Shown here piece after piece: positions 1 through 64,000 of a stretch of DNA of 64,000 nucleotides. The stretch comes from Methylophaga sp. (GTDB lineage Bacteria > Pseudomonadota > Gammaproteobacteria > Nitrosococcales > Methylophagaceae). Made by a program: the position numbers and the translations under genes. Every line of letters begins with the position of its first letter. Position 1 is the first letter of the stretch. The notes under the pieces are model-generated. The model did not search any database, had not been told where the DNA came from, and saw nothing but the letters and a program-made list of their open reading frames with translations. The stretch covers positions 124,001-188,000 of the forward strand of contig DRHW01000002.1 in the NCBI GenBank assembly GCA_011053005.1, read 5' to 3'.

Positions 1-191
1 CCTTCTTCCAATTTAAATTCAACTTTACGAGCATCACCAGGAACCGTGTCTAAAGCTGCATCAAGACATGTTTCGATACTAACTTTGTCCATGTTTTTAA
101 TATCGTCAAGATCCATATTGTCATTCGCCATAGTAGCGGCTGATGAGAGTGCAAAAACAAAGGGAATAAGGGTATATAGTGATTTTTTCAT
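1..191 (-). CDS. PepSY-like small secreted protein (3' end outside window)
   Basis: The reading frame opens at ATG 191 with an AAGGAAG ribosome site just upstream and runs off the left edge after about 63 codons. The N-terminus is a typical Sec signal peptide (KK, then a hydrophobic stretch ending SSAATMA). The mature part contains an ETCLDAAL...VPGDARKVEF stretch that resembles the start of a PepSY domain, found in small periplasmic proteins thought to bind or inhibit proteases or contact redox partners. The domain call rests on pattern only because the C-terminus is missing. The gene is divergent from the phosphatase gene, with a 231-base spacer. Confidence 0.6.
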   Translation of the reverse strand, partial: MKKSLYTLIPFVFALSSAATMANDNMDLDDIKNMDKVSIETCLDAALDTVPGDARKVEFKLEE

Positions 192-422
192 AGTGAGCTT
201 CCTTGTAGTTTAAAAATTCTTCAAAACCCAATCTCTATCCACAAGAGCATTGGTAAATAGCGTCATTGTAATAGTTAGAGCATTATGTGTATAGGAATTT
301 TTCCTTTTTTGAAAGGTGGTGACGTCACATTAAGTCATATTTACTCGTTACAGTGACACTATAAGAAAAGGGGTAGGGCTGCTAAAATAAACCTTAAATT
401 AATCAATATTAAGGGACGCGGA

Positions 423-899
423 ATGAAACCAATAAAAGTGCTATTCGTTTGCATGGGCAATATATGTCGCTCGCCCACCGCGGAAGGCGTCTTTAACAAA
501 GTGATTGCTGACATGGGTACCACCGATCGGTTTGTTGTCGATTCAGCTGGCACGCATGCTTATCATGTTGGCGAACCTTCCGATCCTCGGTCACAACAAA
601 TGGCGCGTAGTCGTGGGATAGACTTATCTAATATTCGGGCTCGTAAGGTAATGCAATCTGATTTTGAACATTTCGATTATATTCTTGCTATGGATACCGA
701 TAACTACAATATATTAATAGATGCCTGCCCAAGTGACTATCTTCATAAAGTTAAACTGTTTTTAGAATATGCCGCTGATCGAAAAGAGCAAGATGTGCCC
801 GACCCTTATTATGGCGGCCAGAATGGGTTTACCCATGTGTTTGACTTAGTTGAGGATGCATCTAATGGGTTTTATAACACTGTTATCAACCAGCATTGA
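423..899 (+). CDS. low-molecular-weight protein-tyrosine phosphatase
   Basis: This 158-residue protein carries the family P-loop CX5RS near the N-terminus: C10-MGNIC-R16-S17, with C10 the expected nucleophile. A DPYY segment at 127-130 supplies the general acid D127. Length matches cytosolic LMW-PTPs (about 155). The enzyme removes phosphate from tyrosine through a cysteinyl-phosphate intermediate; bacterial members often act on tyrosine kinases of polysaccharide export or on arsenate-like substrates. No kinase or exopolysaccharide gene lies nearby, so the substrate is unknown. ATG 423 follows AAGGGA at good spacing. The gene is monocistronic and followed by a strong hairpin. Confidence 0.9.
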   Translation: MKPIKVLFVCMGNICRSPTAEGVFNKVIADMGTTDRFVVDSAGTHAYHVGEPSDPRSQQMARSRGIDLSNIRARKVMQSDFEHFDYILAMDTDNYNILIDACPSDYLHKVKLFLEYAADRKEQDVPDPYYGGQNGFTHVFDLVEDASNGFYNTVINQH

Positions 900-925
900 T
901 ATGGGCACCCGTTTTTAAATACAAA

Positions 926-962
926 CTAAAAGGCCACCTTATCAGACAAGGTGGCCTTTTAG
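926..962. terminator. bidirectional rho-independent terminator
   Basis: A perfect 15-base inverted repeat (926-940 and 948-962) has a 7-base loop. The A-rich and T-rich ends give a U-tract on both strands, so it can end the phosphatase gene and the convergent small gene, whose stop codon lies inside the right arm. Confidence 0.9.
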
Positions 963-1255
963 TTTACAGTCATTTTTGCCGATGCCACACGATCGCCCAG
1001 CCCTTTTATCAAGCATGAGTAATCAGAAAAACTTGCTGGTGTACTTGCTGTAGCGTGCCATTTCAAGTCGTCAACATTACCCAAGTTGAGCCTAATATTT
1101 TTTTCATAAGCTAAATCCAACACATATTGTTTAGTCATATTTGACTTAAGTTCACCGCAAAAATTATTCAGTTGTTCGTTATTCCACATGGCGTAGACAG
1201 GGTAGACCATTCCTGCAATCAGTATGATTTGCACAAGATTAACAAACATTTTCAT
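959..1255 (-). CDS. small membrane-anchored or exported protein, unknown function
   Basis: The 98-residue product begins with a hydrophobic segment of about 20 residues (FVNLVQIILIAGMVYPVYA) that could be a signal peptide or an N-terminal anchor. The remainder is polar with two cysteines that could form a disulphide. I do not recognise a family. The start is set at ATG 1255 because AAGGAG lies 9 bases upstream; an in-frame ATG seven codons earlier has no ribosome site and would include that Shine-Dalgarno. The stop codon lies within the shared terminator. Confidence 0.6.
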   Translation of the reverse strand: MKMFVNLVQIILIAGMVYPVYAMWNNEQLNNFCGELKSNMTKQYVLDLAYEKNIRLNLGNVDDLKWHATASTPASFSDYSCLIKGLGDRVASAKMTVN

Positions 1256-1351
1256 TGCGGGATTCTCCTTTGGCATAACAGATACAGAGCATATCTAGCT
1301 TAGCCAAATCATTCCGCCAACAGTTTCACATTTTAGAGTAAAGCGCCCTCA

Positions 1352-1714
1352 TTATTTTTTAAGTAAGTCGCTAAGTGCTGCAAAGGGATTATGTGTTGTT
1401 GTATTTTTTGCAGAATCTGAACCTGTACTACCATAGCGAACTTGTTCAATGTAACGAGAATGTTCGTTATCATGGCAATAAATACACAATAGTTCCCAGT
1501 TACTGCCATCGTTTGGATTGTTATCGTGATTATGATCACGATGATGCACTGTCAGTTCTTGTAAATTGGTATGGGTGAATTCACGTGAACAACGACCACA
1601 AACCCAAGGGTACATTTTTAATGAGCGCTCTCGATAGGTTTGCTCACGTTCTGCTTGATACTTTTTAGATTGAGCAACAAGATCATCAAGTCGTTTATTT
1701 TTATCAGTAGCCAT
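1352..1714 (-). CDS. yajD: HNH nuclease family protein YajD
   Basis: The 120-residue product closely resembles E. coli YajD across its length. It has YPWVCGRCSREF (first CxxC), then ELTVHHRDH (catalytic-type HH), then WELLCIYCHDNEHS (second CxxC and final His), and ends in an NPFAAL tail. These make an HNH/ββα-Me fold with a structural zinc. Nuclease activity is expected from the motif, but the biological role of YajD is not settled. The start at ATG 1714 (MATDKNKR) follows GGATAAG; an upstream ATG extension of 20 residues has no family counterpart. It is divergent from ybcJ. Confidence 0.85.
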   Translation of the reverse strand: MATDKNKRLDDLVAQSKKYQAEREQTYRERSLKMYPWVCGRCSREFTHTNLQELTVHHRDHNHDNNPNDGSNWELLCIYCHDNEHSRYIEQVRYGSTGSDSAKNTTTHNPFAALSDLLKK

Positions 1715-1797
1715 CAGTCTTATCCATTTTAAAACATTAATATTGTTGCAAACCCAGTAAACTACCACCATCATTTTATTCTATAAGGTTTATTTTT

Positions 1798-2025
1798 ATG
1801 GCACAAACTACCATTAGCGTTATTCTCACACAATCACCTACTGAGCTTTATAAAATTTTAAAGTTTGAAGGTTTATCATCGAGCGGTGCCGAAGCAAAAA
1901 TCGCGATTGCTGATGGCTTAGTTAAAGTGAACGGCATTGTTGAACGCCAAAAACGTAAAAAAATTGTTGATGGCGATGTCGTTGAGTTTGAAGGTAATAT
2001 TTTAAACATTAGCTGTGAAGCCTAG
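1798..2025 (+). CDS. ybcJ: S4-domain RNA-binding protein, YbcJ family
   Basis: The 75-residue product is a single S4 domain: LYKILKFEGLSSSGAEAK, then DGLVKVNGIVERQKRKKIVDGDVVEFEG, the α-L RNA-binding loop with the typical V-NG-x-x-E-x-R-x-x-KI pattern. Family members bind RNA or ribosomal particles; the specific target is unknown. Length matches E. coli YbcJ (about 70 residues). ATG 1798 follows an AAGG 9 bases upstream. It stands alone between the divergent yajD and the downstream ppiC. Confidence 0.85.
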   Translation: MAQTTISVILTQSPTELYKILKFEGLSSSGAEAKIAIADGLVKVNGIVERQKRKKIVDGDVVEFEGNILNISCEA

Positions 2026-2119
2026 CTATTAATAGCAAGCCTACCCCGTTTACAGGCATGTCATCACTGACTAGTTACGATATAATGGATGTTTTTTAAA
2101 ATTATCCAGGAATAAAACC

Positions 2120-2401
2120 ATGGCTAAAGCGACTGCACGACACATTTTGGTAGACAGCAAAGAAATCTGCCTTGAACTTAAAAAAGAGATCGAAGAAGGT
2201 GCTGATTTTGCTGCCGTTGCAAAAGCAAACTCTTCTTGCCCATCTGGTCAATCTGGTGGTGATCTAGGTGAATTTGGACCTGGCATGATGGTTCCTGAAT
2301 TCGATAAAGTTGTTTTCTCAGCGCCAATCAACACTGTTCAAGGCCCTGTACAAACACAATTCGGTTACCACTTATTAGAAGTTACTAGCCGTACAGAATA
2401 A
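2120..2401 (+). CDS. ppiC: parvulin-type peptidyl-prolyl cis-trans isomerase
   Basis: The 93-residue protein is a stand-alone rotamase domain without a signal peptide. It has the parvulin signatures ARHILV near the N-terminus, SGGDLGEFGPGMMVPEFD in the middle and QTQFGYHLLEV at the C-terminus. It catalyses cis-trans isomerisation of Xaa-Pro bonds, here presumably in the cytoplasm. Length equals E. coli PpiC (93). ATG 2120 follows CCAGGA. A perfect palindromic terminator follows directly. Confidence 0.93.
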   Translation: MAKATARHILVDSKEICLELKKEIEEGADFAAVAKANSSCPSGQSGGDLGEFGPGMMVPEFDKVVFSAPINTVQGPVQTQFGYHLLEVTSRTE

Positions 2402-2423
2402 TCATTCTTCATCGGATGAATCT

Positions 2424-2456
2424 AAAGCCCTATCAGATCTGATAGGGCTTTTTTTT
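2424..2456 (+). terminator. rho-independent terminator of ppiC
   Basis: A perfect 14-base palindrome (2424-2451) is followed by a run of T to 2456. It also separates ppiC from the convergent dinG, whose stop codon is at 2459. Confidence 0.92.
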
Positions 2457-2458
2457 GA

Positions 2459-4552
2459 CTAAATGATTTTATAATCAGGCAAGTGTGCTAATAGTTGTTT
2501 GCCATAACCCTTCGTTAATAATCGTCGATCTAATATCGTGATTCGTCCCGAATCTGTTTCTTTTCGCAATAATCGTCCACATGCTTGAATCAACCTGATA
2601 CTGACTGCTGGCAACGATAATGATAGAAAAGGTTGTCCTCCTGAACGCAAAATCCATTCTTGTTTGGCTTGTTCTATCGGACGAGTGAACACAGGAAAAG
2701 GAAGTTTAGTAATCACCACATGACTACACAACTTGCCCGGTAAATCGACCCCTTCTGCAAAGCGATCCATCCCAAAAATAATACTACCCTCGCCTGCTTC
2801 TGTGCGTCTTATATGTTCTACAATCATATTTTTGGGTGATAACAGATCACCTTGCAACAGCACGAGTTCAGCTAACGCGAAGGGCAATTTTTTATACACA
2901 GCATCCATCACCGTTTTAGAAGTAAATAACACTAATGTCGCCTCTTTACTATCAATAACCGCAATCAGCTGTTCGACCACTTCCTGTTGCCAATCAACAA
3001 GATTTTCATTGGGTAAGTGGTGCATCATCGGCAACGATAAAGTCGCTTGCGTTTGGTAATTAAAAGGAGACTTCACCGCTAAAAAGTGTCGTTCATCAAA
3101 CCGTTTCAAGCCACAATCTGATCTAAACCGTTGAAACAAGCCTAATCCACGTAACGTAGCTGAGGTTAACACGACACCGAATGCCTGATTCCACAGTGTT
3201 TTTTCGAGAAAATAGGCGGCGGTCATTGGCCCTGCATTAATGACTAATGTGGTTTCTTTAGCAAATTTTTCTATCGATAACCAACGTACATTAGGTGGAA
3301 AGTCCGGTTTATCTTCATCCAAAAACAAGCCCATAAAATCAATAAGATAACCAAATATGTTTTGCACAGTACCGACTTGTGGCAATAAGACCTCTGCTAC
3401 CTTATTAGAGATCTCCTGCGTTTCTAAGGCGTCTTTAATCCACTTGCCAAATAAGGCATAGTGTTTATAAATAATATTGGCACGTTGTAATAAGCCATGA
3501 CACGGCGTAATTAACGCTTTAACTAATGGACTTTGCCAATAAATTCGTGGCTCGCTTAACTTTCCTGCCACCATACTTTTAACCAAATCATCACTCTGCA
3601 ACAAGGTTTCCATTTGCTGTAATAAAGTTATTACACTCGGTAAATCTCGTCGTAATTCCATTAACATAAAACCAAAGTCATGCTGGCGAAATACCAGTGC
3701 TTTAACTAACTTTTTTAGCACGCTATCAGCAGTTTCTGTCGTTTGATAGAGCTGAGCAAAGTTAAGCGCTTTCGCGGCATGATCTAAAGCTTTTTGTGGC
3801 AAGTTATGCGCTTCATCAAAGATAAAGAGTACTTCTTCTGGGTTTGGCAACACCAAACCGCCCCCCAAATCTGCATCACTCAATACCAAGTCGTGATTGG
3901 CAATAAGCACATTGGCTGTCGCCATTTCACGGCGTAATAAATAATACGGACAACGATGATATTTAGAGCAACTCTTACCAGCACAACCTTCTGAATCGGT
4001 TGAAATATCGTGCCATAAAAGTGGATCAATCGCATCAGTTCGACTATCACGATCACCATCCCACTGGTTTTTATCCCATTGTTGATGAAGTTTTTCCGCT
4101 GCGGCGTGACGCTTCGCTTGTTGGTATTTATGATCAACATCTAGGGTTAGTTCATGTTGATTGGCCGCGCTAACCAAGTTGACTAACTTACTCGGACACA
4201 TATATCGCCTGCGTCCTTTGATTTGCACAACTTTAAGTGGCTTACCGGTTGCTTTGACAAACTGGGGAAGATCTTTATGAAGCAGCTGCTGCTGAAGATT
4301 AACTGTTGCCGTGCTTATCACCAGTGTTTTTTTATTTTCAAGTGCTACATCAATCGCACCGGCTAGATAGGCTAAGGTTTTGCCAACGCCGGTCGGTGCT
4401 TCAACCACCGCCATTCGCTGATGCTCTTCACGCCTCATACAGGCTGCAATGAATTGGCTCATGGCTACTTGTTGAGGACGCGCCTTGAAGTCTGGCATTG
4501 AGGCTTCAATATATTTAAAAATAGCTTCGACCACGTTACAAGGTATGACCAA
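2459..4552 (-). CDS. dinG: ATP-dependent DNA helicase DinG
   Basis: The 697-residue product is an XPD/Rad3-like superfamily 2 helicase that unwinds 5'-3' at forks, D-loops and R-loops. Walker A EAPTGVGKT is at 51-59 and the DEAH box FIFDEAHN at 244-250. Cysteines 119, 190, 195 and 201 match the spacing of the DinG 4Fe-4S cluster, which separates it from YoaA. The length is close to E. coli DinG (716). The C-terminal helicase motifs GMDRFAEGVDLPG and QACGRLLR are present. The frame opens with TTG 4552, with only a weak GGGA upstream; a GTG at codon 7 is possible. It does not overlap the DUF218 gene upstream. Confidence 0.92.
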   Translation of the reverse strand: MVIPCNVVEAIFKYIEASMPDFKARPQQVAMSQFIAACMRREEHQRMAVVEAPTGVGKTLAYLAGAIDVALENKKTLVISTATVNLQQQLLHKDLPQFVKATGKPLKVVQIKGRRRYMCPSKLVNLVSAANQHELTLDVDHKYQQAKRHAAAEKLHQQWDKNQWDGDRDSRTDAIDPLLWHDISTDSEGCAGKSCSKYHRCPYYLLRREMATANVLIANHDLVLSDADLGGGLVLPNPEEVLFIFDEAHNLPQKALDHAAKALNFAQLYQTTETADSVLKKLVKALVFRQHDFGFMLMELRRDLPSVITLLQQMETLLQSDDLVKSMVAGKLSEPRIYWQSPLVKALITPCHGLLQRANIIYKHYALFGKWIKDALETQEISNKVAEVLLPQVGTVQNIFGYLIDFMGLFLDEDKPDFPPNVRWLSIEKFAKETTLVINAGPMTAAYFLEKTLWNQAFGVVLTSATLRGLGLFQRFRSDCGLKRFDERHFLAVKSPFNYQTQATLSLPMMHHLPNENLVDWQQEVVEQLIAVIDSKEATLVLFTSKTVMDAVYKKLPFALAELVLLQGDLLSPKNMIVEHIRRTEAGEGSIIFGMDRFAEGVDLPGKLCSHVVITKLPFPVFTRPIEQAKQEWILRSGGQPFLSLSLPAVSIRLIQACGRLLRKETDSGRITILDRRLLTKGYGKQLLAHLPDYKII

Positions 4553-4581
4553 GTTGTAAATAGTCCCGTTTTTTGAGTCGC

Positions 4582-5406
4582 TTATTCACTATTATTATGT
4601 TCTGCCATTTCCTGCGGAAACCACTGTGCTGTTTTATTCGTCCAGTAATACACTGTTAAGCCAAGCCATTCATGCCAAGCTACATCTAATATTTCTAAAT
4701 GGCCTATAAAGTCAAAATCCCATTGCTGAAAAGGCTTCTTATTACTCATATAATCAACAGGATAAGGAATGACATTAATGGATTGTTGGCGGGCAATACC
4801 TACCGAACGAGGCATATGATAGGCCGAAGTAACTAATAAATAAGTACCATTGACTGTCGGCAATTTAGGCTTCAAAAACTGAAAATTTTCAGCAGTATTA
4901 CGTGACTTCGATTCAATAATTAACCGTTCTTCAGTAATTCCAACAGCAGTCAAAATAGTCCGAGCAATATTGATGTCATCTTGACCATTTTGATATTGCA
5001 ATAAATTACTGCCACCAGAATAAATAATAGGGGCTTGGGGATAATGTTTCGCTAAAACAGCTGCACCAATAAAACGGTCACCAGCATCGCCTAATTCTGC
5101 TGTGTGCCAGCTTAATGATTGTTTTAATTTTTCGCCACCACCTAAGACAATAATCCCATCTATCTTATCCGGTAATAGGGTCGGTTTACTAAAACGTGTT
5201 TCTAATGGCGAAATTAAACTATCCGTTAAGGGATAAGCCATCACAAACCAACTAACCATCATTAAGGGGATAAAAATCCATTTTGCAACGCTGACTTTGT
5301 TGACTAACAACATAATCGTCGCCAGCGTCATCAAAATAATAATTAAATTGCTCGGACTTAATAGCGCCCAAGCCAATTTTGATACAACAAAAAAGATATC
5401 ATCCAT
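4582..5406 (-). CDS. DUF218 membrane protein (ElyC/YdcF/SanA-like)
   Basis: The 274-residue protein has two N-terminal membrane segments (about 14-37 and 43-60) and then a cytosolic or periplasmic DUF218 domain with its hallmarks IIVLGGG (about 86-92), IIYSGGSN (about 128-135) and ESKSRNTAENF (about 164-174), and a VTSAYHMPRS segment. E. coli ElyC and SanA, with this architecture, affect envelope integrity and lipid-carrier or vancomycin phenotypes; the chemistry is unresolved. It is the distal gene of the leuS-nadD run and starts 5 bases after the nadD stop (ATG 5406; GTG 5409 is an alternative). No ribosome site is visible, so translational coupling is likely. The usual nadD partners rsfS and rlmH are not here. 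Confidence 0.8.
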   Translation of the reverse strand: MDDIFFVVSKLAWALLSPSNLIIILMTLATIMLLVNKVSVAKWIFIPLMMVSWFVMAYPLTDSLISPLETRFSKPTLLPDKIDGIIVLGGGEKLKQSLSWHTAELGDAGDRFIGAAVLAKHYPQAPIIYSGGSNLLQYQNGQDDINIARTILTAVGITEERLIIESKSRNTAENFQFLKPKLPTVNGTYLLVTSAYHMPRSVGIARQQSINVIPYPVDYMSNKKPFQQWDFDFIGHLEILDVAWHEWLGLTVYYWTNKTAQWFPQEMAEHNNSE

Positions 5407-5411
5407 CACAG

Positions 5412-6050
5412 CTAGTCATTATTGCGATATAAGCCAAGCTGATTGATAAGCTGAATGGCTGCATCTGGCAATAAAAACTGCGGGCTTTGTCCAGCAGAGA
5501 TGGCGGTTCTAATCGCTGTAGCTGATATCGCCAATTGAGTTACCGTCACTGGCCAAATTTTGCCCGCTAAATATTGAGCATCATCTGCCACGGCTAGATA
5601 TTGCTGATGCCAAGTATTCAATTCCTCAGACATCGTCATCGATTCATCAGGACGACGGATCACCACAATATGTGCTAGATCTAATAAACGCTGCCATTGA
5701 TGCCATGTTTGAATACCTAAAAAGGCATCTGTTCCTAATAATAGATACAAGGGATTATCTGGAAAATCTTCTCGTAAACTGATTAAGGTATCAACGGTAT
5801 AAGACACACCATCACGGTTTAACTCACGGTCATCTACGATAAAGCCATCGGCATTTTTCATTGCCAAATGTAACATCATCAAACGTTGCTGAGTGTTCGC
5901 TTTTGGCTCATTACGGTGCGGTGGTCGTGCACTCGGAATGAGCCGGACATGAGCTAAATTCAGTTGTTCACTGACTTCTAATGCTGATCGTAAATGTCCA
6001 AAGTGAACCGGATCAAAAGTACCACCTAATACACCAATTGCTTCAGCCAT
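5412..6050 (-). CDS. nadD: nicotinate-nucleotide adenylyltransferase
   Basis: The 212-residue enzyme transfers AMP from ATP to nicotinate mononucleotide, giving deamido-NAD in NAD synthesis. The nucleotidyltransferase signature GGTFDPVHFGHL (9-20) and the C-terminal ISATAIR (about 175-181) are intact, as is SARPPHR in the substrate loop. Length matches E. coli NadD (213). The start codon overlaps the proA stop (TAATG), indicating coupled translation. Confidence 0.95.
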   Translation of the reverse strand: MAEAIGVLGGTFDPVHFGHLRSALEVSEQLNLAHVRLIPSARPPHRNEPKANTQQRLMMLHLAMKNADGFIVDDRELNRDGVSYTVDTLISLREDFPDNPLYLLLGTDAFLGIQTWHQWQRLLDLAHIVVIRRPDESMTMSEELNTWHQQYLAVADDAQYLAGKIWPVTVTQLAISATAIRTAISAGQSPQFLLPDAAIQLINQLGLYRNND

Positions 6051-7306
6051 TATTGTCTAATTTGACCCGTACCTAATACTATCCATTTTTGTGACGTTAG
6101 TCCTTCTAAACCAACAGGACCACGAGCATGAATTTTATCCGTTGAAATACCAATTTCAGCACCTAAACCATATTCAAAACCATCGGCAAAACGCGTTGAA
6201 GCATTAACCATCACCGAGCTTGAATCAACCTCAGCTAAGAACTGACGCGCACGGGTGTAATTTTCAGTGACGATAGTTTCAGTATGACCCGAACTATGCT
6301 TATGAATATGATCCATTGCTTGTTCTACGCCATCAACAATGCGAATAGATAAAATCGGTGCTAAATATTCGGTATCCCAATCTTCATCGGTGGCCGCATT
6401 AATATTTGGCAAGATGATACGCGTTAATTCACAACCACGTAATTCGACCGATTCAGCAGCATAACGGACGGCTAAGCGCGGTAAAATTTCTGCCGCAACC
6501 GTACTATCAACCAATAAAGTCTCCATCGCATTACATACGCCGTATCGATGACATTTGGCATTAAAAGCAATATTTTCAGCCATATCTAAATCAGCACTTT
6601 CATCAATGTAAACATGACAAATACCATCTAGATGTTTGATAACGGGCACCCGTGCATCTTTACTGACACGTTCAATAAGGCTTTTGCCACCACGTGGCAC
6701 AATCACATCGACATATTCGGTCATGGTGATAAGTTCACCCACCGCAGCACGATCAGTCATTTCAACAATTTGCACCACATCGCTTGGTAAACCGGCTATT
6801 TTCAATCCACGATGAATACAAGCTGCAATGGCTTGATTTGAATGCATCGCTTCACTACCGCCTCTTAAAATGGTGGCGTTTCCTGATTTTAAACATAAAC
6901 CTGCTGCATCCGCGGTGACATTAGGACGAGATTCATAAATGATACCAATAACCCCTAATGGCACTCGCATTTTGCCAAGTTGAATACCTGATGGGCGATA
7001 ATTCATATCGCTAATCTCACCAATAGGATCGGCTAAAGCAGCAATTTGTTCTAAACCAACCGCCATACCTTCAATACGGGCATCAGTTAACGCTAATCGG
7101 TCTAAGGAAGCATCATCGAGCCCTTTTGTTTTAGCCGATTCTAGATCCAATGCATTTTGTTGTTTTAAGGTATCAGTCGAAGCCCGAATATCAGCGGCAA
7201 TCGCTAATAATGCCGTATTTTTTGCACTGGTATCTGCACGCGATAAAGCGTAACTAGCGGCTCTAGCTTGTTGTCCTAAAGTTTGCATGTAGTGTTGAAT
7301 ATCCAC
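6050..7306 (-). CDS. proA: gamma-glutamyl phosphate reductase
   Basis: ProA reduces γ-glutamyl phosphate to glutamate-5-semialdehyde with NADPH, the second step of proline synthesis. The aldehyde-dehydrogenase fold shows [12 protein letters not shown], the PRGG segment and catalytic Cys258 in [12 protein letters not shown] place the start at GTG 7306 because GAGGA precedes it at 8 bases and the N-terminus ([11 protein letters not shown]) then aligns with Pseudomonas ProA, giving 418 residues (E. coli 417). A TTG at 7321 opens the frame but lacks a ribosome site. It lies between holA and nadD, where some gammaproteobacteria carry it; proB is not in the window. Confidence 0.93.
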
Positions 7307-7317
7307 TGCACTTATCC

Positions 7318-8346
7318 TCAATGTTGACTAATAATATGTACGCCAGCGACGTGCATACATAATTGTTCTAATAATGACCAAGGACAGGCTTGTAAGCTGC
7401 CTTTAGCTGCTTGATCTATTTTCGCCATCTGCTGTAAAAAACCTTGCCATTGCTGACGATTATGACGCTGTAAAGCTTGTTGCATCATCGGTCGATGTTT
7501 GTCCCAAATAGGGGGCTTTTGTGACGCAAAAATTTGTTCCATTCTTCCGCCTTGATCAATCTGTACAGCCATATCAATAGCACGATGTAAGCCCCATGAA
7601 ATCGCTGAAAATACTGATAAAATATCAACACCTTCGGCTTTTAATCGGCTAATCATCCGAGGTATTTTAGCGACTTGACCAGAAAAGACCGTATCCATCA
7701 AACCAAACGCTTCAAAACGTGCATTATCGGCTACAGATTCTAAAACAGTTTGCTCATCGACCTCGCCGTTCGTACAAAGTAACTCTAATTTATCAATTTC
7801 TTGCGATGCGGCAAATAAGTTACCTTCGACCCGTTCAGCAATTAAGCCCGCTATTTGTGAAGTTGCTTTTAAACCGCGCTGTTGCATACGCTGAGAAATC
7901 CATCGTGGCAAATTGACTAGATCAACGGGCCAAATAGGCACCGTAACTCCAATTCGGTCTAATTCGGTAAACCACTTACTTTTCTGCGAACGGGCATCAA
8001 TCTTACCGCTAATAATTAGTAAGGTGGTGTCAGTCGGCGGATTTTCAATATAACGCCGTAATGCTTCGCCACCCTCTTTACCTGGTGAACCAGAAGGCAA
8101 GCGTATTTCTAATAATCGCTGGCTAGCAAACAATGACATTGTTTGCTCCTGCCACTGTAATTCAGACCAGTTAAATCGGCCTTCGACATGCCAAACCTGC
8201 CTATCATCGGCTCCTAATTTTCTGGCATGTTGACGAATCAGATCACTGGCTTCTTCCACCAGCATTTGTTCATCACCAAACACAACATAAACGGGCAACA
8301 AACCTTGCTGCAAATGCCCGCTTATTTGGTCAACTCTAAGCCGCAT
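7318..8346 (-). CDS. holA: DNA polymerase III delta subunit
   Basis: The 342-residue protein is the clamp-loader subunit that opens the β sliding clamp. Its N-terminal domain is recognisable by the [18 protein letters not shown] opening and by [10 protein letters not shown]; the AAA+-like lid follows, and the C-terminal collar contains a WSLLEQLC end. Length equals E. coli HolA (343). It starts 9 bases after the lptE stop, in the conserved leuS-lptE-holA order. Confidence 0.93.
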
Positions 8347-8355
8347 TACAACACG

Positions 8356-8850
8356 CTATTTTATGGCTGATAAACGACGTAGCACGCTATCGATCAGTTG
8401 TTGATTTATTTGTTCACGTAAGAAAGCTTCTTCACCATCAGACGATAATACTTGTGTCTGATCAAACTGGTAATCACGAATAGCTTGAACCTTAAACGGT
8501 TCGACGATTAGCTTACCTTGATCATCCGTCACCTTAAACTGAAGCGAACCATATAGTTCGTACTCGTTTACCTTGGCATTATTACCAACCGACAATACGC
8601 GACGTTCATAGGTATTCTCTAATATTGTCAATAATGCACTGCCTTTTTCATAGTTGTTAACAACGTGTATACCGTTTTGTTTTAAACTACGCTTTAGTTC
8701 GAGCCCCATACCACTTTGTATATTTATGCCTTGTATATACATCACTTTCAAATTGTCAGGTAATGGCACATCACCTCGCAGCTGAAAACCACAGCCTGCC
8801 ATCACGACTAATACCAAACCTATAAATACATTCAACAAAGAACGACTCAT
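8356..8850 (-). CDS. lptE: LPS-assembly lipoprotein LptE
   Basis: The 164-residue product has a lipoprotein signal peptide ending in the lipobox VVMAG-C20 and continues CGFQLRG, the usual start of mature LptE (RlpB). LptE plugs the LptD barrel and helps insert lipopolysaccharide into the outer leaflet. The body is poorly conserved in the family, so the call rests on lipobox, length and the leuS-lptE-holA order. It begins 11 bases after leuS. Confidence 0.92.
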   Translation of the reverse strand: MSRSLLNVFIGLVLVVMAGCGFQLRGDVPLPDNLKVMYIQGINIQSGMGLELKRSLKQNGIHVVNNYEKGSALLTILENTYERRVLSVGNNAKVNEYELYGSLQFKVTDDQGKLIVEPFKVQAIRDYQFDQTQVLSSDGEEAFLREQINQQLIDSVLRRLSAIK

Positions 8851-8861
8851 TTTTATATTCC

Positions 8862-11724
<2,863 letters not shown>

Positions 11725-11753
11725 TTGCAAACCCCAATCCTCGTCCGTATAAT
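11725..11753 (+). promoter_or_regulatory. sigma-70 promoter of the tRNA-Thr gene
   Basis: TTGCAA (11725-11730) and a consensus TATAAT (11748-11753) are separated by exactly 17 bases. The predicted start point lies about 8 bases before the tRNA 5' end. Confidence 0.85.
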
Positions 11754-11767
11754 GCTCATCTTTCGTT

Positions 11768-11843
11768 GCCGGTGTAGCTCAGTTGGTAGAGCATCTGATT
11801 TGTAATCAGAGGGTCGTAAGTTCAAGTCTTATCTCCGGCTCCA
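11768..11843 (+). tRNA. tRNA-Thr (anticodon TGT)
   Basis: A 76-base cloverleaf with encoded CCA is readable by hand: acceptor GCCGGTG, D-arm GCTC/GAGC, anticodon stem TCTGA/TCAGA around loop TTTGTAA, T-arm with TTCAAGT. The anticodon is TGT, reading ACA. Two oddities are a T6-T67 mismatch in the acceptor stem and T at the discriminator position 73. It stands alone, not in the common Thr-Tyr-Gly-Thr-tufB cluster, with its own promoter and terminator. Confidence 0.93.
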
Positions 11844-11862
11844 ACGAATTTGTAGAAATATC

Positions 11863-11898
11863 AAAGCCTTAGTGGATAAAACCTCTAGGGCTTTTTTA
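11863..11898 (+). terminator. terminator after tRNA-Thr
   Basis: A 10-bp stem (11863-11872 with 11885-11894, one G-T pair) and 12-base loop precede a run of T. Confidence 0.8.
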
Positions 11899-12120
11899 TT
11901 GCCTTTTTTCAATGTAATTCAGGTGCAACTTTCAATCTGCTTGTAATAGTTACGCCACAAGCAACACGCCAAGAAAAAGCCCAATACTTTCGCATCATGC
12001 TATTTGTTGCATCACTAAATTAATCAGACATTAAGTTATTCATCAGCCAATAAAATATTACTGACTAGTACTAAAGTACAATAGATATAGTAATAAAACC
12101 GCCATATTCTAAATCTTAGA

Positions 12121-12149
12121 TTGGACTTCCAGTCTTTTTAAATTAATTT
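12121..12149 (+). promoter_or_regulatory. possible promoter of the riboswitch transcript
   Basis: TTGGAC (12121-12126) and TAATTT (12144-12149) are 17 bases apart. Transcription from here would begin at about 12156, right before the aptamer, which is why I favour it although the -10 element is weak. Confidence 0.4.
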
Positions 12150-12159
12150 AAATATCAAT

Positions 12160-12236
12160 TAAAGCCAACCTTGGTGTGAACCAAGTTACGGAAAGCTTCA
12201 GGTCTTTAGTTCGCTACTAAAGATAGCTGGGTTGCA
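12160..12236 (+). promoter_or_regulatory. c-di-GMP-I (GEMM-I) riboswitch aptamer
   Basis: The sequence follows the GEMM-I consensus in order: a GCCAACC segment, a hairpin TTGGT/ACCAA capped by a GTGA (GNRA) tetraloop, the conserved ACGxAAAGC core, then a second hairpin (TCTTTAG/CTAAAGA), and a closing TAGCTGGGTTGC that pairs back to the start. One core base differs (ACGG for ACGC). It sits in the 5' leader of a PEP-CTERM-type surface protein, a known target class for this riboswitch. The ribosome site begins only about 12 bases after the aptamer, which suggests control of translation initiation; no intrinsic terminator lies between. Confidence 0.85.
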
Positions 12237-12257
12237 TTTTTCTCTTAGGAAAATGTT

Positions 12258-12854
12258 ATGAAAAAAATATTACTTTTAGGCTCTTTATTATTAGCTGTAT
12301 CGGCGACTAGCACAGCTGCCACACTCACATTTGAAGGCCAAAACAATACTACATACACTAGCTCGATCGAGCGTGATGGATTTCGCATTGGAAATTCTAG
12401 CGGTCAAGAACAGCACTTTCATGAAATAGATAGTACTCAATACGGCTTAACTAGTAACGGTACGGGCGTTTTACTTAATGATAGAGATACGAACATATTT
12501 GTAGAAAGTGCTGTAGGCAGTGTTTTTTCTTTAACCAGCGTTGATGTCGCAGCTTCTCTTAGTAATTATCCTGCAAGTTCTATTGTGATAGAGGGTTTTT
12601 TGGGCGGTCTTTCTGTTGGTACTATAAGCGCAATATTTTCTTCAAACTTTATTACACTTAGTGGTGCCTCACTAGGTAATTTAGATAAACTCGTATTTGA
12701 TGGTATTGGTTTAGAAGGTGGCTTTGAACTTGATAATTTAGTCTTAGGCCCAGCTGTTTCAGCTGTACCTATCCCAGCCGCAGCCTTCTTATTTGCACCA
12801 GCATTACTAGGTTTTATGGGCTTACGTCGTAAAGCTAAAAATACAGTCGCTTAA
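12258..12854 (+). CDS. PEP-CTERM-type sorted surface protein
   Basis: The 198-residue product has a Sec signal peptide (MKKILLLGSLLLAVSATSTAA), a Gly/Ser/Asn-rich β-type body and a C-terminal sorting tail: VPIPAAA, a hydrophobic segment (FLFAPALLGFMGL) and RRK. This VPxPAA variant of the PEP-CTERM signal is recognised by exosortase, which is not encoded in the window. Such proteins go to the surface or the extracellular matrix of exopolysaccharide producers. The AGGAA ribosome site at 12248 lies right behind the c-di-GMP aptamer. The body resembles no domain that I know. A terminator follows. Confidence 0.82.
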   Translation: MKKILLLGSLLLAVSATSTAATLTFEGQNNTTYTSSIERDGFRIGNSSGQEQHFHEIDSTQYGLTSNGTGVLLNDRDTNIFVESAVGSVFSLTSVDVAASLSNYPASSIVIEGFLGGLSVGTISAIFSSNFITLSGASLGNLDKLVFDGIGLEGGFELDNLVLGPAVSAVPIPAAAFLFAPALLGFMGLRRKAKNTVA

Positions 12855-12876
12855 GTCATGACTCTCCAAAGTATCT

Positions 12877-12909
12877 AAGCCGTAGTGATTAACTTCATTA
12901 CGGCTTTTT
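12877..12909 (+). terminator. terminator of the PEP-CTERM gene
   Basis: An 11-bp stem (12877-12887 with 12896-12906, one G-T pair) with 8-base loop precedes five T. Confidence 0.85.
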
Positions 12910-13230
12910 GTTAATGACGATCATTTATCGACAGGTCAGCTATTGTTCTAGCTGTGAAAAATTTAACTGCCCCCCATACTAATAACATGGGGGTTACTTC
13001 ACCGTTATTAGACCTCTACACTACTTTACGCTCAACATCTATGCTGTGGCTTTCTAGCGGATTTGGTTTACTTGTCATAATGCTATTAGTTTAATATTGA
13101 GCATATCTTTTAACGTATTATTTATGCCATTAATGGACAATCGATGTAATAAACGATATCTTTTAACGCATTGTTAATATGAATCCATAAGAATTTTAGA
13201 GATCATCTAAAGCTTAAAAAGGAATGCTAA
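12910..13230. repeat. intergenic region with a GC hairpin and a 13-base direct repeat
   Basis: No gene is seen. A 7-bp stem (12971-12977 with 12987-12993) forms a C/G-rich hairpin without a T-run. The 13-mer ATATCTTTTAACG occurs at 13103-13115 and again at 13156-13168, exactly 53 bases apart and on the same strand, upstream of the gene at 13231. The spacing is close to five helical turns and could suit a cooperative regulator. Confidence 0.5.
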
Positions 13231-13566
13231 ATGACCAACCAACAGTTTCGATCTATTGATATTATTCCAGGGCAGAATTGTAATTGTCCTTTGTCGAAAC
13301 ATGCAGGCAAGCGAGTTCTTTACAGCGAAGTGACTGAATTATTAAAAAGCTCACAATCAACTTGCAGCTGCACATTCCAGCATTATGATGACCGCAGACA
13401 TAAAGCAGATAGAAGAACATTTGATATTGAAAGTATGGCATCAAACATCCACGGACGAACTCGCCCTTATGGCAGACGACAAGCCGATATACATAATCGT
13501 GCCCGCGATCCTTATACCAAAATCAGAATGAGAGCCGCATTCGAAGCAATGCAACATCCAAGATAA
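13231..13566 (+). CDS. conserved small Cys/Arg-rich protein, unknown function
   Basis: The 111-residue protein begins with a CNCP pair, continues GKRVLYSEVTELLKS and has a second Cys pair CSCTFQHYDDRRHKADRR, followed by an Arg-rich tail. The pattern CxC ... GKR-L ... CxC-F-HYDDRR-x4-RR recalls an unnamed proteobacterial family. The two Cys pairs could bind a metal. No signal peptide or membrane segment is seen. ATG 13231 follows AAAAGGAA at good spacing. It stands alone, with a direct-repeat motif upstream and a terminator behind. Confidence 0.6.
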   Translation: MTNQQFRSIDIIPGQNCNCPLSKHAGKRVLYSEVTELLKSSQSTCSCTFQHYDDRRHKADRRTFDIESMASNIHGRTRPYGRRQADIHNRARDPYTKIRMRAAFEAMQHPR

Positions 13567-13624
13567 TATCGTTTTCACTAATACCTTGCTTGCGTAAGTA
13601 TTAAAAACGAATTCGTATAATAAT

Positions 13625-13660
13625 TAAAGCCTAAGCAGATAAGCCTGCTAAGGCTTTTTT
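13625..13660 (+). terminator. terminator after the Cys/Arg-rich gene
   Basis: AAGCCTAAGCAG pairs with CTGCTAAGGCTT with one unpaired base, followed by TTTTT. Confidence 0.75.
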
Positions 13661-13942
13661 ATTGTCTATTATTCAGTTGATGACAACGTTATATGGTGGA
13701 ACACTTTTTACTCTCTTTCACATAAAACTGCTCATACGGAAGATTAATAAGGTGTGTGTCTAGCAAAGTATGGGAAGTCCAAAGATTAGCTTTTAAATAG
13801 ATTAATAAAAGACGAGTTGTGCTTCCAATTTAATTTCGGCTATTTCAAAGCGTAACCACTTTATAGCTATTTCAATGATGTGGAAGAATTGATCGATATG
13901 AGGCTGAATAAATTGTTGGAGAATGGGCAGTCAAAATAATCG
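13661..13942. other. intergenic region, no intact gene
   Basis: AT-rich spacer. A plus-strand frame near 13826-13937 (reading YFNDVEELIDMRLNKLLENG) looks coding-like but contains a stop and has no start. It could be a decayed gene end; nothing more can be supported. Confidence 0.4.
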
Positions 13943-14365
13943 TTAGTCTACTCGACAATATTGACCAGATGCATCGGAGATATACAACTTGATATTGTCA
14001 TGCATTTCTAAATGAGCAATCCACCATTTTTTGAGAAATCTTAACACCAGATCTGGCTCTTTATTGAATAATGCTTCTCGGCATATCGCTTTAAATTCGA
14101 TAATAACTTTCTCATTCTTTTTAATATATTCGTCAAGATGAGGGTAATCAGCTGCCCGTAAAATTCCCTCCTCGGTACTATTATGGAATCTAAGATAACT
14201 AAGTAGTAATTTGACCGTTGGCATCAATATCTCTAGTGCATGTCCTTGCTGTAAAAAGTAATGCAGTGAATTTATTGTTGCAAGTAAAGCATGATGCTGT
14301 TCATCAATAATTGACTCGTCTTGTTCAAATGATTCCTGCCAAATAATATATAGCGTCTTTTTCAT
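13943..14365 (-). CDS. hemerythrin-like protein with degenerate iron site
   Basis: The 140-residue four-helix protein matches bacteriohemerythrin in length and order of motifs: IIDEQHHAL (H24), RFHNSTEEGIL (H61, E65), a DYP turn (73-75), and WWIAHLEMHDNIKLY (H118, D123). In normal family members the YP turn is followed by H-x3-H, two ligands of the di-iron site. Here those positions are Y80 and N84. H76 is nearby but two residues after the Tyr. The protein may bind one iron, or none, or have become a sensor. ATG 14365 has a distant AGAGG. It is divergent from the PAS-GGDEF-EAL gene, 142 bases away, suggesting shared regulation. Confidence 0.82.
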   Translation of the reverse strand: MKKTLYIIWQESFEQDESIIDEQHHALLATINSLHYFLQQGHALEILMPTVKLLLSYLRFHNSTEEGILRAADYPHLDEYIKKNEKVIIEFKAICREALFNKEPDLVLRFLKKWWIAHLEMHDNIKLYISDASGQYCRVD

Positions 14366-14507
14366 AAAAAATAAGGCCTCTTGCCCATTTTATAGATGAT
14401 GATTAACTTAAAAAAATAACTGATAATAACAACTTCCATTAGGTGTTCGACTAGTTTATTGTTTAGCCTAATAAGCCGCAACCTACAATTAAATTTCGAG
14501 GATTAAA

Positions 14508-17500
14508 TTGTCATCAACGACTAAACTGACGCCGGTACTAGAAGCAACTTTTAATATTCTTATAACCACGGACTTTAATAAGGTGTTATCAGTCAGTGAG
14601 AGTATTAAAGATTTACTCGGTTTTATTGCAAATGACTTTGTGAATAATAGCGTCGCTTTACAAAACCTCATTCACCCAGATGACGTAGACATTCGAGATA
14701 ATGTGTTATCCAAAGACATCAAAGCATCTTCTGGTACATTTAATATCAGAATGAGACATGCTGATCATCGTATTCGTTGTATAAGAGGTCATTACACTAG
14801 AGCAATAAGAAGTACTGATAACAGCGTGACTCTTGAGCTATGCCTTCAAGACTCAAAAAGCCTATCGCAACAACAAAATGAGTTAACCGAAATCGCAAGC
14901 TTTAAGACGATGATGGATAACACAGATGATTATATTTATTTCAAAGATCGTAATCACGTATTTACAAGTGCGAGTAAAACGATTGTGTTGCTTAGCAATC
15001 CATCTGAACATTTGACAGATCTAATAGGCAAAACTGATTACGATTTCTTACCTGAAGAATATGCGGATATTTATTATCGTCTAGAAAAGCAGGTTTTTTC
15101 TGGTGCCAACATTGCTCAAGAAGTCCAGCAAACACGTGATAATGACGGAAAAATGGGTTGGATAGATAACCGTAAATATCCCATGCACAATAAAAATGGT
15201 GACATTATTGGCTTGTTTGGTATTGCAATAGATATTACAGATACGGTTTTTCAGCAACAAGAAGCAGCGAAATTACTCGCTGAACAATCATCTATTATCA
15301 ATAACACATTGGTAGGTATCACCACGATATGTGATCGCAAAATCATCTGGTCAAATTCTACTTTTGAAACAATGCTGGGCTATGGTGAAGGGGAGTTGAG
15401 AGGCCGTTCAACACGCCAGCTTTATATAAATGAAATAGATTATCAATCTATTAACCAGGCTTACGTCAACCTAAAAATAGATGGTGTAACCAAAAATGAA
15501 ATTCAATTCATCTGTAAAGATGGTTCATATATTTGGGTAGATGTAAGAGGTACAAATCTACACACTAAAATAGATGAATCAACCTGGTTGGTAGTTGATA
15601 TTACTGAACGAAAACAAGCAGAGCTCGCTTTAAGGGACAGTGAATATTACTGGAAATTTGCCCTTGAAGGTGCCGGTGATGGGGTTTGGGATTGGGATAT
15701 TCAGAGTAATGTAAAAACATTTTCAAAACAGTGGAAAGCGATATTAGGCTATGCAGAATCTGATCCTTTACCAACTGGATTAGAATGGGAAAATCGCTTT
15801 CATCCTGATGATACTGAACGTGTTGCAGACGTCATGCAGGCTTATTTAAGTGGAAAAAATCCAAACTACGCTCTTGAATGTCGTATGAAATGCAAAGATG
15901 GTAGCTATCGATGGGTGCTCAGCCGAGGAATGGTATTAAAATATAGCGAGGAGGATGTTCCCTTGCGAATGATTGGTACCATTAGCGATATTACGGCTCG
16001 AAAAGAAACTGATTTACGACTAAGTGAAAGTGAAAAACGATTACGTTTAAGCCAATTATATGGCGGAATAGGCACGTGGGAGTATAACTTCCTCACCAAT
16101 ATTCAGATATGGTCTGAAGCCATGACACAGCAGCTTGGGTTTCCTGACATATCTAATCCTAGTAAAGAAGATTTTCTAGCTATCGTGCATCCTGATGATC
16201 GCGAAATGTTTATGGTTGAAATTGAGAGACAACTAACTGGAAATAATACGTTAGATATTGAATATAGAACAATTAATGAGCAAGGAAAAATACGTTGGAT
16301 GCGTTCTATAGGTAAGTCAGACCTTGATGCTAATGGTCAGGCACTCACTATGCAAGGCACCGTACAAGAGATCACCCATCAAAAAAATGCCGAGCATGAT
16401 CTGCGTATTGCCGCCACGGCTTTTGAATCACAAGAAGGCATGATGGTGACTGATGCTAATAATATTATTCTTCGGGTCAATAAAGCATTTACCACTATTA
16501 CGGGCTATTCTTCAGAAGATGTAATTGGTCAAAAATCTAGCCTATTATCATCTGGACGTCACGATGCTATCTTTTTTGATGGTATGTGGAATGAATTAAA
16601 TACACATAATTATTGGGAAGGCGAACTTTGGAACAAACGAAAAAATGGTGAAGTCTACCCTCAACGCCTCACGATTACTGCAGTAAAAGATTCAAATGAT
16701 ATCGTCACGAATTACGTTGGCACACTCATCGACATCACCCAAAGCAAACAGGCAGAACAAGAAATTGAAGATTTAGCCTATTTCGATCCATTAACTCATT
16801 TGCCCAATCGTCGATTAATGCTAGATCGTATTAACCATGCCATGGCAGCAAGTGCTCGTAACGACATGCAAGGTGCCCTCTTTTTCCTCGATCTTGATCA
16901 TTTTAAGACCCTAAATGACACATTAGGTCATACCATGGGGGACATTTTATTGCAGCAAGTCGCAACACGTCTCACTAGTTGTATACGAGATAATGACACG
17001 GTATCTCGTTTCGGTGGTGATGAGTTTGTTGTATTGCTTGAGGGATTAAGCATATTGCCGTTGGAAGCGGCTACCCAAGCAGAAGAAGTCGCAAACAAGT
17101 TTTTAAATGCTATTAATCAACCCTATTTCCTAGCCGATCATGTTTACACTAGCAGTACAAGTATTGGTATAACCTTACTTAATGCTCATGACTTTGGCGT
17201 CGAAGAATTGTTAAAACAGGCAGATATTGCCATGTATCAAGCAAAAAATGATGGTCGCAATGCCATTCGTTTTTTTAATCCTGAGATGCAAACAAAAATT
17301 AGTGCACATGCAATACTTGAAAATGAATTAAAACAAGCCGTCGCAGGTCAGCATTTTCAATTATATTATCAAGTTCAGATGGATAGCTCTGGATATCCTG
17401 TTGGTGCTGAAGCACTGATCCGTTGGATTCATCCTACGCTTGGCCTCATTCCCCCTTTAGATTTTATTCCACTCGCAGAACAAAGCGGCATGATTCAAAC

Positions 17501-18101
17501 GATAGGTTTGTGGGTCATTGATAACGCCTGTTCACAGCTACAAAATTGGCAGCAACATCAAATTAATCGTCACCTAACCTTATCTATCAACGTGAGTGCT
17601 AAACAATTCCATCAACCCGATTTTATCTTACAAATCACAACGGCAATTCAACACTACAACATCAATCCTGCACTGCTTAAGTTAGAACTCACAGAAAGCC
17701 TCTTGTTAAATGATATCGAAGAAACGATTAACAAAATGAAAGCCTTGGCAAATGTGGGTATTCAATTCTCATTAGATGACTTTGGGACGGGTTATTCTTC
17801 TTTACAATATCTTAAAAAATTACCAATTTATCAACTTAAAATCGATAAGTCATTTGTTGACAATATTGTGACAGACAATGATGACCAAATTATTGTACGC
17901 ACCATCATTTCTATGGCTCATAACTTAGGCTTAAATGTGATAGCTGAAGGTGTAGCGACAAAAGCGCAACAACAACGATTATTCAATCAAGGCTGTCGTC
18001 ACTACCAAGGCTATCTATATAGCAAACCATTGCCAATTAATCAGTTTGAGATATTACTTCATACACTTACTAACACAGCAGATACAACCTCTAACGAATA
18101 A
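14508..18101 (+). CDS. multi-PAS GGDEF-EAL c-di-GMP signalling protein
   Basis: The 1197-residue cytoplasmic protein (no membrane segment seen) has about six PAS/PAC units (roughly 10-125, 128-245, 257-370, 378-500, 508-628, 632-750), a GGDEF domain (about 755-925) and an EAL domain (about 935-1185). RFGGDEF is intact (836-840), and an RxxD inhibitory site (RDND) sits five residues before it, so diguanylate cyclase activity with product inhibition is possible. EAL is intact at 968-970, with DDFGTGYSSL and KIDKSF also present, so phosphodiesterase activity is also possible. The start is TTG 14508, backed by GAGGA five to six bases upstream. The PAS units could sense redox state, O2 or small ligands. 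Confidence 0.93.
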   Translation: MSSTTKLTPVLEATFNILITTDFNKVLSVSESIKDLLGFIANDFVNNSVALQNLIHPDDVDIRDNVLSKDIKASSGTFNIRMRHADHRIRCIRGHYTRAIRSTDNSVTLELCLQDSKSLSQQQNELTEIASFKTMMDNTDDYIYFKDRNHVFTSASKTIVLLSNPSEHLTDLIGKTDYDFLPEEYADIYYRLEKQVFSGANIAQEVQQTRDNDGKMGWIDNRKYPMHNKNGDIIGLFGIAIDITDTVFQQQEAAKLLAEQSSIINNTLVGITTICDRKIIWSNSTFETMLGYGEGELRGRSTRQLYINEIDYQSINQAYVNLKIDGVTKNEIQFICKDGSYIWVDVRGTNLHTKIDESTWLVVDITERKQAELALRDSEYYWKFALEGAGDGVWDWDIQSNVKTFSKQWKAILGYAESDPLPTGLEWENRFHPDDTERVADVMQAYLSGKNPNYALECRMKCKDGSYRWVLSRGMVLKYSEEDVPLRMIGTISDITARKETDLRLSESEKRLRLSQLYGGIGTWEYNFLTNIQIWSEAMTQQLGFPDISNPSKEDFLAIVHPDDREMFMVEIERQLTGNNTLDIEYRTINEQGKIRWMRSIGKSDLDANGQALTMQGTVQEITHQKNAEHDLRIAATAFESQEGMMVTDANNIILRVNKAFTTITGYSSEDVIGQKSSLLSSGRHDAIFFDGMWNELNTHNYWEGELWNKRKNGEVYPQRLTITAVKDSNDIVTNYVGTLIDITQSKQAEQEIEDLAYFDPLTHLPNRRLMLDRINHAMAASARNDMQGALFFLDLDHFKTLNDTLGHTMGDILLQQVATRLTSCIRDNDTVSRFGGDEFVVLLEGLSILPLEAATQAEEVANKFLNAINQPYFLADHVYTSSTSIGITLLNAHDFGVEELLKQADIAMYQAKNDGRNAIRFFNPEMQTKISAHAILENELKQAVAGQHFQLYYQVQMDSSGYPVGAEALIRWIHPTLGLIPPLDFIPLAEQSGMIQTIGLWVIDNACSQLQNWQQHQINRHLTLSINVSAKQFHQPDFILQITTAIQHYNINPALLKLELTESLLLNDIEETINKMKALANVGIQFSLDDFGTGYSSLQYLKKLPIYQLKIDKSFVDNIVTDNDDQIIVRTIISMAHNLGLNVIAEGVATKAQQQRLFNQGCRHYQGYLYSKPLPINQFEILLHTLTNTADTTSNE

Positions 18102-18387
18102 AAATGAATACCAACTCAGCAACCAAAAACAGTTATTTTTATTAAACAAATAGTGATTCTAAGTTTTGCCAAGCTATTTTTTATTATTTTTTTACTATGC
18201 TAAAATAACCCCACGCAATAACAAAGTAGTTGTTGCTTTAAACCTCATATAAGATATACCAAACTTAATGCCACAGCATAATACAGCATTAATTGAATGG
18301 AATATCAAATCAGATACTTAATGGCTTATCAATAAAATTGCCTTGCATTTTTATTGTGTTATCACAAGCTATTAATATTTAAATCGC

Positions 18388-18410
18388 CTTAAATTAGGCA
18401 AGAATTTAAG
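18388..18410. repeat. inverted repeat before the DUF481 gene
   Basis: CTTAAATT (18388-18395) and AATTTAAG (18403-18410) form a perfect 8-base inverted repeat with a 7-base centre, immediately upstream of the ribosome site AAGGA. It could be an operator or an RNA hairpin masking translation. The rest of 18102-18427 is AT-rich spacer with no gene and no clear terminator for the gene at 14508. Confidence 0.45.
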
Positions 18411-18427
18411 CAAGGATTTCTTTTTTC

Positions 18428-19477
18428 ATGAGAAAAAAACTCATCACTCTCGTCTGCGTTATGGCGATGCCCATATCTAGTTATGCCATAGATACTGTAG
18501 AAACACTTGATGGCGGCGTTTTAACAGGCACAATAACCTCTATTACTAAAAAAACACTCATCTTAGAAACAAGTTATGCAGGTGATATCACTCTGCAACG
18601 CAGTCAAATCAAAGGGTTTGATACCGATCAAACCGTATTTGTAAGACTACAAAATGGGGCAACGTTAGAAGGTCAAGTCCATCACGATGGTGATGGTCAA
18701 CTTAGCATCACTGATCAGGATGAGACTATAACGACAGCAACAAAAACGGTGGTTGAAACTTGGCAAACAGAAGCAACTGATCCACAAATATTACGAACCC
18801 AAGCAAAAATTGATAACTTGCAAGGCACTTGGTCATATCAAGCTTCATTGGACATTGTCGGTAAAAAAGGTAATTCAGATCAATTTGGAGCCAGTGTTTT
18901 ATTAGATGCTACACGCAAAAGTATCAAAGATACTTTGAAGTTTTACGGCTCATTAGAAAAAGAGACTAAAAACGATGTCGATACTGCTGACGAAATTATT
19001 CTAGGTTCAGAATACACCGCTTATTATGCTGATCCTTGGGGTTGGTATGTACGTGGCGAAGTTGAACAAGATGACTTTGAAAACCTTGATCTGCGTACTA
19101 TCTTAGGTTCAGGTTTAAATTATCGTGTGTTTAATGAAGAAGATCATTCTCTTGAATTACGTTCTGGTCTTGGTTATCGTCACGAAAGCTTTAATGATGG
19201 CACCACTGAAAGCTCACCCACATTAGATTTTGGTTTAGCACACGAATGGCAGTTTGCAGATTGGGCAAGAATGACAAACCAATTAACTTACGCACCCGCG
19301 ATTAATGATTTTGCTGACTACCTTCTAACGCACGATTCAGGCGTTAATATTCCAATAGGTTTTTCAAATTATTGGAATTTAAGATTTGGTTTGCGTAACG
19401 ATTATAAAAGCTTGCCTGCTGACGGTCGTGAAAAGTTAGATACTAGCTATTATTCTCGCCTTCAATTGAAATGGTAA
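18428..19477 (+). CDS. DUF481 outer-membrane β-barrel protein
   Basis: The 349-residue product has a signal peptide ending in SSYA, an N-terminal region of two short SH3-like repeats (LDGGVLTGTITSI and LQNGATLEGQV) and a DUF481 β-barrel from about residue 130 (WSYQASLDIVGKKGNSDQFG) with alternating strands to a C-terminal aromatic residue (YYSRLQLKW), as expected for BAM-inserted proteins. Function in the family is unknown; some members are induced by salt or acid. ATG 18428 follows AAGGA at 11 bases. It is monocistronic, with a strong terminator. Confidence 0.85.
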   Translation: MRKKLITLVCVMAMPISSYAIDTVETLDGGVLTGTITSITKKTLILETSYAGDITLQRSQIKGFDTDQTVFVRLQNGATLEGQVHHDGDGQLSITDQDETITTATKTVVETWQTEATDPQILRTQAKIDNLQGTWSYQASLDIVGKKGNSDQFGASVLLDATRKSIKDTLKFYGSLEKETKNDVDTADEIILGSEYTAYYADPWGWYVRGEVEQDDFENLDLRTILGSGLNYRVFNEEDHSLELRSGLGYRHESFNDGTTESSPTLDFGLAHEWQFADWARMTNQLTYAPAINDFADYLLTHDSGVNIPIGFSNYWNLRFGLRNDYKSLPADGREKLDTSYYSRLQLKW

Positions 19478-19542
19478 TAATACCTATAGAGCCAATTTAA
19501 TTAACACTATGCTGCTTGCATGACTGATGTCAGCACAACTGG

Positions 19543-19589
19543 ACCGTGAATCATCTGAAAATTTATTAAGTGATTCACGGTTTTTTTTT
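19543..19589 (+). terminator. terminator downstream of the DUF481 gene
   Basis: ACCGTGAATCA (19543-19553) pairs perfectly with TGATTCACGGT (19571-19581), followed by eight T. Confidence 0.88.
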
Positions 19590-19744
19590 GAAAAAATATG
19601 GCTCAATGTATCTTTATATTTGGCATTTAAAATACGTAGTGTAAATGCACCATTTTGGGTAGAAGACACCATGGCCTCATCCCTCAAACCCTTATAGAAA
19701 ACAACTGCTTATAACTTTCCATAGAAAATACAAAACCTAACATG

Positions 19745-19773
19745 TTGATAATTATCTATATTTTTGCTACAAT
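19745..19773 (+). promoter_or_regulatory. sigma-70 promoter of the ectoine operon
   Basis: TTGATA (19745-19750) and TACAAT (19768-19773) are separated by 17 bases. Transcription from about 19780 gives a 5' leader of about 285 bases before ectA. A small palindrome AACATGTT overlaps the upstream edge of the -35 element. Confidence 0.75.
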
Positions 19774-19779
19774 AGCGTT

Positions 19780-20064
19780 ATCTTAACAACTTTCAAAGGT
19801 CTGTTTATCTTTATTTCAGTAGCTTGCACACTGTCACAAACGATTAATTATTATCTCTTCGCTCGTTCAGACCACTTTGGTCTACCCATATCTCACCACC
19901 AATCAGCGGGCTCCCCAGATGCGCCTCAAATCAAGATGATTTGGCACCGCTTGCCGTTAATAAGAATTCCCTCGTTTCTATGTACTGCTACACATACACC
20001 TCTAGGCACGACACTAGGTTTAATGCTAAACCACCAGCTTTAAACATCATATATAACAATAATA
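19780..20064 (+). promoter_or_regulatory. long structured 5' leader of the ectoine operon
   Basis: The leader has several hairpins: AGACCA/TGGTCT (19869-19883), CAAATC/GATTTG (19927-19943) and GGTTTA/TAAACC (20017-20032). GGTCTG at 19798-19803 can also pair with CAGACC at 19868-19873, which excludes the first hairpin. No T-run follows any of them. No ribosome site precedes ectA. The arrangement suggests control at the RNA level, but I know of no described riboswitch that matches. Confidence 0.5.
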
Positions 20065-20604
20065 ATGGAGAAAACAATCGACACTTCACATAAGGACCTC
20101 ATATTTAGTAACCCTGTGCTGAGCGATGGCCATGCCATTTACCAGCTCATTAAATCTTGCCCACCGTTGGATTTAAACTCTAGCTACTTGTATTTTTTAC
20201 AAGCTTCTCATTTTGCAGACACCTGCATCGTCGTGAAAAAAGATGGCGTCATCATCGGATTTTTATCCGCATATTATCAGCCAGATAAACCTCATACGCT
20301 TTTTGTATGGCAAGTGGCCATTGCCGAAAGTGCACGTGGCCGCGGCTTAGCTAAAGCAATGTTGCTTGAATTATTAAAATGCCAGCCTAAAGATTCAGCA
20401 ATGACAGAAATTGCCTGCACTATCAGTCCATCTAATAAAGCATCGCAAGGTCTTTTTGCCTCGTTTGCATCAAAGCACGGACTGGTTATGCAAGTCTCGG
20501 CTTTCATAAATGAAGCGCATTTTGGTGATGAGAATCATGAAGCTGAAGAACTTTATGTTCTTAAAGCTGCCGACAATACTAAATTAATACCTTATTTTTC
20601 TTAA
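20065..20604 (+). CDS. ectA: L-2,4-diaminobutyrate acetyltransferase
   Basis: EctA acetylates diaminobutyrate with acetyl-CoA at the γ-amino group, the second step of ectoine synthesis. The 179-residue GNAT protein has the family features SCPPLDLNSSY (about 31-41), LQASHFADTC and the acetyl-CoA loop RGRGLAKAML. Its length is typical. The ATG at 20065 has no recognisable ribosome site upstream, only an AT-rich stretch, unlike ectB and ectC. It is the first gene of ectABC-ask. Confidence 0.95.
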   Translation: MEKTIDTSHKDLIFSNPVLSDGHAIYQLIKSCPPLDLNSSYLYFLQASHFADTCIVVKKDGVIIGFLSAYYQPDKPHTLFVWQVAIAESARGRGLAKAMLLELLKCQPKDSAMTEIACTISPSNKASQGLFASFASKHGLVMQVSAFINEAHFGDENHEAEELYVLKAADNTKLIPYFS

Positions 20605-20615
20605 AGGAATACAGA

Positions 20616-21881
20616 ATGACATTAGAAATATTTAACAAATACGAATCTGAAGTTCGTGGTTACATCCGATCATTTCCGACCATCTTCGATAAATCTAAAA
20701 TGGCAGAAATTTGGGATGAATCTGGCAAGCGCTATGTTGACTTTTTTGCTGGTGCTGGCGCGTTAAACTACGGTCACAATAACCCTAAAATTAATGAAGC
20801 GATCATTACTTATCTTAATAATGATGGAATTGGTCATGCTTTAGATATGGGTACAGTAGCTAAACGCAACTTTTTAGAAAGCTTTGTACATAAAGTTCTT
20901 AAACCTCGCGGCTTAGATTACAAACTGCAATTTGTTGGACCGACAGGTACTAATGCAATTGAATCAGCATTAAAAATTGCTCGTAAAGTCAAAGGTCGCA
21001 AACAAATCATGTCATTTACCAATGGTTTTCATGGCATGTCATTAGGTTCATTAAGCATCACCGGTAATAGTTATTATCATGATGACAGCTACGGAGTTCC
21101 TGGATACACCACACAGATCCCTTTTCATGATTATTTAGGTGATAAAGTCGATACGATTGCTTATCTAAGAAAGATTTTAGGTGATGATTCAAGTGGTACC
21201 GATCTCCCTGCTGCTATTGTTTTGGAAACAATTCAAGCAGAAGGCGGTATTAATGTTGCCGGTGAACAGTGGTTAAAAGACTTACGTAAAATCTGTGATG
21301 ACTTCGATATCTTAATGATTGTCGATGATATCCAAGTAGGTAATGGTCGTTCAGGTGATTTCTTCAGCTTCGAAAGAGCGGGAATCAAGCCTGACATCGT
21401 CACCCTATCTAAATCAATAGGTGGTGGTCTTCCTATGGCAATGGTTCTACTTAAACCAGAGCTTGATAAATGGAGTCCAGGTGAACACTCTGGTACGTTC
21501 CGTGGTTTCAATCTTGCATTTGTAGCAGCGACCGTTGCTATTGATACTTACTGGTCTGACGACAAATTCTCAAAAGAAATCAAGGTTAAATCCAAACTAG
21601 TTGAAAAACGTATGCAGGATCTTGCCTTACGTTTTTCTGACCATGTAAATGAAATACGTGGTTATGGAATGATTTGGGGCGCTGAATTCAAAGATCCTGA
21701 AATTACCTCAGCTATTTGTTCACAAGCCTTTGAAGATGGCTTGATCATTGAAACGGCAGGTGCTTCTGACGATGTCATTAAATTTTTAGGCTCACTAATC
21801 ATTACTGAAGAGTTGATTAATGAAGGCTTTGATATATTAGAAAGTGCCATCGAAAAAGTACTTAAGAATCCAACTAAATAA
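20616..21881 (+). CDS. ectB: diaminobutyrate-2-oxoglutarate transaminase
   Basis: EctB converts aspartate-4-semialdehyde and glutamate to L-2,4-diaminobutyrate, the first committed ectoine step. The 421-residue class III aminotransferase has PTGTNAIESALK, the D-DDIQVGNGR cofactor stretch and pyridoxal-phosphate lysine K266 in LSKSIGGGLPM. Length matches EctB (about 420). It lies 11 bases after ectA, with AAAGGAA before ATG 20616. Confidence 0.96.
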   Translation: MTLEIFNKYESEVRGYIRSFPTIFDKSKMAEIWDESGKRYVDFFAGAGALNYGHNNPKINEAIITYLNNDGIGHALDMGTVAKRNFLESFVHKVLKPRGLDYKLQFVGPTGTNAIESALKIARKVKGRKQIMSFTNGFHGMSLGSLSITGNSYYHDDSYGVPGYTTQIPFHDYLGDKVDTIAYLRKILGDDSSGTDLPAAIVLETIQAEGGINVAGEQWLKDLRKICDDFDILMIVDDIQVGNGRSGDFFSFERAGIKPDIVTLSKSIGGGLPMAMVLLKPELDKWSPGEHSGTFRGFNLAFVAATVAIDTYWSDDKFSKEIKVKSKLVEKRMQDLALRFSDHVNEIRGYGMIWGAEFKDPEITSAICSQAFEDGLIIETAGASDDVIKFLGSLIITEELINEGFDILESAIEKVLKNPTK

Positions 21882-21911
21882 CCTATATTAACTAACCTAG
21901 GAGCTTGCGTA

Positions 21912-22304
21912 ATGATTGTTAAAAATCTCTATGATGATGTCATCGGTACTGATGCTGATGTAGATGCCGCCCAATGGACTAGCCGTCGTTTATTACTGGC
22001 CAGTGATGGCATGGGATTTTCACTTCACGACACACTGATCAAAGAAGGCGAAGAGTTACACATGTGGTATAAAAATCACTTGGAAGCCGTATATTGCATT
22101 GAAGGTGAAGGCGAAATCACCGAAAAGAAAAATGGTAAGGTTCACCAGATTCGCGAAGGCACCGTCTATGCGTTAAATGATAATGACCAACATATATTAC
22201 ATGCAAATAAAGGTGTAAGAATGCGTATGGTTTGCGTCTTTAACCCGCCTGTTACCGGTCGTGAAACGCATGATAAAGACGGTTCATACCTTTTACCAGA
22301 ATAA
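21912..22304 (+). CDS. ectC: L-ectoine synthase
   Basis: EctC cyclises N-γ-acetyl-diaminobutyrate to ectoine with loss of water. The 130-residue cupin shows the family core: WTSRRLLLASDGMGFSLHDT, then HLEAVYCIEGEGE, then GTVYALNDNDQH and a C-terminal FNPPVTG. Metal-site residues expected for EctC (E in CIEGEGE, Y in VYAL, H in DQH) are visible. A TAGGAG ribosome site precedes ATG 21912. No ectD hydroxylase follows, so the product should be ectoine rather than hydroxyectoine. Confidence 0.96.
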   Translation: MIVKNLYDDVIGTDADVDAAQWTSRRLLLASDGMGFSLHDTLIKEGEELHMWYKNHLEAVYCIEGEGEITEKKNGKVHQIREGTVYALNDNDQHILHANKGVRMRMVCVFNPPVTGRETHDKDGSYLLPE

Positions 22305-22330
22305 TAGAATATTCATTAACTATATTAACT

Positions 22331-22350
22331 GGCGGTCTTGCGAGGCCGCC
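22331..22350 (+). promoter_or_regulatory. intercistronic hairpin between ectC and ask
   Basis: An 8-bp, mostly G-C stem (GGCGGTCT with AGGCCGCC, one G-T pair) has a TGCG tetraloop. No T-run follows, so it is not a full terminator. It holds the GAGG that could serve an ATG at 22357 and may lower ask translation or stabilise the upstream mRNA. Confidence 0.6.
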
Positions 22351-22356
22351 GGCTTA

Positions 22357-23832
22357 ATGTCAAACAGGATAACTACCCAAAATAGCATGTCAAATACTCC
22401 AAATAGAAAGTTAAGCATAGAAAAAATTGGTGGCACTTCAATGAGTGACTACGTAGCGGTTAGAGATAATATTGTGCTCTATTCAAACAATCCTTATCAC
22501 CGCGTGCTCGTTGTTTCTGCCTATAGCGGCATCACTGATGATCTCTTAGAGCATAAAAAAACGGGGCAACCCGGTGTTTATGGACTTTTTGCACATAACG
22601 ATAATAAGAGTGATTGGGGACTTGCTTTCCAACAGCTAGGCCTGAAACTAACCCAAATCAATAACACGCTTTTTAGAGATGCCGAGCAACTCGCCTTAGC
22701 CAATGAGTTCATTAATGAGCGTATTGCTAAAACCAAGCAGCTATTAAATCATTTGCAAGTTTTATGCGGTCATGGTCATTTTTCATTAGATGATCATCTA
22801 CTCACTGTCCGTGAATTATTGGCCAGTATTGGTGAGGCACATAGTGCTTGGAACCTAAGCCAATTACTCAAAAATGAAGGCGTTAATACCTGCTTTATAG
22901 ATTTAACAGGCTGGGAAGCAGAGCTTAAACAACCTTTAGATGATGCAATCACTGAACATCTTGAAGGTATTGATTTTACTAAAGTATTACCCATTGTGAC
23001 CGGTTATGCTCATTGTAGTGAAAACCTGATGGACAGCTTTGATCGTGGTTATAGTGAAATGACGTTTAGCCGAATTTCGGTACTGCTACAAGCAACAGAA
23101 GCGGTGATTCATAAAGAATATCATTTGAGTAGTGCCGATCCTCGTTTAGTAGGGGAAGAACAAGCGATTCCTATTGGCAAAACCAACTATGATATTGCCG
23201 ATCAACTGGCAAATCTTGGTATGGAAGCCATTCATCCGCATGCGGCAAAAGGTTTACGTCAGGCAAAAATAGCCCTACGAATTAAAAATGCCTTTGAACC
23301 AGAACATCACGGCACCTTGATCACCGATGATTACATTAGCGAATCACCCCAGGTAGAAATTATTGCGGGTATGCCTAACTTAATCGCATTGGAAATGTTT
23401 GATCAAGAAATGGTCGGACAACAAGGCCGTTATGAAAAAGTGTTAATCGACATGGCGGCACGTTTGCAATGTAAGGTGATAACGAAAGACTTTAATGCCA
23501 ATACCATTACTGTTTTCTTAGATACCTCGCTTAAAAAAGCGAAACGTCTTGCCGAACAATTGAAACAACATACACCGACTGCTGCAGTCAGCACGAGTAA
23601 AGTATCGCTCGCCTCTGTAATGGGCAGTGATATGCGAATAAAAGGTTTATTAGCACGTTCAGTACAAACTATGTTCACCAACGATATCAATATCGAAGCT
23701 ATGCATCAGAATATTCGCCAAGTGGAAATGCAATTTTTTGTTAATCAAAGCGATTATGAAAAAACCATAAAAGCCCTGCATTCAAGCTTAATAGAAATAC
23801 ATGACCACGGAAAAGCCATATGCGAGCATTAA
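22357..23832 (+). CDS. ask: aspartate kinase of the ectoine pathway (Ask_Ect)
   Basis: This 491-residue kinase makes aspartyl phosphate dedicated to ectoine. The kinase signature KIGGTSMSDY lies near the N-terminus, followed by the amino-acid-kinase body (LTVRELLASIGE, GYAHCSENLMDSFDRGYSEMTFSR, HKEYHLSSADPRL). The C-terminal regulatory part is divergent, as known for Ask_Ect, which is less sensitive to feedback. ATG 22357 is possible with GAGG at 11 bases; ATG 22387 would give 481 residues. The frame is open further upstream into ectC, but that is not used. The stop overlaps the next gene by 13 bases. Confidence 0.92.
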   Translation: MSNRITTQNSMSNTPNRKLSIEKIGGTSMSDYVAVRDNIVLYSNNPYHRVLVVSAYSGITDDLLEHKKTGQPGVYGLFAHNDNKSDWGLAFQQLGLKLTQINNTLFRDAEQLALANEFINERIAKTKQLLNHLQVLCGHGHFSLDDHLLTVRELLASIGEAHSAWNLSQLLKNEGVNTCFIDLTGWEAELKQPLDDAITEHLEGIDFTKVLPIVTGYAHCSENLMDSFDRGYSEMTFSRISVLLQATEAVIHKEYHLSSADPRLVGEEQAIPIGKTNYDIADQLANLGMEAIHPHAAKGLRQAKIALRIKNAFEPEHHGTLITDDYISESPQVEIIAGMPNLIALEMFDQEMVGQQGRYEKVLIDMAARLQCKVITKDFNANTITVFLDTSLKKAKRLAEQLKQHTPTAAVSTSKVSLASVMGSDMRIKGLLARSVQTMFTNDINIEAMHQNIRQVEMQFFVNQSDYEKTIKALHSSLIEIHDHGKAICEH

Positions 23833-24707
23833 TACTTTTTACAGTTCTTTGTTTTGTCTCCCCTATCAGCTTTGCTGCTCAAGTGCATGATAAGGAGACG
23901 CAAGATGTAGATAAATTAACAGAGCCGATGTACAACCCTTTTGTAGAACGCTACGTGATGGATGAGCTCAGGCAATTACGTGTCGACATGAATACAATGC
24001 ACGTTGATATGACAAAAGAAGTGGTTAATCGTGAACTCACCGCAACTACCCGTGCGGTGGGTTACGCGACTGATACAGTAACTTATTTCTTCTATTTAAT
24101 AGCCGGAATAAGTTCTGTATTGCTGTTAGTTGGTTGGAACTCTATTCGTGAAATTAGAGATAAAGTACTTAATCTCGCTGATAATAAAGTCAATAATGTC
24201 ATTTCAGAATATGAAGCTCGACTTGAAAAATTTGAACAAGAGTTACATAGCAAATCTATCGGCATCAATCGCGCCCAAAAATTACTCTCACGACATCAAG
24301 ATATTCACAGCCTGTGGTTAAAAGCAGGTCAAGAACAAATCCTCAGCAATCGTCTTAGTATTTATGATCAAATTTTAGAAATTGATCCAGAAAATACAGA
24401 AGCCATGACCTATAAAGCAGATTTAGCACTTGAAATGAACGAACCTCAATGGGCGATTAACTTATGTCATCAAGCTTTAGTAATTGATCCTGAAAATAAA
24501 CATGCGTTTTATCAATTAGCTGGTGCCTACGCGTTATTAAATCAACCTCATGAAGCCCTAATCAACCTTGAAAAAGTAATAAGCCATGCGGAAGGCATGG
24601 CAGCAGAAGAAGTAATTAATGACCCTGTATTCACTTCGTTACTCGACAATCCACAGTTTCAAGCGTTATTACAAACAGAGACAGATGATAGCCCTGCTAC
24701 AAGTTAA
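23820..24707 (+). CDS. TPR-repeat membrane protein linked to the ect operon
   Basis: The 295-residue protein has a cleavable or anchoring N-terminal segment (about 1-19), a predicted coiled region, a membrane segment at about 88-108 (YFFYLIAGISSVLLLVGW), a second coiled coil at 110-150, and two or three TPR units from about 165 (YDQILEIDPENTEAMTYKADLAL; ALVIDPENKHAFYQLAGAYALL). Such proteins act as scaffolds; the partner is unknown. It overlaps ask by 13 bases, so it is probably co-translated with the ectoine operon. The function cannot be stated from sequence. Confidence 0.75.
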   Translation: MRALILFTVLCFVSPISFAAQVHDKETQDVDKLTEPMYNPFVERYVMDELRQLRVDMNTMHVDMTKEVVNRELTATTRAVGYATDTVTYFFYLIAGISSVLLLVGWNSIREIRDKVLNLADNKVNNVISEYEARLEKFEQELHSKSIGINRAQKLLSRHQDIHSLWLKAGQEQILSNRLSIYDQILEIDPENTEAMTYKADLALEMNEPQWAINLCHQALVIDPENKHAFYQLAGAYALLNQPHEALINLEKVISHAEGMAAEEVINDPVFTSLLDNPQFQALLQTETDDSPATS

Positions 24708-24747
24708 ACAATAATAAAATACTCGTAACTTAAGCTAGATTAAACTG

Positions 24748-24776
24748 AAAAGCCGCAGTGCTGTTATATGGCTTTT
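24748..24776 (+). terminator. likely terminator of the ectoine operon
   Basis: AAAAGCC pairs with GGCTTTT across a 15-base loop; the T-run is short, so the terminator may be weak. It lies between convergent genes. Confidence 0.5.
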
Positions 24777-24820
24777 AGCTGAAAATACTCTCGGCTAGAA
24801 GCCATGTCCACAATAGTTTG

Positions 24821-25132
24821 TTAATGCGTTTTTGATTTAACATCAGGAAATAAAATATCCATACTTCTCGCATCACCAACAAGTAAGCTTAGATCTTGAT
24901 CTACAAAATGACCATCAAAACGGCCAGCCCCAAAACGTAAGGCAAGGCTCAGTGCTTTGGGGGAAAAATACAAAGTCCATGTATTTGATTTTTTATCATA
25001 ACTAGAAAATATAGCCATATCCACAGGTCGACCCGAGCCCACATACTTAGGCATAAATGCGTCCATAACTCTTTGTATAGTTGCTTTTGCTGAATCACCA
25101 TCTGTTATTTCTAATGAATACCACGAGTCCAT
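24821..25132 (-). CDS. small cytosolic protein, unknown function
   Basis: The 103-residue protein (MDSWYSLEITDGDSAKATIQ...) has no signal peptide or membrane segment and ends KSKTH. I do not recognise a family. The WTLYFSPKALSLALRFGA stretch looks like a folded α/β core. The start ATG 25132 has AAGGAG six bases upstream; an ATG eight codons earlier would overlap that ribosome site. It lies convergent to the ectoine operon. Confidence 0.6.
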   Translation of the reverse strand: MDSWYSLEITDGDSAKATIQRVMDAFMPKYVGSGRPVDMAIFSSYDKKSNTWTLYFSPKALSLALRFGAGRFDGHFVDQDLSLLVGDARSMDILFPDVKSKTH

Positions 25133-25416
25133 CAACTGCTCCTTAATTATTATCATACGATCCTAGCAACATTGATTAAATAATCAACTGAAATGATGAT
25201 AGAGGCATGAACATACGATTATACTTTTTTAATAGTGATCCATCATTCAGATAAATTCATCACTCGCTTATAAGAACCGTTGTATTAGTTCATTTATCAA
25301 CATCAATATCTTTATAGCTTTATAGGTGAAATTATTCACATAATGAATAATGGATGCTGCATAACGTATTGTTGAGTCTGAGTTCACTGCACACCTAGTG
25401 CTTTTTAGTGATAAAA
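25133..25416. other. intergenic region, no gene seen
   Basis: AT-rich spacer between the small gene and the csbD terminator. It should contain the leftward promoter of the gene ending at 24821, but no clear box pair was found. Confidence 0.4.
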
Positions 25417-25450
25417 AAAGGCCCCATGCTCAATCTGCATGGGGCCTTTT
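25417..25450. terminator. strong bidirectional terminator
   Basis: A perfect stem of about 13-14 bp (AAAAGGCCCCATGC with its complement) surrounds a 7-base loop, with A and T runs on opposite sides. It ends csbD on the minus strand. Confidence 0.9.
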
Positions 25451-25479
25451 CGCAATAAACAGAATGAGTGATTATGAGT

Positions 25480-25677
25480 TTAAGCGTTCTTTTTCCACTC
25501 AGCTATTTGCTTTTCAGCTTCAGCTTTATCACATCCATAGGCTTCCTGAATCTTTCCTGATAATTCTTCCATATTGCCTTCAATGACATCGACATCATCG
25601 TCAGTCAGCTTACCCCATTGCTGCTTAACTTTACCTTTTAATTGCTTCCAGTTACCTTCAACTTGGTCCATATTCAT
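25480..25677 (-). CDS. csbD: CsbD family stress protein
   Basis: The 65-residue hydrophilic protein begins MNMDQVEGNWKQLKGKVKQQWGKLTDDD, the standard CsbD/YjbJ opening, and ends in a polar helix. Members are strongly induced by general stress (σB in Bacillus, RpoS-linked in E. coli); the molecular role is unknown. GAGGAA precedes the start. A possible regulatory motif lies about 130-140 bases upstream at 25808-25820. Confidence 0.9.
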   Translation of the reverse strand: MNMDQVEGNWKQLKGKVKQQWGKLTDDDVDVIEGNMEELSGKIQEAYGCDKAEAEKQIAEWKKNA

Positions 25678-25932
25678 GATCGTTCCTCACTAAAAATGAT
25701 TAAAATAAGTGTAAGTTCATCCAGTTAATTTGGTTTTCAATATCGAATAAACTAGGTTCTATTAAACCTTTATTTCCAATCTCGAACGATAGGTTAAAGC
25801 TTAAGCTTTTGTAAGAATATTCTGACTAATAAAAAACGCTCTTAATCGCTAAACTACACCAACTAACTTAAATAATGAACAAGCTATTAATCACTTAACA
25901 AAGCGCCTTATTATTGAGTATTCTCATCCTAA
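25678..25932. other. intergenic region upstream of csbD
   Basis: No gene seen. It contains the minus-strand motif ATATTCTTACAAA (25808-25820) that resembles elements before other stress genes in this window. Confidence 0.4.
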
Positions 25933-25967
25933 AACATAAAAGCCAACGCCATAAAAATGGAATTGGC
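25933..25967 (-). terminator. terminator of the minus-strand membrane-protein pair
   Basis: GCCAA/TTGGC and CCAT/ATGG form one imperfect hairpin (25942-25967); on the minus strand it is followed by TTTTATGTTTT. It lies about 70 bases beyond the stop of the 23-residue gene. Confidence 0.65.
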
Positions 25968-26033
25968 TAATACGTGATTAATACTGATAATGGCTAAGCT
26001 AACAGAATCCTATCATTAGCTAGTCGATCAATA

Positions 26034-26105
26034 TCAAAAAAATATGGCGATTAAAATAATGATAGGAATTGGAACACCTAGAAACCATAAAAGTAATGAA
26101 CGCAT
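26034..26105 (-). CDS. 23-residue membrane microprotein
   Basis: The frame ATG 26105 to TGA 26034 encodes MRSLLLWFLGVPIPIIILIA followed by IFF, a single hydrophobic span with a central GVPIP. Very similar short proteins recur in proteobacterial stress loci as unnamed hypotheticals. AGGAG lies five to six bases before the start, and the gene begins nine bases after the 299-residue membrane-protein gene, so the two form an operon. It is too short for routine gene callers. Confidence 0.7.
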   Translation of the reverse strand: MRSLLLWFLGVPIPIIILIAIFF

Positions 26106-26114
26106 AACTGTCTC

Positions 26115-27014
26115 CTAATATTCTGTTTGTACATTCTGGATATCATTACGACGGTAACGACCCCCGATTGTTGCCGCATAACTTGCACTAAAGGCACCGA
26201 TTAATAAAGCAATAAATCCCCACAATGTTAGATAAGCTGATGCTTTACGTGCTGAATCTGCCGCTTGTTTTGCATCAGTTTTAAGCTGTGAAATACTTGC
26301 AAATGTTGTATCAATACGCTTTTTGGCTTCTTCTACTGATAGACCTGTTTGTTTAGCAATTAACTGACTTAAATAATTAGAATCTTCATCTGAAATACTG
26401 CCATTTTTAACGCTTTCTGTAAAAATCCTAGCGATTTCAGGCGCTTTACGATCCATATTATTTGAAACTGCTACCGCTTGTTTATTATTAGCATCCTTCT
26501 TACTATTATTAGTCCGTAAAAGAACATCCAAATAATAATCTTGTGAATCATTAATAATACTTGCTGGGTGTGAACCGCGAGTTGCAGTTGCTACAGTCTG
26601 CGTAACCATCTCTGCAGACTGCATACCTTTATTTACAAGCGAACCAACAAATGATGTAAATAAAGTTACACTGATAATTAAGGCAATTGCCCACGTTAAA
26701 AAGCCATGCACAGTGTCCGTAAAATAGACTTCATCGGCATGAACACCAAACCATTTTGACCGAAGTCGACCGGCTAAAAAACCACCCATTCCTGACGATA
26801 TAATCTGCGTGATTGAAAGCCACAAAATAGCAGATAGACCAATAGTAGCAGCACCAACCCCGCTATGTGACCAAGGCGAAATAATCGAAAGACCTAAACC
26901 TGCTCCTAGAATAGATAGAAGAATTGCAAATGCTGCCGAAGCAACAGCACCTGCTAAAATTGCACTCCAGTTAATACCATTGTAGTGCTCTGAATTTACC
27001 GTTTGTATTGCCAT
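26115..27014 (-). CDS. multi-pass membrane protein, stress-group
   Basis: The 299-residue protein starts with a conserved-looking NGINWSAILAGAVASAAFAILLSILGAGLGLS, has about three membrane segments in the first 125 residues, a polar loop (about 130-255) with a helix typical of short-chain repeats, and a last membrane segment (about 262-285). Related proteins of unknown function occur near CsbD-type genes. It is followed by the 23-residue microprotein. An upstream motif CTTTTCCTACATC lies at 27177-27189 on the same strand. Confidence 0.65.
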   Translation of the reverse strand: MAIQTVNSEHYNGINWSAILAGAVASAAFAILLSILGAGLGLSIISPWSHSGVGAATIGLSAILWLSITQIISSGMGGFLAGRLRSKWFGVHADEVYFTDTVHGFLTWAIALIISVTLFTSFVGSLVNKGMQSAEMVTQTVATATRGSHPASIINDSQDYYLDVLLRTNNSKKDANNKQAVAVSNNMDRKAPEIARIFTESVKNGSISDEDSNYLSQLIAKQTGLSVEEAKKRIDTTFASISQLKTDAKQAADSARKASAYLTLWGFIALLIGAFSASYAATIGGRYRRNDIQNVQTEY

Positions 27015-27299
27015 GTTCTCTCCCTAAATAGTTCTGAATTACTTTTCTATACTTACTAAATCCACATAGTTAAACTGCATTAATATCCGCTACAGATAAA
27101 TTCAAATCTATTTTTAACTACTATAATAAGTATATTCATTAAGGATAGTTGGCAATGTCAGAGCTTACATAATGATGATGTAGGAAAAGGCTGACAGGTT
27201 ACTTCTATTGCGTTAAGAGACGCTTTAATCGATAGAAAATCCGTATTGGAAATGGCTGTTTTTAAATTTAGGAAGATTTACTTTTAGCTTATTTAGGAT
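27015..27299. other. intergenic region with candidate stress motif
   Basis: No gene seen. The minus-strand motif CTTTTCCTACATC (27177-27189) lies about 165 bases before the 299-residue membrane-protein gene. Confidence 0.4.
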
Positions 27300-28700
27300 T
27301 TATAAAAATCTTGCCCATAACCGCGCTCCAGCTTCTTTGATTCGAGCTGATACTGGACGCTTTCTCCAGTTTTTAAGGGTAATCAATTCTGAAGACGCTA
27401 AATCTTTTTCAAACATAGTCTGCATTTGAATGCCAAAACAAGAGCCTAAAATAACGGCATTAATTTCCTGATTATCTATAAAGCTCCGCCAATCGAGATT
27501 CGTTGAACCAATGGTTGACCATACATTATCAATTAATGCTGTTTTTGCATGTAACAATGCATCTTGTCTTTCATAAATTTTGACATTAGCACTGAGTAAT
27601 TCATCATAAAAAGAACGAGAAGCATAAAATACTAAGTTTGAATCTGACTTGCTGGGCAATAATAATCTCACATCAACATTACGTTGAGCTGCATTTTTTA
27701 ATGCTTTGAGCAGTTGCTCATCTGGCACAAAGTAGGCATTGGTTATCAATACTTGAGATTCTGCACTGTTAATCGCAGACAATAAAGTGACATACATCTG
27801 ACAATATGGTTCTTCTGGCGAGCTGCCAACAGCACGAACAACTTCATCACCTTGCTCTGTAATCTCGGGGTAATAATGACTACTTATCAGTGGCTCGGCT
27901 TTTTGAGCGTTCCAGGTTGACATAAATAATGTCTGAAATTGACTAACGACAGGTCCCCCCAAACGTAAATGAGTATCACGCCATCTAATCTCATCATTTT
28001 TCGCTTTCTTTCTTTTTTTCCCGGAAAACCCACTAGAATAAACACTACTTATATTAATACCACCGGTAAATGCAATTTCACCATCGATAATTAAAAGCTT
28101 ACGATGATCGCGAAAATTGATGTCCCAGTCTTTGCGAGTTTTTACAGGATTAACAGGGTTAAACTCTAATATATTGCCTCCGCTTTCCTCAAGTTGTGCG
28201 AAAAACTCGGCCGGTGTATTAATTGAACCTACACTATCGTAGATCAGATTTACTTGAACATCACTACGTTGTTTTTTGATTAAAAGCTTGATGAATCGCT
28301 GACCGATTTCATCATCTTCTATAATAAATGTTTCCAGATTTATGTGATGTTTTGCGTTATTAATCGCCAAAAACATTTCATCGTAAGTGGTTGGACCATC
28401 AATAAGTAGCTTGACTGTATTTCCCGTCATCAAAGGTTGATCAACCATGTCGGCTTCAATGACGAGATGTTTATTTAAAAACTGCGTATTTCTACTATTA
28501 TTTTCAAGCTTGTTCAATATTGACTTGCTCTGCTTAGAGGTCAGTGCGCCACGATGGTTATGAATATAAACTGCACCCGTTAAACGCGTAACGATACCAG
28601 ACATTTTGATTGGAATTCGGCTAGATCGCATCAGTAATGAAATACCAACAGCAATAATAAGTACAACATAAATAATATATTCAAAATGCTGTATCGCCAT
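27300..28700 (-). CDS. cls: cardiolipin synthase (phospholipase D type)
   Basis: The 466-residue enzyme joins two phosphatidylglycerols to make cardiolipin at the inner membrane. A short N-terminal membrane segment (about 7-23) precedes two HKD motifs: HRKLLIID in the first half (about 205-212) and HAKTALID in the second (about 381-388), each followed by the G-G/S-N pattern (TGGINI; GSTNLD). The start at ATG 28700 has GGGGGA six to seven bases upstream; an in-frame ATG at 28736 would add 12 residues but lacks a ribosome site. It may remodel the membrane under osmotic stress, in keeping with the adjacent ectoine genes. Confidence 0.92.
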   Translation of the reverse strand: MAIQHFEYIIYVVLIIAVGISLLMRSSRIPIKMSGIVTRLTGAVYIHNHRGALTSKQSKSILNKLENNSRNTQFLNKHLVIEADMVDQPLMTGNTVKLLIDGPTTYDEMFLAINNAKHHINLETFIIEDDEIGQRFIKLLIKKQRSDVQVNLIYDSVGSINTPAEFFAQLEESGGNILEFNPVNPVKTRKDWDINFRDHRKLLIIDGEIAFTGGINISSVYSSGFSGKKRKKAKNDEIRWRDTHLRLGGPVVSQFQTLFMSTWNAQKAEPLISSHYYPEITEQGDEVVRAVGSSPEEPYCQMYVTLLSAINSAESQVLITNAYFVPDEQLLKALKNAAQRNVDVRLLLPSKSDSNLVFYASRSFYDELLSANVKIYERQDALLHAKTALIDNVWSTIGSTNLDWRSFIDNQEINAVILGSCFGIQMQTMFEKDLASSELITLKNWRKRPVSARIKEAGARLWARFL

Positions 28701-28904
28701 TAAAATCCCCCTAAAAATTAAGCCGCTTACTACCAAACATCGTTATTAAGACACGTGATCAACATAGCGGGTTATTTAAAGAGATTATCCTCTTTGCAAA
28801 ATTGTTATGTCGTTTTTTTGTTCACAAGCAAACTCATTTAATTCGATTAATCCGTTATTTATTTGAATTAAACGAATTAAACAAGATGCACCATTTAGCT
28901 TAAA

Positions 28905-29063
28905 TTAAATTCGTCCCATTAAAAATAAAATTAACACAATGACTAGAATTAAACCTATTCCGCCGCTTGGTCCATACCCCCAACTTCTACTATGGGGCCA
29001 AGATGGTAAAGCACCTAGTAAAATTAATATCAAAAGAATCAAAATAATTGTTCCAACAGACAT
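28905..29063 (-). CDS. DUF3309 family small membrane protein
   Basis: The 52-residue product starts MSVGTIILILLILILLGALP, continues with the family hallmark PSWPHSRSWGYGPSGG and ends with a second membrane span (IGLILVIVLILFLMGRI). DUF3309 proteins are common in stress-related clusters and have unknown function. GGGAGAG precedes ATG 29063 and the stop is at 28905. It is convergent with nothing and divergent from the BON gene; an AT-rich inverted repeat (28837-28881) lies beyond its stop. Confidence 0.85.
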   Translation of the reverse strand: MSVGTIILILLILILLGALPSWPHSRSWGYGPSGGIGLILVIVLILFLMGRI

Positions 29064-29493
29064 AGTTCTCTCCCTCACGAATTTAAAGATGTGTTCGCGT
29101 TATAATTGTTATAAAACTAAAGCACTTTAGACTGATGTTTAAGCCTAGTTATTCATTTAATTGTTCTTTTACTGCGTTCTGACTATAACCTACGACTCAT
29201 GCCTCCTGATGATGACCCACTTCAGTGCAACTTTTAGCCTCATTGAATGTAATACAAATATCAGCTAATTTCAATCGACTCATTATAAATATACATTTAC
29301 TTTTATCCTACAAATTAAGAGGTTATAGCTTGTTCAGCTCATAACTACTTGTCGTTATAAGTGTGGAGAAAACTACATGTAGTATTTATCTGACGTCATT
29401 ATGAGATTAATGACTCTTCTTAACCTGACTGACATTACCTATTATTGATCCCACAAACGAGAGTTTGAATTTGAACTTTATTAGGAGATGTAA
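29064..29493. other. divergent intergenic region
   Basis: No gene seen. It holds the promoters of the DUF3309 gene (left) and of the EF-hand/BON gene (right). The motif TTTATCCTACAAA lies at 29302-29314 on the plus strand, about 180 bases before the BON gene. A TGACGTCA octamer occurs near 29390. Confidence 0.4.
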
Positions 29494-30012
29494 ATGAATC
29501 ATTTAAAAAAATCGTTAGTGGTAATTGCTATGTCAGGATTTGTGATGAATGCTAATGCTCACGATGCACATGACTCAGATACGATGAGTATGGGAGAAAA
29601 CCAATCTCCTAACCACCAAACATTTATGATGTTTGATACTAATAATGATGGCGTATTAAGTGCCACAGAACTAAGTAAAGATCCCTCTTTCACAAAAGAG
29701 AGAATTGCAAAAGCAGATCATGATAATGATGGTACGTTAGATGAGTCTGAATACACCGAAGAAAAAGTTAAATCAGGTGAAGCGGATGTTAAACGTGTTG
29801 CCAGCGACAGCTGGATAACAGCTCAAGCAAAAACAAAGCTATTAACCGAAGAAAGTTTGAAATCACTAAAAATCAGTATCGAGACTTTCAAAGGTGAAGT
29901 ATTACTAAGTGGTTTTGTAGCAAACGAAGCGCTCAAAGTCAAAGCAGAAGACATCGTCTCGAAAGTCGAAGGCGTAAAGTCTGTTAACAATGGCATCGTT
30001 GTAAAAAAATAA
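29494..30012 (+). CDS. periplasmic EF-hand and BON domain protein
   Basis: The 172-residue protein has a signal peptide (cleavage after NANA, about 22), two EF-hand loops of the calcium-binding type (DTNNDGVLSATEL at about 48-60 and DHDNDGTLDESEY at about 75-87) and a C-terminal BON domain (about 103-172; SDSWITAQAKTKLL...VEGVKSVNNGIVV). BON proteins such as OsmY bind membranes under osmotic stress. The fusion with EF-hands suggests calcium-responsive envelope protection. AGGAG precedes ATG 29494. A strong terminator follows. Confidence 0.85.
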   Translation: MNHLKKSLVVIAMSGFVMNANAHDAHDSDTMSMGENQSPNHQTFMMFDTNNDGVLSATELSKDPSFTKERIAKADHDNDGTLDESEYTEEKVKSGEADVKRVASDSWITAQAKTKLLTEESLKSLKISIETFKGEVLLSGFVANEALKVKAEDIVSKVEGVKSVNNGIVVKK

Positions 30013-30080
30013 GCAGCTAGCTTCATTAATTTTATGATTTAACTTATTAAAATTTATAGCTGTAAAAGAACAAAACACTA

Positions 30081-30112
30081 CAAGCCACATCATTATTGAT
30101 GTGGCTTGTTTT
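30081..30112 (+). terminator. terminator of the EF-hand/BON gene
   Basis: A perfect 12-bp stem (30081-30092 with 30097-30108), TTAT loop, then TTTT. Confidence 0.85.
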
Positions 30113-30168
30113 CATAATAAACACTCGATTAATAGAATGAACTAACACCATAATTTTAGGGGCATCAA

Positions 30169-31038
30169 ATGCTAAGCATGTTAAGACAATCATTTAAAAA
30201 TTGGTTTTCAGATGACCCTTTCACAAACAGCGCTGCGGCAGCGTATTACGCTATTTTTTCATTCCCTGGCCTAATCATTATCGTCATGTCAGTTGCCGCG
30301 TTGGCATTTGATCCTCAACAGGTACAAGCATTGCTGTCAGGTCAAATCAGTCAAATCCTCGGTAAAGAAACCGCTAACAACCTTTTCCTAATTGTCCAAG
30401 AAACACAACAAAATGATCGAGATATGTGGGCATTAATAGCGGGAATGTTGACCTTATCATTTGGTGCAACAGGCTTATTTGCTAATCTCCAACGATCACT
30501 AAATAAAATTTTTCAAGTTGAAGTTAAAAAGTCTGCAGGTATATTTGTCTTTATACGAACCCGGTTAATCTCTTTTGGTATCGTTTTAATTTTAGGACTT
30601 TTATTACTCGTATCATTATCTCTAACTGCTTTAATAACGGTATTAAGTACTTGGATTACCGCACAGTTTTCTACCTCATTCACCGCATTGATTGCTTTAA
30701 TCACCTTGATAACATCCTTATCGACGGTGATCGTGCTTTTTACCTTGATATACAAAATCTTACCTGATGCCAATATAAGGTGGCGCTCAGCCTTAATGGG
30801 CGGTCTTTTAGCGACCATTCTTTTTGAAATTGGTGAATACACGTTGAATTTTTATTTTGGTATCGCAAAACCAGAATCAACCTTTGGCGCTGCAGGATCT
30901 TTAGTGCTCCTTATGCTGTGGGTGTCATATTCCTGCATGATTTTATTTATTGGTGCAGAATTAGCTAAAACCTATGAATTATCAAACTATAATCATAAAA
31001 TAACACCCAATGAAATTGCTGAAAATAGTGAACACTAG
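30169..31038 (+). CDS. YihY/BrkB family inner-membrane protein
   Basis: The 289-residue protein has about six membrane segments and the YihY signature regions: DPFTNSAAAAYYAIFSFPGLIII near the N-terminus, SFGATGLFANLQRSLNKIF at about 104-122, RWRSALMGGLLATILFE, and FGAAGSLVLLMLWVSYS-CMILFIGAEL. The family was once called ribonuclease BN in error; its transport role is unproven. ATG 30169 follows AGGGG. It is followed nine bases later by the DUF748 gene in a probable operon. Confidence 0.88.
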   Translation: MLSMLRQSFKNWFSDDPFTNSAAAAYYAIFSFPGLIIIVMSVAALAFDPQQVQALLSGQISQILGKETANNLFLIVQETQQNDRDMWALIAGMLTLSFGATGLFANLQRSLNKIFQVEVKKSAGIFVFIRTRLISFGIVLILGLLLLVSLSLTALITVLSTWITAQFSTSFTALIALITLITSLSTVIVLFTLIYKILPDANIRWRSALMGGLLATILFEIGEYTLNFYFGIAKPESTFGAAGSLVLLMLWVSYSCMILFIGAELAKTYELSNYNHKITPNEIAENSEH

Positions 31039-31047
31039 GAGATGTTA

Positions 31048-32106
31048 ATGAGCACTCATCGCAAAAGAAATGTAGCCCTTTCGTTAATTATTCCTATTGT
31101 CATTATTTTAATTGTGATTAATTTTGCACTGGAAGATTGGGTAAAAGATCAGGTCAATAATCGAATCAATGCACTAGAAGGTTATAGCGGAAGCATCAGT
31201 GACGTTGATATCCATCTCTGGCGTGGCGCTTACCAAATTGATCACTTAATTTTATTAAAAGAAAAAGGTGGCTTAAAAGAACCTTTTTTAGAAATCACAC
31301 AGATTGATCTTTCGATTGAATGGCGCGCCTTGTTTAACGGCAAAATCGTTTCAGAAGTCGACCTATATAAACCCGATGTAAAATTTGCTAAAGCTCAAAC
31401 AGGGGCTGATTCTGATTGGTTAGGCCTGTTAAATTCACTTGTGCCCTTTGATATCAATAGATTTGATGTACATGATGGCAAAATATCTTATATAGATTGG
31501 TCAGCTGAACCCAATGTTAATATTTATATCAAAAATCTTTATTCCAGCATCACCAATATAAGTAACGTCATTAATAAAGAGCAAACCCTTCCCTCTGATA
31601 TTAAAATCTCCGGGACATCCATCGGTGGTGGTAAATTGAGTATTGATGGCAAAATGAATGCCTTAACTGAAATACCCAATTTCGATTTAGCCCTAAAACT
31701 TGAGAATGCAGATCTGACACAATTTAATAATTATTTTGCTGAGTTTGCTGCCCTTAATTTTAGAAAAGGCACTCTGAGTATTTATGGCGAAGCCGCCGCA
31801 TTGAAGGGAAAAGTCGTTGGTTATGTTAAACCCATTGCAACAGATATTGAGTTTGAGTCGCTTAAAAAAGATAACAATATATTAAAAACAGTTTGGAAAT
31901 CTATTGCCTCTACTTTTGTGGCTTTGTTTGAAAATCATCAAAAAGACCAATTTGCATTACGTATCCCTTTTGAAGGCCAATTAAACGATCCTAACCAAAA
32001 TGTTTGGGCAGGATTTTGGAGTATTTTCAGTAATGCATTTAATCAAGCATTCGCAAAGAATGTTGATGGCACGATTAATTTGAATGATGTAATGGAAGAA
32101 AATTAA
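31048..32106 (+). CDS. DUF748 / AsmA-like envelope protein
   Basis: The 352-residue product has one N-terminal membrane segment (about 11-28) and a long periplasmic part rich in β-strand, with DVDIHLWRGAYQIDHLILLK and DLSIEWRALFNGKIVSEVDLYKPDVKF, the usual AsmA/DUF748 opening. Proteins of this kind are thought to bridge the periplasm and move or organise lipids. The start ATG 31048 has GGAG six bases upstream; the ATG at 31042 directly abuts that ribosome site. It lies downstream of yihY with no terminator seen. Confidence 0.8.
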   Translation: MSTHRKRNVALSLIIPIVIILIVINFALEDWVKDQVNNRINALEGYSGSISDVDIHLWRGAYQIDHLILLKEKGGLKEPFLEITQIDLSIEWRALFNGKIVSEVDLYKPDVKFAKAQTGADSDWLGLLNSLVPFDINRFDVHDGKISYIDWSAEPNVNIYIKNLYSSITNISNVINKEQTLPSDIKISGTSIGGGKLSIDGKMNALTEIPNFDLALKLENADLTQFNNYFAEFAALNFRKGTLSIYGEAAALKGKVVGYVKPIATDIEFESLKKDNNILKTVWKSIASTFVALFENHQKDQFALRIPFEGQLNDPNQNVWAGFWSIFSNAFNQAFAKNVDGTINLNDVMEEN

Positions 32107-32170
32107 TTTAATTGACTATTGATTGCTTCCTAGATTGCTGCTTTTTCGCTTTTTCAAAGAGGCATCTAAA

Positions 32171-32524
32171 TTATTTAATCGCTCGCCACACAAACCACAC
32201 AAAAAAGAATTGTAGTGGTAATCGTAACCAAAGCACCATCTCCGGTATCGTTGGATAGTCTTGTGCATGTAAAGCCATATGAATGTTTGCAGGATAAACC
32301 GCAACGATTAAAGCAATTAGCCCATAACCAGCAAACCTCCGTGTTTGGGAGAATAAAATACCCATCGCTCCAAGTAGCTCAAATATGCCACTTATGATGA
32401 CCAACTGTTTCGGATACCCTAAATAACTGGGCATAATCGAGATGAATTTATCAATTAACACAAAGTGCGCGATACCACCTATCGTAAAAAATAAAGCAAT
32501 AATGATAATAGAGATCTTAGGCAT
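32171..32524 (-). CDS. DoxX-like membrane protein
   Basis: The 117-residue protein has four hydrophobic segments and features of DoxX-like proteins: FFTIGGIAHFV, a GYPK helix start, IISGIFELLGAMGIL and PANIHMALHA. Family members are linked to redox stress or to thiosulphate-quinone oxidoreductase; here the function is open. ATG 32524 lacks a strong ribosome site. It faces the DUF748 gene. Confidence 0.75.
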   Translation of the reverse strand: MPKISIIIIALFFTIGGIAHFVLIDKFISIMPSYLGYPKQLVIISGIFELLGAMGILFSQTRRFAGYGLIALIVAVYPANIHMALHAQDYPTIPEMVLWLRLPLQFFFVWFVWRAIK

Positions 32525-32600
32525 TGTTCAGCTCACATTCGTTATTAAATTTGATTAATCGATATTTATTACATCACATTATCATCATATTAAACATACA

Positions 32601-32630
32601 AAAAGGCCACTAATTCACTAGTGGCCTTCC
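32601..32630 (-). terminator. terminator of the glycine-zipper stress gene
   Basis: A 10-bp perfect stem (32603-32612 with 32619-32628); on the minus strand it is followed by a T-run (complement of AAAA at 32601). Confidence 0.8.
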
Positions 32631-32675
32631 GTAATAACCGCGTAGAATAAAAATCTAGGCGTAACGATTAATCCC

Positions 32676-33194
32676 TTATTGATTAGTATGGATATGTAAT
32701 CCATTATTAGCTTCCCAGTCCTTAGCGAATCTTTGACGCTCCACATCTGACTTTGAATTTACGCCAATGACGATTCCTCCATTTTTTAAGCCACTTTCAT
32801 ATTCTTTAAGTGTGTCTTCTGGAATGGCCCAACCAATAAGTGCGCCTACTAATCCTGCACCAACACCGCCCGCACCGGCGCCAGCAATACCTGCGGCGAG
32901 TGGTCCTGCTACGACTAATCCTAATCCAGGTAAAACAAGTACAGTACCGGCAGCGGCAACGGCTGCAGCAATAGCACCTACTGTAGCACCTACTGCACCA
33001 CCGATCGCTGCACCCTCAGCAGACTTATTACCCACTTCAGTTTCTAACGTTGTATGCTCACCATAATGGCGTTCACGGGTGTCTTTACTCATAATGACAT
33101 CAATATCGGTTGAACTATAGCCTGTATCTAAAGCATATTGATACGCACGTTCTGCACTTTCTTTATCGTTAAACAAACCTGTTACTGTAGACAT
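32676..33194 (-). CDS. stress protein with glycine-zipper domain
   Basis: The 172-residue protein opens STVTGLFNDKESAERAYQYALDTGYSSTDIDVIMS, the general-stress-protein 17M/YflT-like fold. The middle is a long Gly/Ala zipper (about 65-125) that is likely membrane-embedded. The C-terminus (LKNGGIVIGVNSKSD) matches the end of the YflT-type fold. The start ATG 33194 has GGAG six bases before it; two upstream ATGs lie inside that ribosome site or beyond it. The upstream motif CTATTCCTACATC is at 33280-33292. Confidence 0.78.
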   Translation of the reverse strand: MSTVTGLFNDKESAERAYQYALDTGYSSTDIDVIMSKDTRERHYGEHTTLETEVGNKSAEGAAIGGAVGATVGAIAAAVAAAGTVLVLPGLGLVVAGPLAAGIAGAGAGGVGAGLVGALIGWAIPEDTLKEYESGLKNGGIVIGVNSKSDVERQRFAKDWEANNGLHIHTNQ

Positions 33195-33547
33195 CATATT
33201 CTCCATTGAATGCAGGAAATTCCTGTAACACCAATATACGAAATATGAAAATAGTTATTAATGGATATTCTCTTAATCCGATGTAGGAATAGTCTTAATT
33301 GAATTAAATGATAAATTAGAAGCTAGAATGAGATCTCTTTAATATTTATAGAAGTGATGTCGTCTCACACTGCATTTCAACTCAATTTAATGTGTATGAT
33401 TTTTAAAACATCATCAATCGTAAACGATCACTAGATCTAGGTTTGATTGAATACCTATAATGTGTGAAGGTATTTTACATCTGTTACTTTGACTATTCTA
33501 ATGAGCATCTATAAATAGTCATTAGTATATTATCTATATTGGACACT

Positions 33548-33606
33548 AAAAAAGTACCCGCGATTTAAACAGCAAACTCATCTGTTTAAACAACGGGTAC
33601 TTTTTA
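33548..33606. repeat. long hairpin in a gene-free region
   Basis: Outer arms AAAAAGTACCCG and CGGGTACTTTTT and inner arms TTTAAACAG and CTGTTTAAA form a two-part stem. The T-rich end on each strand makes it terminator-like in both directions, yet no gene ends right beside it on the plus strand. It could end the DUF2171 transcript (minus) or an unannotated small RNA. The rest of 33195-33547 shows no gene. Confidence 0.6.
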
Positions 33607-33621
33607 TTTAGCTTGATATTT

Positions 33622-33654
33622 ATTAGGCGCTTAACGCTGTGATAAGCGCCTAAT
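33622..33654. repeat. second perfect hairpin
   Basis: ATTAGGCGCTTA (33622-33633) and TAAGCGCCTAAT (33643-33654) form a perfect 12-bp stem with a 9-base loop. It lies between the DUF2171 stop and the previous hairpin, 16 bases from the latter. Confidence 0.65.
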
Positions 33655-33702
33655 AATTGCTAAATAAATAAGATTTAAGTTACAACCTTATCTTTAAAAA
33701 AC

Positions 33703-33942
33703 TTAGTCTAGATCAGACTCGGTCATCCATTCGTTCATCGCTTCGCCGCCAGGTCGATCAATCTTCACCTTTCCATTGTCCGTCGATACCACCCAATCCA
33801 TTGGGATGAAATGATGCTGTCCTGATGTATCTTTTTTCAGTTTGATGTAATTAGAACCTTCCATATGATCAACAACACCAAATTGCCCATCTTCTGAACA
33901 AACTACAGGCATTTCAGGTTTAATTTCAGATACGTTAGTCAT
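33703..33942 (-). CDS. DUF2171 family protein
   Basis: The 79-residue protein contains the family elements EIKPEMPVVCSEDGQFGVVDHMEG, then YIKLKKD, HHFIPMDWV and the C-terminal polar tail. The fold is likely PRC-barrel-like. Family members cluster with stress genes; function is unknown. AGGAGAA precedes ATG 33942. A palindromic operator-like site lies about 100 bases upstream. Confidence 0.82.
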   Translation of the reverse strand: MTNVSEIKPEMPVVCSEDGQFGVVDHMEGSNYIKLKKDTSGQHHFIPMDWVVSTDNGKVKIDRPGGEAMNEWMTESDLD

Positions 33943-34043
33943 CTTGTTCTCCTCAAGGTTTATAAAAATTAATAGAGATTTAACTCTGAATCTACTTTAC
34001 AAAATCAATTGGACTTTATGTATGAGAAAACGACGGTTAAAAA

Positions 34044-34061
34044 CGTAAGATAATGCTTACG
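34044..34061. promoter_or_regulatory. palindromic operator-like site, GacA-box resemblance
   Basis: CGTAAG-N6-CTTACG is a perfect inverted repeat. It matches the GacA/UvrY upstream site TGTAAG-N6-CTTACA at ten of twelve positions. It lies between the divergent DUF2171 and katE genes. The remainder of 33943-34432 shows no gene; further motif-like sites are TTTATCCTACGTG (34191-34203) and ATTCTTACACTA (34160-34171), both on the strand of katE. Confidence 0.45.
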
Positions 34062-34432
34062 AAGTTTTAAAACTATCAAGCTAAAGCACACCGTTACTAC
34101 TTATTTATCAGTACATTGCAAACCACTATTCATTAATAGCCATGATTCAAGCTGGTCAAATTCTTACACTACTTAAAGTATTTATCCTACGTGTGAAATT
34201 ACATATTCAATATACAATCATCTGAAAATACGCCTGATTTTCATCTTTTTTTATTTTGGATTGATGAAAATTAACCCACCAGAATTTAAGTGTATTTATG
34301 TAATTTGAAGAATATACATAGTTAAGAAATAAAATCTTATCTTAGTCTATAGCACCTTAAAAACATCGAGTATAAAGAGTAAAAAATGAATCATTTTTTG
34401 CTCGTCAATTAACTATTATTTAAGGAAAAAAC

Positions 34433-36484
34433 ATGACTCAAAAAAATGACAATGAATTTTATGGCAATGGGCAAGAGCTCCATCAAACGTCAACTAAAAA
34501 ACATAAAAAGTTGACCACCAACCAAGGTGTTGGAATTTCGGATAATCAGAACTCCTTAAAATATGGTAAACGTGGTCCTACATTACTTGAAGACTTCATT
34601 CTACGAGAAAAAATCACCCATTTTGATCATGAGCGAATTCCAGAAAGAATCGTGCATGCTAGGGGTTCTGCTGCTCATGGTCACTTTAAATTAACGAAGT
34701 CATTAGCGGATTACACAACAACTAAAATCTTTACAGAAGTCGGTACAGAAACCCCTGTTTTCTGCAGAATTTCAACGGTTGCCGGCGGAGCAGGTTCAGT
34801 TGATACTCCACGTGATGTTAGGGGCTTTGCCGTCAAGTTATATACTTCAGAAGGCAACTGGGATTTAGTCGGTAATAATATTCCGGTATTTTTTATTCAA
34901 GATGCCATCAAATTTCCAGATCTTGTACACGCAGTAAAAATGGAACCTGATCGTGGTTATCCACAAGCGGGCTCAGCTCATGATACCTTTTGGGACTTTA
35001 TTTCACTAACACCCGAATCTTTCCACACTATTATGTGGGCGATGAGTGATCGTGCTATTCCACGTAGCTTAAGAATGATCGAAGGCTTTGGTATTCACTC
35101 CTTCAGACTCATTAATGCTGAAGGACAATCAACCTTCGTTAAATTTCATTGGCGTCCAAAACTTGGCTTGCAATCAACAGTGTGGGATGAAGCCGCTAAA
35201 TTACAATACGCCGATAATGATTTTTTACGTCGCGACTTATATGAAGCCATTGATCAAGGCGACTTTCCTGAATGGGATTTAGCTGTTCAATTATTTACAG
35301 AAGAAGAAGCGGAAGCCTTTCCATTTGATCATCTTGATCCCACTAAACTAATACCGGAAGAATTGGTTCCCTTAAAAGTAATCGGCACCATGGTGCTGGA
35401 TCGTAATCCAGATAATTTCTTTGCTGAAACAGAGCAAGTTGCTTTTTGCCCATCGCATATTTTGCCAGGAATGGATTTCTCAAATGATCCCTTATTACAA
35501 GGCAGACTCTTTAGTTATTTAGATACTCAATTATCAAGATTAGGATCACCAAACTTTAATCAGATCCCTATTAATGCACCTAAATGTCCTTTTAGTAATC
35601 AACAACGTGATGGGCATATGCAAATGGATGTTCCTAAAGGTCGTGTTGCGTATGAACCTAGTTCATTACAAGCAGATAGCCCACGAGAATCAACAACAGG
35701 GTTTAAAAGTTTCAATGAAGAATTTAACGAATCAAAAGGCCGAGTCCGACCAGAGTCATTTGCTGACCACTACTCGCAAGCAAGACAATTTTATATAAGC
35801 CAAACTAAAATTGAACAAAACCATATTGCCAATGCAATTGTATTTGAGTTATCGAAAGTTGAAACTCAAGCTGTCAGGCTCAGAGTCATCAGTCATCTAA
35901 TGGTCATTGATAAAAAATTAGCCAATAAAGTCGCAGAAGGGATTGGCCTAGATGAAATGCCTAGTGCATTTAAAGCCGCCGTCAAACCTAAAGATTTGCC
36001 AGAATCACCCGCTTTACAAATTATAGGTAAGATGAAAGATACGCTCAAAGGTCGAACAGTCGGTTTATTGTTCGGTGAAGGCTCTGATGAAAATCAGATT
36101 AAGAGAACACAATCTGCCATTAAAAAAGAAGGCGCAACCTGTAAATTAATCGCGACAAAAGTCGGTGGAGCCAAACTTTCAAATGGTAAAAAACTTGAAG
36201 CAGATATGCAGATAGATGGTGCACCATCAGTCATTTTTGATGCAGTTATTGGCGTTCTCACACCTGAAATGGCTAAAAAATATAGTAAATTACCCGTTAT
36301 CAACGAATGGTTTATGAATGCTTATGTACATTTAAAAGCTATTGGTCACGATGAAGGCACTAATATGCTACTAGATAAGATTGGCATTATGAAAGATGAA
36401 GGCGTGAATGACATTATGAATTTAGATGCATTCATAAAATCAGCTAAAACCCGACATTGGGCGCGTGAAAAGCAATTTTCATAA
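34433..36484 (+). CDS. katE: large-subunit catalase HPII
   Basis: The 683-residue monofunctional haem catalase breaks down hydrogen peroxide. The distal His is H75 in [12 protein letters not shown], the distal Asn lies in [19 protein letters not shown] (about 148), and the proximal Tyr sits in [14 protein letters not shown]. The extra C-terminal flavodoxin-like domain (about 525-683; [27 protein letters not shown]) marks the clade-2 large catalases such as KatE. ATG 34433 follows AAGGA. It stands at the end of the stress gene group, next to the accessory region. Confidence 0.95.
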
Positions 36485-36511
36485 TTCGTCACAATAGCCT
36501 TTAAAATCAAG

Positions 36512-36570
36512 AATCATCAATTGGGATGGGGCGTGACTTAATGCCAATATCCTGATTGATGATTTTTTTA
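36512..36570 (+). terminator. terminator of katE
   Basis: AATCATCAA (36512-36520) pairs with TTGATGATT (36556-36564) and is followed by TTTTT. The loop is long (35 bases), with a further GGAT/ATCC pairing inside. Confidence 0.6.
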
Positions 36571-36758
36571 CATTTAGCAAACAGTCATTACGTCTTGCCT
36601 TCGAAACAATACCTAATTCCACGCCATACTGCCAATAAATAACACTATAACGTTCATCTACTCTTGCGTTTAATTGTCTTTCTAATACATGAACTGAATC
36701 ACCTAAAGTAGATTTTGATTCCGCTTAACCGTCCGCTTCGTGCCAAAAGCGGTCATTC

Positions 36759-36818
36759 GTTTAACGCCTCAATAACGAGCAGTAAAAGCGAAGGCGAGCG
36801 TTGATTGATTTGTTATGC
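36759..36818 (-). mobile_element. integron attC recombination site
   Basis: Read on the minus strand this 60-base site has the full attC fold. R'' GCATAAC pairs with the canonical R' GTTAAAC (AAC with GTT). Then comes an unpaired spacer (AAA against GGC), L boxes TCAAT and ATTGA, one extrahelical C, and AACG paired with CGTT, around a 21-base variable loop. The size and layout resemble the aadA-type attC sites. It overlaps the stop codon of the gene at 36813-37988, as expected at the 3' end of a cassette. No integrase gene is in the window. Confidence 0.8.
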
Positions 36819-37988
36819 CTTTCTCTCGCTCATTCGCTTCTTTCGATTACTTTCAATTTCAATGCAAAATGGATCGGGCTCGAACATTTCATGAAAATCA
36901 CTTTCGAGGGTAGAAATCATTCGATTGAGGCTGCCAATTAACTTGTTCGTATTTTCTATAGTTTCCCTTATTAGATCGCCTTTTTCTATGTTGCTATCTC
37001 CGCTTTCTTCAACATAACGTTGAGTGGCAACGCTTCCATCATGCTCATAGACATGCCGGCGGAAGAACATTTTTCTAACGAAGTCGCGATCGGCTGACAT
37101 GCCCTTCAATAAATTGATGTCAAAACAAGATTTCAAAAGCTCATCAAATTTATCGAGATTGTGGAAAAGTAAACGATTTAACTGATTTCTTCGTGTCTCT
37201 TTCATAGGCACAAGGGAAATGAGTTGATCAACATAATCTCTAGCCGCTGAATCAAATTCTGATACTGATTGTTTTACGGCGTCATTCGGTGATAAGTACC
37301 CATCGACTAGTTGACCTCGGATTCTTTCTAAAGCGACTCGTTGAAATTCTGCAGTGTTTCTCCAACCGCATGATGAGCAATATCCATACCTGCCTCGAAC
37401 ATCATTGTAACTGTTGCATGTTGAGCAATTGAACTCTGTTTGCTGCGCAATAGATGTGTAATAGAAATCAGGCCTTGGGGCATCTGTTATTGAATCAGCA
37501 ATAGAGTTCATATCAATAACAACTTCACTGTTAGAGTCTGGAGAAGCTTCGTATATGGCTGTGTGTAAGGACTCGAGATAATGTGAGATATATGACTTCT
37601 GTGGCGGAGTTATAAAATGATATGACTCTGCTCTAGTGCCACAGTATGGGCAAGTTAATGAAGATCTAGCAGGGATACCGTCAGAGCGAAAATGTTTTTT
37701 GCAATCGGGGCATTCATGGCCGAATTTTCCTTGTGAATCAGAAGCCATCAATACAGCTATGCAATTTGGGAAAGGAGGTGTATTCCAAGGTTCACCGATT
37801 CCACCCATTACTATATTTCCGCAGGCAAACCCTTCTGGGTGAGCATAAATTCCTACAAGGCTTACTGGTCGCGGGGAAGAATGTGAGTAGCCTATTTGAT
37901 AGCTAACTCGACCACTCTCATCACAAACGATGGTAAAAGTAACTTTTCCACCTGTGTGCCCGATTTCGCTAAAGTCCTTTCTATTCAT
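36813..37988 (-). CDS. cassette-borne zinc-ribbon and HEPN-like protein
   Basis: The 391-residue protein is not recognised as a whole. It has two zinc-ribbon-like Cys quartets (C93-x2-C96 with C113-x2-C116; C188-x2-C191 with C204-x2-C207). The helical C-terminal third has FFRRHVYEHDGSVATQRYVEE at about 308-328: R-x4-H (R311, H316) in a sequence very like HEPN RNase domains of the MAE_18760 type. RNA cleavage is therefore possible but inferred from one motif. A strong AAGGAGG precedes ATG 37988. The gene is bounded by GTTTAAC repeats at 36759 and 38002 and ends in attC, so it sits in a mobile cassette of about 1.24 kb. Confidence 0.6.
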   Translation of the reverse strand: MNRKDFSEIGHTGGKVTFTIVCDESGRVSYQIGYSHSSPRPVSLVGIYAHPEGFACGNIVMGGIGEPWNTPPFPNCIAVLMASDSQGKFGHECPDCKKHFRSDGIPARSSLTCPYCGTRAESYHFITPPQKSYISHYLESLHTAIYEASPDSNSEVVIDMNSIADSITDAPRPDFYYTSIAQQTEFNCSTCNSYNDVRGRYGYCSSCGWRNTAEFQRVALERIRGQLVDGYLSPNDAVKQSVSEFDSAARDYVDQLISLVPMKETRRNQLNRLLFHNLDKFDELLKSCFDINLLKGMSADRDFVRKMFFRRHVYEHDGSVATQRYVEESGDSNIEKGDLIRETIENTNKLIGSLNRMISTLESDFHEMFEPDPFCIEIESNRKKRMSERKA

Positions 37989-38001
37989 TAAGCCTCCTTA
38001 T

Positions 38002-38008
38002 GTTTAAC
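38002..38008 (-). repeat. cassette-boundary-like GTTTAAC core site
   Basis: GTTTAAC (GTTAAAC on the minus strand) repeats the attC core at 36759-36765 and lies 5' of the zinc-ribbon/HEPN-like gene. The two copies enclose that gene precisely. A related pair, ATCTAAC (38375-38381) and GTTAAAC (38400-38406), lies 5' of the nucleotidyltransferase gene. These sites lack a full attC fold, so they may be worn-down or truncated sites. Confidence 0.4.
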
Positions 38009-38040
38009 GTCCCCTTCGATTCATTAAACATTTTTTAAAT

Positions 38041-38358
38041 TTATTCCTCGTACACAAGCAGACATGCTTCTAAAAGTCCCTTGTTAATCAAGTCAGTATT
38101 TTCACCATCGTTCCATTCTGCCTGAACTTCGTAAGGTATTAGCTCATTGAGTTCTTTCGACCATTTATCGGAATTTCTCATCCAAGCAGATAGGCCGCCA
38201 CATTCATCCAAGCCTTGAATCAACTCGATAGCAACATCCAAATCACTATCTTCTCGATTCGCACCTTTTACGCGACTACCAAAAAACTGAACATTTTTGA
38301 TTTCTGGTTTTTTCCTTGCCCATTCTGAAACAAGATGAGCTGCTTGATTAATATCCAT
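38041..38358 (-). CDS. small MNT-type nucleotidyltransferase
   Basis: The 105-residue protein has the minimal nucleotidyltransferase signature FFGSRVKGANREDSDLDVAIE (about 25-45): GS, then D-x-D, the metal-binding pair. MNT proteins often pair with HEPN toxins and add nucleotides to them, or act alone with unknown substrates; many occur in integron cassettes. The next gene in the same direction, 52 bases on, is the HEPN-like gene. ATG 38358 follows AGGA. Function beyond fold is not established. Confidence 0.8.
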   Translation of the reverse strand: MDINQAAHLVSEWARKKPEIKNVQFFGSRVKGANREDSDLDVAIELIQGLDECGGLSAWMRNSDKWSKELNELIPYEVQAEWNDGENTDLINKGLLEACLLVYEE

Positions 38359-38429
38359 TGTTGGTCCTGATTAAATCTAACAGTATGTTTTATGAGGTCG
38401 TTAAACATCTTAACAATTGTATCGACTGA

Positions 38430-38490
38430 CTGCTTGGGGTCGAATAGCGACCTTTGAACGATTCGTCGATAATGTGCCAGAAACGGACAC
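38430..38490. repeat. dispersed intergenic repeat, copy 1
   Basis: A segment beginning CTGCTTGGGGTCGAATAGC and ending GTGCCAGAAACGGAC aligns with 42984-43046 at roughly three quarters identity by eye, with one or two gaps. A shorter related piece (TGCCAAAAGCGGTCATTC) lies at 36741-36758, next to the attC site. Confidence 0.55.
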
Positions 38491-38597
38491 TCAATTAATG
38501 GTCGTTTTATCTTTTTTGGGAGCTAGCTAGCATATATATATTTCAATCAAAACAAAGAGTTATCAAGGTAATGGATAGAATATGCATCCCTCGACAT

Positions 38598-39416
38598 TCA
38601 AATCGAAATACCTTTGGGTAGTGACAAGTAGGCCATCACCGCACTATCCCGAAAAGCTGTCATTTTATATTGTTGATTCTCACGATATTCTTTACAGAAA
38701 TCTATGGCATTTCCCTGTTGATGTAAAAACGTATTATGTTTAAGCCTAAGCAAGACCGACTTCCAGCCTTCTATGGCATCATGAGGCGGTGAAGGCAGTA
38801 CCGATAAAATACTTTCTGAGGCTGAAAACTGACTATTCACAGCCACCGCTAACATATCGTCATTCGCCTCTCCTAGCCAACATGCGCCACTATCAGCCAC
38901 AAAAATTAGCGGCATAAAGGGGGCTAATGCTGGGCAAATGTCATTTCGATACACCTTTACCTCCCAATAAGGTTCAGCTATTGTTACGAATTGCTCAAAA
39001 CTCGATATACCAGAGAAACCTGATTCGGCTAAGGCAACTATCTCAACCCTCGGCTTATTAGGGTTAACAGTGTCGTTTGATACATCTATATACCATTCTC
39101 CAACCAGTATTGCATTCTGAAAGTAATCATCTCTTAAAGAGCCCCATACCTTTTGAAACGTATCGCCATCATTCAGCCTATCGCAAATAAACGCTAGGCC
39201 AGGCTCCGTCGACTGGTGAAGCTTTTCTTGTAACAAGGTAAACACAGCATCTCGAATTTCTTTGCAGCGTCCTAGAGGATAGGGTTTACCGTTAAAATGA
39301 GGGTAACGCGGGGCCAGCTCTAAATCCACTAACAAGCGTAAATTCGCTAGGTCTTTCGTCACGGCTTCAAGCTGTTCTATCGTCCACATTACGCCAAGAT
39401 TAGATTTGTTTGTCAT
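38598..39416 (-). CDS. hypothetical protein, unknown function
   Basis: The 272-residue protein shows no signal peptide or membrane segment and I do not recognise it. It contains WTIEQLEAVTKDLANLRLLVDLELAPRYP near the start, a WYIDVSNDTVNPN segment and a DSGACWLGEANDD stretch that could be an active-site loop. The start ATG 39416 has GGGAG four bases upstream; an in-frame ATG ten codons earlier has none. The location in the accessory region suggests recent acquisition. Confidence 0.55.
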   Translation of the reverse strand: MTNKSNLGVMWTIEQLEAVTKDLANLRLLVDLELAPRYPHFNGKPYPLGRCKEIRDAVFTLLQEKLHQSTEPGLAFICDRLNDGDTFQKVWGSLRDDYFQNAILVGEWYIDVSNDTVNPNKPRVEIVALAESGFSGISSFEQFVTIAEPYWEVKVYRNDICPALAPFMPLIFVADSGACWLGEANDDMLAVAVNSQFSASESILSVLPSPPHDAIEGWKSVLLRLKHNTFLHQQGNAIDFCKEYRENQQYKMTAFRDSAVMAYLSLPKGISI

Positions 39417-39779
39417 ACTGCTCCCAATAATTGCTATAGCAAACATTCGCCTTGCGTGAACGCTCCCTTATTACGCTAATGAACCCATCAATGTAGGAAG
39501 TTAGATTGAACAAAAAGTACGCTGCTTCGATAGCATCGACACATAAACAGCTCATAGTTAAGCTGCATCAAGACTCAAGCAGGACGGGCAATAGAATGAA
39601 CAATGCACGTTCAACAGCCTGTAATTTAAGTCTTTAAAACACCATCAAGTCAGAAAACATGTGTAAAAATGAAAATTAAGATATTTATTTTGTATCAACT
39701 TATTGTACCCCGATGGAAGTACACGTATAAATACAAAATTAAACTGAGCTACAAACCACAGAAGGATTTTGAAACTGTC

Positions 39780-42062
39780 ATGAATAAAGCATATAAAGTC
39801 ATTTGGAGCGTCAGTCGTCAAGCATGGGTGATTGTGGGGGAGCTGACCAAAGGAAAAAGCAAAAGCAGCGCGGCAACATCAGTGAACAAACTCACGCACA
39901 CTATCAGCACCGGACTATTGGCTTCAGGGCTCAGTCTTATTGCAATACCTGCATTGGCTGCACCTGATTTTTATTGGAGCACGACTACGGGCGACTGGTT
40001 TACAGAGGGTAACTGGTCTTCTAATCTTGTCCCGACTTCTAGTAGTGGCGCTACCTTTATCGATAATGGTGGCACAGCCCAAATCACTTCTGGTACGGCC
40101 CAGGCTCAATACCTTTATGTCGGTAATGTCAGCGCAGGTAGTATTGCCATCTCCAACGGTGGCTCGCTCAGTGTTGCAGATACCTACATAGGTTTTGATC
40201 CTGGTAGCACAGGTATCGTCACGGTCGATGGTAGCGGCTCCAGCTTGAACAGCGATATACTTTATTTGGGCTATTATCCCAGTAGCAATGGCAGTCTTGT
40301 TATCAGCAACAATGGCGTCGTGAGTGTTAATTCAGGTGCCGGCATACTTAATATTACAAGCGGCAATTTTAATTCTACCGCCACACTAAGTATTGGCGCA
40401 GCCAGTGGTGACACGGCTGTCGAAGCTGGCACGCTCAGTGCTAGCACCGTGCGATTTGGTAATGGAGCAGGCTCGTTAATCTTTAACCATACCAACACCG
40501 CCTATGATTTTGCGCCCAATATTTCAGGTACGGGCACGATTAAATTATTAGCAGGAAGTACGCATTTTTCAGGTGACTTAAGCACTTATAATGCCGGCAC
40601 GCTGACTGTGGATGGCGGTACCTTAGCTATTCACAGTGGTGACACTTTGTCATTAAATGGCGATTACACGCAAACTACAGATGGTCATCTTTCGATTGGT
40701 GTGGCTGATGATTCAACCTTTGGTAAGCTTGCTGTTGCTGGCACCGCGACACTTGCCAATAATGCCAAAATCAATATCAACGTAACCGATCCTAATTTTA
40801 GCTTTACCACTACAAACATGGTTAACATCATTTCGGCGTATACACTCGTATCTGATGGCACATTTGCGGTAACCGATAACTCACTGCTGTTTGATTTTGG
40901 TGCCGTTAAAAATGGCAATGCGGTTGACCTTACGTTGGCCGCTGCTACATCAGCTAAAACAGTCACCTCTAGTGCAATGCGACAAGCTAAGCCTGCAGCA
41001 TTAGGTGCAGCAAAAGCCATTGATGCGGTGATTGCTTCTAATCCTTCGAGCACACTAGCAACAAACTTTGTCAGCCTCACCACTGAGAGAGAGGTCGCTA
41101 ACGCGATTGAATCATCGCTTCCAGGCGTATCAGGCGGCATGGCTCAATTGACCAATACGGCTACTGGTGCAATGACAGCTGTCGTTTCCTCTCGCCAAGA
41201 TACACAGCAAGGGCTTTCATCGGGTGATGAGTTTATGACTGACCGTCATATTTGGTTTAAACCTTTTGGTGGCTGGACAAAACAAGATCTCCGTCAAAGT
41301 GTATCTGGCTATGACATTGATAGTTACGGTTTAGCCATGGGTGTGGATGGTGATGTGTCGTCAGCATGGAATGTCGGTGCTGCGTTTGCTTATATTAATA
41401 GTGATGTTGAAAGCAATTTAGCTGCCGGCGCTCAAACGATTGATATGAATAGCTACTTAGCAAAGGTTTACGCCACAATGACGCTTGATGCGACGACGGC
41501 CTTAAACCTGCAAGCAGGTTTTGGTATTTCGGACTATGACAGCAATCGTCGTATTTTCAATGGCGATGTTGCTAATGCTAATTACGATAGCTGGAATAGC
41601 CAGTTAAGTGCTGAGTTAGAACGTAGCTACCAAGTAAATGATAAAACAAAGCTAACGCCATATGTGCATGCTGATTATAGTTACGTCAATGTAGATGGCT
41701 ATCGTGAATCTGGGGCCGGCGCTCTAAGTTTAAATGTTGATAATGATAGTGCTGATAGCCTCATCATCGGTACAGGTATTAAAGCAAATCATGCCGCATC
41801 AGACAGTCTATTGCTAATGGCTAATGCTGGCATTGGTTATGATGTGATGACCGACCGTTCAAGTCTAACGTCTTCGTTTTCAGGTGGTGGCGCACAATTT
41901 ACTACGGATGGTATTGAACCGGATGAATGGGTTTATAACGCAGGCTTCGGCGCTAAGTATAGTTTAGACAATGGCACTGAAATCACTGCAAGCTACAATA
42001 TTGATGCGCGCCAAGATTATACCGACCAATCGGTGAGTGCTAATTTTAGAATGATGTTCTAA
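39780..42062 (+). CDS. type Va autotransporter with ESPR signal
   Basis: The 760-residue protein starts with an extended signal peptide region, MNKAYKVIWSVSRQAWVIVGE, followed by a hydrophobic segment cleaved near PALAA (about 61). The passenger (about 62-440) has DFYWSTTTGDWFTEGNWS and Gly/Ser/Asn-rich repeats of the type associated with T5SS and PEP-CTERM proteins, predicted to be a β-helix. The C-terminal autotransporter barrel runs from about 487 (WFKPFGGW) to the terminal Phe. Export is by the Sec and BAM routes; the role is probably adhesion. The frame is open upstream, but the ESPR fixes the start. An AAGGA lies 13-14 bases before ATG 39780. Confidence 0.88.
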   Translation: MNKAYKVIWSVSRQAWVIVGELTKGKSKSSAATSVNKLTHTISTGLLASGLSLIAIPALAAPDFYWSTTTGDWFTEGNWSSNLVPTSSSGATFIDNGGTAQITSGTAQAQYLYVGNVSAGSIAISNGGSLSVADTYIGFDPGSTGIVTVDGSGSSLNSDILYLGYYPSSNGSLVISNNGVVSVNSGAGILNITSGNFNSTATLSIGAASGDTAVEAGTLSASTVRFGNGAGSLIFNHTNTAYDFAPNISGTGTIKLLAGSTHFSGDLSTYNAGTLTVDGGTLAIHSGDTLSLNGDYTQTTDGHLSIGVADDSTFGKLAVAGTATLANNAKININVTDPNFSFTTTNMVNIISAYTLVSDGTFAVTDNSLLFDFGAVKNGNAVDLTLAAATSAKTVTSSAMRQAKPAALGAAKAIDAVIASNPSSTLATNFVSLTTEREVANAIESSLPGVSGGMAQLTNTATGAMTAVVSSRQDTQQGLSSGDEFMTDRHIWFKPFGGWTKQDLRQSVSGYDIDSYGLAMGVDGDVSSAWNVGAAFAYINSDVESNLAAGAQTIDMNSYLAKVYATMTLDATTALNLQAGFGISDYDSNRRIFNGDVANANYDSWNSQLSAELERSYQVNDKTKLTPYVHADYSYVNVDGYRESGAGALSLNVDNDSADSLIIGTGIKANHAASDSLLLMANAGIGYDVMTDRSSLTSSFSGGGAQFTTDGIEPDEWVYNAGFGAKYSLDNGTEITASYNIDARQDYTDQSVSANFRMMF

Positions 42063-42083
42063 GCTTACATTACAATAAATAAT

Positions 42084-42110
42084 AAAAGGCACCTACGGGT
42101 GCCTTTTATG
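42084..42110. terminator. terminator of the autotransporter gene
   Basis: A 10-bp stem (AAAAGGCACC with GGTGCCTTTT) and 4-base loop with A and T runs at both ends. Confidence 0.85.
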
Positions 42111-42131
42111 TTCAGGAGTTACACTGAAACC

Positions 42132-42974
42132 ATGAATGACATATTACTACACCGGTGTAAAACCACAACGTTATGGTTGTCTCTCCTCCTGCTATCTGCC
42201 TGCGTCACGCTACCATCAACACAGCAACGCGGCGACACTGCAAAGCAACTTGCAAGAAGTCATCATTGGCAAGCAGAGCTTATTCAAACATCACACTTTG
42301 ATTTGCTCAGTTACCAGCCAATGCAACATACAAAAGAAACGTTACTAACTGTCTATATTGAAGGTGATGGTTTGGCATGGCTCACTAAAAACATCGTATC
42401 GGCGGACCCAACACCGATTAACCCGACAGGACTTAAACTAGCCCTCAGTCATCGACATGGTAATACAGTTTATTTAGCTAGACCTTGTCAGTACACAGGT
42501 GGCTCTAAAGCCAGGAACTGTAATAAGCATTATTGGACAGACAGTCGCTTTGCAGAAGAGGTCATCGCATCGAGCAACGAAGCAATAAACAGCCTTAAAG
42601 CTGAGTTTGGAGCAGAACAGCTGCAACTGGTAGGGTATTCAGGTGGTGGTGCTGTTGCTGCGTTAATATCAGCAAGACGCGATGATGTTACAAGGCTCAT
42701 CACAGTTGCCGGTAATCTTAATCATCAGGCATGGACAACCTATTACAACATAAGTCCATTGACTGGTTCACTTGACCCTGCCGACTATCGACAGCAATTA
42801 GCCCGTATTAAACAGGTTCACTTTGTTGGGAGTGACGACAAAGTGATGCCACCTTTTTTAGCGCAACACTTTGTAGCAAGCTTACCTAGTAGCACTCAGG
42901 CGAAAGTAATTATAGTGCCAAGCCAAGCACATCGTTGTTGCTGGGATGAAATTTGGAGTGATTTAGTAATTTAA
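42132..42974 (+). CDS. lipoprotein with α/β-hydrolase fold
   Basis: The 280-residue product has a lipoprotein signal (LLLLSA-C24) and a hydrolase core with VYIEGDGLAW (oxyanion region), nucleophile elbow GYSGGG, a VGSDDKVMPP acid loop and a C-terminal PSQAHRCCW histidine. Substrate is unknown; esterase or lipase activity is expected. I start at ATG 42132, which gives a normal signal peptide; ATGs at 42099 and 42108 lie in the terminator of the previous gene. It could be transcribed by read-through from the autotransporter gene. Confidence 0.78.
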   Translation: MNDILLHRCKTTTLWLSLLLLSACVTLPSTQQRGDTAKQLARSHHWQAELIQTSHFDLLSYQPMQHTKETLLTVYIEGDGLAWLTKNIVSADPTPINPTGLKLALSHRHGNTVYLARPCQYTGGSKARNCNKHYWTDSRFAEEVIASSNEAINSLKAEFGAEQLQLVGYSGGGAVAALISARRDDVTRLITVAGNLNHQAWTTYYNISPLTGSLDPADYRQQLARIKQVHFVGSDDKVMPPFLAQHFVASLPSSTQAKVIIVPSQAHRCCWDEIWSDLVI

Positions 42975-42983
42975 TTTAAATAT

Positions 42984-43046
42984 CTGCTTTGGGTCGATAG
43001 CTGACTTTTTAACAATCCGCCTCTAACGTGCCAGCAACAGACAAAC
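42984..43046. repeat. dispersed intergenic repeat, copy 2
   Basis: Begins CTGCTTTGGGTCGATAGC and ends GTGCCAGCAACAGAC; related to 38430-38490. The rest of 42975-43291 has no gene. A weak AT-rich hairpin near 43267-43300 overlaps the psd stop and could be its terminator. Confidence 0.55.
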
Positions 43047-43291
43047 CACGCGCGCTCAATGGGCAGTGGTTTCATGAATACCCTAATACAAAATCCCATA
43101 ATGCTTGAAATGTAACTGAGCCAACTAGTAAACAGCTGTAAAACAGTTAACCTTTAGTCGTTTTCAAAAAACTAAAACGGCACACTCCTAGCAAATATGT
43201 AACCTTGCTTTTTGGTGGCGGAACCCTTGTCGCATATTGATGTTGATTAAAAATCTTTATGCCTATTCTTTAAAAATTTAAATCGTCTTTT

Positions 43292-44200
43292 TTAAGATTT
43301 AACAACCCCATCAATCATCGCCTGACCGAGTTGGATCGCAGAACCCGCTTCTAATTCATCTTTAAACAATTCTGATTCTAAGGGCAATAACATCACCACT
43401 GTTGATCCCATATTGAACCGGCCCATTTCTTCACCTTTTTGTAAGGTAATTGCTTGTTCACCATGATAATCCCAATGTTGAATATTTTTACTATAAGGCG
43501 GTGTGATCATGCCTGACCACACGGTTTCCATGCTCCCAACAAAGATAGCGCCTACTAAGACCATCACAATAGGCCCTAATTCGGTATCAAAAACAGTAAC
43601 GACACGTTCATTTCGCGCAAACAACCTTGGTACAGAACGCGCTGTTCGTGGATTAACTGAAAATAACTTACCTGGAATATAAGTCATTTGTCGTAATGTT
43701 CCGGTTAACGGCATATGAATACGGTGATAATCTTTGGGTGATAAATAAATTGTTGCAAACTGCCCTTGATCAAATCGTTTGGCTAATAATTCATCGCCAC
43801 CCAATAATTCTAATACGCTATATTCGCGACCTTTTGCTTGCACAATGCGTCCTTGAACAACATTACCGATTTGGCTAACAACACCATCTACTGGCGATGT
43901 AATGACGCCTTCTCCAGCATCAATAGGTCTTACGCCAGCGCGTAATTCTCGCGTAAAAAAAGCATTAAAACTTGGGAAAAAGTCTAAATCCGTTTGCGCA
44001 GCTTCGCTGATATTTACCTTATATTTCGCGGTAATAAACCGGATAAAACTATTTTTAAACCACGTTACTTCGCTACGTGTCAGCTTATGCATCCATACTG
44101 ATAAGGTATGTTGAGGAATAAGATACTGAGGTAGAGTGATTATTTTGTCCCATAATGTTGCATCATTTTTTTGTGAACGATTCGTCTTGTTTGTAGCCAA
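43292..44200 (-). CDS. psd: phosphatidylserine decarboxylase
   Basis: The 302-residue proenzyme converts phosphatidylserine to phosphatidylethanolamine. It self-cleaves at GST (S266 becomes the pyruvoyl group), with D105 (SPVDG) and H162 (YHRIHMP) as the Asp-His-Ser cleavage triad. Length matches E. coli Psd (322) within range. The start is TTG 44200, preceded by AGGGG at 9 bases. It faces the intergenic repeat and is divergent from the flagellar operon by 79 bases. Confidence 0.95.
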   Translation of the reverse strand: MATNKTNRSQKNDATLWDKIITLPQYLIPQHTLSVWMHKLTRSEVTWFKNSFIRFITAKYKVNISEAAQTDLDFFPSFNAFFTRELRAGVRPIDAGEGVITSPVDGVVSQIGNVVQGRIVQAKGREYSVLELLGGDELLAKRFDQGQFATIYLSPKDYHRIHMPLTGTLRQMTYIPGKLFSVNPRTARSVPRLFARNERVVTVFDTELGPIVMVLVGAIFVGSMETVWSGMITPPYSKNIQHWDYHGEQAITLQKGEEMGRFNMGSTVVMLLPLESELFKDELEAGSAIQLGQAMIDGVVKS

Positions 44201-44279
44201 TTGTATTCTGCCCCTTTCGTGTATCGGTTAAGCTTGTCATAATTTTGTTTTTGATCTGAAACCGTGAGTATATCAAGCT

Positions 44280-44690
44280 ATGCATAAATCTATTCAAATC
44301 CTATTCATGCTGTTGCTATCAATAATGGTTTTGCCAACGTGGGCTGATGATGAGCCCGCTCCAGCAAAAGCTATTTATTTCGCGATAGACGAACCATTTA
44401 CTATTAATTTTTTAACTCAAAGTAATCAACAAGCACGCTATTTACAGATAAAAGTCACATTAATGGCACATGACCAAGCGATAATTGACAGTGCTGCATT
44501 AAATTCACCGATGTTACAAGATGCCTTACGATCTTTATTTACTGCTCAAACACTAGAAACCGTAAACTCTGTCACAGGACGAGAAGCCTTACAAACAGCC
44601 TCTTTGAATACCGTTAAGAGTATTTTAAAAGAGGAAACCGGCAAAGATAATATTGATAACGTTTATTTCACCAGCTTTATTTTGCAATAA
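44280..44690 (+). CDS. FliL-like protein, first copy
   Basis: The 136-residue protein has a short signal peptide (cleavage near WADD, about 22) and a FliL domain (AIYFAIDEPFTINFL ... ARYLQIKVTLMAHDQAIIDSAALNSPMLQDAL ... FTSFILQ). Unlike true FliL it appears fully exported rather than anchored by a central membrane helix. It precedes fliL by 51 bases and may come from duplication. It could act at the stator-rotor interface, as FliL does. No ribosome site is clear. Confidence 0.78.
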   Translation: MHKSIQILFMLLLSIMVLPTWADDEPAPAKAIYFAIDEPFTINFLTQSNQQARYLQIKVTLMAHDQAIIDSAALNSPMLQDALRSLFTAQTLETVNSVTGREALQTASLNTVKSILKEETGKDNIDNVYFTSFILQ

Positions 44691-44741
44691 ACAGGCACAT
44701 TATTTGCTAATTTAAATTTAACAATCATAGGGAAAGTCGAC

Positions 44742-45242
44742 ATGGCAGAAACACAAGACGATATAGAGATTATTGACGCTGGCGGTAAAAAATCTAAATT
44801 AGTGATCATTATCATTGCCGTAGTGGTTTTAGTACTTGCTGGTGTAGGTGCTATGATGTTTTTAGGTGGCGATGATGAAGCTGAGGTAACAGATGAAGCA
44901 GCCGTTACCGTCAAGCAAGCACCTATTTATTACACTATCGAAAAACCGCTCATCGTTAACTTTAGCGAACAAAGCAACGGCGCAGCACGATATTTATCGG
45001 TCAAATTAAAAGTAATGGCACGCGATCAAGTTGTTATTGATGCCTTCACGCTCAATGAACCTGCAATCCAACATGAATTACTGATGCTGTTCTTAAGTCA
45101 AAAATATGACGAACTCAATACACCCGAGGGCACTAAAGCATTACAAGAAAAAACGCTTGCTACGATTAATGAAGTATTGAAAGCTGAAAATACACCCGGT
45201 GAATTAGAATCAGTTTATTTCACTAGTTTGCTGATGCAATAA
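44742..45242 (+). CDS. fliL: flagellar basal body-associated protein FliL
   Basis: The 166-residue protein has a cytosolic N-terminus, one membrane helix at about 22-41, an acidic linker and the FliL domain (YYTIEKPLIVNFSEQSNGAARYLSVKLKVMARDQVVIDAF). FliL associates with stators and supports torque at high load. It lies four bases before fliM, in the normal order. The FliL domain resembles the one encoded just upstream. Confidence 0.92.
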   Translation: MAETQDDIEIIDAGGKKSKLVIIIIAVVVLVLAGVGAMMFLGGDDEAEVTDEAAVTVKQAPIYYTIEKPLIVNFSEQSNGAARYLSVKLKVMARDQVVIDAFTLNEPAIQHELLMLFLSQKYDELNTPEGTKALQEKTLATINEVLKAENTPGELESVYFTSLLMQ

Positions 45243-45246
45243 GACG

Positions 45247-46263
45247 ATGGCTGTTCACGATATACTTTCACAAGATGAGGTCGATGCGCTACTAAATGGC
45301 ATGGGCGGTGGTGATATTGAAACATCTGCAGAAGAAGTAGATAAGGGTAGCACCCGAAATTATGATTTCGGCAATGAAGATCGCATTATTCGTGGACGCA
45401 TGCCAACACTGGAAATGGTCAATGAGCGTTTTGGCCGTCTTTTCCGAATAAGCCTTTTTAACATGCTACGTCGTTCAGCTGAGATCTCCGTTACTGGCGT
45501 GCAAGTAATGAAGTTTTCTGAATACATTCATACCTTATTTGTACCGACCAGCTTAAATTTAATTCATATGCATCCACTACGTGGGACGGGTTTAATTGTA
45601 TTAGAACCTAAACTTGTATTCACAATCCTTGATAATTATTTTGGTGGAGATGGTCGCTTTCAAGCCCGAATTGAAGGTCGTGAGTTCACCGCTACTGAAC
45701 TGCGTGTTATTCGAATGGTATTGGATATATGCTTTGAGACCCTAAGAGAAGCATGGTCTCCGGTTATGGATGTCAGGTTTGAATTTGTGAGCCATGAGGT
45801 TAATCCTCAGTTTGCTAATATCGTGAGCCCGAGTGAAGTACTGGTTATTTCTACCTTTCATATCGAATTAGACGGCGGCGGTGGCGATATTCATCTGACA
45901 CTTCCTTATTCAATGTTAGAACCTATCCGAGAACTACTCGATACAGGCTTGCAGAGTGATAGCGCGTCTGATGATGGCCGCTGGGCAGCATCGATGAAAG
46001 AAGAAATATTAAGTGCAGATATTCAGTTAACCGCGCAGTTAGCTCAAGTTAAATATAGCTTACGAAAAATACTGAGTTTTAAAACGGGCGATATTATTCC
46101 AATTGATATGCCAAAGTCGGTCGTTGTAAAAGCTGAACAAATACCGATTTTTAATGCTACTTTTGGTGAACATAAAAATAACGTAGCATTAAAAATGACC
46201 AGTTTGATTGAGCATCCTAAGGACACGACACCTCAATACCATCTCCAGAAGAGTAAAAAATAA
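45247..46263 (+). CDS. fliM: flagellar motor switch protein FliM
   Basis: The 338-residue protein begins with the CheY-P-binding peptide region ILSQDEVDALLNGM, continues with the CheC-like middle domain (RMPTLEMVNERFGRLF; GGDGRF) and the C-terminal SpoA domain with VVKAEQIPIFNATFG. It forms the C-ring and switches rotation on binding CheY-P. ATG 45247 follows four bases after fliL; its stop overlaps the fliN start by one base. Confidence 0.96.
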   Translation: MAVHDILSQDEVDALLNGMGGGDIETSAEEVDKGSTRNYDFGNEDRIIRGRMPTLEMVNERFGRLFRISLFNMLRRSAEISVTGVQVMKFSEYIHTLFVPTSLNLIHMHPLRGTGLIVLEPKLVFTILDNYFGGDGRFQARIEGREFTATELRVIRMVLDICFETLREAWSPVMDVRFEFVSHEVNPQFANIVSPSEVLVISTFHIELDGGGGDIHLTLPYSMLEPIRELLDTGLQSDSASDDGRWAASMKEEILSADIQLTAQLAQVKYSLRKILSFKTGDIIPIDMPKSVVVKAEQIPIFNATFGEHKNNVALKMTSLIEHPKDTTPQYHLQKSKK

Positions 46264-46715
46264 TGAGTGAAGATAATAAAACGGACCAAGAAGTTGCTGA
46301 TGAATGGGCATCTGCATTAGAAGAACAAGGCACCGATACTAATGAAGATGAAGATCCATGGGCCGCGGCATTAGAAGAACAAGCTGATTCTGAACAAGCC
46401 AATCCTGCTCCTATTACTCAGCTTGATGATGATGCTAAGCCTCGCTCTCATGCTGAATTAGACTTAGATATGGTGCTGGATATTCCCGTCACCATATCAA
46501 TGGAAATTGGTCGTACTAAAATCAATATTCGTAATCTACTCCAACTTAGCCAAGGCTCTGTTGTGGAATTAGATCGTCTTGCTGGTGAACCGATGGACGT
46601 ATTGGTTAATGACACCCTGATCGCACATGGCGAAGTGGTCGTCGTCAATGACAAGTTTGGTATTCGCTTAACGGATGTTATCAGCGCTGAAGAACGCATT
46701 AAAAAATTGCGATGA
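46263..46715 (+). CDS. fliN: flagellar motor switch protein FliN
   Basis: The 150-residue protein has an acidic N-terminal region of about 70 residues with a repeated motif of the type EWASALEEQG / PWAAALEEQA, then the SpoA domain DMVLDIPVTISMEIGRTKINIRNLLQLSQGSVVELDRLAGEPMDVLVN. It forms the lower C-ring with FliM. Length is normal for Pseudomonas-type FliN. It overlaps fliM by one base and fliO by four. Confidence 0.96.
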   Translation: MSEDNKTDQEVADEWASALEEQGTDTNEDEDPWAAALEEQADSEQANPAPITQLDDDAKPRSHAELDLDMVLDIPVTISMEIGRTKINIRNLLQLSQGSVVELDRLAGEPMDVLVNDTLIAHGEVVVVNDKFGIRLTDVISAEERIKKLR

Positions 46716-47170
46716 AGGCTTATATATTAAAATTAATCGGCATATTGGGCCTTAGTTTATGGTCTGCAATGGGATTTACGGCTGAACAAAGTAGTACATT
46801 TGACGCTAAAACATTAACCACCCCGCCCGTCACAACCAGTGCATTATTAGAAACCATATTAGGTTTATTCATCGTGCTCGCCTGTATCGCTTTTTTAGCT
46901 TGGTTATTACGACGAACAGGTCGCTTTCAATCATCTGCAAATGGCGAAATGAAAATAATTACCAGCTTGGCATTAGGCCCACGTGAACGTGCAGTACTTT
47001 TACAAGTAGGCGAACAACAAATATTAGTGGGAGTAACGGCACAAAGCGTACAAACCTTGCATATTCTTGATACGCCAATAAGCACAATGCCCACCAAAGC
47101 GAATTCTAGTACTCATTCTAATTTCGCCGAAAAATTGCAGCAAATGATGCAACAGAGAACAAAATCATGA
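46712..47170 (+). CDS. fliO: flagellar biosynthesis protein FliO
   Basis: The 152-residue protein has a signal-like N-terminus (cleavage near FTA), a membrane helix at about 44-66 ([21 protein letters not shown]) and a cytosolic tail with [27 protein letters not shown], the FliO signature. It assists FliP/FliR core assembly. ATGA overlaps occur at both ends. Confidence 0.93.
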
Positions 47171-47910
47171 TCCGCTTTGTACTCAGTTTAGGCTTATTGT
47201 TTATGCCTTTATTTGCCATGGCTGCCGACCCTGGCATTCCAGCACTGACACTAACAACAGCGCCAGATGGCGGACAAAATTACACTGTAACGCTACAAAT
47301 TTTGGCATTAATGACGGTTCTAACATTATTGCCAGCAGCATTAATGATGATGACGTCATTTACTCGTATCATTATTGTCTTATCTATTTTACGTCAAGCC
47401 ATGGGCGTGCAATCGACACCATCAAATCAAGTGCTTATCGGTTTATCATTATTCTTAACCTTTTTCATCATGAATCCTGTGTTTGATGCCGCCTACCAAA
47501 ATGGGGTTAAACCTTATATGGATGGCCAAATGGAAATGATGCCAGCCGTGGAAAATGCGAGCCTGCCTTTTAAAAAATTCATGTTGGCCCAAACCCGTGA
47601 AACAGATATTGAATTATTCGCAGGCATCTCAGGACATCCCGCTATCAATACTGCCGAAGATGTACCTTTTAGTTTATTACTCCCAGCATTTGTCACCAGC
47701 GAATTAAAAACGGCTTTCCAAATTGGCTTCTTAATATTTATTCCATTTTTAATCATAGACTTAGTAGTCGCCAGTGTTTTAATGGCAATGGGCATGATGA
47801 TGTTATCACCCATGCTGATTTCCTTACCCTTTAAGCTCATGCTGTTCGTTTTAATTGATGGCTGGGCATTATTAATGGGTACTCTAGCTTCTAGTTTTTA
47901 CGTATCGTGA
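47167..47910 (+). CDS. fliP: flagellar biosynthetic protein FliP
   Basis: The 247-residue protein has a cleavable signal peptide (after AMA, about 18) and four membrane segments. Family signatures include [26 protein letters not shown] and [10 protein letters not shown], and the C-terminal [20 protein letters not shown]. It forms the export-gate core with FliQ and FliR. Translation is coupled by four-base overlaps. Confidence 0.96.
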
Positions 47911-48176
47911 CGCCAGAAACCGTACTCACCATCATGCAGCAAACACTGCATATCATTACCTTATTAATTGCGGTAATCTTAATACCAGCTTTATTAGTCG
48001 GTTTATTGGTCAGTATGTTTCAAGCTGCAACCTCTATTAATGAACAAACCTTGAGTTTTATCCCAAAATTATTAATAACGATTGCGGTCTTAGTTTTTGC
48101 TGGTCCTTGGATGTTAAGCCTAATTACAGGTTATGCCACACGCATCTTTGAAGACATTCCTTTTTTGATAGGTTAA
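47907..48176 (+). CDS. fliQ: flagellar biosynthetic protein FliQ
   Basis: The 89-residue two-helix protein starts with GTG 47907, overlapping the fliP stop. The conserved [16 protein letters not shown] motif appears here as [16 protein letters not shown]. It is part of the export gate. Confidence 0.95.
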
Positions 48177-48189
48177 GTAGGCTTTCCTT

Positions 48190-48972
48190 ATGGAATTATC
48201 TACTGCTGAAATATCCGGCTTACTTGGCAGTTATTTATGGCCGTTTTTTAGAATTGCCGCCTTAGTGATGACTGCGCCTATTTTTAGCAGTAATTTTGTT
48301 AATAGTCGTAGTAAATTACTTATTGCGCTGGCAATTAGTATTGTCGTCGTCCCAGCTATTCCTACTGTCGCACCAGCCGTTGAACCACTCAGTGGCCAAG
48401 GCTTATTGATTGTTGCTCATCAAATCTTAATTGGTGCCTGCATGGGTTTTATGTTGCAGCTACTCTTTAATGCTTTCATTATCGGCGGGCAAATAATTGC
48501 GATGCAAATGGGCTTAGGTTTTGCCTCAATGATTGATCCACAAAATGGTGTAACGGTGCCGGTTATCAGTCAATTTTATTTAATTTTTGTCACCTTAGTA
48601 TTTATTAGCCTTGATGGTCATTTAGTTTTAATTCAAGTACTTGCTGAAAGTTTCGTCAGCATTCCCGTTATGCCTTCTGGTTTTCCGGCCACTAGCTTTC
48701 GAGATATTGTCGGTCAAGCAAGTTGGATGTATGCTTCTGGAGTCATTGTTGCTTTACCTGCTATTGGATCATTAATGATGGTCAATCTCGCTTTTGGTAT
48801 TTTATCGCGTGCAGCACCGCAGATCAGTCCCTTTTCTATTGGTTTTCCAATGACGATTATTCTTGGTTTTGGCATTATTTATTTCACCTTACCTGCAGCA
48901 TCCAATCATCTAGTCGATATGGCTGATTATATGCTGGAAACGATTCGTTTATTGGTACGTCCAAATGGCTGA
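48190..48972 (+). CDS. fliR: flagellar biosynthetic protein FliR
   Basis: The 260-residue multi-pass protein shows LWPFFRIAALVMTAPIFS, GQIIAMQMGLGFASMIDPQNG and RAAPQISPFSIGFPMTII, the family signatures. It completes the FliPQR pore. It overlaps flhB by eight bases. Confidence 0.95.
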   Translation: MELSTAEISGLLGSYLWPFFRIAALVMTAPIFSSNFVNSRSKLLIALAISIVVVPAIPTVAPAVEPLSGQGLLIVAHQILIGACMGFMLQLLFNAFIIGGQIIAMQMGLGFASMIDPQNGVTVPVISQFYLIFVTLVFISLDGHLVLIQVLAESFVSIPVMPSGFPATSFRDIVGQASWMYASGVIVALPAIGSLMMVNLAFGILSRAAPQISPFSIGFPMTIILGFGIIYFTLPAASNHLVDMADYMLETIRLLVRPNG

Positions 48973-50098
48973 GGATACCGGCCAAGACAAAACGGAACAG
49001 CCTTCCGCCAAGCGACTTAGTGATGCGCGTACCAAAGGCCAAGTACCTCGTTCTAAAGAATTCACCACCGTTTTAGTACTGATTGCGAGTGCCGCCGCAA
49101 TGATGTTCTTAGGCGAACGCATCATCAGAAGTGTGGCAGAAGTCATGACAACGTCATTCAGCTTTAGCCGCAAAGATATATTCGATCCCGTACAAATGGC
49201 GCATCACTTCTTATATGCCTTACAAACTATTTCGCTAGATGTCGGTGCATTTTTAGCCATTACGGTATTAGCGGCGCTTATTGCACCAGCTAGTACAGGC
49301 GGTTGGAATTTTTCAACGCAAGCTATCGCAGTCAAATTAGAAAAACTTGATCCTTTAAAAGGCTTAAAACGTATTGCTGGCCCACAAGGCTTAATTGAAC
49401 TTATTAAGGCACTCGCTAAATTCATCCTTATTGGCTTTATCTCAACGCTCATTATTTGGGGATTACGTGACCATTTATTGTCACTTGGTCAGCAAGAAGT
49501 CAATACGGCGATGGCCGACCTGGGCATGCTGGTATTGTGGGTCTTTATGGCGATCTCTAGTAGCTTAATTTTAATTGCTTTGATTGATGTGCCTTTCCAG
49601 CATTGGAATCATATACGTCAACTTAAAATGACTAAGCAAGAAGTCAAAGACGAAAGTAAAGAAAGTGATGGTAATCCCGAGGTAAAAGGACGGATCCGTC
49701 GTATGCAAATCGAGATATCACAACGGCGGATGATGCAAGATGTACCGCAGGCTGACGTTATTATTACGAACCCGACGCATTACGCTGTTGCACTACGTTA
49801 TGACCAAACAGGTAATGGCGCGCCGACGGTTGTTGCCAAAGGTGCTGATTTAGTTGCTCAACAAATTCGCATGGTCGGTGAAGAAAATAAAGTGCCTGTT
49901 TTATCTGCACCTCCATTAACCCGAGCACTTTATTTTAGTACAGAAATCGGTGAAGAGATCCCTTCTGGTCTATATATTGCAGTAGCTCAAGTATTAGCGT
50001 TTGTCTTCCAGTTACGTCGCTATAATGCTCGCGGTGGTCGTAAGCCTCACATAAAACCGGAGGACCTGCCAATACCAGATGATCTAAAAAGAGACTAA
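48965..50098 (+). CDS. flhB: flagellar biosynthetic protein FlhB
   Basis: The 377-residue protein has TGQDKTEQPSAKRLSDARTKGQVPRSKE at the N-terminus, four membrane helices, and a C-terminal cytosolic domain with the autocleavage site NPTH (about 263-266) in IITNPTHYAVALRYD. FlhB switches export from hook to filament substrates together with FliK. It is followed by flhA eight bases later. Confidence 0.96.
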   Translation: MAEDTGQDKTEQPSAKRLSDARTKGQVPRSKEFTTVLVLIASAAAMMFLGERIIRSVAEVMTTSFSFSRKDIFDPVQMAHHFLYALQTISLDVGAFLAITVLAALIAPASTGGWNFSTQAIAVKLEKLDPLKGLKRIAGPQGLIELIKALAKFILIGFISTLIIWGLRDHLLSLGQQEVNTAMADLGMLVLWVFMAISSSLILIALIDVPFQHWNHIRQLKMTKQEVKDESKESDGNPEVKGRIRRMQIEISQRRMMQDVPQADVIITNPTHYAVALRYDQTGNGAPTVVAKGADLVAQQIRMVGEENKVPVLSAPPLTRALYFSTEIGEEIPSGLYIAVAQVLAFVFQLRRYNARGGRKPHIKPEDLPIPDDLKRD

Positions 50099-50106
50099 AG
50101 TTACTA

Positions 50107-52185
50107 ATGGAAAAAAATGATTTATTAGCGCGTTTAAGACCGATGTTAAACGGTAGTATTGGCGCCCCAGTCGTTGTTGTAGCCTTACTTGCGATGGTGG
50201 TATTACCACTTCCTCCCTTTCTTTTAGATTTACTGTTTAGCTTTAATATTGCGTTATCACTGACCATTATGTTGGCTAGTATTTACGTACTCAAACCGCT
50301 ACATTTTGCCTCCTTCCCTGCAATATTACTGATTGCGACATTATTACGATTAGCATTGAATGTGGCTTCAACGCGTGTCGTGCTAATGGAAGGACACACC
50401 GGAACAGATGCCGCTGGTAAAGTTATCGAAGCCTTTGGTGAATTTGTTATTGGTGGTAATTACACCGTTGGTTTTGTTGTGTTTGCCATCCTCGTTATTA
50501 TCAACTTTGTGGTAGTGACTAAAGGTGCAACGCGTATCGCTGAAGTCAGCGCCCGCTTTACCTTAGACTCAATGCCAGGTAAACAAATGGCGATTGATGC
50601 CGACCTTAATGCAGGGTTGATTGATCAAGATCAAGCACGTGCTCGCCGCGAAGAAATAATGCAAGAATCTGATTTTTACGGCTCGATGGATGGTGCGAGT
50701 AAATTTGTACGTGGCGATGCGGTCGCGGGTATTTTAATCTTATTTATCAACATCATTGGTGGCTTTATAATCGGTGTTGCTCAACATGATTTAACCTTTG
50801 CCGAAGCTGCTCATAACTACACCCTACTCACGATTGGTGATGGTCTTGTTGCCCAAATACCATCATTATTATTATCGACTGCCGCCGCGCTATTGGTTAC
50901 CCGTACAACCAAAGAAGAAGATATGGGGGCCGAAGTCGTTAAACAGTTATTTAAAGATCCTAAAACCTTAATCGTCACCTCTGCGATCATTGGTGCGATG
51001 GGACTTATACCTGGTATGCCTAATCTACCTTTTTTAATACTAGCCGGCGCTGGTGGTTTAGGTGCTTGGTTATTAATCCAACGTCAAAAAGCTGTCACAG
51101 CATTGCCAAGTGTTAATGCCCCTGTCGAAACACCGAAAGAACAACGCGATTTAAGTTGGGATGACCTCAACCCTATCGATCCGATTGGTTTAGAAGTAGG
51201 TTATCGTTTGATTCCTTTAGTTGATAGAAATCAAGGCGGTCAGTTAATGAATCGAATCAAAGGGATACGCAAAAAAATATCTCAAGAACTCGGTTTTTTA
51301 ATTCCACCCGTACATATTCGCGATAACTTAGATTTAGCCCCTACTGCCTATCAAATCACTTTATTTGGCGTTACCTTTGGTGAAGCTGAAATCTATCCTG
51401 AACGGATGATGGCGATTAATCCAGGTCAAGTTTTTGGCGAATTATCAGGTATAAAAAGTAAAGATCCTGCTTTTGGTTTAGATGCGGTATGGATTGAGCC
51501 AAATCAACGCGAACACGCTCAAGCACAAGGTTATACCGTGGTCGATGTGGATACCGTTATAGCCACCCATTTAAGTAAAGTATTACAAACGCATGCTCAG
51601 GATTTATTAGGCCGAGAAGAAGTCCAGCAACTCCTTGATAATCTTGCCAAAATCGCACCTAAATTAGTAGAAGGTTTAGTGCCTGATACTTTACCTTTGG
51701 GTAGCGTGCAAAAAGTATTACAAAACCTGCTGGAAGAAAACATTCCTATTCGTGATGTACGCACGATTACCGAGGCACTTTCAGAGCAGGCAACTCGTAA
51801 CCCTGATCCAGAAGCGTTAACCGCTGCAGCCCGCATGGCACTTAGTCATTCCATCGTTCAACATATCAATGGTATTAAAGAAGACTTACCGATTATCACC
51901 TTAGATCCAGAGTTGGAACAAATATTGCTTCAGACACTACAAGCTACCGGAGAAGGTGGTGCAAGCTTAGAACCAGGATTAGCTGAGAAAATGCATAAGA
52001 ACTTACAAGAAGCTGCTCAACGTCAAGAAATGACAGGTGAATCGTCAATACTAGTTGTACAAGCGGGTTTGCGTACTTGGATTTCTCGTTTTATTCGCCA
52101 CTCCATTCCTAGCTTAAATGTGTTGTCATACAATGAAATACCGGATGACAAACAAATTAGAATCGTTGCTAACGTGGGTCGTTAA
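50107..52185 (+). CDS. flhA: flagellar export protein FlhA
   Basis: The 692-residue protein has about eight membrane segments in the first 320 residues with the FHIPEP-type signature (TKGATRIAEVSARFTLDSMPGKQMAIDADLN), a GDGLVAQIPSLLLS stretch and the large cytosolic domain (about 340-692) with GLVPDTLPLGSVQKVLQNLLEE. It unfolds and hands over export substrates. Length matches E. coli (692). Confidence 0.97.
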   Translation: MEKNDLLARLRPMLNGSIGAPVVVVALLAMVVLPLPPFLLDLLFSFNIALSLTIMLASIYVLKPLHFASFPAILLIATLLRLALNVASTRVVLMEGHTGTDAAGKVIEAFGEFVIGGNYTVGFVVFAILVIINFVVVTKGATRIAEVSARFTLDSMPGKQMAIDADLNAGLIDQDQARARREEIMQESDFYGSMDGASKFVRGDAVAGILILFINIIGGFIIGVAQHDLTFAEAAHNYTLLTIGDGLVAQIPSLLLSTAAALLVTRTTKEEDMGAEVVKQLFKDPKTLIVTSAIIGAMGLIPGMPNLPFLILAGAGGLGAWLLIQRQKAVTALPSVNAPVETPKEQRDLSWDDLNPIDPIGLEVGYRLIPLVDRNQGGQLMNRIKGIRKKISQELGFLIPPVHIRDNLDLAPTAYQITLFGVTFGEAEIYPERMMAINPGQVFGELSGIKSKDPAFGLDAVWIEPNQREHAQAQGYTVVDVDTVIATHLSKVLQTHAQDLLGREEVQQLLDNLAKIAPKLVEGLVPDTLPLGSVQKVLQNLLEENIPIRDVRTITEALSEQATRNPDPEALTAAARMALSHSIVQHINGIKEDLPIITLDPELEQILLQTLQATGEGGASLEPGLAEKMHKNLQEAAQRQEMTGESSILVVQAGLRTWISRFIRHSIPSLNVLSYNEIPDDKQIRIVANVGR

Positions 52186-52202
52186 ACCCCAAGGTTGATA
52201 TT

Positions 52203-53405
52203 ATGAAAATTAAACGTTTCCAAGCTGCTGATGTTCGTCAGGCCATTCGTGAAGTTCGCGAAGTCATGGGCCCTGATGCAGTCATTTTATCTAACAATCG
52301 TGTCGATGGCGGTGTCGAAATCGTCGCTGCAACGGATTATGATGAAGCTCAGTTTAAACGTTCTGCTCCTGAACCAGAACGTCCAACTAAAGTAGAAATT
52401 CATCCATCGGCCTCACCCGCGCCTTCTCGCAATATTGATTATTCACCTAAGGCAGACCAAAACATTTGGTCACAAGAACCAACGCTAGTACAAATGCGTA
52501 AGGAGATGTCCGGACTTCGAGACATGTTGCAAAATCAACTGTCTGATCTGACATGGAAAGAGATGGAACGTAACAGTCCAACTCAAGTGCAATTATTGCA
52601 ACGATACATGCATATGGGCATACAAGTTGATTTAGCCAAAAATATTACCGCAAAAATGCAAAATATTGATGATTTGGAAACAGCATGGCGACAATCTTTA
52701 GGATTTTTAGCTAGTCAAATTCGCATTCAAGATAATGACATTATGAACAAGGGTGGTATCTATTCATTGGTCGGCCCAACAGGCGTCGGCAAGACAACTA
52801 CTGTCGCTAAAATCGCAGCTCGTTGCGCGCTTAAACACGGTGCAAAAAATGTCGCTCTTATCACGACAGACTGCTATCGCATTGGTGGACAAGAACAATT
52901 ACGTACTTACGCACGCATTTTAGGGGTGCCCGTTCGTGTTGCCAAAACGCATCAGGAGCTGAATGATTCGTTTAACGATTTCCTTGATCGCCGCTTTGTG
53001 CTGATAGATACTGCCGGAATGAATCAACGTGATATGAAGCTTGCTGAAAAATTTGCGATGCTTAAACAGCAGTCACCAAGAATAAAAAATTACTTAACTT
53101 TGTCAGCAACCACCCAATCAAGTGGTCTGAATGATATTATTAATGCTTTTTCACACCTTGATTTAAGTGGATGTATTTTGACCAAGACAGATGAAGCGAG
53201 TAGCTTAGGTGGAGCAATTTCAGCATTAGTGCGCCATCAATTACCTTTAGCTTATATTTGCAATGGTCAACAAGTACCGGAAGATCTGAGCCTTGCTCGT
53301 CCGAATACCTTGGTCAAACAAGCAAGTGATTTAATGAATAACGAACAACAACAGCTAGACCCACAAACATTGTCTAGCTACGGAGGTTTTGCCGCTTATG
53401 GCTGA
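52203..53405 (+). CDS. flhF: flagellar GTPase FlhF
   Basis: The 400-residue SRP-type GTPase has a basic N-terminal domain (MKIKRFQAADVRQAIREVREVMGPDAVILSN), a P-loop at 191-200 (GPTGVGKTTT), DTAG (about 277-280) and TKTDEASSLG (G4/G5). FlhF sets flagellum position and number at the pole in polarly flagellated bacteria. It overlaps flhG only in an alternative start; the P-loop and full domain are intact. Confidence 0.95.
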   Translation: MKIKRFQAADVRQAIREVREVMGPDAVILSNNRVDGGVEIVAATDYDEAQFKRSAPEPERPTKVEIHPSASPAPSRNIDYSPKADQNIWSQEPTLVQMRKEMSGLRDMLQNQLSDLTWKEMERNSPTQVQLLQRYMHMGIQVDLAKNITAKMQNIDDLETAWRQSLGFLASQIRIQDNDIMNKGGIYSLVGPTGVGKTTTVAKIAARCALKHGAKNVALITTDCYRIGGQEQLRTYARILGVPVRVAKTHQELNDSFNDFLDRRFVLIDTAGMNQRDMKLAEKFAMLKQQSPRIKNYLTLSATTQSSGLNDIINAFSHLDLSGCILTKTDEASSLGGAISALVRHQLPLAYICNGQQVPEDLSLARPNTLVKQASDLMNNEQQQLDPQTLSSYGGFAAYG

Positions 53406-54273
53406 TATACCCACTGATCAAGCTAATGGTCTACGAAAAATGACCTCGGCGGCCCCTCGCCCTGTTAAGGTAATTGCGGTTGCCAGCGGTAAAGGTGGTG
53501 TGGGTAAAACAAATATCACCGTCAACTTGGGTGTTGCTTTAGCAATGCAAGGCAAACAAGTCTTACTACTTGACGCTGATTTAGGCTTAGCTAATATTGA
53601 TGTGATGTTGGGCTTACATCCGCAATATAATTTACAGCACGTATTAAATGGTACGAAAACACTCTCAGAAATTATTGTTGAAGGACCTGCAGGCCTAAAG
53701 ATTATTCCTGCTGCATCAGGCGTGCAAAAGATGGCTGAGCTCAGTCCAGCAGAACATGCCGGCATGATTCAAGCCTTTAGTGAAATGGAACAGCATATTG
53801 ATATCTTGCTGATTGATAGTGCTGCAGGCATTGCTGATAGTGTGGTGAGTTTTACTCGTGCCGCACAAGAAGTGATTGTCGTCGTCTGTGATGAACCCGC
53901 TTCAATTACCGACGCTTATGCGTTCGTTAAATTATTAAGCCGTGAATATAAAGTAGACCGCTTTCATATCATTGCAAATATGTGTCGTAGTATTCAAGAA
54001 GGTCGTGAATTATTTAATAAAATAGACATGGTTTGTGAGCGTTTTCTTGAAGTGAACCTCGATTTTATGGGTATCGTACCCTTTGATGAAGACTTACGTC
54101 GTGCGGTAAAAAAACAACGTGCCGTAGTTGAGTTTATCCCACGTAGCAAATCGGCTGTCGCATTTACCCATTTAGCTAAAAAAATCGAATTTTGGCCAGT
54201 TCAGAAACAACCTCGGGGCAATATGGAATTCTTTGTCGAACGCCTTATTCAAGCTAGTTTGGAAACAAGTTAG
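53398..54273 (+). CDS. flhG: flagellar number regulator FlhG (FleN), MinD-like ATPase
   Basis: The 291-residue ATPase has the deviant Walker A GKGGVGKT (31-38), LDADLGLANIDVMLG and DSAAGIADSV (Walker B). It limits flagellar number and antagonises FleQ-type regulators. The start ATG 53398 has GGAGG 11 bases upstream and overlaps flhF by eight bases; a TTG at 53389 lies too near that ribosome site. With FlhF it points to polar flagellation. Confidence 0.94.
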   Translation: MADIPTDQANGLRKMTSAAPRPVKVIAVASGKGGVGKTNITVNLGVALAMQGKQVLLLDADLGLANIDVMLGLHPQYNLQHVLNGTKTLSEIIVEGPAGLKIIPAASGVQKMAELSPAEHAGMIQAFSEMEQHIDILLIDSAAGIADSVVSFTRAAQEVIVVVCDEPASITDAYAFVKLLSREYKVDRFHIIANMCRSIQEGRELFNKIDMVCERFLEVNLDFMGIVPFDEDLRRAVKKQRAVVEFIPRSKSAVAFTHLAKKIEFWPVQKQPRGNMEFFVERLIQASLETS

Positions 54274-54274
54274 A

Positions 54275-55006
54275 ATGAACGGCCTCTCGATGTATGCCAA
54301 AAATAGTACATTGACCAACTCAATGGCTGAGGTCGTCGAGCAACACGCCACATTAGTTAAACGTATCGCCTATCATCTTATTGCAAGATTGCCGCATACC
54401 GTTGATGTTGATGACCTAATTCAAACCGGCATGATTGGCCTACTTGATGCAGCACAACATTACGACACCACACAAGGCGCGAGTTTTGAAACCTATGCTG
54501 GTATTCGAATTCGTGGCGCAATGCTTGATGAAATCCGTCGTAATGACTGGGCACCTCGTTCTGTTCATCGCAAAGCCCGTGAAATTTCTGCTGTCATGCA
54601 ACAATTAGAACAACAGCATAGTCGTCATGCGACTGACAATGAAATAGCCAAAGCATTAGGACTCAAGATCGAAGAATACCACCAGCAATTACATGATGCG
54701 GCTGGCCATCAAGTCTTTAGTCTTGACGAGTTTTCTGACAATGATGAAACCCAAGCTCAACCGATAACAGCGGTATTATCAGCGCCCGTTGACATCTTAC
54801 AGTCTGAAGAATTTCAAGCCGCGTTGACTCAAGCCATAAAAACATTACCTGAACGTGAATGTTTATTAATGGGCTTATATTATAATGAAGAGTTAAATTT
54901 GAAAGAAATTGGTGAAGTATTAGGTATAAGTGAATCTCGTGTCAGTCAGATCCACAGCCAAACGGTCATACGACTTCGATCTAAATTAAATGATTGGTTA
55001 AATTAA
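54275..55006 (+). CDS. fliA: flagellar sigma factor FliA (sigma-28)
   Basis: The 243-residue sigma factor has region 2 (HATLVKRIAYHLIARLPHTVDVDDLIQTGMIGLLDAA), region 3 (GIRIRGAMLDEIRRNDWAPRSVHRKARE) and region 4 (LTQAIKTLPERECLLMGLYYNEELNLKEIGEVLGISESRVSQIHSQT). It directs late flagellar and chemotaxis genes. The start at ATG 54275 follows the flhG stop by one base; the frame is open further upstream into flhG, but that would give an abnormal N-terminus. An ATG at 54290 is also possible. Confidence 0.95.
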   Translation: MNGLSMYAKNSTLTNSMAEVVEQHATLVKRIAYHLIARLPHTVDVDDLIQTGMIGLLDAAQHYDTTQGASFETYAGIRIRGAMLDEIRRNDWAPRSVHRKAREISAVMQQLEQQHSRHATDNEIAKALGLKIEEYHQQLHDAAGHQVFSLDEFSDNDETQAQPITAVLSAPVDILQSEEFQAALTQAIKTLPERECLLMGLYYNEELNLKEIGEVLGISESRVSQIHSQTVIRLRSKLNDWLN

Positions 55007-55022
55007 ACACTGGAGGTAGCCC

Positions 55023-55412
55023 TTGGATAAAAATATGAAAATTCTGATCGTAGATGACTTTTCAACCATGCGACGAATTATAAAAAACTTATTACGTGAA
55101 TTAGGTTTTAACAATACTATAGAAGCAGATGATGGCTTAACCGCCTTGCCTATTTTACAAGCAGGTGGCATCGATTTTTTAGTGACAGATTGGAACATGC
55201 CAGGCATGCAAGGTATTGATCTACTGAAAGCCGTACGCGCTGATGCAAAATTATCGACAATTCCCGTTTTAATGGTTACCGCTGAAACTAAGCGTGAGCA
55301 AATCATGGTGGCTGCGCAAGCAGGTGTTAATGGTTATGTCGTTAAGCCTTTTACAGCAGGCACATTAAAGGACAAAATTGACAAGATCTTTGAACGTATC
55401 GAAGCCAAATAA
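55023..55412 (+). CDS. cheY: chemotaxis response regulator CheY
   Basis: The 129-residue single receiver domain has the acid pair D11-D12, phosphorylation site D56 (VTDWNMPGM) and the lysine in VVKPF (about 108). CheY-P binds FliM to reverse the motor. The start is TTG 55023, well placed after GGAGG; an ATG four codons on is 19 bases from that ribosome site. It begins the cheYZAB block. Confidence 0.95.
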
Positions 55413-55428
55413 ATTATAAGGTCCCCCC

Positions 55429-56163
55429 ATGGAATCTAGCACTAAAACAGCACAACTCAACGTCGCTCGCGCTTTAGTCAGCGCTTTGGAAGCAGATAAT
55501 GAGCAGCTTGTTCAACAACAACTTTCTCTACTCGCTGAAACCCAAGAAAGCGAGCTTTTTCATCAAGTTGGAAAGTTAACACGTGAGCTACATGAATCGC
55601 TCAATAGTTTTAACTTAGATTCTCGCCTAGTCGATTTGACAGAAAATGATATGCCTAATACACGCGATCGTCTTAATTATGTCATTACTACTACAGAAGA
55701 TGCCGCACATAAAACCTTAGGTTTTATCGATGAGACGCTACCATTGGCAAACAGTCTGAAAGAAACTGCTGAAAAAATTGATGAAAGTTGGCATCGTTTT
55801 CGCATGAGAGAAATGAACGCCACGGAATTTAGAACATTAAGTAAAGAAATTGAAGCTTATTTACCTCTGGTAAAGCAGCATTCAGACCAAATTCATAGCA
55901 ATTTAACAGACATGATGATGGCACAAGGTTTTCAAGATTTAACCGGACAAGTTATCCGCCAAGTGATTACCTTAGTAGAAGAAGTAGAAAGTAATTTGGT
56001 GCGGTTAGTGAAAGTTTCTGGCAAGCATCTTGAAAATAAAAAAGAAGACAAGATTGTTGATCCTATTAAGGCTGAGGGACCGCAAATAAATGCGAAAAAC
56101 AATCCAAATGTAGTCAATAATCAAGATGAGGTCGATGATTTGTTATCAAGTCTAGGCTTCTAA
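55429..56163 (+). CDS. cheZ: CheY-P phosphatase CheZ
   Basis: The 244-residue helical protein has the catalytic GFQDLTGQVIRQVI helix (about 164-177) and the C-terminal CheY-binding peptide VDDLLSSLGF. A long acidic-basic linker (about 200-230) lies between. It removes the phosphate from CheY. Confidence 0.94.
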   Translation: MESSTKTAQLNVARALVSALEADNEQLVQQQLSLLAETQESELFHQVGKLTRELHESLNSFNLDSRLVDLTENDMPNTRDRLNYVITTTEDAAHKTLGFIDETLPLANSLKETAEKIDESWHRFRMREMNATEFRTLSKEIEAYLPLVKQHSDQIHSNLTDMMMAQGFQDLTGQVIRQVITLVEEVESNLVRLVKVSGKHLENKKEDKIVDPIKAEGPQINAKNNPNVVNNQDEVDDLLSSLGF

Positions 56164-56175
56164 AGGATAAGCAAG

Positions 56176-58152
56176 ATGGCATTAGACAGTGAAGACGAGA
56201 TCCTACAAGACTTTTTAGTTGAAGCAGATGAAATTTTAGAGGGCCTAAATGAACAACTTGTTGCATTAGAAACTCAACCACAAAATAGTGATTTATTAAA
56301 TTCTATTTTCCGTGGTTTTCATACCATTAAAGGTGGTGCAGGATTTTTAAGTCTAGATGCGATGGTCGCGCTATGTCATAAAGGTGAAGATGTCTTTAAC
56401 ATTCTACGTCAAGGTGATCGTGCTGTTGATGCTGAAATGATGGATACCTTCCTCAAAGTACTCGATATCCTTAATCAGATGTTTGTAGAGACCAAATCAG
56501 GTGAATATCCTAGTCCAGCTGATCCTGCAATATTAGCCCATCTTGCTAGCTATCTTGAGCCTGTAACCGCTGTTGTTGCTCCAGTTATTCCTGAGCCGGT
56601 TAGCGTACCCGTTGTTGCTGAAACTGCGCCGGAAGCAAGCGATAGCGATGATATTACTGATGAAGAATTTGAAGCATTATTAAATCAATTACATGGTGAT
56701 GGTGCGCCGGGCGTGGTGGCTCCACCTACCTCTCCAACTTCTGCCCCAGCACCGGCTGCTACTGCAAAAAATGATGATGACATCACCGAAGAAGAATTCG
56801 AAGCCTTACTTGATGAATTACAGGGTAAAAAGAAAGCCACTGAGGCTCCAGCTCAACAACCCAAGATAGAAGAAAGCGCTGCGGTTACTGAACCCGTTAT
56901 AAAAACAATTGCACCAGCAGCTAAAGTAGATATCGCTGCCACTGATATAGCGGCAAAACCTGCCGCTGCAGTCAAACAAGCGGAAACAAGTGTCCGTGTT
57001 GATACCGCTCGTTTAGATGAAATTATGAATATGGTCGGCGAATTGGTGCTGGTTCGGAATCGTATTAATACTTTAGAAGCCACCTTCGAGAATGAAGAAA
57101 TGGCAAAAGCGGTCAATAATCTTGCCGTGGTAACTGCCGATTTACAAAATGCGGTGATGAAAACCCGTATGCAACCTATAAAAAAGGTCTTTGGTCGTTT
57201 TCCACGCGTTGTTCGTGATTTAGCCCGTAGTTTGAAAAAAGACATAAATCTAGAGCTTCGTGGTGAAGAAACAGATTTAGATAAAAACTTGGTTGAAGCA
57301 TTGGCTGATCCATTAGTCCATTTGGTTAGAAATGCGGTTGATCATGGCGTTGAAATGCCAGATGTTCGTGAAAAAGCAGGTAAATCCCGTCAAGGTTTAG
57401 TCGTGCTGGCTGCTGCTCAAGAAGGCGATCATATCTTGCTGACCATTTCGGATGATGGTGCGGGTATGGATGCAAATATTTTGCGTCAAAAAGCAGTAGA
57501 AAAAGGCATGATGGATGAGGAGACGGCTTCGCGCCTTACGGACTCTGAAAGCTATGCGTTGATCTTTGCTCCAGGATTTTCGATGAAAGCCGAAATCTCC
57601 GATATATCTGGTCGCGGCGTTGGTATGGACGTAGTTAAAACCAGTATTTCTAAACTTAATGGTGTAATAGACATTAAGTCCGAAGTCGGTGTTGGCACAA
57701 CACTATCAATTAAAGTCCCGTTGACATTGGCTATTATGCCTACATTAATGGTCATGTTAGGCAATCAGATTTTTGCTTTTCCACTCGTCAGCGTCAATGA
57801 AATATTTCATTTAGATTTAACTAAGACACATGTAGTCGATGGTCAAAGAACGATCATGGTCCGTAAAAAAACATTACCTTTATTCTATTTGAGAAAATGG
57901 CTGGCGAGCTCATTTAAACCTACGGGTAAACCTGAAATCGAACATGTTGTTATTGTCAATGTAGGCACGCAACGTGTAGGCTTCGTGGTAGATCAATTAA
58001 TTGGTCAAGAAGAAGTGGTCATCAAGCCGTTAGGCGCCCTACTTCAAGGCACTAAAGGTCTAGCTGGGGCAACGATTACCGGTGATGGTCGTATTGCACT
58101 TATTCTTGATTTCCCTGAATTAATGAATACCTATGCCAATCGAGGCTATTAA
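56176..58152 (+). CDS. cheA: chemotaxis histidine kinase CheA
   Basis: The 658-residue kinase has an HPt domain with H49 (GFHTIKGGAGF), a linker with two copies of DDITxEEFEALL (about 157-168 and 197-208), a dimerisation domain from about 276 (DTARLDEIMNMVGELVLVRNRI), an ATPase domain with N386 in LVRNAVDHG and G boxes, and a C-terminal CheW-like domain (about 510-650). It phosphorylates CheY and CheB in response to receptors. The usual separate P2 domain is not obvious and may be replaced by the repeated peptide linker. Confidence 0.95.
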   Translation: MALDSEDEILQDFLVEADEILEGLNEQLVALETQPQNSDLLNSIFRGFHTIKGGAGFLSLDAMVALCHKGEDVFNILRQGDRAVDAEMMDTFLKVLDILNQMFVETKSGEYPSPADPAILAHLASYLEPVTAVVAPVIPEPVSVPVVAETAPEASDSDDITDEEFEALLNQLHGDGAPGVVAPPTSPTSAPAPAATAKNDDDITEEEFEALLDELQGKKKATEAPAQQPKIEESAAVTEPVIKTIAPAAKVDIAATDIAAKPAAAVKQAETSVRVDTARLDEIMNMVGELVLVRNRINTLEATFENEEMAKAVNNLAVVTADLQNAVMKTRMQPIKKVFGRFPRVVRDLARSLKKDINLELRGEETDLDKNLVEALADPLVHLVRNAVDHGVEMPDVREKAGKSRQGLVVLAAAQEGDHILLTISDDGAGMDANILRQKAVEKGMMDEETASRLTDSESYALIFAPGFSMKAEISDISGRGVGMDVVKTSISKLNGVIDIKSEVGVGTTLSIKVPLTLAIMPTLMVMLGNQIFAFPLVSVNEIFHLDLTKTHVVDGQRTIMVRKKTLPLFYLRKWLASSFKPTGKPEIEHVVIVNVGTQRVGFVVDQLIGQEEVVIKPLGALLQGTKGLAGATITGDGRIALILDFPELMNTYANRGY

Positions 58153-58161
58153 AAGGATGCC

Positions 58162-59223
58162 ATGCCAGCAGTTCGTGTACTGATTGTTGATGACTCAGGT
58201 TTTTTTCGCCGACGACTATCTGAAATAATAGCTAATGATGCTCGATTAGAGGTTATCGGCATGGCCAGCAATGGCCAGGAAGCGATTGATCAAGTTAACT
58301 TACTTAAACCTGATGTTGTAAGCATGGATATAGAAATGCCTGTGATGGATGGTATCAGCGCTGTTCGCAAAATAATGGCACAACGTCCCACCCCGATACT
58401 GATGCTCTCGACATGGACGACAGAGGGTGCAAAAGCAACACTTGAAGCATTAGATGCTGGAGCAGTTGATTATCTGCCCAAACGCTTCCAAGAGATGTCA
58501 GATCATGCAAATAACTCGCATCACCAACTATGCCAACGACTTTATGATTTAGCTGCCAACTCAAATACGAAGAGTTTGCTTGTAGGCAAAACACCGACTA
58601 TTTCACACACAGCACATACGTCATATTCTACCAGTCCTAATCATCCATCAAGTGCGGCTATTCGCTTAGTTGCAATTGGTACATCAACGGGTGGACCTGT
58701 TGCTTTACAAGTTGTATTAAGTCAATTACCGGCCAGTTTTCCACATCCTATTTTATTGATTCAACACATGCCAGCTGCATTCACACCCTCTTTTGCACAG
58801 CGACTTGATACACAATGCAAGATAACGGTAAAGCAAGCTGTCGATGGCGAGAAGTTGATGCCAGGCACCGCTTATTTAGCGCCTGGCGGTATGCAAATGT
58901 CGGTTAAAGGTCAAAAAAGAAATGCAACTTTAGAAATTCGAAATGGCCAAGAAAATCAAACATACAAGCCTTCTATCGATTTAACTTTAGAATCTCTTAT
59001 TCCAGTTTGTCCAGCTGAAACACTGGTTATTATCCTTACAGGAATGGGGGCTGATGGACGAGAAGCCTGTAAAAAATTACGACCATTAGGCACTCAAATT
59101 TGGGCTCAAGATCAACAAACTAGCACAATATATGGCATGCCGATGGCCATTGCTAAAGCTGGCTTGGCTGATAGAATATTGAGTCTTAATGATATCGGTC
59201 ACCATCTAGCGGAATTAAAATAA
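58162..59223 (+). CDS. cheB: chemotaxis methylesterase CheB
   Basis: The 353-residue protein has an N-terminal receiver domain (D10, D11 and phospho-acceptor D56) and a C-terminal methylesterase with S175 (GTSTGG), H202 (QHMPAAFT) and D298 (GMGADGRE). It demethylates receptors during adaptation. No cheR is in the window, so that partner lies elsewhere. Confidence 0.95.
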   Translation: MPAVRVLIVDDSGFFRRRLSEIIANDARLEVIGMASNGQEAIDQVNLLKPDVVSMDIEMPVMDGISAVRKIMAQRPTPILMLSTWTTEGAKATLEALDAGAVDYLPKRFQEMSDHANNSHHQLCQRLYDLAANSNTKSLLVGKTPTISHTAHTSYSTSPNHPSSAAIRLVAIGTSTGGPVALQVVLSQLPASFPHPILLIQHMPAAFTPSFAQRLDTQCKITVKQAVDGEKLMPGTAYLAPGGMQMSVKGQKRNATLEIRNGQENQTYKPSIDLTLESLIPVCPAETLVIILTGMGADGREACKKLRPLGTQIWAQDQQTSTIYGMPMAIAKAGLADRILSLNDIGHHLAELK

Positions 59224-59224
59224 A

Positions 59225-59965
59225 ATGGATATTTTAAGTGTTCTAGGTTTATTAATAGGTTTTGGCGCCATACTTGGCGGTCAATATCTTGAAGGTGGTC
59301 ATATAGATAGCATCATGAATGCTGTCGCATTATTAATTGTTTTAGGCGGAACGCTGGGCGCGGTCATGTTACAAACCCCTTTGAATACTTTCGTTCGTGC
59401 ATTAAAAATGTTGCGTTGGATTTTTTTTCCTCCTAAAGACTCGCCTGAAGACACACTTAAAAAGGTACTCGAATGGAACCAAATCGCACGAAAAGAAGGA
59501 CTTTTTAAATTAGAGTCTGCGGCTGAAGCAGAAGATAATCTGTTTACCCAAAAAGGCTTACAACTTATTGCCGATGGCAGTACACCAGACATGGTTCGTG
59601 ACGTATTAGAAAATGATTTGGATATACAAGAACATAATGATCTGCAATCGGCCAAAGTGTTTGAGGCAATGGGTGGGTATTCACCCACCATTGGGATCAT
59701 TGGCGCTGTTTTAGGATTAATTCACGTTATGGGTAATCTTGCCGATCCTTCTTCGTTAGGTGCCGGGATTGCCGTTGCATTTATCGCGACCATTTATGGC
59801 GTAGCACTCGCTAATTTATTATTCCTACCGATCGCCGGCAAACTGAAGACACTGATTTTACGTCGTAGTAGTCTACAAATGATGATGATTGAAGGCTTAA
59901 TAGGTGTTGCTGATGGCGATAACCCACGTAATATAGAGTCTCGTTTACAAGCCTATCTCGGATAG
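59225..59965 (+). CDS. motC: flagellar motor stator protein (MotA/PomA/MotC-type)
   Basis: The 246-residue protein has four membrane segments and MotA-type features: GQYLEGGHIDSIMNAVALLIVLGGTLGAVMLQTP and the C-terminal GGYSPTIGIIGAVLGLIHVM and AVAFIATIYGVALANLLFLPIAGKLK. The stator couples ion flow to rotation. The pattern fits the PomA/MotC branch downstream of cheB in pseudomonads; whether it uses H+ or Na+ cannot be told. Confidence 0.9.
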   Translation: MDILSVLGLLIGFGAILGGQYLEGGHIDSIMNAVALLIVLGGTLGAVMLQTPLNTFVRALKMLRWIFFPPKDSPEDTLKKVLEWNQIARKEGLFKLESAAEAEDNLFTQKGLQLIADGSTPDMVRDVLENDLDIQEHNDLQSAKVFEAMGGYSPTIGIIGAVLGLIHVMGNLADPSSLGAGIAVAFIATIYGVALANLLFLPIAGKLKTLILRRSSLQMMMIEGLIGVADGDNPRNIESRLQAYLG

Positions 59966-59973
59966 CTGCGATA

Positions 59974-60921
59974 ATGGCACGAAGAAAAAGAGTTGAAGAA
60001 CACGAAAACCATGAACGCTGGCTAGTATCGTATGCTGATTTTATTACCTTACTGTTTGCATTTTTTGTGGTCATGTACTCTATTTCTTCGGTCAATGAAG
60101 GTAAATATCGCGTGCTCTCTGATACCTTAGAGGCAGTATTCACTGACCCTGCCAGAAGCAAAGATCCTATTCAATCCGGTGAATTATTTCGTGGCGAAGG
60201 CACACAAACACTGGAACCAAAAGCAGTAGAAACACCGCTCAATGTTTTAGAGTTACCCGCCATTGAAATGCCCATGCCACGACCGTCAGAAGATGACTTA
60301 CCAGCAGAACAACCATCAGATAAAGAATTAGAGGTCGATGAAGAAACTGTGCGCACAATCAAGGACATATCGAAACAACTCAATAAATCGTTAGCCGATC
60401 TTATTGCGAATGAAGATGTCATTATCAAACAAGGTGACGATTGGCTAGAATTAGAAATGAAATCAAATGTATTATTTTATAGTGGCGAATCTCGTCTAGA
60501 AACCACTGCCGTACCCATTATTGGTAAAGTAGCCAATATATTAAGTACATCGGCTAACCCAATACAGGTGGAAGGTTTCACAGATAACAACCCGATTAAC
60601 ACGCCCAAGTTTCCATCGAATTGGGAACTGTCAGCAGCTCGTGCCGCAAGTGTTGTCCATTTATTAGATAGGTATGGACTCGACCCAAGCCGTATGTCAG
60701 CTGTAGGCTACGGAGAGTTTCAGCCTATTGCCGACAATGCGACTGAAGAAGGTCGCCAAAAAAATCGGCGTGTCGTATTAGTTGTTCTCGGCAAAAAAGA
60801 CAGTCGTCGAGACATCAATATTTTTAAACCCAATGTACCCACCACATCTGCTCCTGTAACCTTGCCCGCTCAGGATGCAGCTCCCGTTGAACTTGACCCT
60901 ATGAGTACCAATACACCATGA
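59974..60921 (+). CDS. motD: flagellar motor stator protein (MotB/MotD-type)
   Basis: The 315-residue protein has an N-terminal membrane helix with the ion-binding Asp D22 (WLVSYADFITLLFAFFVVMYS), a periplasmic linker rich in Pro and acidic residues, and a C-terminal OmpA-like peptidoglycan-binding domain (about 195-275; VEGFTDNNPINTPKFPSNWELSAARA). It anchors the stator ring. It starts eight bases after motC. Confidence 0.92.
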   Translation: MARRKRVEEHENHERWLVSYADFITLLFAFFVVMYSISSVNEGKYRVLSDTLEAVFTDPARSKDPIQSGELFRGEGTQTLEPKAVETPLNVLELPAIEMPMPRPSEDDLPAEQPSDKELEVDEETVRTIKDISKQLNKSLADLIANEDVIIKQGDDWLELEMKSNVLFYSGESRLETTAVPIIGKVANILSTSANPIQVEGFTDNNPINTPKFPSNWELSAARAASVVHLLDRYGLDPSRMSAVGYGEFQPIADNATEEGRQKNRRVVLVVLGKKDSRRDINIFKPNVPTTSAPVTLPAQDAAPVELDPMSTNTP

Positions 60922-61715
60922 CTATTTGGGCTGTTGCCAATCAAAAAGGCGGTGTAGGTAAAACCACTACAGTAGTCAGTTTAGCTAGTTTATTAGCCAG
61001 ACAAGGACAGCCGACGCTCGTGCTCGACATGGATCCACATGGTTCACTGACCACGTATTTTGGTCATGATCCCGACACCATAAAATCGAGTATTTATACT
61101 GTCTTTCAAAAAATTGATCGTAGTCCTAATGCCGCTATTTTTAATGCGCTCAAAAAAACAGATCACGATAATCTCTATATATTGCCTGCGTCGACAGCCA
61201 TGGCAACCTTAGATCGCCAACTGGGCGCTCAAGGTGGCAAGGGGCTGATCATAAAAAAAACCTTAAAACATCTAGGGGATCGTTTCCCCAATATTATTAT
61301 TGATTGCCCGCCGATGCTGGGAATTTTGATGATTAATGCGCTTGCAGCCTGTGATCAACTGTTAATTCCTGTTCAAACAGAATTTTTAGCGCTTAAAGGT
61401 TTGGAGCATATGTTACATACGTTAGGAATGATTAATCATTCACGTCAACAAGGCCTGCCTTTTTTAATTATTCCCACGATGTTTGAAGAACATACTCGCT
61501 CATCAGTAGAAAGCCTTCGGATGCTACATGAGAAATATAAAACTGGGGTTTGGGATGGTGTAGTCCCTGTAGATAATCAATTTCGCGATGTCAGTAAATT
61601 AGGGATTCCGCTGCCCACAATGAATGAATATGCGCCTGGTTCACTCGCCTATTCAGCATTATTAAAACACCTGAAACGTTCCGCTAACGATCTCAATCAA
61701 CTGCCTCATGTCTGA
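60918..61715 (+). CDS. ParA-family ATPase of the chemotaxis cluster
   Basis: The 265-residue ATPase has a deviant Walker A, NQKGGVGKTTT (about 8-18), DMDPHGSLTTYFG and IDCPPMLG (Walker B). Homologues at this position (ParC/ParP type systems) place chemotaxis arrays at the cell pole. It overlaps motD by four bases and the next gene by eight. It is not next to a chromosomal parB, which supports a chemotaxis role. Confidence 0.88.
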   Translation: MTIWAVANQKGGVGKTTTVVSLASLLARQGQPTLVLDMDPHGSLTTYFGHDPDTIKSSIYTVFQKIDRSPNAAIFNALKKTDHDNLYILPASTAMATLDRQLGAQGGKGLIIKKTLKHLGDRFPNIIIDCPPMLGILMINALAACDQLLIPVQTEFLALKGLEHMLHTLGMINHSRQQGLPFLIIPTMFEEHTRSSVESLRMLHEKYKTGVWDGVVPVDNQFRDVSKLGIPLPTMNEYAPGSLAYSALLKHLKRSANDLNQLPHV

Positions 61716-62274
61716 TTTAAAACAAATTGCAGATCATGAAAATGCACTCGACCTCTATTTTAACGATATGTTTGCCGAGCCAATGCATGACATCGTGACT
61801 AGCCAAGCAAAGCACGTGACAAAAGATGATCACAGCACAGCTTTTCAAGCACTTTTAATTGATATTAATGGTCTGCAACTAGCAATTCGAACTGAAGAAG
61901 TTAAGGCGATATTACCTTGGCCTGAAACATCACTCGAACAAACTCCCGATACGGCTCATAATGAACTCGTCATGGGACTATATAATTATGCATCGCAACA
62001 ACTCAAGGTGATTAATACCGCTAATATTGTACTTCCACTTGAGCATCGACATAATCTAGCAACACCCAGTTTTCTTATTATAATAGGTCAAGGTAATTTT
62101 GCTTTAAGTTGTCATAAAATCAATACCGTCATTAACCTACTACCCGAAGATATTCGCTGGCGTAAAAATATGACAAGCAGACCTTGGTTAGCAGGTATCG
62201 CTATGAAAAAAAACTGTAGTATTGTTTCTCTTGATGGCTTAGTAAACTTACTAAGCCCTATAAATTTGGCATGA
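61708..62274 (+). CDS. CheW-like domain protein
   Basis: The 188-residue protein has an N-terminal extension (about 1-45) and a CheW-like β-barrel (QALLIDINGLQLAIRTEEVKAILPW through FALSCHKINTVINLLPEDI). It may be a ParP-like link between the ParA ATPase and the array, based on its position. It has no receiver or kinase part. The start overlaps the parA gene. Confidence 0.8.
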   Translation: MSDLKQIADHENALDLYFNDMFAEPMHDIVTSQAKHVTKDDHSTAFQALLIDINGLQLAIRTEEVKAILPWPETSLEQTPDTAHNELVMGLYNYASQQLKVINTANIVLPLEHRHNLATPSFLIIIGQGNFALSCHKINTVINLLPEDIRWRKNMTSRPWLAGIAMKKNCSIVSLDGLVNLLSPINLA

Positions 62275-62369
62275 ACCGTGCTTTTAATATATCAATTCAT
62301 CGGCTGTCAGTAATTTGTCAGCCATTACTTTTACAGGCAAAACGTCACGATGTTTAAGGTTGAAAAATA

Positions 62370-62840
62370 ATGAGCGAAAAAGATGGTGAAGTAAACGATC
62401 CTATTTTGCAGTGGGTGACCTACCAGCTGGCAGATGAAACCTATGGCATTAATGTAATGCAGGTACAAGAAGTGCTTCGTATTACTGAAATAGCACCAGT
62501 GCCCGGAGCACCTAGTTATGTTTTAGGAATTATTAATTTACGTGGTAATGTGGTGACCGTGATTGATACCCGAAGCCGCTTTGGCTTAATGGCTAAAGAA
62601 AGTAATGACGATCAGTCTAGAATTATTATCGTTGAAGTCAATGGCAATGTTATAGGCATGTTAGTAGATAGTGTTGCTGAAGTTGTTTATCTCCACCAAT
62701 CTGAAATTGATTCAGTTCCAGTGGTCAATAATGATGACAGTTCACGCTTTATTCAAGGTGTTTGTAGCCGAGAAAACCAGTTATTAATTTTAGTTGATGT
62801 AAATAAATTTTTAACTGAAGAAGAAGCTTCTGAGTTTTAG
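62370..62840 (+). CDS. cheW: chemotaxis coupling protein CheW
   Basis: The 156-residue protein is a single CheW domain: WVTYQLADETYGINVMQVQEVLRITEIAPVPGAPSYVLGIINLRGNVVTVIDTRSRFGL and a terminal VDVNKFLTEEE. It links receptors and CheA. It lies 95 bases after the CheW-like gene. Confidence 0.95.
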   Translation: MSEKDGEVNDPILQWVTYQLADETYGINVMQVQEVLRITEIAPVPGAPSYVLGIINLRGNVVTVIDTRSRFGLMAKESNDDQSRIIIVEVNGNVIGMLVDSVAEVVYLHQSEIDSVPVVNNDDSSRFIQGVCSRENQLLILVDVNKFLTEEEASEF

Positions 62841-62849
62841 TGATAAGAC

Positions 62850-63029
62850 ATGGCTGATATACCTATTACACCGACTCAGCCACTGACACCGATATCACCT
62901 GTGGCTGTACCGCCGGATGATAAGCGGCATGAAAAGCATAAACAACCGTCTGATGACAATGAAAAATCCGACAACAGTAGCAACAGCAAAAAAAAGCCAG
63001 ATAAAGGGCTATTTGATGAATATGCATAA
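62850..63029 (+). CDS. 59-residue polar protein in the chemotaxis operon
   Basis: The frame from ATG 62850 to TAA 63029 encodes MADIPITPTQPLTPISPVAV, then a Lys/Asp/Ser-rich disordered region (DDKRHEKHKQPSDDNEKSDNSSN), and ends with KGLFDEYA. It lies between cheW and the DUF2802 gene in the same direction. The first half is Pro/Thr-rich. The position and the conserved-looking GLFDEYA end suggest a real short gene rather than spacer. Function is unknown. Confidence 0.6.
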   Translation: MADIPITPTQPLTPISPVAVPPDDKRHEKHKQPSDDNEKSDNSSNSKKKPDKGLFDEYA

Positions 63030-63047
63030 TATTCAGGAGACAATAAA

Positions 63048-63437
63048 ATGACTACACTAATTATCGTCATGGCAATGACTATCATCAGCCTGCTTGTCAG
63101 TCATGCATGCTACCGTCTATATAAATTAAACAAACAACAAACAGCCAAAATTGTTAGTTTGCAAAGCCAATTGGCGGTGTTATGTGCTGGCGCTGTCGGA
63201 ACAGATGAACGTATTGTTCGTTTTGAACAAACGCTTCATAAATTAAAAGAACAACAACATACACTCGATCTTGGCACAAATACCCAACAAGGTTATGACC
63301 ATGCTATTCGTTTAGCTCGTAAAGGCGCAAGCATTAACCAACTAATTGATAATTGTAATTTAAGTGATGAAGAAGCCCATCTGATTAGTCGTCTGCATAG
63401 CAGAGATTATCAAACAATGACGCAGGATCTACATTAA
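63048..63437 (+). CDS. DUF2802 family membrane protein
   Basis: The 129-residue protein has an N-terminal membrane helix (about 3-22), a coiled coil (about 25-75) and a C-terminal helical domain GYDHAIRLARKGASINQLIDNCNLSDEEAHLISRLH, typical of DUF2802 (SwrB-like). Such proteins follow cheW in pseudomonad-type clusters and may support basal-body assembly. ATG 63048 follows CAGGAG. Confidence 0.85.
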   Translation: MTTLIIVMAMTIISLLVSHACYRLYKLNKQQTAKIVSLQSQLAVLCAGAVGTDERIVRFEQTLHKLKEQQHTLDLGTNTQQGYDHAIRLARKGASINQLIDNCNLSDEEAHLISRLHSRDYQTMTQDLH

Positions 63438-63475
63438 AATCATTTGGTTAGAGAATAGATGACGGACTAATATTA

Positions 63476-63757
63476 TTATTTTTTAGGTTTTACTACCGGT
63501 ACTTTTCCGGAAATAATATACGCATAAGCAATCACTTCAGCGACAACCCGATACAACAAGGGTGGAATTTCTTCACCCAGCTCTAATTCACCCAATAATG
63601 CGGCTAACATCATATCTTCTCGTAGTGGCACGCCATGTTCTTTAGCAATACGGATAATTTCTTCTGCAATATCACCCTCACCTGACGCAGTAACTATCGG
63701 AGCATTTTCGCCATCATATTGTAATGCGATCGCTCTTAATGGCATTTCCTCGCTCAT
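63476..63757 (-). CDS. FlhB C-terminal-domain-like protein
   Basis: The 93-residue protein resembles the cytosolic part of FlhB/YscU after its cleavage site: LRAIALQYDGENAPIVTASGEGDIAEEIIRIAKEHGVPLREDMMLAALLGELELGEEIPPLLYRVVAEVIAYAYIISGK. The NPTH motif is absent. Homologues (FhlX/YlqH) can substitute for FlhB's C-terminal domain. The start overlaps the fliK stop by four bases (ATGA). Confidence 0.85.
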   Translation of the reverse strand: MSEEMPLRAIALQYDGENAPIVTASGEGDIAEEIIRIAKEHGVPLREDMMLAALLGELELGEEIPPLLYRVVAEVIAYAYIISGKVPVVKPKK

Positions 63758-64000
63758 ACCGTAATATCCACAAATGAAGTTGCAACAGTATCGTCGTTAC
63801 TAGCACTAAGAATCCTTTTTACCTCATCACAAGCACAACTGATATGGCTAACCGATACATTCAATTTTGCCAATGTTTCATTTAATAATGGTAAATGTGC
63901 TTCGAGTAATTGTGCACTTTCTGGCCTTTCTGCTCGAATCATCACTTTGACATCTTCGCCATGTAATATCACATTCGCTTGTACCGGTCCCAGATTCTGC
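63754..64000 (-). CDS. fliK: flagellar hook-length control protein FliK, C-terminal fragment
   Basis: Only the last 80 or so codons are visible; the frame continues past the right edge. Text LGPVQANVILHGEDVKVMIRAERPESAQLLEAHLPLLNETLAKLNVSV is the standard FliK C-terminal domain, which tells FlhB to switch export specificity. It is convergent to the che operon and translationally coupled to the FlhB-like gene. The GTG at 63972 is internal, not the true start. Confidence 0.88.
   Translation of the reverse strand, partial: QNLGPVQANVILHGEDVKVMIRAERPESAQLLEAHLPLLNETLAKLNVSVSHISCACDEVKRILSASNDDTVATSFVDITV

Follow-up and report, generated by a model that had tools for sequence, protein, structure and literature searches.

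It is still poorly understood how bacteria detect osmotic stress and induce ectoine synthesis in response, and control has been sought mostly in promoters and proteins. The MarR-type DNA-binding repressors EctR and CosR control ectoine operons in methylotrophs and Vibrio, other osmotic genes carry ion- or signal-sensing leaders (the Na+-I/DUF1646 riboswitch, the nhaA motifs and the c-di-AMP ydaO leader), and the lysine riboswitch belongs to aspartokinase genes. The ectA leader that we describe here has the same target operon as EctR and CosR, but no regulator gene adjoins the ect operon in its neighbourhood within the window (the whole 64,000-nt stretch of Methylophaga sp. DNA that was analysed), and the conserved element is an RNA downstream of the promoter. 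Like the Na+-I/DUF1646, nhaA and ydaO leaders, it would be a structured, cis-acting 5' leader of salt or osmotic stress genes, but it has no Rfam match, has another architecture and is tied to ectA alone. With the lysine riboswitch it shares the aspartate-family pathway, since the ect operon includes an aspartokinase gene, yet it also lacks any match to that Rfam class and precedes ectA rather than the aspartokinase gene. Ribosomal protein and amino-acid attenuator leaders are likewise large, single-copy leaders of one operon in one lineage, whereas the ectA leader has no leader peptide or conserved terminator, and its target is non-ribosomal.

The operon in the window has the order ectA-ectB-ectC-aspartokinase and is flanked upstream by a DUF481 gene. 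Its genes and upstream signals are listed here, L002 and L003 being sister species of the same genus.

18428-19477, DUF481 gene upstream of ectA
19544-19589, + strand, intrinsic terminator of the DUF481 gene, CCGTGAATCA/TGATTCACGG followed by T9, conserved in L002 and L003
19745-19773, + strand, promoter, TTGATA-17-TACAAT, extended -10 (TG ahead of it)
20065-20604, + strand, ectA, start AUGGAG, no Shine-Dalgarno
20616-21881, + strand, ectB
21912-22304, + strand, ectC (ectoine synthase)
22261-23832, + strand, aspartokinase, open reading frame as listed, true start probably downstream of 22261

The terminator at 19544-19589 separates ectA from upstream transcription. Because this terminator is followed by an extended -10 promoter lying at a conserved distance from the first helix of the leader (P1), we estimated that the RNA starts near 19780, which gives a leader of ~285 nt; judged from these signals, transcription is unlikely to start near 20065. 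The -10 element ends 21 nt before P1 in the window; among 30 leaders, 27 have a spacing of 19-22 nt (counting L059 at 18).

Within this leader, the original prediction had pointed to GGTCTG (19798-19803) and its possible partner CAGACC (19868-19873), to the hairpin AGACCA-CTT-TGGTCT (19869-19883) that would compete for the same letters, and to two further hairpins, CAAATCA-AGA-TGATTTG (19927-19943) and GGTTTA-ATGC-TAAACC (20017-20032), and it had proposed control of osmoadaptation at the RNA level. All of these letters and coordinates agree with the sequence. Folded singly, the window leader has an ordinary energy (z -1.5), as does leader L049 (z -0.65), and the case for a structured RNA therefore depends on relatives.

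EctA is present in 43 of the 63 genomes of the family of sulfur oxidisers that includes Thiomicrorhabdus and Hydrogenovibrio, and the leaders of relatives have in common a block of the form AGGTTAAGTTATCTTTTTTTCAGTTGTATTTAATACACTGTCATTTGCGTTTAGGCGC...AGACC-n-GGTCAAGTCTAATCCAAAGGACNAGTCCTGAGGAATCAATCGTATGGC and a second block near ectA, TGCGATTGGTTGA. Since MAFFT alone misaligned P1 and P4 between subgroups, the first covariance model (R1) was limited to 14 evenly alignable leaders. R1 matched 30 of the 63 genomes, exactly once each, always on the same strand and just upstream of ectA; some genomes of the family with EctA had no R1 match. In an even sample of 369 genomes from across the class, only one matched, and it belongs to the same family. 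The ectA leader RNA is confined to one family and recipients.

A cmscan search against Rfam 15 gave no match in the window leader at the gathering threshold, and at E values up to 5 none of the matches at 19 loci fell in a leader at its place. Searching plasmids with the leader DNA likewise returned no match, and literature searches of open-licence papers found no description of such an ectA leader. The RNA is thus absent from Rfam, in line with the original prediction, which had found no described class to fit. Elsewhere in the window, a c-di-GMP-I riboswitch (Rfam RF01051, 45 bits) occupies 12154-12239, directly upstream of a gene (12258-12854) for a protein with a PEP-CTERM-like tail (VPIPAAAFLFAPALLGFMGLRRK).

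The family RNA is ~280 nt long, begins ~14 nt after the estimated transcription start and is laid out as P1-P2-P3-P4-P5, a variable domain closed by the long-range helix P6, then P7 and an A/U-rich start region. P1 is formed by AAGGU/AUCUU and P3 by GCGU-UUAG-GCGC or ACGC. P2, which covaries best among the family helices, is CAG.UGUAU/AUACA.CUG, with GCAAU/AUUGC in another subgroup. P4 is GACC/GGUC, with long insertions in some leaders and GAUUC/GAAUC in L068; P5a/P5 are further family helices. We counted covariation on alignments fitted to the model, a procedure that favours the structure, and ran shuffled and slid controls alongside. On 30 distinct rows, 86.8% of the cells were paired, compared with 35-44% when the partner was slid by 1-3 columns; 45 cells were doubly changed, compared with 13.8 in shuffles (0 of 500), and both sides changed somewhere in 16 of the 29 pairs. 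The original prediction had suggested comparing related ect leaders for covarying stems, and such stems are present. P3 and P5 carry less covariation because both vary little. In one alignment (A5), leaders L064, L065 and L068, with enlarged P2/P3/P4, were misaligned and one false hit (L011 5330-5419) was included; a cleaner set of 23 leaders repeated the covariation picture.

P6 is an 11-bp helix between the end of the core and a strand whose first base lies 42-60 nt ahead of ectA; in 25 of the 30 leaders, 8-11 of its 11 pairs form. Its support is mostly conservation of both strands, with compensatory change between L053 (CAACCG/CGGUUG) and L054 (CAAUCG/CGAUUG) and in the GATC/GGTC group. For P6b and P7, positions are kept while letters change across the family, which gives moderate support for conservation of these two helices in place.

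Several subgroups depart from this layout. At the 5' ends of L049, L050, L053, L054, L063 and L071, an AACC/GGUU hairpin (P0) overlaps P1 (AGGU/AUCU), so that two exclusive foldings would be possible in that one subgroup; P0 was left out of the model. P2, P3 and P4 are greatly enlarged in L064 (1056-1260), L065 (1059-1251) and L068 (1089-1284), where the leader is estimated at 387-428 nt, and the P4 loop of L064 contains repeated CTCAAGATGTTCAT. The variable-domain block (A/C)ACGTCTTTTGTGTTTCTCAAATT is conserved in the subgroup of L045, L062, L067, L069, L074 and L077 (one base off in L077); its ACG and the CCUU ahead of it could offer CGUAAGG a pairing that competes with P6.

Conservation of the leader is concentrated in its core, which is 77% identical among ten spread members, compared with 33% at fourfold-degenerate sites (saturated); in the same ten, identity is 39% both in the variable domain and in DNA farther upstream. 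The start region of ectA is also distinctive. As had been predicted, ectA has no Shine-Dalgarno sequence in the window, its best anti-Shine-Dalgarno duplex being +1.8 kcal/mol compared with -5.6 kcal/mol for ectB, and across the same 30 loci the means are -1.4 and -5.8 kcal/mol, respectively. The start AUGGAG, without a Shine-Dalgarno sequence upstream, is found in about 21 of the 30 loci, the window (20065-20070) included. GGAG sits just inside ectA in the loci with this start. In the Hydrogenovibrio leaders L051 and L052, the P6 complement is missing, an SD-like AAAAAGG precedes ectA and the start is not AUGGAG; the SD-like sequence may be a compensating change. The ectA start region was not clearly sequestered in predicted folds. 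Intrinsic termination, considered as a mode of action, was rejected: no intrinsic terminator before ectA is conserved in the family leaders, and terminator-like sites are sporadic and lie at different places.

Set against this layout, the window leader consists of the following elements.

19795-19911, + strand, core match to the ectA-leader covariance model (R2), P5 deleted and P3 degenerate
19795-19812, + strand, P1 hairpin AAAGGU-CUGUUU-AUCUUU, contains GGTCTG, a covarying helix in the family
19817-19833, + strand, P2 hairpin, reduced, CAGU...ACUG, 4 bp left in the window
19869-19883, + strand, P4 hairpin AGACCA-CUU-UGGUCU, covarying with variable loops in the family
19897-19911, + strand, position of the P6 5' strand, pairing lost in the window
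19927-19943, + strand, hairpin CAAAUCA-AGA-UGAUUUG of the variable domain, common only to sister species L002 and L003
20007-20019, + strand, position of the P6 3' strand (CACGACACTAGGT), pairing lost in the window
20017-20032, + strand, P7 hairpin GGUUUA-AUGC-UAAACC, p 0.01 in the window, position conserved in the family

The window leader scored weakly against R1 (15.9 bits). Against R2, which was built from relatives without the window, it gave E 3.5e-5 within the window and was the top-scoring site of its genome (29.5 bits, E 0.0016); R2 includes the two sister species L002 and L003, so part of this score is plain sequence homology. An alignment through L057 and L059 showed homology over the full length, from promoter to start codon. 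P1, P4 and P7 are perfectly paired, and the window combines a model match upstream of ectA, the promoter spacing, intact P1 and P4 and the SD-less AUGGAG start. P5/P5a is deleted in the window, L002 and L003; P3 (GCGU-UUAG-GCGC in the family) does not pair and is degenerate, and the P6 helix does not form in the window (p 0.87). Leader core identity between the window and L002/L003 is ~65%, only modestly higher than the 60% of the flank. By these sequence comparisons, the window leader is a degenerate copy of the family ectA leader RNA, and its function in this genome is therefore uncertain. RNA-level control by an undescribed class, as proposed, is well supported by the relatives, which have a conserved, covarying leader restricted to ectA and a fixed promoter, but the copy that inspired it is degenerate. 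Of the hairpins proposed as elements, those at 19869-19883 (P4) and 20017-20032 (P7) proved to be family helices, while the one at 19927-19943 is shared by the sister species only.

EctA searches found close relatives in L002 and L003 (78-80% identity), and also in Thiomicrorhabdus chilensis and Hydrogenovibrio. The EctA proteins of the window, L002 and L003 nest beside L057/L059 inside the Thiomicrospiraceae (support 100/99) and apart from most EctA proteins of their own family, which is probably the Methylophagaceae to judge by genome neighbours. This nesting suggests that the operon and its leader probably moved together, acquired laterally from the Thiomicrospiraceae. The EctA of L004 has a second, separate placement, and the L004 leader is degenerate as well; the leader has probably eroded in both recipients after transfer.

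We consider it likely that the window leader is a divergent copy of a structured RNA that serves as a dedicated cis-regulator of ectABC-ask at the level of translation, and that operon and leader came from the Thiomicrospiraceae, after which the leader eroded. Against this reading stand the ordinary single-sequence fold energies, the confinement of the RNA to one family and its recipients, the loss of P5 and P6 in the window copy, and predicted folds that do not clearly sequester the ectA start. Action on translation is most likely because there is no conserved terminator and because P6 and P7 adjoin the ectA start; the core fold together with P6/P7 would set access to the SD-less start, with a salt- or osmolyte-linked signal as the candidate input. 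A more specific and more tentative proposal, which we regard as possible but short of probable, is a riboswitch-like class devoted to ectoine synthesis: the RNA would respond to ionic strength, to a particular ion or to ectoine itself, would drive translation of ectA without a Shine-Dalgarno sequence and would have spread laterally with its operon. The main rival to a translational sensor is a protein-binding site or stability element. That the leader is conserved as such a site, as an mRNA-stability element or as the source of a small RNA seems rather unlikely; it agrees just as well with the leader's strong conservation, its 5' position and its presence as a single copy, but the conserved geometry extends to the ectA start (the P6 3' strand, P7 and the SD-less AUGGAG), and a small RNA would have no conserved terminator to release it. 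For this genome in particular, a serious contender, almost as likely as a working element, is that the leader is the remnant of a regulator gained by lateral transfer and no longer functions, ectA being simply transcribed from its promoter. The deleted P5, lost P6 and degenerate P3 speak for it, as do the relaxed conservation in the recipient genus and the equally degenerate leader of the second recipient, L004, whereas the perfect pairing of P1, P4 and P7 and the retained promoter spacing and SD-less start speak for continued function.

The remaining readings concern individual motifs. Pairing of GGTCTG (19798) with CAGACC (19868), which would exclude the P4 hairpin, was the switch at the centre of the original prediction; it is perfect in the window, but across the 30 distinct leaders it did no better than shuffles (covariation score 0.120 compared with 0.117, 67.6% compared with 66.6% paired), and GGTCTG belongs to the conserved local hairpin P1, so such a switch is very improbable. 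Equally doubtful is the idea that the palindromes are DNA operators, for instance for an EctR/CosR-type repressor: AGACCACTTTGGTCT is a perfect palindrome, but it lies within the transcribed region, ~90 nt from its start, relatives preserve the pairing despite changes in letters and loop length, and the ect operon has no neighbouring regulator gene. Least probable of all is control of ectA by a leader peptide or upstream frame through translational coupling. The predicted frame from ATG 19980 does overlap the ectA start in the window, although it has 37 codons rather than 36, but it is not conserved: L003 has no ATG at that place, and the 30 leaders share no small open reading frame.

Returning to the eroded translational regulator as the preferred reading, loss of P5 and P6 after entry into the genus would mean that ect control in this genome is probably weakened or altered. 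Leaders eroded after lateral transfer offer natural mutants for finding out which helices matter. A conserved RNA linked only to ectA provides a candidate sensor that is both compact and testable. Since Hydrogenovibrio marinus is under development for producing ectoine from CO2 (PMC12129253), the leader could also be of practical use.

Follow-up and report, generated by a model that had tools for sequence, protein, structure and literature searches.

AbiV, the prophage protein HepS, and Csm6 are HEPN proteins of phage defence. Phage-defence cassettes of integrons have reportedly been described by Kieffer et al. (doi 10.1126/science.ads0915) and Darracq et al. (doi 10.1126/science.ads0768). Storage of phage defence in integrons is established (references in PMC13092281), and of the 31 defence systems newly validated in PMC13092281, 4 have HEPN domains. 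A 2013 paper lists HEPN genes carried by integron cassettes, among them the protein of PDB entry 3jrt, and defines the domain by an R-x4-6-H motif that closes helix 3 (PMC3710099). In the type VII toxin-antitoxin system MntA-HepT, the nucleotidyltransferase MntA modifies a tyrosine in the HEPN motif RX4HXY (PMC7641770).

We analysed a 64,000-nucleotide stretch of a Methylophaga sp. contig (the window, whose coordinates are used below) that carries, on its minus strand, a gene for a 391-residue zinc-ribbon protein with a HEPN-like C-terminal half. The locus resembles the described phage-defence cassettes of integrons in having an attC cassette, a probable defence cargo, and a Septu cassette in the same genome, but its protein is recognized by no named family and the cassette stands alone outside an array. 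It shares with 3jrt a HEPN-type gene in an integron cassette; whereas PMC3710099 lists the 3jrt family as HEPN with no additional domain, the window protein has 391 residues and two zinc ribbons, a contrast that goes by the description in that source. As in MntA-HepT (PMC7641770), an MNT gene with a GS-x10-D-x-D motif lies ahead of a HEPN-like R-x4-H gene, but the window protein has no tyrosine after the motif, a large N-terminal part, and no conserved neighbourhood. The PADLOC model PDC-M14A matches the two-zinc-ribbon part of the window protein; it has 152 positions, however, leaves the HEPN part uncovered, and lacks its PDC-M14 partner gene among the proteins scanned, which were part of the neighbours. 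AbiV, HepS, and Csm6 give fold matches to the window protein (Z 6.9, 6.5, and 7.2) but no sequence match by profile, and they carry other accessory domains. A limited survey of open-access papers, mainly at the level of titles and abstracts, turned up neither this protein family nor its occurrence across integrons, phages, and restriction islands. The locus adds a candidate HEPN-like family that sequence profiles miss, one half of which is sensor-like and carries zinc ribbons, and whose members lie in integrons, on phage contigs, and on plasmids; to the defence genes stored in integrons it adds an apparent lone cassette outside an array.

Anatomy of the cassette

The attC site spans 60 bases on the minus strand (36759-36818) and reads, in minus-strand order, R' (GCATAAC, 36812-36818), a 3-nt spacer, the L' arm, the L'' arm, a second 3-nt spacer, and R'' (GTTAAAC, 36759-36765). 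Its L stem consists of 5+4 bp with one extrahelical C, and the topology is unchanged when the plus (bottom) strand is folded. The gene for the 391-residue protein occupies 36813-37988 on the minus strand, and its stop codon (36815-36813) falls inside R'. The R'' word GTTAAAC recurs beyond the start of the gene, at 38008-38002, where it forms a GTTRRRY-type box at the upstream cassette boundary, 13 nt ahead of the ATG, whose first base is 37988. An AAGGAGG at 37993-37999 on the minus strand, within the cassette, is a likely ribosome-binding site. Between its two G|TT crossover points the cassette covers 36765-38007 of the minus strand, 1,243 bp with one gene; its G+C content is 41.2% versus 39.6% in the window, and composition gives no foreign signature.

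An earlier, sequence-only reading of this DNA had proposed an attC-bounded single-gene cassette here. Its feature coordinates were all correct when checked against the sequence, and the GTTTAAC copies that it placed at 36759 and 38002 flank exactly the 391-residue gene, although that spacing alone carries no weight. The cassette is borne out by two covariance models and by a homologue, 77% identical, that sits in an array next to an integrase gene. We conclude that the segment 36765-38007 is a gene cassette of the integron type that stands by itself in the chromosome, apart from the integrase of its genome.

Covariance models and controls

Two attC covariance models were built from integron sites within the same bacterial family, and the window site was in neither. 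R1 had 11 training sites, including 3 from the array of the 77% identical homologue, and R2 had 8, none from that array. The sites were chosen among matches of a box-and-stem finder in arrays, and the base pairs were written by hand, for R1 following RNAalifold. Both models are biased to short attC sites because they were trained on 11 and 8 short sites. Searched against the window, each model gave one match at E≤10, and in both cases this was 36759-36818 on the minus strand (R1, 22.8 bits, E 0.006; R2, 22.5 bits, E 0.005; the E-values are rough), exactly where the site had been noted. No second significant attC was detected beside it, the stretch ahead of the 38002-38008 box included.

Over the whole genome, the window site was the last of 7 matches to R1 (E 0.27, with 150 of 409 first-look candidates scored) and the fourth of 6 matches to R2 (E 0.24, with 150 of 250 scored); all the remaining matches fell on contigs C12, C26, and C32, the last of which holds the integrase array. 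Across 11 loci, R1 gave 49 matches that ran from 60.2 down to 16.3 bits, 9 of the 11 training sites being included by construction; the weakest of them may be chance, and the window attC scores within the range of sites in real arrays. On a genome-wide scale the window attC would be insufficient alone; the argument rests on its position at the stop codon and on the homologue.

The word GTTTAAC was rejected as evidence in its own right: the genome holds 294 copies on the forward strand and 315 on the reverse (609 in all), below the counts of the reversed-word control (402 and 418), and the word is therefore uninformative. At a score of ≥12.5, the box-and-stem finder gave two sites in the window, the attC and a higher-scoring one at 19061, and in 40 shuffled windows a mean of 0.6 and a maximum of 3; under a stricter rule the shuffles gave 0.05 versus two in the window, one of these within coding sequence. 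We dropped the finder as sole evidence for the attC, because the second window site outscores it and the shuffles reach 3, and set aside the finder sites at 19061-19135 and 57695-57762 because R1 and R2 both fail to match them. The stability of the attC DNA fold is unremarkable (z +0.94; 170 of 200 shuffles were at least as stable), and fold energy was likewise discarded.

Zinc ribbons and a predicted HEPN domain

Both of the zinc ribbons proposed for the protein have invariant cysteines. In ribbon 1 (37641-37712, minus strand), C93, C96, C113, and C116 are invariant in alignment A3, which comprises five full-length members; in ribbon 2 (37368-37427, minus strand), C188, C191, C204, and C207 are invariant in alignments A1, A2, and A3. 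The N-terminal domain is predicted to be beta-rich, and its model gave no fold match (best VIA-align Z 3.7) and no viral match. PDC-M14A aligns with residues 79-209 at 28 bits. It also matches four of the eight relatives scanned, namely L063, L064, L060 (56 bits), and L055 (54 bits); no match was found in L065, L061, or L062.

The structure model and VIA-align place a HEPN-like domain at residues 212-371 (36876-37355, minus strand). For the whole protein the model has a mean pLDDT of 73.5; averaged over ten residues, the value lies between 75 and 93 across residues 211-390. The R311-x4-H316 motif (RHVYEH within RRHVYEH; 37041-37058, minus strand) ends helix 301-316, which is helix 3 of the predicted model, and R311, H312, and H316 are invariant in A1, A2, and A3. 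This placement agrees with the definition given in PMC3710099. At the top of the VIA-align list are 2hsb (Z 8.8), 1ufb (8.5), the HEPN-MNT complex 8xeh (8.1), and the sacsin HEPN domain (8.0). Six of the top ten rows are titled HEPN, and 1ufb, 1wty, and Csm6, which are among the top rows, we take to be HEPN. Another top-ten row, 1wwp, is a HEPN protein according to PMC3710099. Further down come AbiV and HepS, with MntA-HepT also there; a designed helical protein scores Z 7.1 in the same list, and helical bundles can reach such values by a common arrangement. PDB 3jrt is missing among the matches listed, which excludes nothing because the list was drawn from Foldseek's top 1000 chains. Foldseek alone gave no significant match (best E 0.35).

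HEPN was not recognized by sequence profile in Pfam, PADLOC, NCBIfam, or PDB sequences; Pfam and PADLOC did not recognize the HEPN part of the five family members, and PDB chains gave no sequence or profile match to the 391-residue protein. The HEPN-like C terminus of the sequence-only reading is thus upheld in its R-x4-H motif and by its predicted fold, but not as a similarity detectable by sequence profile, and it emerges from structure comparison only; the negative profile result is one of the outcomes that the reading itself had named as refuting it. On the predicted model, the C-terminal half is likely a HEPN domain.

Homologues in an array, on phage contigs, and beside a restriction gene

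The 77% identical homologue belongs to a genome of the same class and another family (L078). It lies between attC sites at 9402-9476 and 11019-11081 (R2, 32.3 and 21.8 bits); its own attC, at 10674-10745, scores 30.9 bits with R1 but is an R1 training site, and it is unlisted by R2 at E≤1. The stop codon of this homologue likewise falls within GCATAAC, and the gene at L078:7319-8212 is 45% identical over 298 residues to the IntI of the window genome. A search of 369 genomes matched 3 of them, the window's own, that of L078, and one with a weak 25% match (L051); within its own family the gene was found in the window's genome alone (1 of 57). A 72% identical homologue occurs in a groundwater Geobacter MAG (L019, one of 23 stretches), around which R1 recognized no attC. 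Upstream of the Geobacter homologue, behind another gene, the stretch L019:967-1025 is attC-like by eye; R1 does not recognize it.

Full-length relatives that are 54, 41, and 34% identical lie on three viral contigs (L063, L064, and L065; 3 of 14 stretches), and a second, alignment-based scan returned the same three contigs (4 of 67 stretches). Phage genes accompany them: terminase and primase genes on L063, a tape-measure gene on L064, where a tRNA-Gln precedes the homologue, and genes for a DNA transposition protein, a terminase, and an endolysin on L065. None of 50,697 phage records and none of the 4 stretches in a first viral scan matched. Partial or distant relatives were present in 3 of 72,556 plasmid records, two from Methylocystis and one from Emticicia, and, among 398 genomes of the phylum, in three others (L060, L061, and L062). 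Those in L061 and L062 match within the HEPN part only; the L060 relative immediately follows a gene for a restriction enzyme (Type_ISP_C, 364 bits; REase_MTase_IIG, 484 bits).

The MNT gene upstream of the cassette

A 105-residue protein is encoded at 38041-38358 on the minus strand. It had been taken for an MNT nucleotidyltransferase and does score above the Pfam cut-offs for Polbeta and NTP_transf_2, with a GS-x10-D-x-D motif that reads GS-RVKGANREDS-DLD. Both genes lie on the same strand, the MNT gene first, with a gap of 52 nt, and the sequence-only reading had proposed that they form a HEPN-MNT pair. Comparison did not support the pairing. Neither tblastn (best E 1.1 away from the window) nor a narrow motif scan detected an MNT gene in 12 stretches around homologues, some of them only 3-4 kb long, and the two genes were not seen together at these loci. 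The tyrosine position of RX4HXY is G318 in the window protein, invariant in A3, and against the MntA model the MNT protein scores 33.8 bits, under the cut-off of 60. With no MNT detected near the homologues and a glycine in place of the tyrosine, the features that define the pair are missing, though the gene order fits.

We therefore rejected a HEPN-MNT toxin-antitoxin as the primary reading, on the grounds of G318 and of the failure to detect MNT at the 12 loci. Within its family the MNT gene was found in 1 of 57 genomes, the window's; its relatives are on 11 plasmid records, and in the three inspected the adjacent genes are transposases, unnamed genes, a porin, and a regulator. The best reading of the MNT gene is that of an unrelated upstream neighbour of the cassette, which does not resemble a true partner, and the locus cautions against pairing a cassette gene with any adjacent toxin-antitoxin-like gene.

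Other integrons in the genome and the probable insertion site

A search for integron integrases gave 7 matches in the genome and none on the window's contig, in agreement with the earlier statement that the window holds no integrase. Only one match was above the cut-off (IntI, 425 bits); it lies with its array on contig C32. The cassette is in neither the intI array nor an attC cluster, since the window has one significant attC and intI is on another contig. Across the family, an integron integrase scores above the curated cut-off in 19 of 57 genomes. On C26, an attC ends a Septu unit (L087:3898-5961; PtuA, 628 bits; PtuB, 353 bits), in which the PtuB stop codon lies within GCATAAC and a weaker attC-like site (13.5 bits) sits just ahead of PtuA. 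A cassette of the C32 integrase array (L016:15859-16692) encodes a 277-aa protein that matches PADLOC Aga_Nuclease at 200 bits. PADLOC had no match for three other cassette-region proteins, all on C12, or for a transporter cassette; because some cassettes are without a match, defence-like genes are part, and not all, of the cassette cargo.

Contig C12 (L086) carries several attC sites at about 9965-14156, with no integrase detected on the contig, and is a probable CALIN. C40:24439-24618 holds a broken fragment of an integrase, containing two stops, and the same contig also bears an attC-like match (L018:8880-8951, 21.3 bits).

Just past the window attC is a hairpin repeat (36733-36754, minus strand), a dispersed element native to the family, with 9 occurrences spread over 7 of 57 genomes; one copy reads GTTAAAT at the would-be crossover. 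Lone cassettes inserted at secondary sites are known (PMC10127599), and by analogy with such insertions we read the GTT beside the hairpin repeat as a native insertion target. No empty site was found when the 275-bp downstream flank was compared with the 57 family genomes. The flank matched 3 other genomes of the 57, two in the hairpin region only and one over 127 bp, and none was a syntenic relative. Window positions 36628-36754 are 79% identical to part of another family genome, perhaps a gene remnant.

A candidate defence effector and the alternatives

We favour, if not strongly, a reading of the locus as a lone integron cassette that carries a single-gene abortive-infection effector of phage defence, of the HEPN RNase type, and that entered the chromosome by IntI insertion at a secondary site. 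IntI probably inserted the cassette at a secondary G|TT site. Since just 13 nt separate the boundary box from the ATG, transcription of the gene probably comes by read-through of the upstream MNT gene; there is one weak promoter-like match ahead of the MNT gene, and the region has 2 such matches versus 6.2 in shuffles. The N-terminal domain and the zinc ribbons would bind or sense nucleic acid or a phage product, and the N-terminal half would hold the HEPN domain silent until infection; upon infection the HEPN domain would cut RNA with R311 and H316 and so halt growth. The surroundings speak for a defence role, comprising the three phage contigs, the restriction-linked relative, the PDC-M14A matches, and the Septu cassette in the genome.

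That the attC is a chance match is very improbable. Its genome-wide E of about 0.25 and its not unusually stable DNA fold would be in keeping with chance, but it is the sole window match of two models, lies exactly on the stop codon, has a matching GTTAAAC box at the gene's other end, and recurs with the same stop-codon arrangement in the array of the 77% identical homologue. How the cassette came to its place leaves more room for doubt. The locus may be the remnant of a longer array, in which the MNT gene was once a second cassette whose attC has decayed and no secondary-site insertion took place; we regard this as possible though doubtful. With filters off, attC-like stretches do appear beside the MNT gene, at 38002-38089 (8.4 bits) and 38375-38406 (10.4 and 8.2 bits), yet such scores fall far short of the weakest array match listed (16 bits), and the native hairpin repeat starts immediately behind the attC. 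This alternative concerns the insertion alone and can be held together with a defence role.

The C-terminal half is unlikely to be some other helical bundle. The lack of a profile match, the modest VIA-align Z values with a designed protein at 7.1, and the nonsignificant Foldseek result would suit a bundle of that kind; against it, 6 of the top 10 VIA-align rows are titled HEPN, the others being HEPN by PMC3710099 or taken to be so, and R-x4-H sits where PMC3710099 places it. Less probable still is a HEPN-MNT toxin-antitoxin, in which the MNT protein would adenylylate and silence the HEPN RNase: the genes are adjacent on the same strand, MNT first and 52 nt apart, GS-x10-D-x-D is retained, and the complex 8xeh is among the best fold matches, but MNT was not detected in the 12 homologue stretches, the tyrosine of RX4HXY is replaced by the A3-invariant G318, the neighbour falls under the MntA cut-off, and the attC and boundary box part the two genes. 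A role outside defence, as a regulator, as an RNA-processing factor, or in the service of phages themselves, deserves more weight, although we think it the minority case. Three full-length relatives on phage contigs would fit such a role, and PDC-M14A is a candidate model only; the restriction-linked relative L060, the defence cassettes elsewhere in the genome, and the invariant catalytic-type motif point away from it.

As a tentative extension of the single-gene defence reading, a scattered family of two-zinc-ribbon HEPN nucleases might be a one-gene defence traded among integrons, phages, and restriction islands. In this genome the integrase would also drop such genes one at a time at GTT sites in the chromosome, downstream of resident genes, allowing expression outside the array; the MNT protein could then act as a secondary brake.

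Elsewhere in the window, a c-di-GMP-I riboswitch lies close to a tRNA gene (12154-12239, plus strand).
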